From a virus: DNA of 37,011 nucleotides. The notes beneath the pieces are model-generated. The model saw only the letters and a program-made list of their open reading frames with translations, was not told the DNA's origin and did no database searches. Positions 1 through 37,011 of the stretch are shown piece after piece. The translations under genes and the position numbers were made by a program. How positions within the stretch are numbered: position 1 is the stretch's first letter; every line of letters begins with the position of its first letter. The stretch spans positions 1-37,011 of IMG/VR virus record IMGVR_UViG_3300042301_000097, one strand, 5' to 3'.

Positions 1-65
1 GGCAATTTAGTGTAAATTGAGTTGAGTTTGGGGGGGTATTGCTTTGCGTAGTTTGGTGATAAACT

Positions 66-80
66 GGCTTACATAAAGCC
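66..80 (+). other. Small hairpin ahead of the terS ribosome site
   Basis: GGCTT (66-70), loop ACATA, AAGCC (76-80) can pair. It abuts the Shine-Dalgarno GAGGA at 81-85 used by the ATG at 92. It is too short and has no T-tract, so it is not a terminator. It could modulate terS translation. No gene was seen in 1-91 apart from what may be the end of the HNH reading frame if the genome is circular. Confidence 0.3.
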
Positions 81-91
81 GAGGAAAAAAA

Positions 92-556
92 ATGAATAAA
101 TTACCGCCTGAATTGCATTTGGTCAATGGCTCAAAAGGCATGAACCAAGGAGTGCCTTTGCCTGAGTCAATCAAAGCCCGAATTCCAAAAGCTGATTGGT
201 TAGACAATCCTGAGCATTGGGACAGAAATAAGTTTATTGCTGAAACATCCGAATTTTTGTATAAGGTTTACGGAATCGGCAATGACCAAGACAAACACGC
301 ACTAGCTTTTCTTGCTGAACAAATTGATACTTATATCGAATGCAAAACCAAACTAGCCAGCACAGGAATTATTGCGCGATTTAATGGCGGCAAGACTATT
401 GGACCAAACCCGCTTTTAAGCATTAGGCAAAACACGCTTAAAACCATAATTCAGCTAATGAACGAATTAGGGCTTACACCAAGGGGTCGGCTTAATAGCG
501 GTAAAGCTGAAGAAGATAGCCCTGTGTCTAAATTCTTGCGAGGTCCTAAAGGATGA
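92..556 (+). CDS. terS: Terminase small subunit, P27 family
   Basis: A 154-aa protein that should recognise phage DNA and recruit the large subunit for packaging. Assignment rests on position directly before a large terminase gene, the usual 140-170 aa length, and the C-terminal pattern of the P27 family: a helical stretch IRQNTLKTIIQLMNELGLTP followed by a short basic segment (GLTPRGRLN). The ATG at 92 follows GAGGA with a short A-rich spacer. Its stop overlaps the large subunit start in an ATGA junction (553-556), which indicates translational coupling. An HNH endonuclease gene at the opposite end of the window would lie just upstream if the genome is circular, the usual neighbour of this family. 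Confidence 0.88.
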   Translation: MNKLPPELHLVNGSKGMNQGVPLPESIKARIPKADWLDNPEHWDRNKFIAETSEFLYKVYGIGNDQDKHALAFLAEQIDTYIECKTKLASTGIIARFNGGKTIGPNPLLSIRQNTLKTIIQLMNELGLTPRGRLNSGKAEEDSPVSKFLRGPKG

Positions 557-2217
557 AATGGCAAGATGGCGTTATATATGCAAATCAAGTAGTTAAAGGC
601 GAAATTAACGTATGTCGAAATGTGCGGCTGGCTTGTCAAAGATTTTTAAATCACATAGAAAACAAAGAATGGGAATGGATTTTTGACCCTGATTTTCCTG
701 CGCACGTTTTATCTTTTGCTGAAGCGTTAAAGCATACCAAGGGTCCACAAGCAGGCGACCCGATTGTTCTTGAGCCATTTCAAGTTCTTTTGATTTGCGC
801 GATATATGGTTTTCGGCACAAAAAAAATCTAAATCAAAGAATGGTTACGGATGTAATTGTTTTTATTCCCCGCAAAGCGGGAAAGTCTACGCTGACTGCT
901 GTAATTGCCCTATATGAGTTAGCTTGCGGAGAGGCTGGCGCGGAAGTCTTTACGCTGGCAACAAGTCGAGAACAAGCTTCTATTGTGTTTGATGCCTCGC
1001 GTGGTTTTATTGAAAATATGCCAAGCGATTTATCCGCGCTATTTAATGTTAGTAAATATCAGATAAGCAAGGCTGGCGACAGCCAATCAATGTTTAAAGC
1101 GTTAAGCCGCGACACCAAAAAAACAGGAGATGGTAAAAACCCTAGTTGTGCAATCATTGATGAGGCGGCACAGATTACCGATAGAAACAGTATTGAAGTT
1201 TTGCACTCAGGTATGGTGGCTCGACAGAATCCATTGCGCATATACATCACGACCGCAAGCTTTACCAAAGAAACCAAGTTCTACGAAGATATGACAATGT
1301 TTGAGAATATCTTGCTTGGCAACCAGCCTGATAACCCGCGCTGGTTTGGCTTGCTGTATGGGCTTGACCCGCAAGATGATTGGCGTGAACCTACAACATG
1401 GGCAAAAGCTAACCCTATGCACGGAATCAGTATTTTCCAAACAGCGATTGAAGCAAGAGCAGAAGAAGCAAAGCATAAGCCTGCCGCGCTTAATGAATTT
1501 CTTTGTAAGACTCTTAACATCTACGTTAGTGCCAACTCCGCTTGGGTAGACCGTGCATATTGGGATGACCGCAAGGCTTTAATCATTGCGCCCGACAGAG
1601 AACCCGAAGCGGTGTTTATTGGGTTTGATTTGGCGGCGACCCGCGACTTAAATGCAGTTTGTACGCTTAAACGTTTTGCTGAAGATGATTACGAGGCTGA
1701 GTTTAAATTCTTTTTGCCCGAAGATGGCTATAACCTTATACCCAAGCATTACGGCGACATTTTTAGAATGGCAAAATCATCAGGAATATTACACGTAACG
1801 CCCGGCAACGTCATTGATGACCGAGAAATTAGCGACTACATAATTCAGCAAGCAACTAAATACAGCTTAAAAGAAGTTGGTTACGATGCTTACAATGCCG
1901 CAAGTTTGGTGGCTAGGTTGCATGATAGCGGTTTGCCTGTCAAAAAAGTCGGTCAAGGAATGTCGGTGTTAAGTAGCCCATCCAAACAAGTAGAAAAGTT
2001 AATTATGAATTACGGCATAAAGCACAACGGCAACCCTTTTGTGGGCTGGCAATTGGGCAACTGTGAGGTTTACGAAGATGTTAATGGAAATATTAAAGTC
2101 AGAAAAAACGAAGCTGACAAATCAGCTAAAGTGGATGGTATCATTGCTTTAATTATTGCTGTACACTGCTCACTAGACAATCCTGCAATGTCGGGCTTTG
2201 GTTTCCGCACTTTTTAG
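553..2217 (+). CDS. terL: Terminase large subunit (HK97-like ATPase/nuclease)
   Basis: A 554-aa packaging motor. It has an N-terminal ATPase and C-terminal RNase H-fold nuclease that cuts concatemeric DNA and pumps it into the prohead. The Walker A-like motif PRKAGKST lies at residues 106-113. Walker B with the catalytic acid is CAIIDEAAQ (about 199-207, E204). A coupling motif YITTAS follows. Nuclease acidic residues are visible as IGFDLAATRDL (D359) and a late VDGIIAL (D528). Length and motif order match Terminase_1 proteins that pair with P27 small subunits, often of cos-type phages. It overlaps terS by 4 nt and is followed 9 nt later by the portal gene. Confidence 0.96.
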   Translation: MKWQDGVIYANQVVKGEINVCRNVRLACQRFLNHIENKEWEWIFDPDFPAHVLSFAEALKHTKGPQAGDPIVLEPFQVLLICAIYGFRHKKNLNQRMVTDVIVFIPRKAGKSTLTAVIALYELACGEAGAEVFTLATSREQASIVFDASRGFIENMPSDLSALFNVSKYQISKAGDSQSMFKALSRDTKKTGDGKNPSCAIIDEAAQITDRNSIEVLHSGMVARQNPLRIYITTASFTKETKFYEDMTMFENILLGNQPDNPRWFGLLYGLDPQDDWREPTTWAKANPMHGISIFQTAIEARAEEAKHKPAALNEFLCKTLNIYVSANSAWVDRAYWDDRKALIIAPDREPEAVFIGFDLAATRDLNAVCTLKRFAEDDYEAEFKFFLPEDGYNLIPKHYGDIFRMAKSSGILHVTPGNVIDDREISDYIIQQATKYSLKEVGYDAYNAASLVARLHDSGLPVKKVGQGMSVLSSPSKQVEKLIMNYGIKHNGNPFVGWQLGNCEVYEDVNGNIKVRKNEADKSAKVDGIIALIIAVHCSLDNPAMSGFGFRTF

Positions 2218-2226
2218 AGGTGAAAC

Positions 2227-3621
2227 ATGGGAATATTGGACGTTTTCAGCAAAAAAGGTAAAAATACTAAAGAATCTAATACGCTTTTTGGACAAACTGC
2301 GTTAGGTAACAACATTGTTTATCAGGGTAACAATAAGAATCCGACAGTAAATACGCAGATTCTGTATGTCACTACTGGCAGTACAACCAACGCTGGTCGC
2401 CCAGTAGACACTTCTTTACTAACTCGAAACAGCACTGTAATGTCATGCGTGGCGGTTAAAGCGCGAGCTATTTCACAATTGCCAATTAACATTATGGCAA
2501 TGACAGAAGATGGTACTTATGTAAACGCATTGACTGACCCCAATGTAGGTGTGCGTGACAAAATAAAAGCCAAGCAAGTCTATTCATTGCTGACTAACCC
2601 AAACAATTTCCAAAGCCAATATGAGTATTGGTATCAGTGGATGATGTGGCACGAATTGCTTGGAGAGGCTTTTACCCTGTGGTGGAGAAAAGACCAATCC
2701 GACCCAAGCCAAACACCGCTAGAAATGTACGAATTAGACAGCACACTGATTGCTGTAACCATCACGCCTACAAGATACCCGAGTTATTGTTTGTCTACGC
2801 CCAGCTACGGCTTTAACAAAGATGAACCGCTTTCCGCGCATCAGGTTATGCACTGCAAGGATATGGCATGGCAAGGTTCTGCTGGTTTCAATAAAGGCAT
2901 ATTGGCGGCTGAACTGGTTGGCTTAGACCAAGACATTGACTTATATGCCAACTATGTAATGCTCAATGGCGCAAAGCCCAGCGGTATGTTTATTACCGAC
3001 AATGTGATTCCTGATGCCAAATATAAAGAGATTGCCGCACGATTAAAGGAGGCATGGTCTAGCATGGTGGGCAGTCAGCAAACCGACAAAAGCAAGCCGG
3101 GTCAGGGTATGTTGCTTGACCAAGGCATGAAATATGAACCGCTAAAAATGTTAAGTTTGCAAGATACTGATTTGGCAAACTTAAAAAAGCAAACAATGAC
3201 AAGAATTTGCGGTTTGTATGGTGTGCCACCAGCCATGTTGCATATTGGCGACCAAAAATTTAACAATACGCAAACCATGCTGGATGAGTTTTATAAGTCC
3301 ACTATGTACCCGATTATTGTTAACGTCCAGCAAAAGCTGAAAGCCTCGCTGTTTAAGGGCTACCCTAATTTGTGCGTGGAATTTGACACACAAGACTTTC
3401 TAAAGGGCGCACCGCTTGACCAAATGAATTATGCGGTGGCTGGTGTCAATGCTGGAATAATAACGCAGAATGAGGCGCGGGAATACTTGGGTAAGGCGCA
3501 CATGGATGGCGCGGATACGCTAAAAGAAGGCGGTAAACCTGAACCAATCGCTGGCACAAGTCCACAAGACACTGGCGGCGGCGGCGGCAATCAGACCAAT
3601 AAAATGAATATTGGAAAATAA
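2227..3621 (+). CDS. Portal protein, HK97 family
   Basis: A 464-aa portal vertex protein, a dodecameric channel through which DNA is packaged and to which the tail binds. Evidence: position between terL and the prohead protease, typical length, and family-like segments such as the early RNSTVMSCVAVKARAISQLP stretch, a central KDMAWQGSAGFNKGILAAEL region, and a late ICGLYGVPPAMLHIGDQK segment. The C-terminus is Gly/Asn-rich (TSPQDTGGGGGNQTNK), as in other HK97-type portals with disordered tails. The start ATG is preceded by GAGG. Confidence 0.95.
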   Translation: MGILDVFSKKGKNTKESNTLFGQTALGNNIVYQGNNKNPTVNTQILYVTTGSTTNAGRPVDTSLLTRNSTVMSCVAVKARAISQLPINIMAMTEDGTYVNALTDPNVGVRDKIKAKQVYSLLTNPNNFQSQYEYWYQWMMWHELLGEAFTLWWRKDQSDPSQTPLEMYELDSTLIAVTITPTRYPSYCLSTPSYGFNKDEPLSAHQVMHCKDMAWQGSAGFNKGILAAELVGLDQDIDLYANYVMLNGAKPSGMFITDNVIPDAKYKEIAARLKEAWSSMVGSQQTDKSKPGQGMLLDQGMKYEPLKMLSLQDTDLANLKKQTMTRICGLYGVPPAMLHIGDQKFNNTQTMLDEFYKSTMYPIIVNVQQKLKASLFKGYPNLCVEFDTQDFLKGAPLDQMNYAVAGVNAGIITQNEAREYLGKAHMDGADTLKEGGKPEPIAGTSPQDTGGGGGNQTNKMNIGK

Positions 3622-3622
3622 A

Positions 3623-3835
3623 ATGACTACCATTTTCCAAAAAGTGGTAGGATATTTGCAAGATTACAAACCTAGAGGAAAGCCGCCTCGCGGCAGACCA
3701 CCCAAAACAATACAAGACATTGACCGAACAAAAGTCGATGAGGTAATTCATGACAAAAAACTTGATGATGGTATGCGAAGCCAAGCTGGTCATGGAAGCG
3801 CAAAGCGCAGACAAAGAACCAACTGGAAAGATTGA
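3623..3835 (+). CDS. Small AT-hook protein between portal and protease
   Basis: A 70-aa basic protein with an AT-hook-like core at about residues 14-25 (PRGKPPRGRPPK, containing RGRPPK), which in known proteins binds the minor groove of AT-rich DNA. The ATG at 3623 lies just after the portal stop, so translation is probably coupled. The last 86 nt overlap the prohead protease gene in another frame. I do not recognise an orthologous phage function. It may bind DNA near the portal or be a small packaging accessory. The AT-hook is read from the sequence and the role is inference. Confidence 0.6.
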   Translation: MTTIFQKVVGYLQDYKPRGKPPRGRPPKTIQDIDRTKVDEVIHDKKLDDGMRSQAGHGSAKRRQRTNWKD

Positions 3836-4553
3836 AGCCCGTGTTACTACATGGGGTGCAAGAGAAGGCGCAGATGGTCGCAAGTTTAACTATCAGCCTG
3901 AAGGCTTTATGGATTGGGCAAAAACATTTAGCGCAGAAGGTAAGCCACTGCCAATGTTTTTAAACCATGCCGCTGACTCAATGCCTGTTGGCGAGTGGAC
4001 ACAATTTGATTTTGACGATGAAGGCATGACTGCTTCAGGTCGGCTTTACATGAACACCAGTGCTGGCTCTGATTTGTACCAAATTATGAAAGAATCGCCA
4101 ATGATGTTTGGCGGTGTTTCTGTTGGTGCATACGCTGAGGAATATCAATATGTCAAAGAAGATGGCACACCAATGACTATTGGTAGTGATGACCCTTACA
4201 ACGATGGATATTTTCAAATCACTAAAGGCGGCTTGCGTGAAGTCAGCGTGGTGATGTATCCAAACAATCCAATGGCAGAAGTACACAAGCTGGAATATTT
4301 CCGCGATGATGGCTCTGCTAATTTAAAGAATTTGGAAAAGGCTCTGCGCGAGGCAGGGATTTCCAAAAAAGATGCGGTCACTTCCGCATCTGTCTTCAAG
4401 AAGGTTTTGGAACAGCGCGATGTTGTCCAAGTCCCGATTGAAAATGCGCCACAACAGAGTGAGTCCGATGTGGATGTGACCGAAGCTGACATACTCAAAG
4501 CACTTGAATTGCGCGAGTTGTCAAAAACCCTAGATAAACGACTGAAAGGTTAA
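3750..4553 (+). CDS. Prohead maturation protease (HK97 gp4-like, S78)
   Basis: A 267-aa serine protease that cleaves the delta domain of the capsid protein and itself during maturation. Family signatures are MFLNHAADSMPVGEW with the predicted catalytic His73, GGVSVGAY with the predicted catalytic Ser124, and LREVSVVMYPNNPMAEV in the C-terminal half of the fold. It lies directly upstream of the major capsid gene with a 2-nt gap. The start at 3750 is supported by GAGGT about 7 nt upstream. The C-terminal 80 residues are helical and acidic and may act as a scaffold-targeting tail. Confidence 0.93.
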   Translation: MTKNLMMVCEAKLVMEAQSADKEPTGKIEARVTTWGAREGADGRKFNYQPEGFMDWAKTFSAEGKPLPMFLNHAADSMPVGEWTQFDFDDEGMTASGRLYMNTSAGSDLYQIMKESPMMFGGVSVGAYAEEYQYVKEDGTPMTIGSDDPYNDGYFQITKGGLREVSVVMYPNNPMAEVHKLEYFRDDGSANLKNLEKALREAGISKKDAVTSASVFKKVLEQRDVVQVPIENAPQQSESDVDVTEADILKALELRELSKTLDKRLKG

Positions 4554-4555
4554 TC

Positions 4556-5905
4556 ATGTCCCAAGCAATCATTGAGAAGCTGGACGCTATCGAAGCTAAA
4601 CAAATCGAAGCGGTATCAGCAGTAGAAGCAAAAATTCCTGAAGCTGTTGAAGCTGTTAAAGCTGAAATGGCAGAAAAGATTTCTGCATTGGAAGCAAAAA
4701 TCGCTAGTGTGCAAGCACCAGCAATCATTCGCGCCCCACACAAAACTGTGCGTGGTGATGTGAATCGTGCTGTGCGTGAGCAAATTTCTGCTTACTACAA
4801 AGGCGGTCGCCAGCAAGAAAAAGAATTGAAGATGTTTGAAGATGCTGGTCAGTATGACGCATACTTGCAAGAAGCCTCAGCGTTGACCGCTGGCGGTAAC
4901 AACCAAGGTGGTCGTACAGGCTATGACCCTGTGTTTGTTGCTCTGCGTTTGGCTAACCCCATGCGTGGCATTTCTCGCACAGTTGCAACCGATGGTTCTT
5001 CTTATCAATTCCGAGTCAAGACAGGTAACGCTGGTGCGGCTTGGGGATACACCATCCAAAACAACGGCGCAACCACAACTGAAGATACAAGCATTTGGCA
5101 ATTGGTTTTGCAAGACTTGAACGTCCAGTTCCCAATCCGTACAGCCGCCTTGGATGACATTGATGGTTTGGAAGGTAATGTTGTTGACGATATGTTGGCA
5201 GAATTCGCACAAAGCGAAGCCCTGTCAATGGTTCAGAATAACGACCAAGCCGCACAATCAGCATCTAACCCTTACGGCGGTACAAACGGCTTGCGTGGTC
5301 TTGACCAATACGCTGGCGCGAATGCTACCTACACAGGCGGCACAGCATCAACAGCGGCATTTGGTACAAGCGGCACAGGCTCAACCACAGGCTTGCACAG
5401 CTTGGCTACCTATGACCAATTGACTTCAAACGTCAATACTGTTGGCTTGAACAACATTGCTTACAAAGATGTGATTAACTTCATGTATTCTTTGCCACAG
5501 CAATATTGGACAGCTAACGCTAAGTTCATGGTTAATCCAATTTTGGCTCAAGCTATTCGTGGCTTGCAAGATACCAATGGTCGTCCAATTTTCAACTCTG
5601 TTGAATCATTGAACCCTGATGGCATCATCGGTCAAATGTTGGGCTTTGATGTTGTGATTAACAAATACTTGGACAACCCATTCCAAGGCACAACAGGCTC
5701 TGCTGGCACTAACAGCTTGTACCCTATGTACTTTGCTGACTTCTCACGCTTCCACACCATTGTTGACCGCTTAAACATGGTGATGCGTAGATACGACCAG
5801 ACCGCACCGGGCTTTATCACTTTCTACGGTGAGAAACGCTTGGCTACATCTGTGCGTGACCCGAACGCTGGCGTTCGCTATCGTTCAACAGGCACATCAA
5901 CCTAA
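4556..5905 (+). CDS. Major capsid protein, HK97 fold, with delta domain
   Basis: A 449-aa capsid subunit. Residues 1-60 are an Ala/Glu/Lys-rich coiled coil (repeats of EAKI, EAVKAE) that should act as the internal scaffolding delta domain removed by the protease. The shell part begins near the EASALTAGGNNQGG segment (about residue 103) and continues through PMRGISRTVATDG, FPIRTAALDD and the C-terminal PGFITFYGEKRL and DPNAGVRYR motifs typical of HK97-type capsids. An intrinsic terminator follows immediately, which would set a high capsid-to-downstream ratio. A shorter paralogue lies 61 nt downstream. Confidence 0.95.
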   Translation: MSQAIIEKLDAIEAKQIEAVSAVEAKIPEAVEAVKAEMAEKISALEAKIASVQAPAIIRAPHKTVRGDVNRAVREQISAYYKGGRQQEKELKMFEDAGQYDAYLQEASALTAGGNNQGGRTGYDPVFVALRLANPMRGISRTVATDGSSYQFRVKTGNAGAAWGYTIQNNGATTTEDTSIWQLVLQDLNVQFPIRTAALDDIDGLEGNVVDDMLAEFAQSEALSMVQNNDQAAQSASNPYGGTNGLRGLDQYAGANATYTGGTASTAAFGTSGTGSTTGLHSLATYDQLTSNVNTVGLNNIAYKDVINFMYSLPQQYWTANAKFMVNPILAQAIRGLQDTNGRPIFNSVESLNPDGIIGQMLGFDVVINKYLDNPFQGTTGSAGTNSLYPMYFADFSRFHTIVDRLNMVMRRYDQTAPGFITFYGEKRLATSVRDPNAGVRYRSTGTST

Positions 5906-5916
5906 TAGTTGCCGTT

Positions 5917-5948
5917 GGGTGGAGGCTAAAAACCTCCACCCTTTTTTT
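5917..5948 (+). terminator. Intrinsic terminator after the major capsid gene
   Basis: A perfect 9-bp stem GGGTGGAGG / CCTCCACCC with a 7-nt loop CTAAAAA is followed by seven T residues (5942-5948). This is a textbook Rho-independent terminator. It splits two homologous capsid genes and would attenuate transcription into connectors and tail genes. Confidence 0.92.
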
Positions 5949-5965
5949 AGCAACCTTTTTTTGGA

Positions 5966-7003
5966 ATGACCATGAGCATCACTGAACGAATCCTGACAGG
6001 CATTAAACAAACACTGGAAACAGGCGACCAAATCAAGATTGATTTGCGCGAAGCCTCTGCACTTACAGGTTCGGGCAACAATGTAGGTGGTCGTACTTTA
6101 TTTGATGACGCATTTGCGGCTTTGCGTTTTGCAAACCCTTTGCGTCAAGTGGCAAGACAAGTCAAGCGCGATGGTCAAAGCGCGGTGCAATTTGTTGCAA
6201 AGACAGGTAACGCAACCACGCAAGCTAACCCTTGGGGTTACACATTCACGGCTGACAGCGGAACACCAAACACAAATACCAGCATTTGGCAATTGCCTAC
6301 TCGCGTGATTACGGCTCAATTGCCTATCCGCAGTGCGGTCTTGTCTGATGTAAATTATTTAGATGAAACATTGGTAGAAGATTTGTTCCAAGAATTTGGA
6401 ACTCAAGAAGCCAATTCAATGATTATTAATAACGACCAAGCTGGTTCTACTACGACTACCACTGGTGGCGTAGATGGTTTGCGTGGTCTGAATATGTACA
6501 CGACTGCGGCGGCTTCAGCTTATGGCACAAGCGGCACAGCAATCACAAACGGCATTCATAGTATTGCTACTGTTAGTCAAGCGGCGGCGGCTATTACATA
6601 CGGCGACATCACCGATATGGCGCGTTTGTTTCCAGCGCAATATTGGAATTTGCCCGGCACAGCATGGATGATGCATCCAGAGACAATTCACAATCTACGC
6701 AATTTGGGGTCTGGCGTGACCATTCGCCAATTTGCCGAGGTGGGTGATTCTGATGGTGGTTCAGTAGTCAATATTTTTGGATTCCCTGTGATTCCAAACC
6801 CATATATGCAAACTGTTGCCAATGGTAACTTTAGCGTTTACTTGGCAAACTGGAGAAACTTTGTAACTATTGCCGATGTGGAAGAAATGAATGTGCAAGC
6901 GTTTGAGCAAACCACGCCCGGGTTCATAACCCTGTACGCAGAGAAACGATTGGTTTCTACTGTGCGCAACCCTTTTGCTGGCATTCGTTTGGTTGGTGTC
7001 TAA
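5966..7003 (+). CDS. Second capsid-like protein (paralogue of the major capsid protein)
   Basis: A 345-aa HK97-fold protein collinear with the preceding major capsid protein from EASALTGSGNNVGGRTLFDD (about residue 29) to the end. Shared blocks are ANPLRQVAR, VAKTGNA, TNTSIWQLP, LPIRSAVLSDV, NNDQAG, VDGLRGLNMY, TTPGFITLYAEKRL and NPFAGIR. It lacks the N-terminal coiled-coil delta domain and begins close to where that domain would be cleaved from its neighbour. It could be a vertex or minor capsid subunit, as T4 gp24 is to gp23, or a recently specialised duplicate. Starts at 5966 and 5972 are both possible. Confidence 0.87.
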   Translation: MTMSITERILTGIKQTLETGDQIKIDLREASALTGSGNNVGGRTLFDDAFAALRFANPLRQVARQVKRDGQSAVQFVAKTGNATTQANPWGYTFTADSGTPNTNTSIWQLPTRVITAQLPIRSAVLSDVNYLDETLVEDLFQEFGTQEANSMIINNDQAGSTTTTTGGVDGLRGLNMYTTAAASAYGTSGTAITNGIHSIATVSQAAAAITYGDITDMARLFPAQYWNLPGTAWMMHPETIHNLRNLGSGVTIRQFAEVGDSDGGSVVNIFGFPVIPNPYMQTVANGNFSVYLANWRNFVTIADVEEMNVQAFEQTTPGFITLYAEKRLVSTVRNPFAGIRLVGV

Positions 7004-7005
7004 CA

Positions 7006-7674
7006 ATGTCTGTTGACCAACTTGGCTATTTAAACCTTGGTGCGCCTACCCGCAATCCGTTTAACTATGAAAAGTTTGAACAGATTGCGCGGGATAACGC
7101 AACCGCATGGCTGACGCTTGCCGAGATTCGCCAACAGTTAAATTTATTTGATGACACTAGCCAAGACACATATCTGAGCAGTTTGGAATTGGCGACACGC
7201 CAAGCAATTGAAGACTATTTGGGCATGAGTATTTTTGCCACAAGCTATCGCGTGTACTACAACGCAACAAGTTTGTATGGCACGCCCTTGTCTTTAGACT
7301 TGCCTGAAGTGTCGCAAAACAATTCCACACCAGCAAGCGGAGTGACCATTACTAATGTTAAGTATTTTAATGATGACACACCGCCGGTTTTAACGACTGT
7401 TTCATCATCGACATACTACTACGACAACTCAGGCAATAAAGTGGTCTTGCAGACGCTTCCAAGCGATTTAAACAGCAACATGACTAGCCCAGTGTCTTGT
7501 GAGTATGTCAGCCCTGTAAACCCTATTGCTCTTTACCCAGTAGTTAAGCAAGCTGGCTTGCTGTTGTTGACGCATTTATATAACCATCGCAGTGACACAA
7601 CCGATGGCAATTCCAAGCCTATTCCGTTTGGCGTTGCTACCCTTTTGCGCCCATATAAACCTTTGGTGATGTAA
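7006..7674 (+). CDS. Head-tail connector / adaptor (gp6-like, phiE125 gp8 type)
   Basis: A 222-aa protein at the position of the first head-tail adaptor ring that docks below the portal. The N-terminal helical region (WLTLAEIRQQLNLFDDTSQDTYLSSLELATRQAIEDYLG) has the helical pattern of phage QLRxxL-type connectors. A beta-rich middle and a C-terminal helix with LLLLTHLYNHR follow. The start lies 2 nt after the capsid paralogue's stop. The stop abuts the next gene's ATG with no gap. Confidence 0.82.
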   Translation: MSVDQLGYLNLGAPTRNPFNYEKFEQIARDNATAWLTLAEIRQQLNLFDDTSQDTYLSSLELATRQAIEDYLGMSIFATSYRVYYNATSLYGTPLSLDLPEVSQNNSTPASGVTITNVKYFNDDTPPVLTTVSSSTYYYDNSGNKVVLQTLPSDLNSNMTSPVSCEYVSPVNPIALYPVVKQAGLLLLTHLYNHRSDTTDGNSKPIPFGVATLLRPYKPLVM

Positions 7675-8016
7675 ATGGTAGCGCGGTATGAAAACATCGC
7701 AGTAAAAACATTGTCATTTTCCAAAAGTGATTTTGGCGAACAAAGCACAACGCAAACCCTGTTTTTCAATACTCGCGCAACTATTGCTGATGTGTCAAAC
7801 AATGTTCGCATTTCGGACAAATACAGGGTTTATACAGACATTGTGCAAATGACTGTTAACTACACGCCAAATATAAAATTGATTGTTGACAATCAAAACG
7901 CATATTCAATAACTTGGCGCGGGTACGATTGGCGCATTGACAATGTGCGTGAAACAAATGACCGACAGTTTGCCCAATTAACCTGTGTGCGTAATGACCC
8001 TGTGGTGGCTGTCTAA
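7675..8016 (+). CDS. Head closure / stopper protein
   Basis: A 113-aa small beta-rich protein in the position of the head-closure (stopper) ring. The ending YDWRIDNVRETNDRQFAQLTCVRND is typical of the Phage_H_T_join/SPP1 gp16 type, where a barrel ends in a W-x-I-x(n)-R pattern. ATG directly follows the connector stop. TAATG overlaps the next gene by 1 nt. Confidence 0.75.
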   Translation: MVARYENIAVKTLSFSKSDFGEQSTTQTLFFNTRATIADVSNNVRISDKYRVYTDIVQMTVNYTPNIKLIVDNQNAYSITWRGYDWRIDNVRETNDRQFAQLTCVRNDPVVAV

Positions 8017-8435
8017 TGGCTACACAACAAAATCCCGTCCAGTACGCCAAAGCGATTCAATTCCAATTGCAAAGCATAGTCACACCTGTGCCTGTGTACG
8101 CAACCTTTAACCGCAACTTTGCTATCGAACCAAAGTTCATAACATGGATGTTAAGAAATGTTCACCAAGAAGTTTTTACTGGACAAACTCAATCAAATAA
8201 AAGCATTGACCGCCCAGTTTTTCAAATCAGTATTTTCACGCAAGTCATAGAAGATGGTTTCACAATTTCCAATCAAATACTACAATCCTTGCATGGATAC
8301 AGTGGTTTGTTTGGAGGCGTGACTAATGGGTTTTGGATTGCCAAAGCTGATGTGCAATGGTTGTACAACAGCTATGACAATGAAGACAAATTGGGGCAAG
8401 TCTTCTTAGACTGCACTTTGGATATTCCAACATAA
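8016..8435 (+). CDS. Probable tail terminator / tail completion protein
   Basis: A 139-aa protein between the stopper and the tail-tube genes, where the tail terminator that caps the tube normally lies. It starts with a helical segment (NPVQYAKAIQFQLQSIV) and has alternating beta strands with VFQISIFTQVIEDGFTISNQIL and ends QVFLDCTLDIP. This arrangement matches lambda gpU/DUF3168-like folds in outline. The assignment is mainly positional. Confidence 0.62.
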   Translation: MATQQNPVQYAKAIQFQLQSIVTPVPVYATFNRNFAIEPKFITWMLRNVHQEVFTGQTQSNKSIDRPVFQISIFTQVIEDGFTISNQILQSLHGYSGLFGGVTNGFWIAKADVQWLYNSYDNEDKLGQVFLDCTLDIPT

Positions 8436-8468
8436 GACAAGTTCAGCAACGAATCGGAAGGAAACGAA

Positions 8469-8963
8469 ATGCCTTTACCAACGAAAGTCTTACCGGGCTT
8501 TGTCGCATCGCTGTATGTTCAGCCAAGCGCGACACCCACACCATTGACCACCGCACAACTATCGTTGATTGCAAGCGTTTCTCCGCTTACTATCAGCGGC
8601 AATTTGTTGCAAGTGGAAGCAGTACCCGCATTCGGTCAGGACGATGCCGTTGCTAGTTTCATGGTCGCTGGCTCGCGTCAATCGGACAAAATCCCGACAC
8701 AAAGCGCACCCACTAGCATGACGATTACTGTGGCTTGGAATCCAAGCGATTCAGTATTGTTGCTGGTGCGTGGTGATGCCTACTCAGGGCTTGTAGACCG
8801 CACATATATTGTTCAGGCTACCGATGGCACAGGAACAATTAATTACGCCTTTAATGCTCGCGTAGGGCAGTTCCAGATTGATGCCCAGCCGGGCGCAGAA
8901 GCGAAAGCAATTTTTACTCTGCACCCTCGCGGCAATCAGTATGGTTGGACAAACACGGCTTAA
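8469..8963 (+). CDS. Major tail (tube) protein, copy 1
   Basis: A 164-aa tail-tube candidate, immediately before the tail chaperone region in the usual order. It is closely related to the next gene over its whole length except a loop at about residues 20-50. The shared core runs from VPAFGQDDAVASFMVAGSRQ to the C-terminal HPRGNQYGW. A strong GGAAGGAAA site precedes the ATG. Such small single-domain proteins form hexameric tube rings. That this is the tube is inferred from gene order and predicted abundance. Confidence 0.75.
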   Translation: MPLPTKVLPGFVASLYVQPSATPTPLTTAQLSLIASVSPLTISGNLLQVEAVPAFGQDDAVASFMVAGSRQSDKIPTQSAPTSMTITVAWNPSDSVLLLVRGDAYSGLVDRTYIVQATDGTGTINYAFNARVGQFQIDAQPGAEAKAIFTLHPRGNQYGWTNTA

Positions 8964-8978
8964 TCAGGAGAAACAAAA

Positions 8979-9494
8979 ATGGCATTACCCTCAAAAGTCC
9001 TACCCGGCTTTGTTGCATCGTTTTGGATGCAGACATCAGCCGCACCGTTCAGCACAGCAAACTTGGGTGTGTGGACAGCTTCAGTTGCAACCATTGTCGG
9101 CACAAGTGCTGGCGGTACAGGCGCATCAGGCACAGCATTAGCCACTATTGAATCAGTCCCAGCGTTTGGTCAAGATGACGCAGTGGCAAGTTTCATGGTT
9201 GCTGGTTCACGCCAAAGCGACAAAATCCCAACGCAATCCGCACCGACTTCCATGACTATCACTGCGGCATGGAATCCCTCTGATGCTGGTTTGCTGTTGA
9301 TTCGTGCTGACGCATATTCTGGTCTTGTTGACCGCACTTATGTAGTGGCGGCTTACGATGGAACGAATACTGTGGCTTATGCTTTTAATGGTCGTGTGGG
9401 TCAGTTCCAAATCGATGCACAACCCGGTGCTGAAGCCAAGTGTGTATTTACCATCCATCCTCGCGGCAATCAGTACGGTTGGAGTAATTCCTAA
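8979..9494 (+). CDS. Major tail (tube) protein, copy 2 (tandem paralogue)
   Basis: A 171-aa tandem duplicate of the preceding gene. A 36-residue block (residues 60-95 here) is amino-acid identical between the two, while about 22 of its 36 codons differ synonymously. The divergent segment is Gly/Ala/Thr-rich (GTSAGGTGASGTA), likely a surface loop. The two could form alternating rings, or one could be a decorating or terminating tube subunit. GGAGAAAC precedes the ATG. TAATG couples it to the next gene. Confidence 0.75.
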   Translation: MALPSKVLPGFVASFWMQTSAAPFSTANLGVWTASVATIVGTSAGGTGASGTALATIESVPAFGQDDAVASFMVAGSRQSDKIPTQSAPTSMTITAAWNPSDAGLLLIRADAYSGLVDRTYVVAAYDGTNTVAYAFNGRVGQFQIDAQPGAEAKCVFTIHPRGNQYGWSNS

Positions 9495-9691
9495 TGAAAG
9501 TCGCTGACGCTGTTGAAGTGTTGGCGACCACCCACCAATCCCTTGACGCAGTGGCGCGGGGGTTGGAGGTGAAAGCCAATGAGGTTGCTACGGCACTTGC
9601 CAAAGCAAAGCCTGACACAGTGGAGTTTGTTTGTTTAACAATACTTGCACGATACAACCCAATTGCCGCAACAATTGAACCAGAAGAATAA
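9494..9691 (+). CDS. Small helical protein of tail region, unknown
   Basis: A 65-aa, Ala/Val-rich, predicted fully helical protein without membrane segments or Cys motifs. It starts in a TAATG overlap with tail-tube copy 2, so it is probably co-translated. I do not recognise the family. It may be a tail assembly accessory, inferred only from position. Confidence 0.55.
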   Translation: MKVADAVEVLATTHQSLDAVARGLEVKANEVATALAKAKPDTVEFVCLTILARYNPIAATIEPEE

Positions 9692-9693
9692 AC

Positions 9694-9933
9694 ATGACAG
9701 ACACGACAATACAAAACACGGCAGATTTATTAGGTTTCTTGGTTCAGCAATCTGAAACTCGCAAAGATTGGTTTGGTTTCACGCAACAGAAGATGACAGC
9801 CGTTAGTCTCGCGCATGAGATTGCGGCTCGCCATGCTGACACAATGACACCTGAGCAAGTGGTGGAGTACGCCAAAGAATTAAACGAATTGCTTTTCCAC
9901 CGCCTGATAAAGCCCGGCGCATGGAGAATTTGA
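9694..9933 (+). CDS. Small protein of tail region, unknown
   Basis: A 79-aa acidic, mostly helical protein with a conserved-looking tail (FHRLIKPGAWRI). It lies 2 nt after the previous gene and 1 nt before the gp10-like gene. There are no membrane segments. The family is not recognised. Confidence 0.6.
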   Translation: MTDTTIQNTADLLGFLVQQSETRKDWFGFTQQKMTAVSLAHEIAARHADTMTPEQVVEYAKELNELLFHRLIKPGAWRI

Positions 9934-9934
9934 A

Positions 9935-10486
9935 ATGGCAAAAATTGGATTCAAACTTGAGGGTTTTGATAGCCTTTTAAAAAATTTTGATGACATTGCA
10001 AAAGAAATTGGTGATAAAAAAGCTAATAGCAAAATACTTATACCAGCCGTGCGTGAAGCAATGCAACCAACATTAGCTAAAGCAAGATTACTTGCGCCCA
10101 TAGATACAGGCGCATTAACGGCACACTTACAAGTAGAAGCAAGGCGACCAAATAGAAAAGATAAACGTTCTAAATATATTTTTAATGGCGACAATGTAAT
10201 TGCATTAGTCACCACAAAAGCATTTCCTAAAAAACTAAAAAAGAAATTTAGCGCAGAAAACCAAAACCTGAGTTCAGCAGACCGCGCAAAGAAATTTAAG
10301 GCTTTTGCGGCTTCTAGTGGATATATGTACGATGCTCGCGCCATAGCCCAAGAATTTGGCACAGCACGAATGAAAGACCACAAACCATTTATGCGACCAG
10401 CATTAGAAGCGGCAAGCCCCGAAGTATTAAGAAAACTAAGCGAAGGCTTGGCAAGAAGAATAAACAGTTACAAACCAAAATACTAA
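9935..10486 (+). CDS. HK97 gp10-like head-tail / tail completion protein
   Basis: A 183-aa protein with hallmarks of the HK97 gp10 family: an N-terminal amphipathic start (FKLEGFDSLLKNFDDIAKE), the central LAPIDTGALTAHLQVEARR motif, and the late AQEFGTARMKDHKPFMRPAL motif. Family members act in tail completion or attachment. It is encoded after the tail-tube genes instead of before them, an unusual order. It is Lys/Arg-rich. Confidence 0.88.
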   Translation: MAKIGFKLEGFDSLLKNFDDIAKEIGDKKANSKILIPAVREAMQPTLAKARLLAPIDTGALTAHLQVEARRPNRKDKRSKYIFNGDNVIALVTTKAFPKKLKKKFSAENQNLSSADRAKKFKAFAASSGYMYDARAIAQEFGTARMKDHKPFMRPALEAASPEVLRKLSEGLARRINSYKPKY

Positions 10487-10497
10487 CAGGAGAAAAC

Positions 10498-10977
10498 ATG
10501 ACACGATTTGCTGATGCACTCGGTGCAAAGTACCAACAGAACAGAGAAAACATCTTTACCCGAAGATTTGAATTAGGCGGTCACACATTCAAGGTCAGGA
10601 TTCCTTATGTAAATGAATCCGATGAAATCTACAAGCGCATCAATGAACCTGATGAAGCCAAAGTAGCAGAAGCCTATAAGCAGATGACCGACCCGCTAAT
10701 GGCATTAAAAGACCAAGACGCTGGCTTTACTTTTACTGATGACGATGTGCTGATTGAAGGGCGGTCGCTGAAAGAAGCGGCAAAGCAAAAAATCCAAGTA
10801 GAAATTAAGATAACTGAATTTGTTAAGTTACTTGTTCCTGAAGTAGAAGGTGCAACGCTGGATGACTTAACTTATGAGGAGATTGAAGCCGAGTTTCCGA
10901 TGGCGGTGCAAATGCAATTGGTTGAAAAGATTGCTGAAGCTATTAGCCCGACATACAAGGAAACAAAGGGAAACTGA
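10498..10977 (+). CDS. Tail assembly chaperone (lambda gpG equivalent)
   Basis: A 159-aa acidic protein directly upstream of the tape measure gene, as in lambda gene G. It should bind tape measure protein and recruit tube subunits. It ends at TGA 10975-10977. The codons before the stop form the slippery heptamer G GGA AAC (10968-10974), allowing a -1 shift into the following open frame. AGGAGAAAAC precedes the ATG. Confidence 0.82.
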   Translation: MTRFADALGAKYQQNRENIFTRRFELGGHTFKVRIPYVNESDEIYKRINEPDEAKVAEAYKQMTDPLMALKDQDAGFTFTDDDVLIEGRSLKEAAKQKIQVEIKITEFVKLLVPEVEGATLDDLTYEEIEAEFPMAVQMQLVEKIAEAISPTYKETKGN

Positions 10978-11342
10978 TTGGCTCATTGAAAAGTCAAGTC
11001 ATCACCGCGATGATTTTCAATGGGCATACACATGAAACAATAGCGGAACTGGATGGGGTCACAATGGCGCAATTGCAAACTATGTATGGTGATGGATTGG
11101 TTGGCAATCAAGGCTTGCTTAATGTGCTGGGAGTGCTGACCAATGGAGTGTTTAATTACATGAGGGCGGCTGGTTCAAGCCCTTATAAACTAGCCAACAT
11201 TTTAGGTAATGCGTATGATTACATATATCCACCGCTGACTGAAGAACAAAAAAGACAGCAAGCCAATGACCAGTTGCTGGCATTTATGAGTCAAGCACCG
11301 GGGTTTTCCAAAGAAAGATTCGGGGTAAAAGATGGCGAATAA
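10498..11342 (+). CDS. Tail assembly chaperone G-T fusion via -1 frameshift
   Basis: Joining 10498-10974 with 10974-11342 gives about 281 aa. The second open frame (LIGSLKSQVITAM... to FGVKDGE) is exactly -1 relative to the first. It has no convincing own ribosome site, only a TTG at 10986, and abuts the slippery heptamer GGGAAAC next to the upstream stop. Programmed -1 frameshifting in tail chaperone genes is widely conserved in phages with long tails (lambda G/GT uses GGGAAAG). The T part would contact tube protein. The frame overlaps the tape measure start by 11 nt. Confidence 0.82.
10968..10974 (+). promoter_or_regulatory. -1 ribosomal frameshift slippery site
   Basis: GGGAAAC is phased G GGA AAC immediately before the in-frame TGA stop, the X XXY YYZ pattern. 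Slipping back one base gives GGG AAA CTG ATT and opens the T frame. An AAC A-site codon is usually less slippery than AAG or AAA, so a low GT yield is expected. Confidence 0.8.
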
Positions 11343-13443
11343 TGTTGGTCGATTAGGCGTTGTCCTTGGGTTGAACACAGCCGAGTTTGTTGCTGGCATC
11401 GAAAACGCTGGGAAAAAATTAGATGCTTTTGTAACAAAAATTGGTGGCGTTGCAAAAGTAGGTGCAACAGCTTTGGCGGCAATGTCTATTGCGGCATTAA
11501 AGTTCGCAGATGATATTGGTGACGTTGCTGAAGCCAATGATGTAGCAATTGATACTGTTGTCAAACTACGAATGGCGCTAGACGCAAGCGGTGGCTCGGC
11601 TGATAAAGCTGGCGTAATGCTGTCATCTTTTGCTAAAGCTATTGATACAGCGGCGAGCGGTTCTTTTGAAGCGCAAAAATCATTTAAGTCAGTCGGTGTT
11701 TCCTTAAAAGACATCGGTTCAATGACGCAAGAACAGCTACTCGGCAAAGTGCTTGCTGGTCTTGAGCAAATGGACGATACAGTTACACGCAATGCAAAGG
11801 CAATGGAGTTTTTCTCTAAGGCGGCAAAAGGTGTAGCGTTTGATAAGTTTGCTCAAGAGATGAGCAAGACAACTGCATTGACCAATGAGCAAATAGAAGC
11901 CGTAAAAGCTGGCGCAGAAACTTGGGACAATTTACAAAAAATAATTAACAAATTGCAATTGTTATTGGTAACTGCTCTTGGTCCAAGTCTAAAAGCAATC
12001 AATAGCGAAATCAATGACCAGACATTTCCAAAAATACAAATGCTTGGCAATGCGTTTAATTTTTTGGCAAGCAATGTCAATAGCGCATACAAGGCGATGC
12101 AAAGCGTTGCCATTTTGCTTGAAAAGATTGCTGGTTATTCAGTCATCATGCAGACCTATGGCGAATCAAACGCTGGGTCAGCAGAGTTAAAAAAATTAGA
12201 TGAAGAAACCAATAGGCGACTTGCGGAACTTAGAAACCAACAAGCAGAGTTTGATAGAGTTTTAAGCGGTGAAAAAATTGGGCATAGAGGTGCTGGTTTT
12301 GATGACCCAAGATTGCCAAAAGGAACAAACGGAAAATTACGCGATACAACTGTTGGCGTTGATTCAAAACTAAATGCACGACTTGCCGCAGAAGCAAAAA
12401 TGCTGAATGAATCAAATCTAGCCGTAGTTAATCTTATGAAGTCGTATGAAGACTTTGGCGACAAAATAATAAATATAAAAGAAGAAGAAAGAAAAGCAAT
12501 GTCAGCAAGGGCTGACGCTGAACAAAAAGCCGCTTATCAAGCAAACGAAATAATTGTCAATTTACAAAAACGCAGTATCTTAGATAAAGAACAATTAGAC
12601 AGAGAAAGAGAAGTTTTTTTGTTGCGTAAAGATAATCAAAATTTAAATAATACAGAATTAGAATATGCTCAAAAAATACTTGAAATTCGTAATAAATACG
12701 CAGATGAAGAACGCAATATAAATGAACAATTAAGAGAAGGTACGCAAGAACATAATGCCGCATTGGAACGCAATCACGAATTGCGTCAGCGTTCTATTGA
12801 GCAAGCTAGACAAGTGCTTACTGAAACACGCAGACAAACAGAAGGCACAATAACGCAAGGCGCACAAAAAGGTTTTGATGAATACATTAAAAACTTACCA
12901 AGCCAATTTGAAGTTGGTAGGCGTGGTTTTGTATCTTTAATGGGTAGTATGGAAAACGCTGTTGAACAATTTGTTAGAACAGGCAAATTTAATTTTGGAG
13001 ATTTTACTCGCAGTGTCATCATGGATATGATGGTTATTCAAGCCAAAGCAAGCGTAATGGGCATGATGAGTGGATTTTCAAATATTTTTAGTGCTGGTTC
13101 AGGAGGAAGCGTATCTTTATCTGAAACTCCTGTGCCGGGTACATCATTCACAGGTTTCAATGGACCAAAAGCAAATGGTGGTAGCGTTGACGCAAACAAA
13201 ATTGGATTAGTTGGTGAACGTGGACCCGAATTATTTGTTCCGCGCACGGCTGGCACAATCATTCCAAACAATCAACTTGCAAACGCAATGGGTGGCGGTC
13301 AAACCATTAACTACAATGGGCCATATATTGCAAACATGAGTGCAATTGATACCCAAACAGGCGTACAGTTCTTGGCAAAGAATAAGCAGACCATTTGGGC
13401 ATCGTACCAATCGGCTAATCGTTCAGTTCCAGTATCGAGGTAA
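11332..13443 (+). CDS. Tail tape measure protein
   Basis: A 703-aa protein that sets tail length. The N-terminus (LGVVLGLNTAEFVAGIENAGKKLDAF) is the common start of lambda-H-like tape measures. Ala-rich hydrophobic helices follow (AKVGATALAAMSIAALKFAD), then long charged coiled coil (about residues 390-510). The C-terminal segment LVGERGPELFVPRTAGTIIP is highly typical of this family. At about 0.15 nm per residue the tail would be roughly 100 nm long. It starts inside the end of the chaperone T frame. Confidence 0.95.
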   Translation: MANNVGRLGVVLGLNTAEFVAGIENAGKKLDAFVTKIGGVAKVGATALAAMSIAALKFADDIGDVAEANDVAIDTVVKLRMALDASGGSADKAGVMLSSFAKAIDTAASGSFEAQKSFKSVGVSLKDIGSMTQEQLLGKVLAGLEQMDDTVTRNAKAMEFFSKAAKGVAFDKFAQEMSKTTALTNEQIEAVKAGAETWDNLQKIINKLQLLLVTALGPSLKAINSEINDQTFPKIQMLGNAFNFLASNVNSAYKAMQSVAILLEKIAGYSVIMQTYGESNAGSAELKKLDEETNRRLAELRNQQAEFDRVLSGEKIGHRGAGFDDPRLPKGTNGKLRDTTVGVDSKLNARLAAEAKMLNESNLAVVNLMKSYEDFGDKIINIKEEERKAMSARADAEQKAAYQANEIIVNLQKRSILDKEQLDREREVFLLRKDNQNLNNTELEYAQKILEIRNKYADEERNINEQLREGTQEHNAALERNHELRQRSIEQARQVLTETRRQTEGTITQGAQKGFDEYIKNLPSQFEVGRRGFVSLMGSMENAVEQFVRTGKFNFGDFTRSVIMDMMVIQAKASVMGMMSGFSNIFSAGSGGSVSLSETPVPGTSFTGFNGPKANGGSVDANKIGLVGERGPELFVPRTAGTIIPNNQLANAMGGGQTINYNGPYIANMSAIDTQTGVQFLAKNKQTIWASYQSANRSVPVSR

Positions 13444-13445
13444 AA

Positions 13446-14126
13446 ATGAGTTTACAAAGCATCCTCGCCATAACTGAAAGTGTCAGCATAAATGACCATA
13501 AATTTGCTGGTCAGATGTTGTCACGCAATATGCGTATCAGCACATCAGAAATTTTGACTGTCCAGCCATTTCAATTTACGCTGAAGCCGATGGGCTATTT
13601 GCAATACAGCACAAATCGGGCGGTGCTGTCTGCCTTGCGCCAAGCTGACCGAATCACCGAGCAATATCTTAACTTTGGAACAACTGGCTGGCTTAACTAC
13701 ATTGCTTACCAAGGCGATATGACCAGCGTTCAGGCAAATGCAACAACAATTGAGACAGGCACAACAGGCATGAATATTGTGCTGGGTACTTTGCCATCAA
13801 TCAGTTCTGCTTTATACATAGTCAAGACAGGCGACTTCATTCAGATTGACAGATATTCCTACATTGCCACGGCAAGCGTTCAGCGTGGCGGCTCATCAAC
13901 TGTGACCATTCCAGTACACCGAACAGTGATGACCACAGTGGCAAGCCCATTACCCGCTGTAATAGGGCAATACGGCACGACAACCAGCTTGGGTGGGTCA
14001 ACCTATACAGGCATTACATTTCCCGTTGTATTGCGTGATTACCCATCTTATACGCTTGTTCCAATGACCAATGATTCTTTCATTTCTTGGGATGGTGATT
14101 TTAATGCTTATGAGGTGGTGCTGTGA
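13446..14126 (+). CDS. Distal tail / tail tip protein, unknown family
   Basis: A 226-aa beta-rich protein just after the tape measure, where distal tail or lambda M/L-like proteins lie. The start MSLQSILAITESVSINDH and segments such as MRISTSEILTVQPFQFTLKP suggest a tube-like N-terminal domain. The family is not confidently recognised and the role is positional. It ends in a GTGA overlap with the next gene. Confidence 0.65.
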   Translation: MSLQSILAITESVSINDHKFAGQMLSRNMRISTSEILTVQPFQFTLKPMGYLQYSTNRAVLSALRQADRITEQYLNFGTTGWLNYIAYQGDMTSVQANATTIETGTTGMNIVLGTLPSISSALYIVKTGDFIQIDRYSYIATASVQRGGSSTVTIPVHRTVMTTVASPLPAVIGQYGTTTSLGGSTYTGITFPVVLRDYPSYTLVPMTNDSFISWDGDFNAYEVVL

Positions 14127-14728
14127 ATGTAATTGCACCAGTAGTAGGAACAAACACAATCCGCTATGCCGACTTTGTGCGAATCACAACGGCATCGGCA
14201 ACTTATTTATTTTCTACTGCGCCCACCGCAATCACTGTTTCAACCGTTGATGCAAATCCATTTACAGGGTTAAGCCAATTGGTCAACATTGGTACGGCAA
14301 CGCGAGACATTAAAAGCACTGCTAACGAAACCACTGTGACGCTGGTAGGCATTGATACCGCCATGCTTTCATTAGTTCTTGGCGCGGGTATTAAAGGCTC
14401 TGAAATAGAGATGTGGCACGGCTTCTTTAATGCCGCTGGTGCACTTATAACGACAGGCGGCACAGGTGGGCTTTACCAATATTTCACAGGCTACATTAAC
14501 AGCTTCAGTATCAGCGAACAATGGATGGAAGAAGTCCGTGGCTATGTTGGCACAGTGACTGTTAGCGCATCAAGCATTCAGCTTATATTGCAAAACCGCA
14601 CGGCTGGCAGATACACCAACGACAATGCTTGGAAGCAATTTAACTCAAGTGATACAAGCATGAACAGGGTTAACTTTATTCAGACAATTAACTATCAATT
14701 TGGCAAAAACGCACCATCCAATTCATAG
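14123..14728 (+). CDS. Tail tip baseplate-like protein
   Basis: A 201-aa beta-rich protein beginning at GTG 14123, overlapping the previous stop by 4 nt. The pattern TIRYADFVRITTASATYLFSTAP, then LSQLVNIGTATRDIKSTANETTVTLVGID and a C-terminal MNRVNFIQTINYQFGK, resembles hub proteins in tail tips (DUF2163 or lambda L-like). It is part of the tape measure to J tip module. The exact family is uncertain. Confidence 0.65.
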   Translation: MNVIAPVVGTNTIRYADFVRITTASATYLFSTAPTAITVSTVDANPFTGLSQLVNIGTATRDIKSTANETTVTLVGIDTAMLSLVLGAGIKGSEIEMWHGFFNAAGALITTGGTGGLYQYFTGYINSFSISEQWMEEVRGYVGTVTVSASSIQLILQNRTAGRYTNDNAWKQFNSSDTSMNRVNFIQTINYQFGKNAPSNS

Positions 14729-14736
14729 GACAAAAC

Positions 14737-15183
14737 ATGATAAGACAAGCTAACAAATTTGACATGGACGCAATTATTCGGATGCTCAAAGCATACCGAG
14801 ACAAAGCACCAACGCAGTTTCTGAGAGATTCCAGCAATCAAGAACACATAGAAAAACTGTTAAGCAATATTCTTTCTGGCGCGGGTTTCATCTTGCTTGC
14901 CATGAAAGAAGAAGATGCCGTAGGTATGGTCATTGCCGCACAGCATCCAAACATTTGGAATCCTGACATTACGCAAATTAGCGAAATTGCTTTTTGGGTA
15001 GATGAAGAACACAGAGGTGGAAAATCTGCACATCGATTGCTTCATGCGTACATTCAACAATGTGAAGAATGGAAGCAAGAAAACCGCATTCATTTTTTTA
15101 GTCTCAGTAAAATGCACAATAGCCCCGACCTGTCTTATGACAAATTCGGCTTTGAAAAGTTAGAGGAAACTTGGATTAAATAA
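14737..15183 (+). CDS. GNAT-type acetyltransferase in the tail module
   Basis: A 148-aa protein with a GNAT fold signature: MIRQANKFDMDAIIRML start, central beta strand EIAFWVDEEHRGGKSAHRLL (the H-R-G-G-K-S-A turn resembles the acetyl-CoA pyrophosphate loop R/Q-x-x-G-x-G/A), and a C-terminal YDKFGFEKLEETWIK typical of motif B. It lies between tail tip genes where lambda has the NlpC-like K and I proteins. It may acetylate a tail or host protein or act only structurally. The substrate is unknown. Confidence 0.78.
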   Translation: MIRQANKFDMDAIIRMLKAYRDKAPTQFLRDSSNQEHIEKLLSNILSGAGFILLAMKEEDAVGMVIAAQHPNIWNPDITQISEIAFWVDEEHRGGKSAHRLLHAYIQQCEEWKQENRIHFFSLSKMHNSPDLSYDKFGFEKLEETWIK

Positions 15184-15185
15184 CC

Positions 15186-18100
15186 ATGCCGGGTTCAATA
15201 ATTGTTGCCACATTTTTGCCGGGTCTGACTGGCTTTGCCGCTACTGCGGCGGCTTTTGCCATCAATATGGTTATCTCGGCAGTTATTGCCAAACAATTTA
15301 CGCCATCATCAAACAACAACAGCACACTGGGCGACCAATTAAGCCCCGGTGCTCGGGCGCAAGTCCCACCCGCTGGAGACAATAAACTGCCTGTAATTTA
15401 TGGCTCTGCTTATGTTGGCGGCATTGTTACTGATTTATCAATTACCAATGACTATCAGAATTTGTATTATTGCTTGGCATTGTCCGAGGTGACAAATACT
15501 GAAACAGGTGGCACACCTGACACAATCACATTTGGCAATGCCTATTGGGGTGGAAAGAAGGTTATTTTTCAAGCTAATGGCTACACAGTTGCATCATTGC
15601 TTGATGAATCAACTGGTCTATATGACACATCAGTAAATGGGAAATTAGAGTTTTATTTCTACCGCAATGGTTCTACCAATCCAACTAACAGTCCTTTCTT
15701 TGCTTATGGCACACAAGTCATGGGCAATACAAACCTGACTTATCAGTGGGACAGCACTAAGCTAATGACCAATTGTGCTTTTGTCATTATCAAAGTCAGG
15801 TATTCACAAAGCGCAAACTTAACAGGCATTCAACAAACAAGGTTTCAAGTAATCAATTCCAGATTTGCACCGGGCGATTGTTTCCTAGACTACTTCACTT
15901 CTACTCGCTATGGCGCGGCAATACCTACTGCAAATATAAACACAACATCTTTAACTGCGCTTGATGCGTATTGCGCTGGCTCATTTACATATACAAGTTA
16001 TTCAGGTTCTTCAAACACACAAGCAAGATTTAGATTTGATGGCACTTTAGATACCCAGCAACCCATTATGACCAACTTGCAATACATGGCTACTTCATGT
16101 GATTGCTTGTTGCGTTATAACGAAATCACAAGCACATGGGGCGTAATTGTTCAAAGCCCAACCTATACAGTTGCATTAGCACTTGATGACAGCAACATCA
16201 TTGGCGCAATAAGCGTTTCGCCTTTGGACATTGCATCGTCATTTAATATTGCAGAAGTCAAATTTCCTGACAGTTCAGCACAAGACAGTTTTAACACTTC
16301 AACATTTAACCTTGCAGTTTTAAACCCATCTTTGTTGTACCCAAATGAACCAGTTAACAAGCAGTCAATTAGCTTGCCATTGGTTAACGATAATGTTCGG
16401 GCGCAGTATCTTGCAAACCGATTCCTTGAGGCTTGCCGCGAAGACTTGCAGATTCAATTAACCATTGGATATGTAGGTTTGCAGTTAGAAGCTGGCGATA
16501 TTGTTAGCCTGACAAACACAAATTATGGGTTCACCACTAAGCTGTTTCGCGTATCTAAGGTAACAGAAAACTATGGCAGTGATGGCTCAATCACCGCTAG
16601 TTTAATGCTGACTGAATACAACAGCACAATATTTGACGATAAGAATATTACGCAATTTACGCCATCGCCAAACACTGGTTTAGCAGACCCGCTGACCTTT
16701 GGAACAATACCCGCGCCATCGGTTGCTTCTAATTATCCCAATGCTGGCACTCCTTATTTTATTGTTAACACCACCACATCAACCGCTGGCATTGTTGATT
16801 ATGTTGAATTGTGGTATTCGGCATATTCAAACCCGACAACGGCACAACGCATTTTTGCGGGTACGACTGCTATTGAATCAGATGGCAACCCATACAACCC
16901 AAGCACATATTTAACTGTAACGCTTGCAGACATTGCCGCTGGCAATTGGTATTTCTTTACTCGCATGGTCAATGGTTTAGGTTCAAGTTCTTTTAGCGCG
17001 GCATCACCTGTATTTCAATGGCGACCCACTACATTTACTTATGAAAACCAATATGTGGTTGTGGCTTATGGCGATGACTTAATTGGCACAGGCATTTCAT
17101 CATCACCGACAGGCAAGAATTATTATGGCTTGTACAACTCAACTTCTACAACATACAGTGCCACGGCTTCAGATTACACATGGTATTTAGCACAACCTAC
17201 TTTTGGCACTGTAAACAAACTTTGCTACATAAATCGCACTGGTCGCAAGTTCAGTTTTGGCACAGCACCAGCGGCTTATGCGGCATCGACTGCGGCTTAT
17301 GTTCCAGCGTCAACATTTGATAATTCAATCTGGTCTGCCTTGCCTGATGGCACAAACTATATCGACCTTGATGTACGCACTGGACAACTTACGCGCACAG
17401 GTACAACATCGGTAGGGTCAGGGCAAATTGCAATTGCAAATAATCCTGATGGCACATTGGTTGGTGCGCTTGCGCCATTCTTAGACTTTGGTGGCGCATC
17501 TACTTTTACAGGCTCAGGGTCAACATTGACCATTGATATTTATGGGCGTGTGGTTGGTTTAATTCCGCCTGATGGTTTTTATTACACATCAGAAGATTTT
17601 TCTGCTACGGCTGGGCAAACAGTATTCACGCCAACCGCAAGACAAGCTGGGTATATTACTGGTCAAGATTTGGTATACCGCAATGGCATATTGCTGGATA
17701 CGACTGAGTACACAGAAAATAGCACGACAGTTACCATGAACACAGCTTGCGTGGTCGGTGAATATATTGCTATTGTTTCTTTCCGTTCGGTTGCCGCATC
17801 AATAACTTATGAAAATTTAGGTTTGCTGTATTCCAGCGGCACAGGCACAACAACGGTTACATACACAAATTTGCCGCATCAATTAATTAACGCTGGTGAT
17901 ATTTTAACCTTTGCTAATACAGGCTCACCTACTCAATACACAGTTTCCAGCATCAACTACACAACCAAACAAATTGTTTTTACTGCGGCATTCACTGCGA
18001 CAGCGGGTAATTCAATTTATCGGTACAGGGCGGCATCATCTACCTACCCATCATTTAGTAGATTCACAGCAACATTAACTGCGGCATCAAGCTATACGCC

Positions 18101-18488
18101 AACCACTTACCAATTGGTTTCAGGTTCAGAATTGTTTTTCTTGAATGGCACAATTGTTAATGACCAAGACTATGATTTGGTTGGCAATACAGTTAACAAT
18201 TTTCCAAGCACAGCAACAGGCAATTTCACTGTAATTCAATTTGCGCCAAACAATCAAGGCGTACCAAATGGATTGCCTACTGCGGTTTCTACATTTACAG
18301 TCACAAGTCAAGCGGTCTATTCATACAGCTATGACCCGCTTTATTTTGAGTTATATGGAAATGGTTGCTACTATGACCACGCAGTAGATTATTTGACGGC
18401 AACAGGTTCATACACGCTTGTGCCTACGCCTACAAATAACACGACAGTTCTTGTTCAACAAACTTACAACGGCACGGGGGCGGCATGA
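15186..18488 (+). CDS. J-like central tail tip / host specificity protein
   Basis: An 1100-aa protein. Residues 3-37 form a hydrophobic Ala/Ile-rich segment. Next comes a small conserved start of J-like proteins (KLPVIYGSAYVGGIVTDLSIT, about 67-87) and hub-like domains with LEAGDIVSLTNTNYGFTTKLFRVSKVTE near residue 440. The C-terminal half is Ser/Thr/Tyr-rich and beta-rich with fibronectin-like or carbohydrate-binding character, including a TAGQTVFTPTARQAGYITGQ segment common in phage fibre repeats. It probably contacts the receptor with the downstream glycine-rich protein. Confidence 0.85.
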   Translation: MPGSIIVATFLPGLTGFAATAAAFAINMVISAVIAKQFTPSSNNNSTLGDQLSPGARAQVPPAGDNKLPVIYGSAYVGGIVTDLSITNDYQNLYYCLALSEVTNTETGGTPDTITFGNAYWGGKKVIFQANGYTVASLLDESTGLYDTSVNGKLEFYFYRNGSTNPTNSPFFAYGTQVMGNTNLTYQWDSTKLMTNCAFVIIKVRYSQSANLTGIQQTRFQVINSRFAPGDCFLDYFTSTRYGAAIPTANINTTSLTALDAYCAGSFTYTSYSGSSNTQARFRFDGTLDTQQPIMTNLQYMATSCDCLLRYNEITSTWGVIVQSPTYTVALALDDSNIIGAISVSPLDIASSFNIAEVKFPDSSAQDSFNTSTFNLAVLNPSLLYPNEPVNKQSISLPLVNDNVRAQYLANRFLEACREDLQIQLTIGYVGLQLEAGDIVSLTNTNYGFTTKLFRVSKVTENYGSDGSITASLMLTEYNSTIFDDKNITQFTPSPNTGLADPLTFGTIPAPSVASNYPNAGTPYFIVNTTTSTAGIVDYVELWYSAYSNPTTAQRIFAGTTAIESDGNPYNPSTYLTVTLADIAAGNWYFFTRMVNGLGSSSFSAASPVFQWRPTTFTYENQYVVVAYGDDLIGTGISSSPTGKNYYGLYNSTSTTYSATASDYTWYLAQPTFGTVNKLCYINRTGRKFSFGTAPAAYAASTAAYVPASTFDNSIWSALPDGTNYIDLDVRTGQLTRTGTTSVGSGQIAIANNPDGTLVGALAPFLDFGGASTFTGSGSTLTIDIYGRVVGLIPPDGFYYTSEDFSATAGQTVFTPTARQAGYITGQDLVYRNGILLDTTEYTENSTTVTMNTACVVGEYIAIVSFRSVAASITYENLGLLYSSGTGTTTVTYTNLPHQLINAGDILTFANTGSPTQYTVSSINYTTKQIVFTAAFTATAGNSIYRYRAASSTYPSFSRFTATLTAASSYTPTTYQLVSGSELFFLNGTIVNDQDYDLVGNTVNNFPSTATGNFTVIQFAPNNQGVPNGLPTAVSTFTVTSQAVYSYSYDPLYFELYGNGCYYDHAVDYLTATGSYTLVPTPTNNTTVLVQQTYNGTGAA

Positions 18489-19324
18489 CACAGGCTTTTA
18501 ATCTTTCGCAATTAGCAAACAATGTAAACACTAGCGGCTTGCTTAATGCGGCGGCTGGTTTATATAACCAAACACCAGTTCCCAATGGCGGCACAGGCGT
18601 TGCATCTGTGGCATCAGGCAATCTGCTTGTAGGTGCTGGTACTTCAGCTATGACCGCATTGGCTGGCGCGGCAACTAATGATGTTGTAACTTGGAATGGC
18701 ACTGCTTGGGTTTCATCTGCGTCACAAGGCGCATCGCAAGCACCAACATTAGAAGCCTACACAACGCCCGGCACATGGACAAAACCAGCATCAGTAAAAG
18801 CCATTAAAGTCACTGTGGTTGGTGGCGGTGGTAGCACGGTTACTTTAACAGGCGGTGCTCTTGCAAGAGGTTCAGGCGGTGGTGGTGGTGGCGCGGCAAT
18901 ATTGATTTACCCAGCACCATCTTTGCCCGGACCACAACCCTATACAGTCGGAACAGCGGGTAATACATCTTCTTTTGGTGTTTCACCAGCACCAGCACCA
19001 TTAACAGTTATAAGCGCAACAGGTGGTGCGGCTGGCGGTGGTGGCGGCGCAAACGGAGGGGCTGGTGGTATTGGTTCTAATGGAGAAATGAACATTGCTG
19101 GCGGTGGTGGCGGTGGCTCTGGCAATCCTAACGCTGCCCCGGGTAGTGGCGGAAGTAGTATTTATGGAGGTGGCGCGGCTGGTCGAGGCACAACAGGCGC
19201 GGGTATTGCTGGCGGTGCTTATGGCGGAGGTGCATCAGGGGCATCTGTTAGTCCTGCCACGCCCGCCCCTCAAGCTGGCGGCACAGGTGCTACTGGCGTT
19301 GTAGTAATTGAGGAGTTTTATTGA
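18485..19324 (+). CDS. Glycine-rich tail adhesin / receptor-binding protein
   Basis: A 279-aa protein overlapping the J-like gene by 4 nt. Residues 1-95 link it to the tail (Asn/Ala-rich, with VPNGGTGVASVASGNLLVG, a motif frequent in tail fibres). Residues 98-115 (YTTPGTWTKPASVKAIKVTV) are the common start of glycine-rich phage domains. Residues 118-275 have many G3-G6 runs (GGGGGGAA, GGGGGANGGAGG) separated by Pro/Ala segments. The composition resembles the polyglycine-II sandwich of Salmonella phage S16 gp38-type adhesins. Receptor binding is inferred. Confidence 0.75.
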   Translation: MTQAFNLSQLANNVNTSGLLNAAAGLYNQTPVPNGGTGVASVASGNLLVGAGTSAMTALAGAATNDVVTWNGTAWVSSASQGASQAPTLEAYTTPGTWTKPASVKAIKVTVVGGGGSTVTLTGGALARGSGGGGGGAAILIYPAPSLPGPQPYTVGTAGNTSSFGVSPAPAPLTVISATGGAAGGGGGANGGAGGIGSNGEMNIAGGGGGGSGNPNAAPGSGGSSIYGGGAAGRGTTGAGIAGGAYGGGASGASVSPATPAPQAGGTGATGVVVIEEFY

Positions 19325-19533
19325 TGAAGGCACTTATTTCAACTTTAGAACAAAGGCAAACTGGATACAGGGTTGCACAAACATCATATGATGACCAAGT
19401 GTTTCCAGTAGCTGAATCACTTTTTTGGGTTGATTTCCCAAGCGATTTAAATGCTGAATTAGTCCCACAAGATTTCTATTGGTATGACCCAACCGATGAG
19501 ACAATCAAACCACAAGACATTACAGAGGAATAA
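19324..19533 (+). CDS. Small acidic protein after the adhesin, possible fibre chaperone
   Basis: A 69-aa acidic protein. ATG 19324 overlaps the adhesin stop (TGATG). The pattern ALISTLEQRQTGYRVAQ...VFPVAESLFWVDFP ... YWYDP is common for small proteins that follow phage fibre genes. The role is not known; fibre assembly is a positional guess. Confidence 0.65.
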   Translation: MKALISTLEQRQTGYRVAQTSYDDQVFPVAESLFWVDFPSDLNAELVPQDFYWYDPTDETIKPQDITEE

Positions 19534-19536
19534 TCC

Positions 19537-20646
19537 ATGTGCGACCAACTCAGCCAATTTGTTGTTGAAAAATATGTGCATCTAAAAGATTTTCTTGCAA
19601 AAGAATCATGCGCTGAGTTAACCGCAGAACTTAAAAAGCTAGTTGTTGAAAAACGCACTACGCAAGATGACCAATGCCCTAAGTCGCAAGCCGTACATGG
19701 TGCAATGGCATTTGATAAATTGCTGGTTGACTTGCTTCCACACTTTGAAAAAGCAAGCGGCAAGCGTTTGTATCCGACATATTCCTATGCGCGACTGTAT
19801 GCGCCTGATGATGAATTAGTCATTCACACCGACCGCGAGTCATGCGAGATAAGCGCAACGCTAACCCTTGGCTTTGAAGGCGATGTGTGGGCTATCTATA
19901 TGGGCGATGAGGGCAAAGCTAACCCAAGCCGCATAGACATGGCTGTGGGCGATGCTGTGCTGTATAGGGGCATGGATAAGCACCATTGGCGTGAACGCTA
20001 CACAGAGGGCAAATGGCAAGCGCAAGTATTCTTGCATTATGTAGACGCTGATGGCAAACACGCTGAATGGAAGTTTGACAAACGCCCATCATTGAATTTG
20101 CCAGTGGAAGATATGCGGTTTCGTGCATTCACTGACATACTTACTGACCAAGCCTGTGATGCATTAGTTAAGTTATACACGCAAGACGCTTTACCAAAAG
20201 AATTGCCATTTATTGGTAACGGTGAAAATATTGACTTAACAGTGCGAAATGTTAAGCGTGTGATGTTGCCAACCTATAAAGACATTGGCGGCAGATTGGC
20301 GGCGGCTGGTCTGTCAGCAAATCATTACGCATGGAAGTTTGACATTACCCATGCCAACCAAGCTGAATTTCTTGCCTATCCAGCGGGTGGTCGATATACA
20401 GCCCATGTGGACACATTTATTCAGCATGGTGATGAATGCCGCAAATTGACTGTATTAGCGTTTCTAAACGATAATTTCAAGGGCGGTAAATTCTTCTTGC
20501 AAGATGGTCACAAACGCTTTTACCCGCCACAAACAAAAGGCACTGTGCTGGTCTTTCCCTCATTCATCATGCACGGCGTGGAAGATGTGGAAGAAGGCAA
20601 AAGGTTCAGCGTAGTTTGCTGGATGGTCGGCAAATTTTTTAGGTAA
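19537..20646 (+). CDS. Tandem double-domain 2OG-Fe(II) dioxygenase
   Basis: A 369-aa protein with two complete double-stranded beta-helix dioxygenase units. Domain 1 (about 75-172) has the iron motif H97-T-D99 in LVIHTDRESCE and a distal His at 149/150 (KHHWRE). The 2OG-binding basic residue is not the usual Arg; K159 is a candidate. Domain 2 (about 265-369) has H290-V-D292 (YTAHVDTFI), distal H346 (MHGVED) and R356 ten residues later, the classical 2OG site, resembling prolyl hydroxylases. It lies between the adhesin operon and lysis genes. Possible substrates are the Pro-rich adhesin, host proteins or DNA; none is shown by sequence. Confidence 0.85.
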   Translation: MCDQLSQFVVEKYVHLKDFLAKESCAELTAELKKLVVEKRTTQDDQCPKSQAVHGAMAFDKLLVDLLPHFEKASGKRLYPTYSYARLYAPDDELVIHTDRESCEISATLTLGFEGDVWAIYMGDEGKANPSRIDMAVGDAVLYRGMDKHHWRERYTEGKWQAQVFLHYVDADGKHAEWKFDKRPSLNLPVEDMRFRAFTDILTDQACDALVKLYTQDALPKELPFIGNGENIDLTVRNVKRVMLPTYKDIGGRLAAAGLSANHYAWKFDITHANQAEFLAYPAGGRYTAHVDTFIQHGDECRKLTVLAFLNDNFKGGKFFLQDGHKRFYPPQTKGTVLVFPSFIMHGVEDVEEGKRFSVVCWMVGKFFR

Positions 20647-20650
20647 CAAA

Positions 20651-20929
20651 ATGAATTCACCTATTTTGTCAGTCCGTAGCATCACCGATGAAGAACTAAA
20701 ATCCATGTTGCGCGAGGCGGCAGAGTGGGGCGCAAAACGCGCATTGGCTGACATAGGTTTGCATGACGATGAAGCTGGTGACGATGTTAAAGAATTGCGT
20801 GGCTTGTTGGAAAGCTGGCGCGAGGCAAAGAAAACTGCATTCAAAACCGCAATTAGTTGGCTGACTACTGGCTTGCTCATCCTGATTATTGGCGGTGTTT
20901 ACTACTATGTAGGCAAAGACAAGGGGTAA
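20651..20929 (+). CDS. DUF6127-like membrane protein
   Basis: A 92-aa protein resembling the DUF6127 family: REAAEWGAKRALADIGLHDDEAGDDVKELRGLL then WREAKKTAFKTAISWLTTG and one membrane segment (about 66-86, TGLLILIIGGVYYYV). The cytosolic N-terminus is helical. It opens a run of membrane proteins before the endolysin, so a role in lysis or in the infected cell envelope is possible. The function of the family is not known to me. Confidence 0.72.
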   Translation: MNSPILSVRSITDEELKSMLREAAEWGAKRALADIGLHDDEAGDDVKELRGLLESWREAKKTAFKTAISWLTTGLLILIIGGVYYYVGKDKG

Positions 20930-20932
20930 AAA

Positions 20933-21616
20933 ATTGACCCTATCACTCTTTTGTTGGCGGCAAATAGTTGCGTGGCGGCTATTAGGCAAGGCGCAGAATT
21001 TTATAAACAGGCTCGCGAGTCCTTTCTTGAAATTAAAGCAACTGCTGATGAAATTGTTGCAGATGCAAAAGCTGTGCGTTCCTTTTGGCAAAAGTTATTT
21101 GGCAAACCAGCCACGCCCAAGCCTGTGGCGCAAAAGAAAAAAGAGAAATACAAATCCTACGATGAGACACAAGCCACCGCAGACATTGTTAAGCACCTAA
21201 CAAAATTCTGGACATTACAGGATGAACTAAATGAGTTTCTGAGGGCAGAAGAATTAAAAGCGCAAACTTATAACCCTGATGCAACCAATGCAGAGATGAT
21301 GGCAAGCGCGATGAATATCATTTTGTGCAAACAGCAGATGGAAAAACTCAGCGTAGAGATTCGTGAAATCATGGTGTATGAAACGCCCGGTCTAGCGGAC
21401 ATATTCACCCAGACTTATGCCATGCGCGGGGTCATACAAGAAGAACAAGAAAAAGCTAGACTTGCAAAAGAAGCAAAGGAAAGGCAAATGCAATGGCAAC
21501 AGCGGGAAAAGGAAAGAAACTTCCAAGCCAAACTCGCGGCTCTGGTGGTGACTTTTACATTCCTCCTTTACCTGTGGCTGTGGCTCGCCCTGTTAACTCG
21601 CTGGAGACAGACATAG
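20933..21616 (+). CDS. Tail-anchored membrane protein with probable ATT start
   Basis: No ATG or GTG fits the beginning of this frame. ATT at 20933 is preceded by AAGGGG (20921-20926) at 6 nt and starts MDPITLLLAANSCVAAIRQ, a very natural N-terminus and better than TTG 20951. The product would be 227 aa: amphipathic N-terminus (1-55), basic linker (KPATPKPVAQKKKEKY), a helical middle (about 75-150), a charged coiled coil (EEQEKARLAKEAKERQMQ) and one C-terminal membrane helix (about 201-222, Leu/Trp-rich). The C-terminus overlaps the next gene in another frame. Function unknown; lysis region. Confidence 0.72.
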   Translation: MDPITLLLAANSCVAAIRQGAEFYKQARESFLEIKATADEIVADAKAVRSFWQKLFGKPATPKPVAQKKKEKYKSYDETQATADIVKHLTKFWTLQDELNEFLRAEELKAQTYNPDATNAEMMASAMNIILCKQQMEKLSVEIREIMVYETPGLADIFTQTYAMRGVIQEEQEKARLAKEAKERQMQWQQREKERNFQAKLAALVVTFTFLLYLWLWLALLTRWRQT

Positions 21617-21780
21617 TGGGCTGGATAGCGGCTACTCTGCTTATAGGGTTGCTACTCCCATTGCTGGGTTTTTTGTATGCGGATATATTAACTACCAAGC
21701 GAGATGTTCAGATTGAACTTGTCAAAGTCCAGCAGTTAAGGCGGCAGATTGAAATTGAGAAAAGGAAAACCAATGAGTAA
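21493..21780 (+). CDS. Small membrane protein overlapping the previous gene out of frame
   Basis: A 95-aa protein: basic Gly/Ser N-terminus, a Pro-rich stretch (YIPPLPVAVARPV), one strong membrane helix (about 42-64, VGWIAATLLIGLLLPLLGFLY), and a charged coiled-coil tail (VQIELVKVQQLRRQIEIEKRK). A good AAAGGAAAGG site precedes ATG 21493. The first 124 nt are shared with the end of the preceding gene. It may be a holin-like or spanin-like helper; the family is not recognised. Confidence 0.62.
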   Translation: MATAGKGKKLPSQTRGSGGDFYIPPLPVAVARPVNSLETDIVGWIAATLLIGLLLPLLGFLYADILTTKRDVQIELVKVQQLRRQIEIEKRKTNE

Positions 21781-22099
21781 GCAATTGGAAAAAGATTCAA
21801 CTTATAACCAGTTTGATGTTGACGCTGATGGCGTAGTGACTGATGCTGAACTTGCGCGGTCTGAACGAATGTTGATGATAGACAATTTGGACAAAATGCA
21901 AGACCAACAGCGCATTATGGCTTGGGCGGCTTTGGTTGCACCGCCTGTACTGATTGCATATTTGGCATCAGAATTAGTTGCATTGGATAAAGTCAATGCG
22001 TTGAATGGGCTGGTCACAACCTACTGCGCGGCAATGGGTACGATTGTGGTTGCGTTCATGGCGGCACAGGCGTATGTGCGCGGCAAAGCAGAGGGGTAA
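21773..22099 (+). CDS. EF-hand membrane protein, holin candidate
   Basis: 108 aa from ATG 21773. Residues 15-26 (DVDADGVVTDAE) form a complete EF-hand calcium loop, D-x-D-x-D-G-x-V-x-D-x-E, preceded by Phe14. Two membrane helices follow (about 48-70 and 79-101). Size, topology and position before Rz and the endolysin fit a holin or a holin-like regulator. The EF-hand is read directly from the sequence. Calcium binding and holin activity are inferred. It overlaps the previous gene by 8 nt. Confidence 0.75.
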   Translation: MSKQLEKDSTYNQFDVDADGVVTDAELARSERMLMIDNLDKMQDQQRIMAWAALVAPPVLIAYLASELVALDKVNALNGLVTTYCAAMGTIVVAFMAAQAYVRGKAEG

Positions 22100-22101
22100 A
22101 C

Positions 22102-22344
22102 ATGGAACAGACATTGCGAGGCAAGCTGACCTACAAGGTAACCTTAATGGTAGCTTCAACTTTATGTATTGTTGTTTGTGGCATGGTCTTTACTTTGATG
22201 ATGGGATTGTTTGACGAAAAAGTAGACAACGCTGAAATCTTTAAACTTATAAGCCCAGCATTCCAAACAGTGGTTGGCGGCTTCATTGGTTTGTTGGCTG
22301 GCATTAAGCTGTCCCATGATGATGAAGAAGTGAATAAGCCATGA
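22102..22344 (+). CDS. Two-helix membrane protein, holin candidate
   Basis: An 80-aa protein with two membrane segments (about 13-36 and 51-69) and an acidic C-terminus (SHDDEEVNKP). It lies directly upstream of Rz with an ATGA overlap (22341-22344). Its small size and two helices fit a class II or III holin. With the EF-hand protein it may form a holin/antiholin pair. Confidence 0.68.
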   Translation: MEQTLRGKLTYKVTLMVASTLCIVVCGMVFTLMMGLFDEKVDNAEIFKLISPAFQTVVGGFIGLLAGIKLSHDDEEVNKP

Positions 22345-22814
22345 GCATCTTTAATCCTTATGTGATGCTTGGTGCGCTGTTAGCGGTGTTATCTGCTTTT
22401 GCTGGCGGCTACATGAAAGGCGAATCTGACGAATTTGCACGACAACAAACTGAGATTGCCGCGCTGAATGCCAAAGCAAGAGATACTGAACAAGCAATGG
22501 CAAAGGTGGCGCAAACTTATGGAGAAACATTACGAAAGGCAAACCATGTTGCAAAGATTAAAGAAATTAAGTTGCGTAACGATATTGCTACTGGCGAACG
22601 CCGGTTGTTCATTCCTGTTTCCGCGCCCAATTGCCCCATACCAACCACCGCAGATGCCACCACTGCCAGCGGAAGTGATACAAGAACAACATCAGCCGAA
22701 CTTGACCGAACGACTGCTGATGCTCTTGTCGCCATCACCGCAGAAGGAGATGCCGCAATCAGAAAACTTAACACCTGTGTCCAAGCCTACGAAACCATGA
22801 GGAATGCAAAATGA
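22341..22814 (+). CDS. Rz: i-spanin Rz
   Basis: A 157-aa protein that links the inner to the outer membrane in the last lysis step. It has an N-terminal membrane anchor (about 7-25), a long periplasmic helical region (DEFARQQTEIAALNAKARDT), and the typical Rz central LRNDIATGERRLFIPV and C-terminal LDRTTADALVAITAEGDAAI then LNTCVQAYETMR. Rz1 is encoded inside it in another frame. The 3' end overlaps the endolysin by 4 nt. Confidence 0.9.
   Translation: MSIFNPYVMLGALLAVLSAFAGGYMKGESDEFARQQTEIAALNAKARDTEQAMAKVAQTYGETLRKANHVAKIKEIKLRNDIATGERRLFIPVSAPNCPIPTTADATTASGSDTRTTSAELDRTTADALVAITAEGDAAIRKLNTCVQAYETMRNAK
22546..22800 (+). CDS. Rz1: o-spanin Rz1, fully embedded in Rz
   Basis: 84 aa, read in a different frame entirely inside Rz. 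The start ATG 22546 follows GAAAGGC. A basic hydrophobic signal (MLQRLKKLSCVTILLLANAG) is followed by C21, predicted to be lipidated, then a Pro-rich segment (FPRPIAPYQPPQMPPLP), the hallmark of Rz1. The lipobox is imperfect: Asn at -3 instead of Leu/Val, with A-G before the Cys. An earlier in-frame ATG at 22519 is possible but less likely. Confidence 0.82.
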   Translation: MLQRLKKLSCVTILLLANAGCSFLFPRPIAPYQPPQMPPLPAEVIQEQHQPNLTERLLMLLSPSPQKEMPQSENLTPVSKPTKP

Positions 22815-23239
22815 AATTAAGCCCATCTTTCACCCTTGATGAACTGACGCATACTGACTTGCGCCAATACGACAACACACCCAGCGATGGTGAATTGGAA
22901 AACCTTGTGCGCTTGGCTGAGTTTTTAGAGCAAGTTAAAGTCGTGCTGGGCGGCAAGCCCATCATCGTGAATAGTGCATTCAGGTCAAAAGCCGTAAATG
23001 ATGCAGTGGGTTCAAAAGATGGGAGTCAACATCGCAAAGGCTGTGCGGCTGATATTCGTGTGCCGGGGCTAACGCCTGACCAAGTAGTCAAGGCAATCAT
23101 TGAATCTGGCTTACCCTACGACCAAGTGATTCGCGAGTTTGACCGCTGGACACATGTCAGCATTCCAAACACAACGGTTGCCGAACCTCGCGGCATGGCA
23201 TTGATTATTGACAAAGGCGGTGCAAGGGCTTACGCTTAA
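22811..23239 (+). CDS. Endolysin, peptidase M15 family
   Basis: A 142-aa M15A-type zinc peptidase that should cleave cross-links in peptidoglycan. Zinc ligands are H74 and D81 in SQHRKGCAADIR and H115 in WTHVSIP. E109 (IREFDRW) is a likely catalytic acid, and the conserved NSAFRSKAVNDAVG substrate helix is present. No signal peptide is visible, so release depends on the holin. The stop overlaps the end of a converging minus-strand gene. Confidence 0.9.
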   Translation: MKLSPSFTLDELTHTDLRQYDNTPSDGELENLVRLAEFLEQVKVVLGGKPIIVNSAFRSKAVNDAVGSKDGSQHRKGCAADIRVPGLTPDQVVKAIIESGLPYDQVIREFDRWTHVSIPNTTVAEPRGMALIIDKGGARAYA

Positions 23240-23331
23240 TCTGCAAACAGATATAGCAATAAGACTATGCCACCGATGCCAATAATTGCGCCAGCAAACA
23301 TGACTGCAATGGTAATTAACACTTCAATCAT
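23236..23331 (-). CDS. 31-aa single-pass membrane peptide
   Basis: A minus-strand frame encoding MIEVLITIAVMFAGAIIGIG followed by an IVLLLYLFAD-type end: one hydrophobic helix with an acidic start and end. Its start overlaps the stop of the 57-aa gene above it in the same AAAATGATTGA pattern seen at 23783-23790. The stop overlaps the endolysin stop tail to tail. It is too short to be certain. Confidence 0.5.
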   Translation of the reverse strand: MIEVLITIAVMFAGAIIGIGGIVLLLYLFAD

Positions 23332-23497
23332 TTTTTTTTGATAACGCTTTGCAATAAAAGAACACTTGATTCTTTTCGTTGATGTCGGTTTTGTCTTGCT
23401 TGCGCTTGGCAAATTCTTCGCCTTGCTTAAAGCGTTTCATTTTTTCATCGCGTGTCCAGATTGATGGCTGACCTTTGTAGTCCCATGCTGAATTCAT
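23324..23497 (-). CDS. 57-aa basic protein of leftward operon, unknown
   Basis: The start ATG at 23497 (MNSAWDYKGQPSIW) follows GGGAAAG and overlaps the stop of the previous gene (ATGA). It is rich in Lys/Glu, ends in ALSKKND, and has no membrane segments. Not recognised. The longer frame from 23554 is rejected because it would overlap the upstream gene deeply. Confidence 0.58.
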   Translation of the reverse strand: MNSAWDYKGQPSIWTRDEKMKRFKQGEEFAKRKQDKTDINEKNQVFFYCKALSKKND

Positions 23498-23790
23498 GTG
23501 TTCTTTCCCTGTGGTGGTGTGCAAGTGTGAATGTATTTTGTGCGTTTGCCGCATCGTGGGCAGAAGTTCTGCTCTGTTCGCTGTGGTGGGTGGGCGTAAA
23601 GAGCAGTAGCGTTTTCAAATGGCTTTTCTGTATGGGCTTGCAACCCATATCCAAGCCAGTAATCAGGCTCTTGGCTTTCCAACTCTGCAATGGCTTGCTT
23701 GCCTGCTTGGATGGCTTCTGCTGTGCCAATAGGTTCACCGCCATAACACCACTCAAGGGCTTCTACCATCTGTTTCAATACTTCAATCAT
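23494..23790 (-). CDS. 98-aa protein with C-terminal zinc-knuckle
   Basis: MIEVLKQMVEALEWCYGGEP opens a helical N-terminus. The middle PDYWLGYGLQAHTEKPF...ALYAHPP is a segment often seen in small phage accessory proteins. The end has CPRCGKRTKYIHTC, a CxxC plus HxC set that could bind zinc. The start overlaps the upstream gene's stop (TGA 23783-23785). Function unknown. Confidence 0.65.
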   Translation of the reverse strand: MIEVLKQMVEALEWCYGGEPIGTAEAIQAGKQAIAELESQEPDYWLGYGLQAHTEKPFENATALYAHPPQRTEQNFCPRCGKRTKYIHTCTPPQGKNT

Positions 23791-23974
23791 TTTTTTTCAA
23801 ACTCCGAATATAAATAGCCATGCTTGACAGCGTATCTTTGCCAAATGCTTTAGCGAATTCATGTTCAACCCGATAAGCCGCCAATTCCAATGCGCTATTC
23901 CAACCCGCTACATAAAGTTCTTGCTCAGCTTTTTCTGTGTTTGTTAATGTTGTCGGTTTATTAAATTCACTCAT
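23783..23974 (-). CDS. 63-aa helical protein, unknown
   Basis: A charged helical protein (EKAEQELYVAGWNSALELAAY) that starts in an ATGA overlap with the 110-aa gene and ends SLKKND, the same final residues as the 57-aa gene at 23324. No domain recognised. Confidence 0.62.
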   Translation of the reverse strand: MSEFNKPTTLTNTEKAEQELYVAGWNSALELAAYRVEHEFAKAFGKDTLSSMAIYIRSLKKND

Positions 23975-24303
23975 CGCGTCACCCCATCACGCAATGCGCG
24001 GTGTGCTGTGCGGTATTCAAACAGGTCAGCAAGATTAGGGTTAAGTATGGCAAACAATCGCGCAAGGTATGGGCTGATATTGTTGTTGATTTTCCACCCA
24101 TCTACGCCTTGCTCAGACAGCGCAGAATGATGCCGCAATACATGGATGATGGTTCGGGCTGAGTAGTGCTTAAAACCCGCCCTGACCACTTTAAAAGCCT
24201 CTTGCTCAAACGCCATCCATATGTGTGCGTTCTCAGGTATCCAAAGTAGAAATTCATCGCTGAATTGTTCTTTATGTTCGTGTGCAATATTTTCAATGTT
24301 CAT
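23971..24303 (-). CDS. Conserved phage protein of 110 aa, unknown
   Basis: It begins MNIENIAHEHKEQFSDEFLL and contains the distinctive ARTIIHVLRHHSALSEQ and WKINNNISPYLARLFAILNP stretches, which I associate with a conserved small phage protein of no known function. It has no Cys motifs or membrane segments. GGAG lies at the right spacing before the start. It follows the lipoprotein gene by 3 nt. Confidence 0.75.
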   Translation of the reverse strand: MNIENIAHEHKEQFSDEFLLWIPENAHIWMAFEQEAFKVVRAGFKHYSARTIIHVLRHHSALSEQGVDGWKINNNISPYLARLFAILNPNLADLFEYRTAHRALRDGVTR

Positions 24304-24306
24304 TTT

Positions 24307-24669
24307 TTACTCCAAAACTTTATAACCACGACCAAGCAAGCAAGTCTTCACAATTGCCTGTCTTCGCTGATAGGTTGAATATGCGCCTGAACCAGTGCCG
24401 ACAATTGCGCCTGATGCAAGCCCAGCACCAGCGGCAGACTTAACTGGCACACCAGTTTTGCTCGCTATGTATGCGCCAATCAGGGCAGATGCCAAGCCTT
24501 GCACAGCGGCTGACTTTGCCATTTCGCTGGAATATTGCACATCTTCGGAGATGCGTTCACATTCCATTGTGTCAATGTAGATGTTGCCGGGTGTGGTGCT
24601 GGCTTTCGGGTCAATTAGTATCTTGCTCGCGCACCCAGTGAGCAAAACGACCATTAAGATTTTCAACAT
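24307..24669 (-). CDS. Glycine-zipper lipoprotein
   Basis: 120 aa from the ATG at 24669, preceded by AAAGGATTAAAA. The signal peptide MLKILMVVLLTGCAS has a canonical lipobox L10-T11-G12-C13, so it is a lipoprotein. A glycine-zipper-like hydrophobic region follows (about 65-105, with GLASALIGAY and AGAGLASGAIVGTGSGA), as in SlyB/Pcp-type outer membrane lipoproteins. In an early operon this suggests a host-envelope role such as superinfection exclusion, but that is inference. Confidence 0.8.
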   Translation of the reverse strand: MLKILMVVLLTGCASKILIDPKASTTPGNIYIDTMECERISEDVQYSSEMAKSAAVQGLASALIGAYIASKTGVPVKSAAGAGLASGAIVGTGSGAYSTYQRRQAIVKTCLLGRGYKVLE

Positions 24670-24714
24670 TTTTAATCCTTTGCGGCGGCTTACAGGTTGC
24701 CCATGCGCCATTGG

Positions 24715-24864
24715 TTAATAACAGTTTGTATTGCAATTAGACCCATAGCAACAAGTGGTACAGGTGACATATTTACCATTTGAATAATAGGTATGTGTTG
24801 AACAACTTGCCCACACCACTGTGGTGCTGGCGGCAATCCAAACGGCAATCAGTGCTTTTTTCAT
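24715..24864 (-). CDS. Secreted cysteine-rich microprotein (49 aa)
   Basis: A short minus-strand frame with GAAAGGAAA before its ATG at 24864. Residues 1-19 (MKKALIAVWIAASTTVVWA) form a classic signal peptide with an A-S cleavage site. The mature part is about 30 aa with six cysteines (C21, C35, C38, C39, C44, C48) and a TCTTCCYGSNCNTNCY tail. It probably folds by disulphides in the periplasm or outside the cell. Function unknown. It lies between the SSB-like and lipoprotein genes on the same strand. Confidence 0.72.
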   Translation of the reverse strand: MKKALIAVWIAASTTVVWASCSTHTYYSNGKYVTCTTCCYGSNCNTNCY

Positions 24865-24875
24865 GTTATTTCCTT

Positions 24876-25157
24876 TCAAAATGGAATATCGTCTTCGGGC
24901 ATATCGCGCTTGCGATTTGGTCTAGGTTCAGCCGCTTTTGGCTTTTCCTTGTCGTATGGCTCATTGATATAAGCAAAACCCTCCCATGGTGCTAGCGGTA
25001 TCAAATCCAGCTTTAACATTGGACCATGTCTACTGTTAATGATTGCACCAATTTTTTGGTATTTAGTTTTTGTTTCTCCTTTAGCGTTGACATATTCGCC
25101 CATAATGGCAGTCACTTCAAAGCTATTGTGGTTTGTAAAATTAACAATATCAATCAT
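24876..25157 (-). CDS. ssb: Single-stranded DNA-binding-like protein with DDIPF tail
   Basis: A 93-aa protein beginning MIDIVNFTNHNSFEVTAIMG with beta-rich, OB-fold-like character and an acidic C-terminal tip MPEDDIPF after a basic Pro-rich linker. The D-D-I-P-F tip is the hallmark of bacterial SSB tails that bind partner proteins. It is next to the ERF gene (ATGA overlap), consistent with a recombination pair. The fold is smaller than canonical SSB, so the OB assignment is tentative. Confidence 0.72.
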   Translation of the reverse strand: MIDIVNFTNHNSFEVTAIMGEYVNAKGETKTKYQKIGAIINSRHGPMLKLDLIPLAPWEGFAYINEPYDKEKPKAAEPRPNRKRDMPEDDIPF

Positions 25158-25771
25158 TTGTTTTCCTTTGCGAGTTCAGCTTGCTTCTTTATTGCACTGC
25201 GGACTTTGCTGTCCAGCTTTGACCACAGCGCAATTTTTTCATCTTGATTTTCAATGCCTGTATAGTTTTCATAAGCACCATATATGTCATCAGCAACAAC
25301 TCTTTCCATGATGGCATCTAAAACAATTTGCACAACTGCTTGGCGGTCAGGCGTTAGCTTTTCCCATTCCCCTTGCGTGGCTGATATGCGGTTGATAGGC
25401 TTGCTTGCCGCATTGCCATCGTCATCCTCTGGCGCAATTCCACACGATGCCATCAGGCTATAACGCCTTGCATAAGTCAATGCGCTTGCATACCCTTGCG
25501 GGTCTTTTTTGACAGCGGGAAAATGCACAATGCCGCATTCCAGCATTTCGCCTGATTCATGGACAAAAACAGTTTCCACCATCACGCCATCAGCACAGTC
25601 ATAGTTCTTTTGCAGAAGGTAAATGCCATTGGCGTTTAATGCGTCTATGACAGCTTCTACGCAAGCAGACAGGTCAGCATAGCGACTGCGGAAATGAGGG
25701 TTGGTGCTGGTCTTTAAAGCTGGCTGAAATTGCTTTTGTGCTTTGACTAGCGCGGTTGCAATATTCTTCAT
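25154..25771 (-). CDS. erf: ERF-family single-strand annealing protein
   Basis: A 205-aa protein with the ERF family N-terminal region: NIATALVKAQKQFQPALK, then FRSRYADLSACVEAV and the core GYASALTYARRYSLMASCGI, then EDDDGN. It catalyses annealing of homologous ssDNA in phage recombination. The C-terminal part is more variable and helical. AAAAGGAT precedes the ATG. It overlaps the downstream SSB-like gene by 4 nt. Confidence 0.9.
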   Translation of the reverse strand: MKNIATALVKAQKQFQPALKTSTNPHFRSRYADLSACVEAVIDALNANGIYLLQKNYDCADGVMVETVFVHESGEMLECGIVHFPAVKKDPQGYASALTYARRYSLMASCGIAPEDDDGNAASKPINRISATQGEWEKLTPDRQAVVQIVLDAIMERVVADDIYGAYENYTGIENQDEKIALWSKLDSKVRSAIKKQAELAKENK

Positions 25772-25983
25772 GCGTTATCCTTTTCAATCAGTTCGCGTTG
25801 TAAGTTCAGAATTTCTTCTTCATCATTTTGTTGGTTTTGTTTTAGGCTTTCTATTTCTGCATCCATGCGCTTGATGTAGCCTTGCAACATACCGCATTGA
25901 AAAGCAAGCCTCGCCCTTGGGTCATCTGGGTATTGTTCGCGTGAAACCTTTTCAGCTTCATCTACCATTTCATGTGCTTTCAT
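25768..25983 (-). CDS. 71-aa coiled-coil protein upstream of ERF, unknown
   Basis: Acidic, helical. The C-terminal half has heptad-like leucine spacing (ESLKQNQQNDEEEILNLQRE). Both ends overlap neighbours by 4 nt (ATGA), so it is co-translated with the recombination genes. It may be an ERF accessory. The family is not recognised. Confidence 0.65.
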   Translation of the reverse strand: MKAHEMVDEAEKVSREQYPDDPRARLAFQCGMLQGYIKRMDAEIESLKQNQQNDEEEILNLQRELIEKDNA

Positions 25984-26294
25984 TTGTATTCCATTAAATT
26001 TTTAATTAAGACAATCAATCCGATGATGTATGCGACAAAAGGCAGATTTGATTTCGGTTTGTCACCGAGCAATATGCCTTGCCAGAATTCATCATCGCGG
26101 CTCATCCGCACCTGTTGGTGAGGGGTGTAGTACGCACCAATCTTTAGACCAGTGCGCGTTGTATAGGGCAAGCTAGTCAAGCTGGCTTTCCCATCTTGCA
26201 ATGTCGGCTTCTTTTCTTTGGTCATCAACCCAGCGTTGGAAACGATATGCAACTTCGGTTTCGATTTGCGCGGTGTCTTTCTCACTGAGGTCAT
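25980..26294 (-). CDS. Membrane-anchored phage protein, 104 aa
   Basis: The start chosen is ATG 26294 (MTSVRKTPRKSKPK), preceded by AGAAAGGAAA. An internal ATG at 26225 (MTKEKKPTLQDGKASLTSLP) is the alternative. The middle KPTLQDGKASLTSLPYTTRTGLKIGAYY is a segment I associate with a recurrent phage protein. The C-terminus is a single hydrophobic helix (LPFVAYIIGLIVLIKNLMEY). The N-terminus overlaps the 87-aa gene by 122 nt in another frame. Function unknown. Confidence 0.65.
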   Translation of the reverse strand: MTSVRKTPRKSKPKLHIVSNAGLMTKEKKPTLQDGKASLTSLPYTTRTGLKIGAYYTPHQQVRMSRDDEFWQGILLGDKPKSNLPFVAYIIGLIVLIKNLMEYK

Positions 26295-26436
26295 CGCGAA
26301 TTTCCTTTCTAAATTCGTTGTACACGGATATTTCAAATTCGCGTGGCAGACCGACAGTTTTATCTTCATCGACAAATTCGTAAATCACTGTGACATATTC
26401 GCCACTGAGCAATTCATGCGTGAATGATGCAGTCAT
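26173..26436 (-). CDS. 87-aa acidic protein, unknown
   Basis: Begins MTASFTHELLSGEYVTVIYEF, continues with acidic helices (EIRDDLSEKDTAQIETEVAY) and ends WVDDQRKEADIARWESQLD. It starts in an ATGA overlap with the 44-aa membrane gene. Residues after about 48 share DNA with the next gene in another frame. No domain recognised. Confidence 0.65.
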   Translation of the reverse strand: MTASFTHELLSGEYVTVIYEFVDEDKTVGLPREFEISVYNEFRKEIRDDLSEKDTAQIETEVAYRFQRWVDDQRKEADIARWESQLD

Positions 26437-26567
26437 TTGACCAACTCCTTAACAATTTCAATCAGGAATGGCACGGCAAAGATTAAGCCTACAACGATTG
26501 CGCCTAGAAACTCGCTGGCTGATTTGCAACGATTGGCGACTTTGGTTTCATAAGTTAAACGATTCAT
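26433..26567 (-). CDS. 44-aa single-pass membrane protein
   Basis: MNRLTYETKVANRCKSASEF followed by a hydrophobic helix (LGAIVVGLIFAVPFLIEIV) and KELVK. It starts after AAAAAGGATTAAAA, the same ribosome-site module as other genes in this operon, just below a predicted promoter. It overlaps the next gene by 3-4 nt. Function unknown. Confidence 0.65.
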   Translation of the reverse strand: MNRLTYETKVANRCKSASEFLGAIVVGLIFAVPFLIEIVKELVK

Positions 26568-26596
26568 TTTTAATCCTTTTTGATTTGCGGTTATGA

Positions 26597-26625
26597 ATTA
26601 TAAGCCAACTTTACGCAATAAGCAA
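26597..26625 (-). promoter_or_regulatory. Leftward promoter inside the end of the DUF932 gene
   Basis: On the minus strand: TTGCTT (26620-26625), 17-bp spacer, TATAAT (26597-26602). The -35 box lies inside the last codons of the DUF932 gene. Its AAGTTGGCTTATAAT block matches two other leftward promoters here. Confidence 0.65.
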
Positions 26626-27570
26626 GCTTTCCGCTTGATTTTTTAAATTATTTCCAGCACCAAACCAAGCATTGTTCATGCGAGTGTCTACGTTATGCCC
26701 ACGTTCATGGTCAACATACTGCGTAACAGCGTTTAGCAAGCCCCATTTTGTGCCGTATACGCCGTAATTTGTAGCACCCAAGCCTGCGCCATCAAACAAC
26801 TCCATCACCCGCTTAAATCCGCGAGATTCGCGGTATTCGTTCTTTTGCGCATCATAGATTGCAGGAAATAAATCATTGACAAAACTCTTTGCGTAATCGC
26901 TGGACACGCTTTCTCTTGCAAGTTTGCGGTATTTGTCCATCATTCCATCGAACCCGCTAACAACAAGTCCCAAGCGGTCACGCATTAGGCTTTGGTCAAA
27001 TTTAGACCCATGCCGCAAGACTACCCGACTAGGTGCAACCTCAGAATCTGCCATTGATAAAGTGTTATTGCAAACCACTCGAATGCTGGTGAACTGACCA
27101 ACTGTTGCAGAAGTGCCATCAAAGCTAGTGGACAGCAATAAGTAACCTTTTACTGCATCGTCTTGCAAAACAACAGCTTCGCGATTGACATTAGCCAACG
27201 CCCATATTCGCTTACCGCCTTTAATTGCGCCTGCAACCTCAAGGCTAAAGCCTGCACTTTTTACTAGAGTATCAAAAAATGCAAGGATTTCTTCAGGCTG
27301 GTGAATTTTGTAACGATTTGTAACGATGCCTAAAGGCTGTTCTGTATCGCTACGCCAAATTACATTCTGTCCAGCAACCTCAACGGCTGAATGACCATTT
27401 GCACTAAAAGTAACTGGCGACACTTGTGCAGACCAATTTAAGCCTGCCTCTTGTTGCCACACTTCAATGGGTGCATTGTCAGTCAATACTTGACCCAAGC
27501 CGTGCCAAGGGGTTGCACCCTTAAAAGCGATTTCGGCTTTGCCTGCAGTAGTTTCAATTAAGTGAGCCAT
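26611..27570 (-). CDS. DUF932 / TIGR03299-type phage-plasmid protein
   Basis: A 319-aa protein of the DUF932 family: early TPWHGLGQVL, then LGIVTNRYKIHQPEEILAFF, SLEVAGAIKGGKRIWALANV, LLLSTSFDGTSATVGQFTSI, RVVCNNTL and a late WGLLNAVTQYVDHERG. The family is common on phages and plasmids and its biochemical role is unknown to me. It follows AAAAGGAATAAAAC. It lies between two predicted internal promoters of the leftward operon. Confidence 0.88.
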   Translation of the reverse strand: MAHLIETTAGKAEIAFKGATPWHGLGQVLTDNAPIEVWQQEAGLNWSAQVSPVTFSANGHSAVEVAGQNVIWRSDTEQPLGIVTNRYKIHQPEEILAFFDTLVKSAGFSLEVAGAIKGGKRIWALANVNREAVVLQDDAVKGYLLLSTSFDGTSATVGQFTSIRVVCNNTLSMADSEVAPSRVVLRHGSKFDQSLMRDRLGLVVSGFDGMMDKYRKLARESVSSDYAKSFVNDLFPAIYDAQKNEYRESRGFKRVMELFDGAGLGATNYGVYGTKWGLLNAVTQYVDHERGHNVDTRMNNAWFGAGNNLKNQAESLLIA

Positions 27571-27582
27571 GTTTTATTCCTT

Positions 27583-27786
27583 TTAATGTGAAAATTTAAT
27601 CCAAAAATCAGTGTCAAGAAAACTGCCATTTTTTACAGCGGCATCGCATTCTTTTGCAACTGTGCTTGCAATTTCTGCGTTGTAAAACTTGTGTTGATAG
27701 TGATAGCAGTCATTGCCATCATAGGCAACAACTTCAAAAAGTGGTTCGCCTTGCGCGGGAACAAATACGTTAATTTCAAAGTTCAT
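27583..27786 (-). CDS. 67-aa protein upstream of DUF932, unknown
   Basis: MNFEINVFVPAQGEPLFEVV starts a beta-rich N-terminus. YDGNDCYHYQHKFYNAEIAS and a helical acidic end follow. The start uses AAAAAGGATTAAAA-ATG and lies 12 nt before the DUF932 gene's ATG. No family recognised. Confidence 0.62.
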   Translation of the reverse strand: MNFEINVFVPAQGEPLFEVVAYDGNDCYHYQHKFYNAEIASTVAKECDAAVKNGSFLDTDFWIKFSH

Positions 27787-27804
27787 TTTTAATCCTTTTT
27801 AAAG

Positions 27805-27822
27805 ATGGGGCTTTCGCCCCAT
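27805..27822 (-). other. Stable hairpin with a GNRA tetraloop in leftward transcript
   Basis: In the minus-strand RNA ATGGGGC-GAAA-GCCCCAT forms a perfect 7-bp stem with a GAAA loop. It lies between two small genes, just upstream of a ribosome site, without a U-tract, so it is not a clear terminator. It may stabilise the mRNA or set gene ratios. Confidence 0.55.
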
Positions 27823-27826
27823 TTGT

Positions 27827-28024
27827 TTAATTTGCCATTTGCTGAATTGTGGGAAGTTTTAACAGGCTTGCATCTGTCCAACCACCCCAAACGTGTGTTC
27901 CACTTGGGAGACTGTATCTAAGACCAATATGCTTATCTTCAATTTGGTGTACTGTGTACAAAGTTGCATCAGGCTGGTCGCTGGTGACTACTTTGAGTCC
28001 TACATAAATTTGTGATGGTTTCAT
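27827..28024 (-). CDS. 65-aa small beta-rich protein, unknown
   Basis: It begins MKPSQIYVGLKVVTSDQPDA and continues TLYTVHQIEDKHIGLRY. The pattern resembles small SH3/KOW-like barrels, a tentative structural guess only. AAAAGGAATTAAAA precedes it, and a promoter (28073-28101) lies just upstream. Confidence 0.62.
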   Translation of the reverse strand: MKPSQIYVGLKVVTSDQPDATLYTVHQIEDKHIGLRYSLPSGTHVWGGWTDASLLKLPTIQQMAN

Positions 28025-28072
28025 TTTTAATTCCTTTTAAAAGTTGCCAACAAATTGCTTGCTGGTGTGGAG

Positions 28073-28101
28073 ATTATAACTCAACTTAATACCCTGCGCA
28101 A
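28073..28101 (-). promoter_or_regulatory. Leftward promoter overlapping the end of the cyclotransferase gene
   Basis: Minus strand: TTGCGC (28096-28101), 17-bp spacer, TATAAT (28073-28078). The -35 lies within the last codons of the cyclotransferase gene (stop at 28081). It shares AAGTTGAGTTATAAT-type sequence with the other leftward promoters. It would give extra expression of DUF932 and downstream genes. Confidence 0.7.
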
Positions 28102-28560
28102 GTTAAAGGGTATTAGCTCGGTTATTTTTTTACTGTAAGTTTTTTGCCAAATACATTTGACTGCATAGACCAACTCGTTTACGTCAAGACCGCAATCTTT
28201 GTAACCTTGCGCGATTGAGTCAAAGTAATGCTGTTGCGGAAGGCTGTAATAATCTGCACTCATAAAGTAAACCCATGCTTCAGCAACTTCACCATTAGGA
28301 GTGTCTACGCACACAATGGTGCGGTCATAAAGCGATGGGTAGCCTTCATAGCGGTCTAAGGCTTGTAAACAGTCCTCAGTGACACGCCAAAGCCCTACCG
28401 ACACATCAGAGCCAAGCGCAGGCTCTACATCGGCTACGCCCCTAAAAACAAGCTGGACACCCACTATTTTGCCTGTGCCGACAAACTCAGCATTGGGGCA
28501 ACGAGTAGCCATTTGCTTGTGGTTTAAATTACTGCCATAAGCGGCATACAAAAAAGTCAT
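28081..28560 (-). CDS. Gamma-glutamylcyclotransferase (AIG2/GGCT-like)
   Basis: A 159-aa GGCT-fold protein: LYAAYGSNLN (substrate-binding YGSNL, residues 8-12), VQLVFRGVADVEPA, VGLWRVTEDCLQALDRYEGYP with E72 as the predicted catalytic acid, and SLYDRTIVCVDT. GGCT proteins convert gamma-glutamyl-amine conjugates to 5-oxoproline plus the free amine. It starts in an ATGA overlap with the 80-aa gene, itself overlapping the amidoligase. The substrate is unknown. It probably trims or reverses a product of the amidoligase. Confidence 0.9.
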   Translation of the reverse strand: MTFLYAAYGSNLNHKQMATRCPNAEFVGTGKIVGVQLVFRGVADVEPALGSDVSVGLWRVTEDCLQALDRYEGYPSLYDRTIVCVDTPNGEVAEAWVYFMSADYYSLPQQHYFDSIAQGYKDCGLDVNELVYAVKCIWQKTYSKKITELIPFNLRRVLS

Positions 28561-28799
28561 ACTACACCTCCGATTTTTACAACAAACCTACTGTCAATTA
28601 AATCCTGCAAGAAATTGTCTGTGCTGTCGGTGCGAATAAAGCTATTGCTGTAAGACAAACATCGGTCTGCAACGTCACACATATAAGACTGCGTATCAAG
28701 TGCGGTGGAAAACAAACTGAGGTCACGCATCTTGGCTACAAACATATCTGCACTGTCTGCGCTGATGTAGCCACCGCCTACAAAAAGATATAAGGTCAT
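28557..28799 (-). CDS. 80-aa protein between amidoligase and cyclotransferase
   Basis: MTLYLFVGGGYISADSADMF start. Rich in Ser/Asp (CLSYSNSFIRTDSTDNFLQD) and ends RFVVKIGGVV. The 4-nt overlaps with both neighbours make it an obligate member of the amidoligase-GGCT operon. It could be an acceptor substrate or partner of these enzymes. No family recognised. Confidence 0.65.
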   Translation of the reverse strand: MTLYLFVGGGYISADSADMFVAKMRDLSLFSTALDTQSYMCDVADRCLSYSNSFIRTDSTDNFLQDLIDSRFVVKIGGVV

Positions 28800-29581
28800 G
28801 CGACCTCCGCAAATTTTGCTTGGCGTGCTTGGTAAAAGCTGGCGATTGCTGGCGTGATTGATTTGCTCTTAACCATATAGGTCAACAATGCCGACAAGGT
28901 TGCTGTGCTGTTGTCTGCGGTGGGCTTGGTGACAGGCTTGCCAGCTTCGGCGGCTTGCACAAAACCTGCTGTCAGTCTAATGTAGTTTTCAACTTTGTCT
29001 GCATCGACTGTGCCAGCGTGATTTCTAAACTCGACTGAACCCATGCGGAAGAATGATTGAAGATTTAATTTAAAGTATCTGCTATTACCATACACCTCTG
29101 AAATCTGCGCGATGGTGTTACAGGCTTCAATTTTTGCAAAAGTTTTGTTGACTGAAGTCAATGCGTTTGATTGGCAGTAGCGATTAATACGGCGACTTGC
29201 TGGCTGAATGCTATCCAGCGCGGCTTCATACTTGGTGAAACGCTTGAACAGATTTTTAAATTTTTTGACGTCCCAACCTTGCGCGTTGTGATGAATGTGG
29301 AATCCACATGATTTGTTTACTTGTGCGTTAAGTTCTTGCAAAACCACACAAGCGATACGCGCTTGATAAATACCGTTCTCGCCTTCTAATACTGGGCTAA
29401 CAACTTCAAAGCCGTCTACACCTTGAATAGAGCAGTCTGTTTTGACTTGCCACACATCATAGTCACGACCTGTATAGCCTGCGGTCATTACATTTAAACC
29501 AGCGGTTCTAAGTGCGCTGACAACTATTGAACGGCTAACTCCAAAACACTCCAACTCGATACCAAATTTGCTATTCATCAT
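28796..29581 (-). CDS. Putative amidoligase (ATP-dependent COOH-NH2 ligase-like)
   Basis: A 261-aa enzyme of the Amidoligase_2 superfamily (distant glutamine synthetase / glutamate-cysteine ligase relatives). Visible family motifs: GIELE (7-11), KTDCS (D49), FEVVSP (58-63), CGFHIHH (92-98), RYFKLNL (168-174) and EFRNHAGT (184-191). It should form an amide or peptide bond with ATP. It is the first gene after the leftward promoter, with GGAG before its start, and couples to a GGCT gene two positions on. The substrate, peptide or small molecule, is unknown. Confidence 0.88.
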   Translation of the reverse strand: MMNSKFGIELECFGVSRSIVVSALRTAGLNVMTAGYTGRDYDVWQVKTDCSIQGVDGFEVVSPVLEGENGIYQARIACVVLQELNAQVNKSCGFHIHHNAQGWDVKKFKNLFKRFTKYEAALDSIQPASRRINRYCQSNALTSVNKTFAKIEACNTIAQISEVYGNSRYFKLNLQSFFRMGSVEFRNHAGTVDADKVENYIRLTAGFVQAAEAGKPVTKPTADNSTATLSALLTYMVKSKSITPAIASFYQARQAKFAEVA

Positions 29582-29615
29582 TTTTAACTCCGTTTAATTG
29601 CTTGCCGATGTGTGA

Positions 29616-29645
29616 AGTATAAGCCAAGTTAAATACCTGACGCAA
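29616..29645 (-). promoter_or_regulatory. Main leftward early promoter
   Basis: Minus strand: TTGCGT (29640-29645), 18-bp spacer, TATACT (29616-29621). It predicts a start near 29609 and a short leader of about 28 nt before the amidoligase ATG. It includes AACTTGGCTTATACT, shared with two internal promoters of the operon. Confidence 0.75.
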
Positions 29646-29664
29646 ATATAAGGTTAATTAAAAT

Positions 29665-29693
29665 TTGCCGAACCTGAGTTCTCAGCTTATAAA
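29665..29693 (+). promoter_or_regulatory. Rightward promoter with a palindrome in the spacer
   Basis: TTGCCG (29665-29670), 17-bp spacer, TATAAA (29688-29693). The spacer holds CTGAGTTCTCAG (29674-29685, 5-bp arms), overlapped by GAACCTGAGTTC (29670-29681), a plausible repressor operator. It lies back to back with the leftward promoter. No gene lies in 29582-29796. Confidence 0.55.
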
Positions 29694-29760
29694 AACACAA
29701 GAAACAAAAGTTTTAATTTTGCTTAAACGCCGCAAGTGACAGAAGAAAAAATAAGTTTGC

Positions 29761-29790
29761 TTGTTGCATAAAAACAATCTGCGTTATACT
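29761..29790 (+). promoter_or_regulatory. Rightward promoter giving a near-leaderless HTH mRNA
   Basis: TTGTTG (29761-29766), 18-bp spacer, TATACT (29785-29790). The -10 ends 6 nt before ATG 29797, so transcription would begin at or next to the A of the start codon. No ribosome site is present. Lambda cI from PRM is a known leaderless parallel. Confidence 0.6.
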
Positions 29791-29796
29791 TTGCAC

Positions 29797-29973
29797 ATGA
29801 ACAAAACACAACTTATCCAACTGGCTGGAGGTCAAACAGCCCTTGCTCAACTGCTTGGCATTTCTCAGGCGGCAATCTCTCAATGGGGCAATACAGTTCC
29901 ACAAAGCAGAATCTGGCAATTAAAAGTAATTAAGCCTGAATGGTTTGCACAAGAGGCAAAAGCTGAGTTATAA
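29797..29973 (+). CDS. Cro/YdaS-like HTH transcription regulator
   Basis: A 58-aa, one-domain helix-turn-helix protein: MNKTQLIQLAGGQTALAQLL then GISQAAISQWGNTVPQSR (recognition helix) and the family-typical IWQLKVIKPEWF. The ATG at 29797 is chosen because the promoter ends just upstream; the longer TTG frame would begin inside the -35. It is the only regulator seen in the window. It probably controls the divergent promoters. No lysogeny-type repressor is seen. Confidence 0.82.
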   Translation: MNKTQLIQLAGGQTALAQLLGISQAAISQWGNTVPQSRIWQLKVIKPEWFAQEAKAEL

Positions 29974-29974
29974 T
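29945..29974 (+). promoter_or_regulatory. Rightward promoter at the end of the HTH gene
   Basis: TTGCAC (29945-29950), 18-bp spacer, TATAAT (29969-29974) inside the final codons and stop of the HTH gene. It would start a transcript near 29981 with a 90-nt leader before the replication gene. Confidence 0.6.
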
Positions 29975-29980
29975 TGTTTG

Positions 29981-30070
29981 AAACGTGGCTAGGGTAGCTC
30001 CCGAAAAGATGATTCTTCACCATCCTGCCAATGTTTCTCATGTGAAGATGACCAACGAAGTAAGGTTTGT
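29981..30070 (+). other. Structured leader before the replication gene
   Basis: No open frame. TCTTCAC and GTGAAGA (in the TGATTCTTCACCATCC and CATGTGAAGATGACC segments) can pair as a long-range 7-bp stem, and GGG-TAGCT-CCC forms a small hairpin. AAGG lies 6 nt before the ATG at 30071. It may be a leader with an antitermination or translation-control role. Confidence 0.35.
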
Positions 30071-30826
30071 ATGCACTATTATCAATTTAATATTGGTGAC
30101 TATTCCAGCCACACCAAGGGTCTTTCGCTTTTAGAAGACTTGGCATATCGCAGACTCTTAGACGAATATTATCTCCATGAACGTCCGTTGAACAGCGGTA
30201 TAGCGTCTGTTGCACGACAGATTGGCATGAGAGGACATGAAGAAGAAGTCAAATTTGTTTTGGAGTTGTTTTTTGTCTTGCAAGATTGTGGATGGATAAA
30301 CCCAAGGGCAGACAAAGAAATCCAGCAATATCAACAAAGAATTGAACAGGCGTCAAAGGCTGGTAAGGCTTCCGCTGAACATCGGCTGAACAGGCGAGCA
30401 ACGCCCGTTGAACAGCCGTTGAACCAACCAATAACCATTAACCAAGAACCAATAACCAATACTGATGATGCTTACGCATCATTGTCGGGAACTGTGTTCC
30501 CAACTTGTCCGCAAAAGGCGATTATTGACCTTTGGAAAAAACATCTGCCCAACTTACCGCAACCAAGGGTTTGGGAAGGCTCAAGGCAAGTTAATTTAAA
30601 AAACCGATGGATACAGGCTGGCAAGCCAAGCGAGTTTTCACCGCAAGGATACAAGACTGTGGGCGATGGCTTAAAGTGGTGGGGCAGTTTTTTTAAGCAC
30701 ATAGCCGAAGACACCAAACTGGCAAACGGCTTTGAATCGCAGGGCAGGACATGGCGACCTGACCTAGAGTGGGTGGTAAACGCAAGTAATTTCGCCAAAA
30801 TCATTGATGGAAAGTACGACAAATGA
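30071..30826 (+). CDS. DUF1376 (YdaU-like) replication protein
   Basis: A 251-aa protein. Residues 1-90 are the DUF1376 winged-helix region (YQFNIGDYSSHTKGLSLLED, AYRRLLDEYYLHERPL, CGWINPRADKEIQQYQQRIE), found in phage replication initiators. A Pro/Asn/Gln linker (about 115-135) leads to a C-terminal domain with RWIQAGKPSEFSPQGYKTVG and WWGSFFKHIAE, a pattern of replication proteins near primosomal loaders. It should initiate phage DNA replication. It overlaps the next gene by 4 nt. No helicase gene is seen, so host DnaB is probably used. Confidence 0.85.
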   Translation: MHYYQFNIGDYSSHTKGLSLLEDLAYRRLLDEYYLHERPLNSGIASVARQIGMRGHEEEVKFVLELFFVLQDCGWINPRADKEIQQYQQRIEQASKAGKASAEHRLNRRATPVEQPLNQPITINQEPITNTDDAYASLSGTVFPTCPQKAIIDLWKKHLPNLPQPRVWEGSRQVNLKNRWIQAGKPSEFSPQGYKTVGDGLKWWGSFFKHIAEDTKLANGFESQGRTWRPDLEWVVNASNFAKIIDGKYDK

Positions 30827-31044
30827 CATTCGCAAAAGCACAGGTATACAAAGAAGATAAGTTAGATAATGATGTAAGACTCTTATGCACGACACCGGGC
30901 TGTGGCAAACGCTGGTCGGTGAACATGGGAAGTCCGAAGTGTTCGTTTCACCAGTGGGGCAGAGTCGCTGATGTAGCGAGCGTAAAAAGTCAATTACCTA
31001 AATTGGAAACTTTTGTTGACATGAACGCTTGGTGGCAAAAATGA
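30823..31044 (+). CDS. Small zinc-binding protein
   Basis: A 73-aa protein with C22-x4-C27 (CTTPGC) and C40-x2-H43 (CSFH), a likely one-zinc knuckle. It overlaps the replication gene by 4 nt. Zinc proteins of this size follow replication initiators in many phages; the role is unknown. Confidence 0.75.
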   Translation: MTFAKAQVYKEDKLDNDVRLLCTTPGCGKRWSVNMGSPKCSFHQWGRVADVASVKSQLPKLETFVDMNAWWQK

Positions 31045-31226
31045 CGCTTAACGAAGCTAATAAACTTTTGGACGCATTAAAAGATGGACGATTTACAACT
31101 CAAAAATACATCAACGAAGCCCTTTGTAAAACAGGAGATTTACGCAGACACTCTCAGTCATTTAATTTGGATGGCTGGGTTGAAAGGCGCAAAACATTAC
31201 GCTTGGGACAGGGCAAAAAAACTTGA
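31041..31226 (+). CDS. 61-aa phage protein, unknown
   Basis: MTLNEANKLLDALKDGRFTT through ALCKTGDL has the pattern of a small family in which TLxEAxxLLDA..TGDL recurs. The final third (RRHSQSFNLDGWVERRKT) shares DNA with another frame, so the true end could be earlier or the two frames may have been joined. It starts in an ATGA overlap with the zinc protein. Confidence 0.6.
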   Translation: MTLNEANKLLDALKDGRFTTQKYINEALCKTGDLRRHSQSFNLDGWVERRKTLRLGQGKKT

Positions 31227-31305
31227 TGCTGACCCATCAGGCTTATGGACTGGAATTGCGGCAGATTTAACAAAGGCAATGAATGAGACAAGCGGCAAAA
31301 ACTGA
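31084..31305 (+). CDS. Overlapping small phage protein, unknown
   Basis: The frame from ATG 31084 (73 aa) ends AKHYAWDRAKKLDADPSGLW then TGIAADLTKAM, a protein-like pattern I have met in phages (AWDRA..LDADPSG..GI..DL). ATG 31171 (MAGLKGAKHYAWDRA) may be the real start, since the first 29 residues look like a shadow of the 61-aa gene. It overlaps that gene by up to 143 nt and the next nuclease gene by 23 nt. Confidence 0.55.
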   Translation: MDDLQLKNTSTKPFVKQEIYADTLSHLIWMAGLKGAKHYAWDRAKKLDADPSGLWTGIAADLTKAMNETSGKN

Positions 31306-31564
31306 CGCGAATCAAAGTTTAATAGTTAACGCATTGCGTAAAGCTGGCGCAAGGGTTCAATCATTGGCGGCTGTAGGTAAGGGTTGTCCTGACTTGCTAG
31401 TGGGCTATGGCGGCATCAATTACTTAATGGAAATCAAAGATGGCAACAAAGTGCCAAGCGCACAAAAATTAAACATTGAGCAAGAACATTGGCATAGCGT
31501 TTGGACAGGCGCGGTGCATGTTGTAAAAAGTGAAAATGACGCATTAAAAATTTTAAAAGGATAA
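31283..31564 (+). CDS. PD-(D/E)XK (VRR-NUC-like) nuclease
   Basis: A 93-aa small nuclease. A helical start (VNALRKAGARVQSLAAVGKG) is followed by CPDLLVGYGGINYLMEIKDG, giving D37 and E50-x-K52 of the PD-(D/E)XK core, then QKLNIEQEHWHSVW. VRR-NUC-like phage proteins act on branched DNA. It is adjacent to NinB, in the usual recombination and repair cluster. Confidence 0.85.
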   Translation: MRQAAKTDANQSLIVNALRKAGARVQSLAAVGKGCPDLLVGYGGINYLMEIKDGNKVPSAQKLNIEQEHWHSVWTGAVHVVKSENDALKILKG

Positions 31565-31567
31565 AAA

Positions 31568-31972
31568 ATGATTTACAGATTAGAAAACCCAAAACAAGCA
31601 CACGCATTAATTGCAAGCCTGTGGGTCAAAATAAAAACGGCACTTGAATCAGGGCAAAACTTAACGCTTGAAGTTAAAAAAGAAAGCAAGACCCGCGACC
31701 AAGAAGAAAAATATCATGCAATGATTGCTGACATTGCCAAGCAAGCACAGCATCAAGGTGCGCGATGGAATGCCGAAGATTGGAAAAGATTGTTATTGCA
31801 TGAGTTTGCCAAGCAAGCAAATTTGCCGCAAGGCAGAATTGTTGCTAGTCTTGACGGCACTGGCATTGTCCAGCTTGGGCTACAAAGCAGAAAATTAACA
31901 AAGGAACAAGGCAGTGAATTTATTGAATTCTTGTTTGCATGGGCGGCACAAAATGGAGTTGATTTGACATGA
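31568..31972 (+). CDS. ninB: NinB-like recombination protein
   Basis: A 134-aa protein with the NinB pattern: TLEVKKESKTRDQEEKYHAM then IADIAKQA, then WNAEDWKRLLLHEFAKQ. NinB of lambda-like phages binds ssDNA and supports recombination. A short gap and an A-rich GGAT site precede it. It overlaps the next gene by 4 nt. Confidence 0.9.
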   Translation: MIYRLENPKQAHALIASLWVKIKTALESGQNLTLEVKKESKTRDQEEKYHAMIADIAKQAQHQGARWNAEDWKRLLLHEFAKQANLPQGRIVASLDGTGIVQLGLQSRKLTKEQGSEFIEFLFAWAAQNGVDLT

Positions 31973-32427
31973 GAAAGCAATGCAAAAGAAAAATATGGGC
32001 AAAAGTTAATCCCATTGAGTATGCAATTTGTGGCGCGGCAATAACGACTGATGACTTGCTGGACAAGGTGCGGCTGATTGAATTAAGCGCAATTGAAAGC
32101 ATGACAAAAGGGCATGGCACGATTGCTGATTGGCGGTCACTGGTGGACATGATGAACATTGCCGAGACAATGGCGACCAATGGCATAGGCGTTGAAGTGC
32201 TAGAGATATGCCAAATCGTTCAGAAAGAAATGCAAGATGCGGCACACAGGTACGAGAAAACCCGCAAAATGGGATTAACTGGCACAGGCATAAAAAACAT
32301 TAAGGAACTGTACCAACTGCATGATTTACAACGCACAAGCATTAGTCGGTCAGAATATGAACGTATGTTGCAAAAAACTAGCGACTACATCAGGTCAAAC
32401 AATCATCGCGTGGTGCATATTGCATGA
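31969..32427 (+). CDS. Conserved 152-aa phage protein, unknown
   Basis: A basic start (MRKQCKRKIWAKVNPIEYAI), then a helical body (LLDKVRLIELSAIESMTKGH, WRSLVDMMNIAETMATNGIG) and a basic end. It has no Cys or membrane motifs. It stands between NinB and a YbcO-like nuclease with 4-nt overlaps on both sides, so it is probably part of the recombination module. The family is not named with confidence. Confidence 0.72.
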   Translation: MRKQCKRKIWAKVNPIEYAICGAAITTDDLLDKVRLIELSAIESMTKGHGTIADWRSLVDMMNIAETMATNGIGVEVLEICQIVQKEMQDAAHRYEKTRKMGLTGTGIKNIKELYQLHDLQRTSISRSEYERMLQKTSDYIRSNNHRVVHIA

Positions 32428-32750
32428 GAGCAAAATTCAATTATTGGCGCAGTAAAAAGCATTTGCAGAATGTGGCATCGTTGCCTTGCCAGCATTGCGG
32501 CTTAGAAGGCAAGACGCAAGCGGCACATAGCAACATGGCGGCACATGGCAAAGGGCGCGGCATAAAGGCATCTGATGAGTTTGTAGCGGCATTGTGCTTT
32601 GCTTGCCATCACGACCTTGATGCTGGTTACGGCTTAACCAAAGATGAAAAACAATTGATGTTTAGAAATGCGTTAAGAAAAACATGGGCAGAATTATTGG
32701 CGCGGGAATTAGTTTTGATTGACTCGCCTGACCCGCTGTCAGATAATTAA
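32424..32750 (+). CDS. YbcO-like (DUF1364) zinc nuclease
   Basis: A 108-aa protein with a treble-clef/HNH-like zinc arrangement: C22-x2-C25, then AHSNMAAHGKGRGIKASDE (H35, H41) and C58-x2-C61-H62-H63 followed by DLDAG. This is the pattern of YbcO/DUF1364 phage nucleases, thought to act like recombination endonucleases near NinB. It overlaps the previous gene by 4 nt. Confidence 0.82.
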   Translation: MRAKFNYWRSKKHLQNVASLPCQHCGLEGKTQAAHSNMAAHGKGRGIKASDEFVAALCFACHHDLDAGYGLTKDEKQLMFRNALRKTWAELLARELVLIDSPDPLSDN

Positions 32751-32766
32751 GGGAAAGGGGATTGTC

Positions 32767-33168
32767 ATGGTTAAATTCACTGCAAGCATTGAGCAAAAAG
32801 CCGACCCAGTAATGGATTTTACAATGTGCTTGCTTAACAGCGTGACCACTGGGCATATCTTGCACCTATCAAGCCGCAGTTACAGTCAGCACATGGCACT
32901 GGGTGCGTTTTATGACGGGATTGGCGACCTTGTAGACGCATTTGTTGAAGCATTCCAAGGCAAGTATGGCTTGTTGACCAAATACCCTGCTACTGCAGTG
33001 CTGATGCCTGACATGAACCCAATCGATTATTTGGAATATCTGAAAAACGATGTGCAAACATTGCGTAGGGCAAACGGCTTTCCGCAAGACAGCGAATTGC
33101 AAAATGAAATTGACAACATAGCCAACTTAATTAATAGTACACTGTATAAGTTAAAGTTTCTAAATTAA
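32767..33168 (+). CDS. DUF5856 / Dps-like protein
   Basis: 133 aa from ATG 32767, after a strong GGGAAAGGGGA site. It contains HLSSRSYSQHMALGAFYDGI then DLVDAFVEAFQGKYG, resembling ferritin-like Dps proteins (H-x(n)-H and D/E-rich helices at the subunit interface), and a C-terminal helical pair. If it is a true ferritin-like fold it could bind metal and protect DNA, or be structural. Both the role and the DUF number are from recall. Confidence 0.65.
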   Translation: MVKFTASIEQKADPVMDFTMCLLNSVTTGHILHLSSRSYSQHMALGAFYDGIGDLVDAFVEAFQGKYGLLTKYPATAVLMPDMNPIDYLEYLKNDVQTLRRANGFPQDSELQNEIDNIANLINSTLYKLKFLN

Positions 33169-33181
33169 CTTACAAAACAAC

Positions 33182-33454
33182 ATGACATTACAAGAAATGC
33201 AAGACTTTATAAAAGGGCATCCTTGGACATTTGCCAAGTCAATGCCCAAAATGCCGCATTTTTATGTGGTAAGGGAAAAATGCCGCACAGACGATGAGTT
33301 TGTAGAAGCGGTCAAATTTATTCGCAAATATGGCGTTCCTCGCCCATTTTTCCGTAAAACCTACATTTATTTTGACTTAGATGGCTGGACTTACTGGACT
33401 ATGGGCAACAGCCTTGAGATAACCAAAATTATCAACAGGGCAGAAATTAAATGA
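33182..33454 (+). CDS. 90-aa protein opening the IbrA/ParB island, unknown
   Basis: A distinctive start (MTLQEMQDFIKGHPWTFAKS, then MPKMPHFYVVREKC) and end (YIYFDLDGWTYWTMGNSLEI, then TKIINRAEIK). I recall this small protein accompanying PAPS-reductase-like/ParB gene pairs in phages. Basic, beta-rich, no known catalytic residues. It overlaps the glycosyltransferase-like gene by 4 nt. Confidence 0.72.
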   Translation: MTLQEMQDFIKGHPWTFAKSMPKMPHFYVVREKCRTDDEFVEAVKFIRKYGVPRPFFRKTYIYFDLDGWTYWTMGNSLEITKIINRAEIK

Positions 33455-33999
33455 GATTTATTGTTCGGGCTGTGCAAGAGCGCACAGACTGCATAGAGTA
33501 TTTGCGCACACATTTGCCGCAAGCTGAATGGTGTTTTGACCAAAAGCGCGATGCAATGGACACTTTTTTGCGAGCAATGGAAATGGCTGGCAATGACCCT
33601 TGCGTACACATGGAAGAAGATATTTTTCTTACGCAAGATTTTGTCGGCAAAATTAAGTCGGCTATACAAAAGCGACCCGATGAAGTAATTCAGTTCTTTT
33701 CAATGCGTCAAGCTGATATTGACATTGGTAGCCGATATGACCGCAATTTTATAATGAACCAATGCTTTTACTTACCAGCAACGTGTTCAAAACAAATTTT
33801 TGAGTACAAAAATCAATGGGCTGACATTGAAAAGCATCCAACAGGCACGGATTTAATGGTTAATGATTGGCTCAAAAGCATCAAAAAACCATACTGGCTG
33901 TATGTGCCTAGTTTGGTTGAGCATAGAGTGGGGAAAAGCGCAATTGACTCGCGGCGTAGTTCCAAACGTCAAAGCAAAACCTTTTGCGACCCAGTATGA
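33451..33999 (+). CDS. Glycosyltransferase-like protein (GT-A type)
   Basis: A 182-aa protein starting MRFIVRAVQERTDCIEYLRT. The segment VHMEEDIFLTQDF has an acidic EED at 55-57 at the strand end, the place of the DxD metal site in GT-A enzymes. The FIMNQCFYLPATCSKQIFEY and HPTGTDLMVNDWL segments recall GT25-like family members. The donor and acceptor are unknown; DNA, protein or LPS are possible. It lies in the IbrA/ParB island and overlaps the GNAT gene by 4 nt. Confidence 0.7.
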   Translation: MRFIVRAVQERTDCIEYLRTHLPQAEWCFDQKRDAMDTFLRAMEMAGNDPCVHMEEDIFLTQDFVGKIKSAIQKRPDEVIQFFSMRQADIDIGSRYDRNFIMNQCFYLPATCSKQIFEYKNQWADIEKHPTGTDLMVNDWLKSIKKPYWLYVPSLVEHRVGKSAIDSRRSSKRQSKTFCDPV

Positions 34000-34361
34000 T
34001 TATTTCCATTACGCCACAAGCAATTGACGATTACAAAATTGATGCAATTAAACTTGGCTTGCATTTTTGTCAAAAAACCCATTATTGGGGGTTTTACGAT
34101 GGCGCGGAATTAAAAGGCTTTACAGGCATTCTCTGGTACAAACACAAGGCAGTATTTAAAAATCATTTTGTGCCGTTAAAACACCGCAGACAAGGCATTT
34201 TTGCTGATTTGTTTGACTTTAGCCTGTCCCAAGTTAAGCAAGCGCACATAAAAATTATTGAAGCCAACTGTTCGGCTGATTCTTTGCCGCTTTACATAAA
34301 AAAAGGGGCGGTTATCACCAAACAATACAAAGATTGGACAAAGGTGCAAATTAGCTTATGA
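33996..34361 (+). CDS. GNAT-like N-acetyltransferase
   Basis: 121 aa from ATG 33996, which overlaps the previous stop (ATGA). The GNAT core is visible: a strand (AVFKNHFVPLKHRRQGIFAD) with the R/Q-x-x-G motif HRRQGIF, and a later IIEANCSADSLPLYIKKGAV strand-helix of motif B. The substrate is unknown. The 4-nt overlaps place it in the same island as the glycosyltransferase-like and IbrA-like genes. Confidence 0.78.
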   Translation: MIISITPQAIDDYKIDAIKLGLHFCQKTHYWGFYDGAELKGFTGILWYKHKAVFKNHFVPLKHRRQGIFADLFDFSLSQVKQAHIKIIEANCSADSLPLYIKKGAVITKQYKDWTKVQISL

Positions 34362-35500
34362 AAATATACGGCAAGCAAAATGTTTACGATGCCGCCTTAG
34401 ACCGCATGAGATGGCTGTTTGATGAGTTTCCCAACGTCATTGTGGGCGTAAGCGGCGGCAAAGACAGCACAGTTGTTTATAACCTTGCTTTGATTGTGGC
34501 GCGAGAAAAAAACCGCCTACCCTTGAAATGCTTGTTTCTTGACCAAGAAGCGGAATGGCAAGCGACCATTGACACTATTCAAGACATTATGGAAAACCCC
34601 GAAGTCGAGCCATACTGGTTTCAGATGCCTTTAAAGCTATTTAACGCTACAAGCACAACAGAACATTGGCTTATGTGTTGGGATGCCAAAGACGAAGCGC
34701 GGTGGATGCGACCAAGGGAAAGTTACAGTAAGCACGAAAACGTCTACGGCACAGACAGATTTGCAGAATTATTTAGCGCAATTATTAAAAAAGAATTTGC
34801 TGGCATTAAGACTTGTTACGTTGCTGGCATGAGAACAGAGGAAAGCCCAACCCGCGCAATGGCGTTAACCCATGACTTAACATATAAGCACGTTACATGG
34901 GGCAGTCGGCTTAACAAGCCCGAAGAACACTACACGTTTTACCCAATTTATGATTGGTCTTACATGGATGTGTGGAAATCAATCTTCGACAATAATTGGT
35001 ATTACAACAAAATTTATGATGCGCAATATAACCACGGCATTCCATTGCCCAATATGCGTGTGTCCAATGTCCACCATGAAACAGCGGTTGGCACGTTGTT
35101 TTATATGCAGGAAATTGAGGGCGAAACCTATCAACGCTTAACCCAACGTATTGCTGGCATAGACATGGCAGGCAAAATGGGTAAGCATGACTATTTCCCA
35201 AGACAATTGCCATTTATGTTTCAAAATTGGGTGGAATATCGGGACTTTTTGCTTGAAAAGCTGATAACCAATGAAGATTGGAAAAAGAATTTTAAAAAAG
35301 TTTTTGCCAAGCATGATGAGATTTATGGCGCGGCAATGGGAGAAAAACTATGGAAAGAACACATTAACGCCATACTGACAAATGATTGGGAACAGGTCAA
35401 GTTAGGCAATTTTGTAAGGCGACCCGGCAATATTGATTTAAAACGACAATGGAAAAGGCAACAAGATGAGCTTAAAAGACGCGATTCGGAAAACGATTGA
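34358..35500 (+). CDS. IbrA-like PAPS reductase-family PP-loop protein
   Basis: A 380-aa protein with a PP-loop ATPase motif VSGGKDST (31-38), typical of PAPS reductase/DndC-like adenylating enzymes. LFLDQEAEWQATIDTIQDIM and GMRTEESPTRAMAL are further conserved stretches. C-terminal Trp/Lys-rich region. The length and the partner ParB gene match IbrA of the E. coli ibrAB prophage locus, proposed as a regulator of Ig-binding proteins. It probably adenylates a substrate; the substrate, and whether it modifies DNA, is unknown. It overlaps the ParB gene by 35 nt. Confidence 0.82.
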   Translation: MKIYGKQNVYDAALDRMRWLFDEFPNVIVGVSGGKDSTVVYNLALIVAREKNRLPLKCLFLDQEAEWQATIDTIQDIMENPEVEPYWFQMPLKLFNATSTTEHWLMCWDAKDEARWMRPRESYSKHENVYGTDRFAELFSAIIKKEFAGIKTCYVAGMRTEESPTRAMALTHDLTYKHVTWGSRLNKPEEHYTFYPIYDWSYMDVWKSIFDNNWYYNKIYDAQYNHGIPLPNMRVSNVHHETAVGTLFYMQEIEGETYQRLTQRIAGIDMAGKMGKHDYFPRQLPFMFQNWVEYRDFLLEKLITNEDWKKNFKKVFAKHDEIYGAAMGEKLWKEHINAILTNDWEQVKLGNFVRRPGNIDLKRQWKRQQDELKRRDSEND

Positions 35501-36134
35501 CGAGCAAATAAATGCCAAGGCAAAAGTTGCCGTTATTGAGGAAATTAAGGCTTGGCTTCATGAGTTTAGCCCACAAAAAGAGCAACCAGTTAACCTTGTG
35601 CGGTGGATTCCTATTGAAAAAGTACACGCCAATGACTACAACCCAAACAGCGTTGCCAAAAATGAAATGCGCTTGTTGTATGTGTCCATTAGCCACGATG
35701 GCTACACGCAACCAGTAGTAACTGTCTACGATGAGGAAAAAGACGAGTATGTGATTGTGGACGGTTTTCACCGATATACAACTATGCGCCTTAACAAAGA
35801 CATTTACGACTTAAACAATGGCTTATTGCCTGTGGTGGTTATCCAAAAGTCAATCAATGACCGCATGGCTTCAACTGTCCGACACAATCGTGCAAGGGGT
35901 AAACACAGCGTTTCAGGCATGGCAAGCATGGTGTTCCAAATGCTTGAAAACGGCTGGACTGATGAAGCTATTTGCGGAGAATTAGGCGTAGAGGCTGATG
36001 AGTTAGTGCGCTTAAAACACGTTACAGGCTTTAGCAAACTATTCGAGAATGTCGAATACCGCCGTTCTTGGGAAACCAAGCGACAAATCCAATTGCGTAA
36101 CGAATACAACAAAGGACAAACCAATGAAGCCTAA
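35466..36134 (+). CDS. IbrB-like ParB/sulfiredoxin-fold protein
   Basis: A 222-aa protein with a ParB nuclease-like core: IPIEKVHANDYNPNSVAKNE, then VIVDGFHRYTTMRLNK (DGFHR 99-103) and VRHNRARGKHSVSG (139-151). A helical end (WTDEAICGELGVEADELVRL) follows. It matches IbrB in the IbrA-IbrB pair. ParB-fold proteins can be nucleases, CTPases or ATPases. The ATG at 35466 is inside the IbrA gene, and its own end overlaps the next gene by 11 nt. Confidence 0.84.
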   Translation: MSLKDAIRKTIDEQINAKAKVAVIEEIKAWLHEFSPQKEQPVNLVRWIPIEKVHANDYNPNSVAKNEMRLLYVSISHDGYTQPVVTVYDEEKDEYVIVDGFHRYTTMRLNKDIYDLNNGLLPVVVIQKSINDRMASTVRHNRARGKHSVSGMASMVFQMLENGWTDEAICGELGVEADELVRLKHVTGFSKLFENVEYRRSWETKRQIQLRNEYNKGQTNEA

Positions 36135-36705
36135 GATGGTAAAGCTGACTGATATTAAGCCTTACTGGCGCAATCCCCGCGACAATACAAAAGCCATTCA
36201 AGCAGTCAAACAATCAATTGAAGAATTTGGCTTTAATCAGCCTTTGATTTTGGATGCTGACAATGTAATTATTGCTGGACACACACGCTTTAAAGCTTTG
36301 CAAGAATTGGGCGTTAAAGAAATACCCTGCATTATTAAGGCTGATTTATCTGCGCAACAAGCCAAGGCTTACCGAATTGCTGACAACAAGACAAGCGAGA
36401 TGGCAGAGTGGGATATGTCAAAGTTAATTCCTGAGTTAAGGGAGATTGAGGCTATCGACAGCATGATGATTTATTTCCCCAAAATATCTTTGGAAGATTT
36501 ATTGCAAACGACTGCTGGCGCTGGCGACACCATGAAGATGCCTACACAAGAAAGCATAGGCAAGGTTCAAGCCAAGCTAGAAGCCCAGTTTACAGAGAAT
36601 AGCAAGGCGCGACAGTCGGCTTATGTGGAGGTCACTTGTCCACATTGTGCTGAGTCGTTTCATGTAGATAGAGATGAGATAGCAAGGGCACGTGACGATG
36701 CCTAG
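36124..36705 (+). CDS. Second ParB-fold protein with C-terminal zinc knuckle
   Basis: 193 aa from ATG 36124. The N-terminus is ParB-like (LTDIKPYWRNPRDN, IEEFGFNQPLILDADNVIIA, GHTRFKALQELGVKEIPCII), then KAYRIADNKTSEMAEWD (83-97). The end has CPHCAESFHVD, a small CxxC-x(n)-H metal site. Such domains are often fused or adjacent to DNA methylases in phages, but no methylase is seen. It overlaps the HNH gene by 8 nt. Confidence 0.85.
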   Translation: MKPKMVKLTDIKPYWRNPRDNTKAIQAVKQSIEEFGFNQPLILDADNVIIAGHTRFKALQELGVKEIPCIIKADLSAQQAKAYRIADNKTSEMAEWDMSKLIPELREIEAIDSMMIYFPKISLEDLLQTTAGAGDTMKMPTQESIGKVQAKLEAQFTENSKARQSAYVEVTCPHCAESFHVDRDEIARARDDA

Positions 36706-37011
36706 TATCCCAACTTATACAGCGTGCCAACAGCTTGGTTGCAAGCAAACACGTTCTAAGTACAACAGCTATTGCCTAGAGCATGGGGGAAAGGATTTGT
36801 TAGCTGTGAGTGATGGCAGACGTGCAAGCAATTCTATGTACCAAACGCACGCATGGCAGATAATGCGGCAAGGTCAATTAAGCATACAACCCTTATGCCA
36901 AGCCTGCTTATTAGATGGAAAGGTTACCCAAGCCGAACACGTTGACCATGTATTTAGATGGCAACACATAGGTAAGGGTGCGTTCTACAACAACTTACTG
37001 CAAAGCTTATG
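36698..37011 (+). CDS. HNH endonuclease, truncated at the window edge
   Basis: A partial frame of 104 residues and 2 bases from ATG 36698. An N-terminal zinc set C10-x4-C15 and C26-x2-H29, then a core C67-x2-C70 with EHVDHVFRW (the H of HNH) and YNNLLQSL as the N motif. Packaging-associated HNH proteins continue with a Cys-x-x-Cys-His segment. That is absent here because the window ends. This type typically lies upstream of terS/terL and assists terminase cutting, fitting a circular or permuted genome. Confidence 0.85.
   Translation, partial: MPSIPTYTACQQLGCKQTRSKYNSYCLEHGGKDLLAVSDGRRASNSMYQTHAWQIMRQGQLSIQPLCQACLLDGKVTQAEHVDHVFRWQHIGKGAFYNNLLQSL

Follow-up and report, generated by a model that had tools for sequence, protein, structure and literature searches.

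The closest described relatives of the locus presented here are the IbrA/IbrB pair of E. coli prophages and the YbdN/YbdM pair of E. coli K-12; as in this locus, each pair consists of adjacent, overlapping genes for a DUF3440 PP-loop protein and a ParB-fold protein. In E. coli, IbrA/IbrB acts as a transcription co-activator, with the eib genes being co-activated. The pairing of a PP-loop enzyme with a ParB-superfamily protein is also found in a DNA modification system, Dnd phosphorothioation, as DndC and DndB (PMC10853773). In Dpd deazaguanine DNA modification the TGT DpdA works with DpdB, a ParB-fold ATPase (PMC12839542), so that DndB and DpdB are both precedents for ParB-fold proteins in DNA modification. 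The CmoX/CmoY hypermodification of phage cytosine comprises a base-modifying step and a further ATP-dependent ligation, and ParBc genes frequently adjoin the gene of the DNA carboxymethyltransferase CmoX (PMC12783734). Fusions of ParB with N6_N4 methyltransferases have also been reported (PMC12704722).

The window, that is, the whole stretch of DNA analysed, comprises 37,011 nt (positions 1 to 37,011 of IMG/VR record IMGVR_UViG_3300042301_000097). Six ORFs were originally predicted at 33182-36705, with overlaps of 4, 4, 4, 35 and 11 nt; re-derivation from the ORF calls reproduced all of these values. The genes are:

33182..33454, + strand: p90, a 90-aa protein without a known family (core)
33451..33999, + strand: GT, a small GT-A glycosyltransferase with an invariant D57 in a MEED motif (slot gene)
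33996..34361, + strand: GNAT N-acyltransferase, Pfam Acetyltransf_10 (slot gene)
34358..35500, + strand: PP, a PP-loop ATP pyrophosphatase/adenylating enzyme, IbrA/YbdN-like, DUF3440, SGGKDS (core)
35466..36134, + strand: ParB1, IbrB/YbdM-like, ParB/Srx-fold, with DGFHR and RHNRARG boxes (core)
36124..36705, + strand: ParB2, ParB-fold, phrog_620, with a C-terminal CPHC zinc-ribbon-like motif (core)

The GNAT gene starts with the ATG at 33996, while an alternative TTG start at 33984 gives a longer ORF; ParB2 starts with the ATG at 36124 and is overlapped in turn by an HNH gene. PP and ParB1 form an adjacent DUF3440 PP-loop/ParB-fold pair homologous to YbdN (27% identity) and YbdM (40%), respectively. 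Unlike the island, ybdN/ybdM of K-12 has no p90, second ParB, GT, GNAT or MTase alongside; since slot genes are missing there, the core would have another or simpler function in K-12. The tight overlaps had been read as a sign of coupling. This is ordinary in the phage, where 21 of the 48 other same-strand junctions of the window overlap too, and overlap statistics were dropped as evidence. The claim of a single co-inherited system is instead borne out by recurrence: the core genes occur jointly in more than 100 viral contig groups, and the island is more than a chance grouping.

Co-occurrence of the six genes in homologous islands had been proposed as a check; it was found across viral locus groups for p90, PP, ParB1 and ParB2, and not for GT and GNAT, which are not obligatory. 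Of the independent viral locus groups, 128 contain PP together with p90, and of these 121 have ParB1 and 122 have ParB2. Groups anchored on p90 (n = 67) contain PP in 61 cases and ParB1 and ParB2 in 56 each, and of the 78 groups anchored on PP, 76 contain ParB1. The four genes are the conserved core, and p90 belongs to it, being retained whether or not GT and GNAT are present. A terminase adjoins the cassette among the recurrent flank families of homologous loci. An SNF2-type helicase is found in 15 groups among loci without p90 (for example in Flavobacterium and Streptococcus phages) and in none among loci with p90.

The cassette is present in the cultured Microbacterium phages Hendrix and Leaf; the cultured carriers named are Hendrix, Leaf, Dewdrop and Rasputia. 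In Hendrix and Leaf the GTs, GNAT and PP lie at one end of the record, in Hendrix with a p90-MTase fusion among them; the three ParB genes of Hendrix lie at the other end. This fusion of p90 to an MTase and the larger number of GTs set the cassette apart from that of the window. A tblastn search of cultured phages with p90 and GNAT gave no match, and the p90-like domain of Hendrix surfaced by direct comparison. The literature search found no description of the cassette; Iyer et al. 2013, which possibly predicts something related, lay outside that search.

The PP-loop and ParB calls of the original prediction survived the profile tests. PP matches Pfam PAPS_reduct (PF01507) with 54.9 bits (cut-off 22.5) and DUF3440 with 28.6 bits (cut-off 25), and it keeps the SGGKDS loop. 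The core PP gene is usually mislabelled as a sulfate-reduction gene (‘PAPS reductase’). Among 183 PP homologues, none has the C-terminal catalytic cysteine motif ECGxH and no cysteine is invariant, the best column reaching 68%; sulfate reduction by this protein is unlikely because of these missing features. The NCBIfam CysH/PAPS reductase scores are far below the curated cut-offs (TIGR02057, 12.7 against 254.2; TIGR00434, 17.4 against 165.1), and PAPS reduction was rejected as a candidate. DndC chemistry was rejected as well: TIGR03183 gives 33.5 against a cut-off of 290.4, which together with the lack of a conserved cysteine distinguishes the island PP from its Dnd counterpart. The PP profile resembles the adenylylating enzymes CysD and FAD synthase. 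The island would share with Dpd the combination of a ParB-fold protein and a base-modifying enzyme, the latter being here probably the PP-loop protein; no island ORF matches the TGT family in profile searches. The likeness to CmoX/CmoY would lie in phage base modification, an ATP-dependent step and a ParBc neighbour, while the island ORFs include no CmoX- or asparagine-synthetase-like gene.

ParB2 matches Pfam ParB_N with 35.6 bits (cut-off 26.3), whereas ParB1, with 24.6 bits, is just below the same cut-off and matches phrog_2159 ‘ParB-like’ at 4e-74. The two proteins had been proposed as nuclease/NTPase units; their conserved boxes appear consistent with NTP binding, and the nuclease role found no support here.

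The p90 protein had been left uninterpreted by the original prediction. It has conserved A-K..MP..PH and YW.M...INR motifs, and profile searches gave no match at any meaningful level. Its AlphaFold model is confident (pLDDT 97), yet comparison with the PDB gave no convincing fold match (best Z 4.0) and comparison with BFVD a single, unnamed homologue of 93 aa; derivation of a function from the fold was abandoned. Because p90 is without a fold match, we infer its role only from its fusions. It is fused to a class I MTase in 24 groups, to GNAT (locus L062), to SpeD (L215) and, weakly, to an HNH/Endonuclease VII-like domain (L256), and is joined with a Pol beta thumb in L262. These partners suggest a nucleic-acid- or base-recognition module, and p90 constitutes a new conserved protein family that resembles a targeting module. 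In bacterial genomes a p90 scan returned 16 MAG loci, with a p90 ORF in 15 and PP in none; some lie near nuclease-like genes, for which Pfam gave no confirmation.

Both transferase calls also held, GT by profile and fold and GNAT by its Pfam profile. GT has no Pfam match but matches the phrog_854 glucosyltransferases (1.3e-6), and its model (pLDDT 94) has a clear GT-A fold with the acidic MEED motif, in which D57 is invariant. The structural matches include Mimivirus R655 (Z 15.2) and human COLGALT1 with UDP-Gal (Z 14.6), with 160-165 residues aligned at an rmsd of 2.8-3.0. GNAT scores 25.0 bits against Acetyltransf_10 (cut-off 23.6), and RimI-type and polyamine acetyltransferases are among the solved profiles closest to it; the GNAT search model is broad and may collect unrelated GNATs.

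The two genes occupy a swap slot between p90 and PP. Elsewhere this slot holds N6/N4 DNA methylases, dioxygenase-like proteins, other MTases, decarboxylases, GalE, GT2, SpeD, PvlArgDC or saccharopine dehydrogenase, and some cassettes have cytidylyltransferase genes. The N6_N4 family matches DNA-methyltransferase PHROGs and, in 13 of 27 members, PF01555; in the window's slot there is no DNA methylase, GT and GNAT being there instead. On a PP tree of 114 tips the slot changes state at least 63 times, and roughly every second cassette lacks GT. The five closest PP relatives have GNAT only, GT only or both; acetyl and glycosyl transfer, originally proposed as parts of one biochemical system, are thus interchangeable accessories rather than fixed steps of a pathway, and the order ‘acetyl then glycosyl’ is not implied. 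GT is present in 36 of 37 groups with a dioxygenase-like gene, called by its HxD..H motif only, and in 47 of 134 groups without one; phylogenetically independent pairs uphold the link, with roughly 8 against 0 (p ≈ 0.008). The window encodes a 2OG oxygenase of its own, and profile-profile comparison of the dioxygenase-like family with it gave no support, a single-sequence template being a poor test. Mutual exclusivity of GNAT and DNA methylase was not significant when phylogeny was considered. Fusions tie the parts of the cassette together: GT with ParB (L095), GT2 with PP (L211), and p90 with methyltransferase or GNAT.

Across homologous cassettes the core is thus co-inherited with group-transfer enzymes, DNA-type ones included. 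Since the core recurs with such swappable enzymes, the cassette probably decorates phage DNA bases, and we put at roughly 60% the probability that the island belongs to a widespread modular phage nucleobase-hypermodification cassette acting on phage DNA. Multi-step DNA modification is also the part of the original ‘modification or conflict system’ that stands as the best reading; acetyl and glycosyl transfer as fixed steps do not. The DNA substrate, the adenylation chemistry, the order of steps, the role of p90 and the biological purpose are all proposed in the following scheme. ParB1, binding NTP, and p90 would deliver DNA to the PP-loop enzyme, which would adenylate a carbonyl or similar group with ATP, releasing pyrophosphate. 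A nucleophile, probably an amine, would be attached to the activated group, with ParB2 assisting, and the swappable tailoring enzyme would finish the attached group. In the window's phage, GNAT may acylate the amine and the GT-A enzyme add a sugar from a nucleotide-sugar; in relatives their place may be taken by methyl transfer, by hydroxylation with subsequent glycosylation, or by donors of the aminopropyl/agmatine type. Most likely, the modification would serve to protect the phage's genome against restriction by the host. More tentatively, the cassette could represent a class of DNA hypermodification that has so far gone unrecognised: PP would adenylate the base and couple the amine, p90 would direct the reaction and the slot would set the final group; such base adenylation and amine coupling would be the DNA counterpart of lysidine/agmatidine chemistry.

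Other substrates are conceivable. Modification of tRNA is a classic task of PP-loop enzymes, RNA is also a target of class I MTases and GNATs, and tRNA genes lie beside the cassette in Hendrix and Leaf; PP could then resemble TilS/ThiI, with the slot enzymes decorating tRNA or mRNA and thereby evading RNA-targeting defence or tuning translation. We consider this rather unlikely, given the match of slot MTases to DNA N6_N4 methylases, the adjoining terminase, the association with SNF2-type helicases and the result of a tRNA gene search of the window, which found none. Somewhat less probable again is modification of a surface glycan or lipid (lysogenic conversion), in which GT, GNAT, GalE and cytidylyltransferase would alter the envelope and block superinfection. 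Acetyltransferases are common in O-antigen conversion, and the GT-A fold, weak GT25/LPS-type Pfam matches in GT relatives and the GalE and cytidylyltransferase genes of some cassettes are in keeping with it; the obligatory core, however, contains no glycan enzymes, about half of the cassettes do without GT, and GT and GT2 are fused to ParB and PP.

It is improbable, too, that the PP-ParB pair is simply a transcription co-activator or DNA-segregation factor with passenger neighbours. The ParB fold, the named homologues IbrA/IbrB and the stand-alone ybdN/ybdM pair of K-12 agree with such a role, which does not account for group-transfer enzymes replacing one another at a single position or for the GT-ParB, GT2-PP and p90-MTase fusions. 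Least plausible by far is auxiliary sulfur metabolism, with PP as a viral cysH boosting host sulfate assimilation: reports of cysH as an auxiliary metabolic gene of viruses are widespread (PMC8725595, PMC9301287) and PAPS_reduct scores above its cut-off, but the cysteine features and NCBIfam scores described above oppose it, and sulfur-assimilation genes are absent from the island ORFs and from the recurrent slot and flank families.

The reading as a DNA-hypermodification cassette gives the phage IbrA/IbrB pair a concrete, testable function. It also makes a share of the frequently cited ‘cysH’ auxiliary-metabolic signal of viruses look like misread DNA-modification machinery; if PP does adenylate bases, many viral ‘cysH’ sulfur genes would be DNA-modification genes. 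In the swap slot, nature would moreover offer a ready collection of group-transfer enzymes for a single substrate, in which new DNA modifications, and the defences evaded by them, could be sought.

The window, a whole IMG/VR record of 37,011 bases, has terminase and portal genes at its left and the island at its right end; between them, on the minus strand, lie ERF, DUF932, a GGACT-family protein and an amidoligase. The features discussed here are:

19537-20646, plus strand: 2OG-Fe(II) oxygenase (2OG-FeII_Oxy_3, 2.8e-16), within the late structural genes and well away from the island
28081-29581, minus strand: GGACT/AIG2-like gamma-glutamylcyclotransferase and Amidoligase_2 genes, a few kb upstream of the island
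32767-33168, plus strand: DUF5856/phrog_858 protein, immediately upstream of p90
33182-36705, plus strand: island of six ORFs, encoding a 90-aa protein (p90), a glycosyltransferase (GT), a GNAT, a PP-loop protein (PP), ParB1 and ParB2
36692-37011: HNH nuclease gene, cut at the right end and with no continuation at the left end of the record

The six ORFs and their overlaps of 4, 4, 4, 35 and 11 nt were reproduced exactly as first reported. The HNH gene is the seventh at the island end, overlaps ParB2 and is truncated by the record end; a short genome stretch is thus missing, or the record ends are not directly joined. Among close relatives the DUF5856/phrog_858 protein stays in the neighbourhood of the cassette, as its homologue in loci L008/L172 is located after ParB2 instead.

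Pfam backs the PP-loop protein (PAPS_reduct, DUF3440), the GNAT and ParB2, while ParB1 falls slightly below the Pfam cut-off and is unmistakable in PHROGs. By sequence the GT has PHROG support only, and its structure was therefore modelled with 76 homologues as input. The predicted structure (pLDDT 94) adopts a GT-A fold, and its nearest matches are Mimivirus R655 (Z 15.2, rmsd 2.8 over 160) and the human collagen galactosyltransferase COLGALT1 with UDP-Gal (Z 14.6). Both transferase assignments of the original prediction stand. Its IbrA-like and IbrB-like calls were also borne out: PP and ParB1 are counterparts of IbrA and IbrB, and likewise of YbdN and YbdM in K-12, to which they show 27% (PP) and 40% (ParB1) identity.

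The tight overlaps had been taken as a sign of one biochemical system. They are uninformative in this respect, since overlaps also occur at 21 of the 48 remaining junctions between same-strand neighbours in this phage, and 16 of the 48 show the 1- or 4-nt arrangement that goes with translational coupling; the case for a single system must therefore rest on relatives. Viral contigs in a collection of 2.9 million were scanned three times, with p90, GT and PP as anchors, and pooling with earlier loci gave 193 locus groups once identical contigs were merged. The loci are metagenomic contigs with mechanically called ORFs, the models used for GNAT and ParB2 are broad, and a gene counts as present when inside the fetched stretch, not strictly adjacent. 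On this basis, p90-anchored groups contain PP in 61/67, ParB1 in 56/67 and ParB2 in 56/67; PP-anchored groups contain ParB1 in 76/78 and p90 in 44/78; and GT-anchored groups contain PP in 60/65. Where PP and p90 are both present (n=128), ParB1 is found in 121 and ParB2 in 122. Such co-occurrence cannot be due to chance in a collection of this size. Of the six genes, co-occurrence therefore holds for p90, PP, ParB1 and ParB2, but not for the GT and GNAT, which vary between phages. The genes are usually arranged as ParB2-p90-[slot]-PP-ParB1 or p90-[slot]-PP-ParB1-ParB2, and a large terminase gene commonly adjoins the cassette (86 loci). In 31 groups with PP, the fetched stretch includes an amidoligase, possibly an extra amide-forming step, which is often divergent and immediately upstream of the cassette. 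A second architecture, without p90, combines an SNF2-type helicase (phrog_62) with PP and ParB1 (L223, L226, L230, L232, L233, L017, L018 and others) and includes Streptococcus thermophilus and Flavobacterium phages.

The slot holds one to three genes between p90 and PP, varying from phage to phage:

GT family
GNATs
~200-aa family with (D/E)PPW and DPxCGxG motifs; 13/27 members match a DNA N6/N4-methylase family
~174-aa dioxygenase-like family, assigned by motif only, in which HxD and H residues are invariant
other class I methyltransferases
GT2 enzymes
GalE
S-adenosylmethionine (SAM) decarboxylase (2e-21)
pyruvoyl arginine decarboxylase (1e-48)
saccharopine-dehydrogenase-like protein

Because the locus groups are partly non-independent in evolution, a tree-based check was applied. 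A tree of 114 PP proteins requires at least 63 changes of slot state, and the five nearest PP relatives of the window carry a GNAT only, a GT only, or both. A GT is present in 36/37 groups with the dioxygenase-like gene versus 47/134 without it; the raw Fisher value for this link is inflated because part of the sample is GT-anchored. The link holds in p90- or PP-anchored groups alone (6/7 versus 30/115, p 0.003) and when phylogenetically independent pairs are compared (about 8 to 0, median p 0.008). Such an association would be expected if a hydroxyl made by one enzyme were glycosylated by the other. The SAM decarboxylase, pyruvoyl arginine decarboxylase and saccharopine-dehydrogenase-like genes lie within cassettes (L215:4327-5001, L211:2217-2582, L087:5925-6455, L173:3838-5001) and hint at aminopropyl, agmatine or amino-acid-derived donors. 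Five loci (L030, L060, L064, L085, L090) have a tandem pair of methyltransferase-like genes between p90 and PP; the two subfamilies co-occur strongly, the first being present in 24/33 groups with the second.

SGGKDS is retained in 173/183 PP homologues. ECGxH, the motif of PAPS reductases, occurs in 0/183, and no cysteine column exceeds 68% in the alignment of these homologues. Identity with PAPS reductase or DndC was rejected, NCBIfam scores being far below cut-off for both, and the best solved relatives of the PP profile are the adenylyl-transferring CysD and FAD synthase, followed by PAPS reductases. From the missing motif, the low scores and the likeness to CysD and FAD synthase, the most likely role of PP is activation of a substrate with AMP, not sulfur transfer. 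The SAM and arginine decarboxylases in some slots are only suggestive of an amine as partner in the reaction.

Single-protein fusions join GT to ParB (L095: 5-180 and 241-371) and GT2 to PP (L211: 1-253 and 259-621). p90 itself forms fusions with a class I methyltransferase (24/149 groups), a GNAT (L062) and a SAM decarboxylase (L215). In the cultured Microbacterium phage Hendrix, gp156, annotated as a methyltransferase, carries a p90-like domain at its N-terminus; beside it lie two GTs, a GNAT and PP, and the linear record has three ParB genes at its opposite end. At the PP end, phage Leaf resembles Hendrix. Among bacteria, a Levybacteria MAG has p90 joined to a weak Endonuclease VII/HNH-like domain (L256:4843-5472), and in a Verrucomicrobia MAG two p90 copies flank a Pol-beta-thumb-like segment (L262:5974-7236); these could be modification-dependent nucleases. 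Given its fusions, p90 looks like a recognition or docking module for nucleic-acid-acting enzymes. Its predicted fold (pLDDT 97) matched no solved structure convincingly (best Z 4.0).

RNA or a glycan would be alternative targets for the cassette. We infer that DNA is the probable substrate from the DNA-type amino-methylases in the slot, from the SNF2-type helicase, present in 15 PP-ParB1 groups without p90 (for example in Flavobacterium FCL-2 and Streptococcus D4276) and never with p90, and by analogy with other ParB-fold proteins. Dnd and Dpd DNA modification use ParB-fold partners (PMC10853773, PMC12839542), the phage DNA carboxymethyltransferase CmoX is accompanied by ParB-fold proteins (PMC12783734), and phage ParB-fold domains are often fused to N6_N4 methylases (PMC12704722).

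Among the papers searched, none describes p90, the swap slot or the cassette beyond the PP-ParB1 pair. Viral cysH has been reported as a frequent auxiliary metabolic gene, and Pfam labelling would call homologues of the window PP protein cysH.
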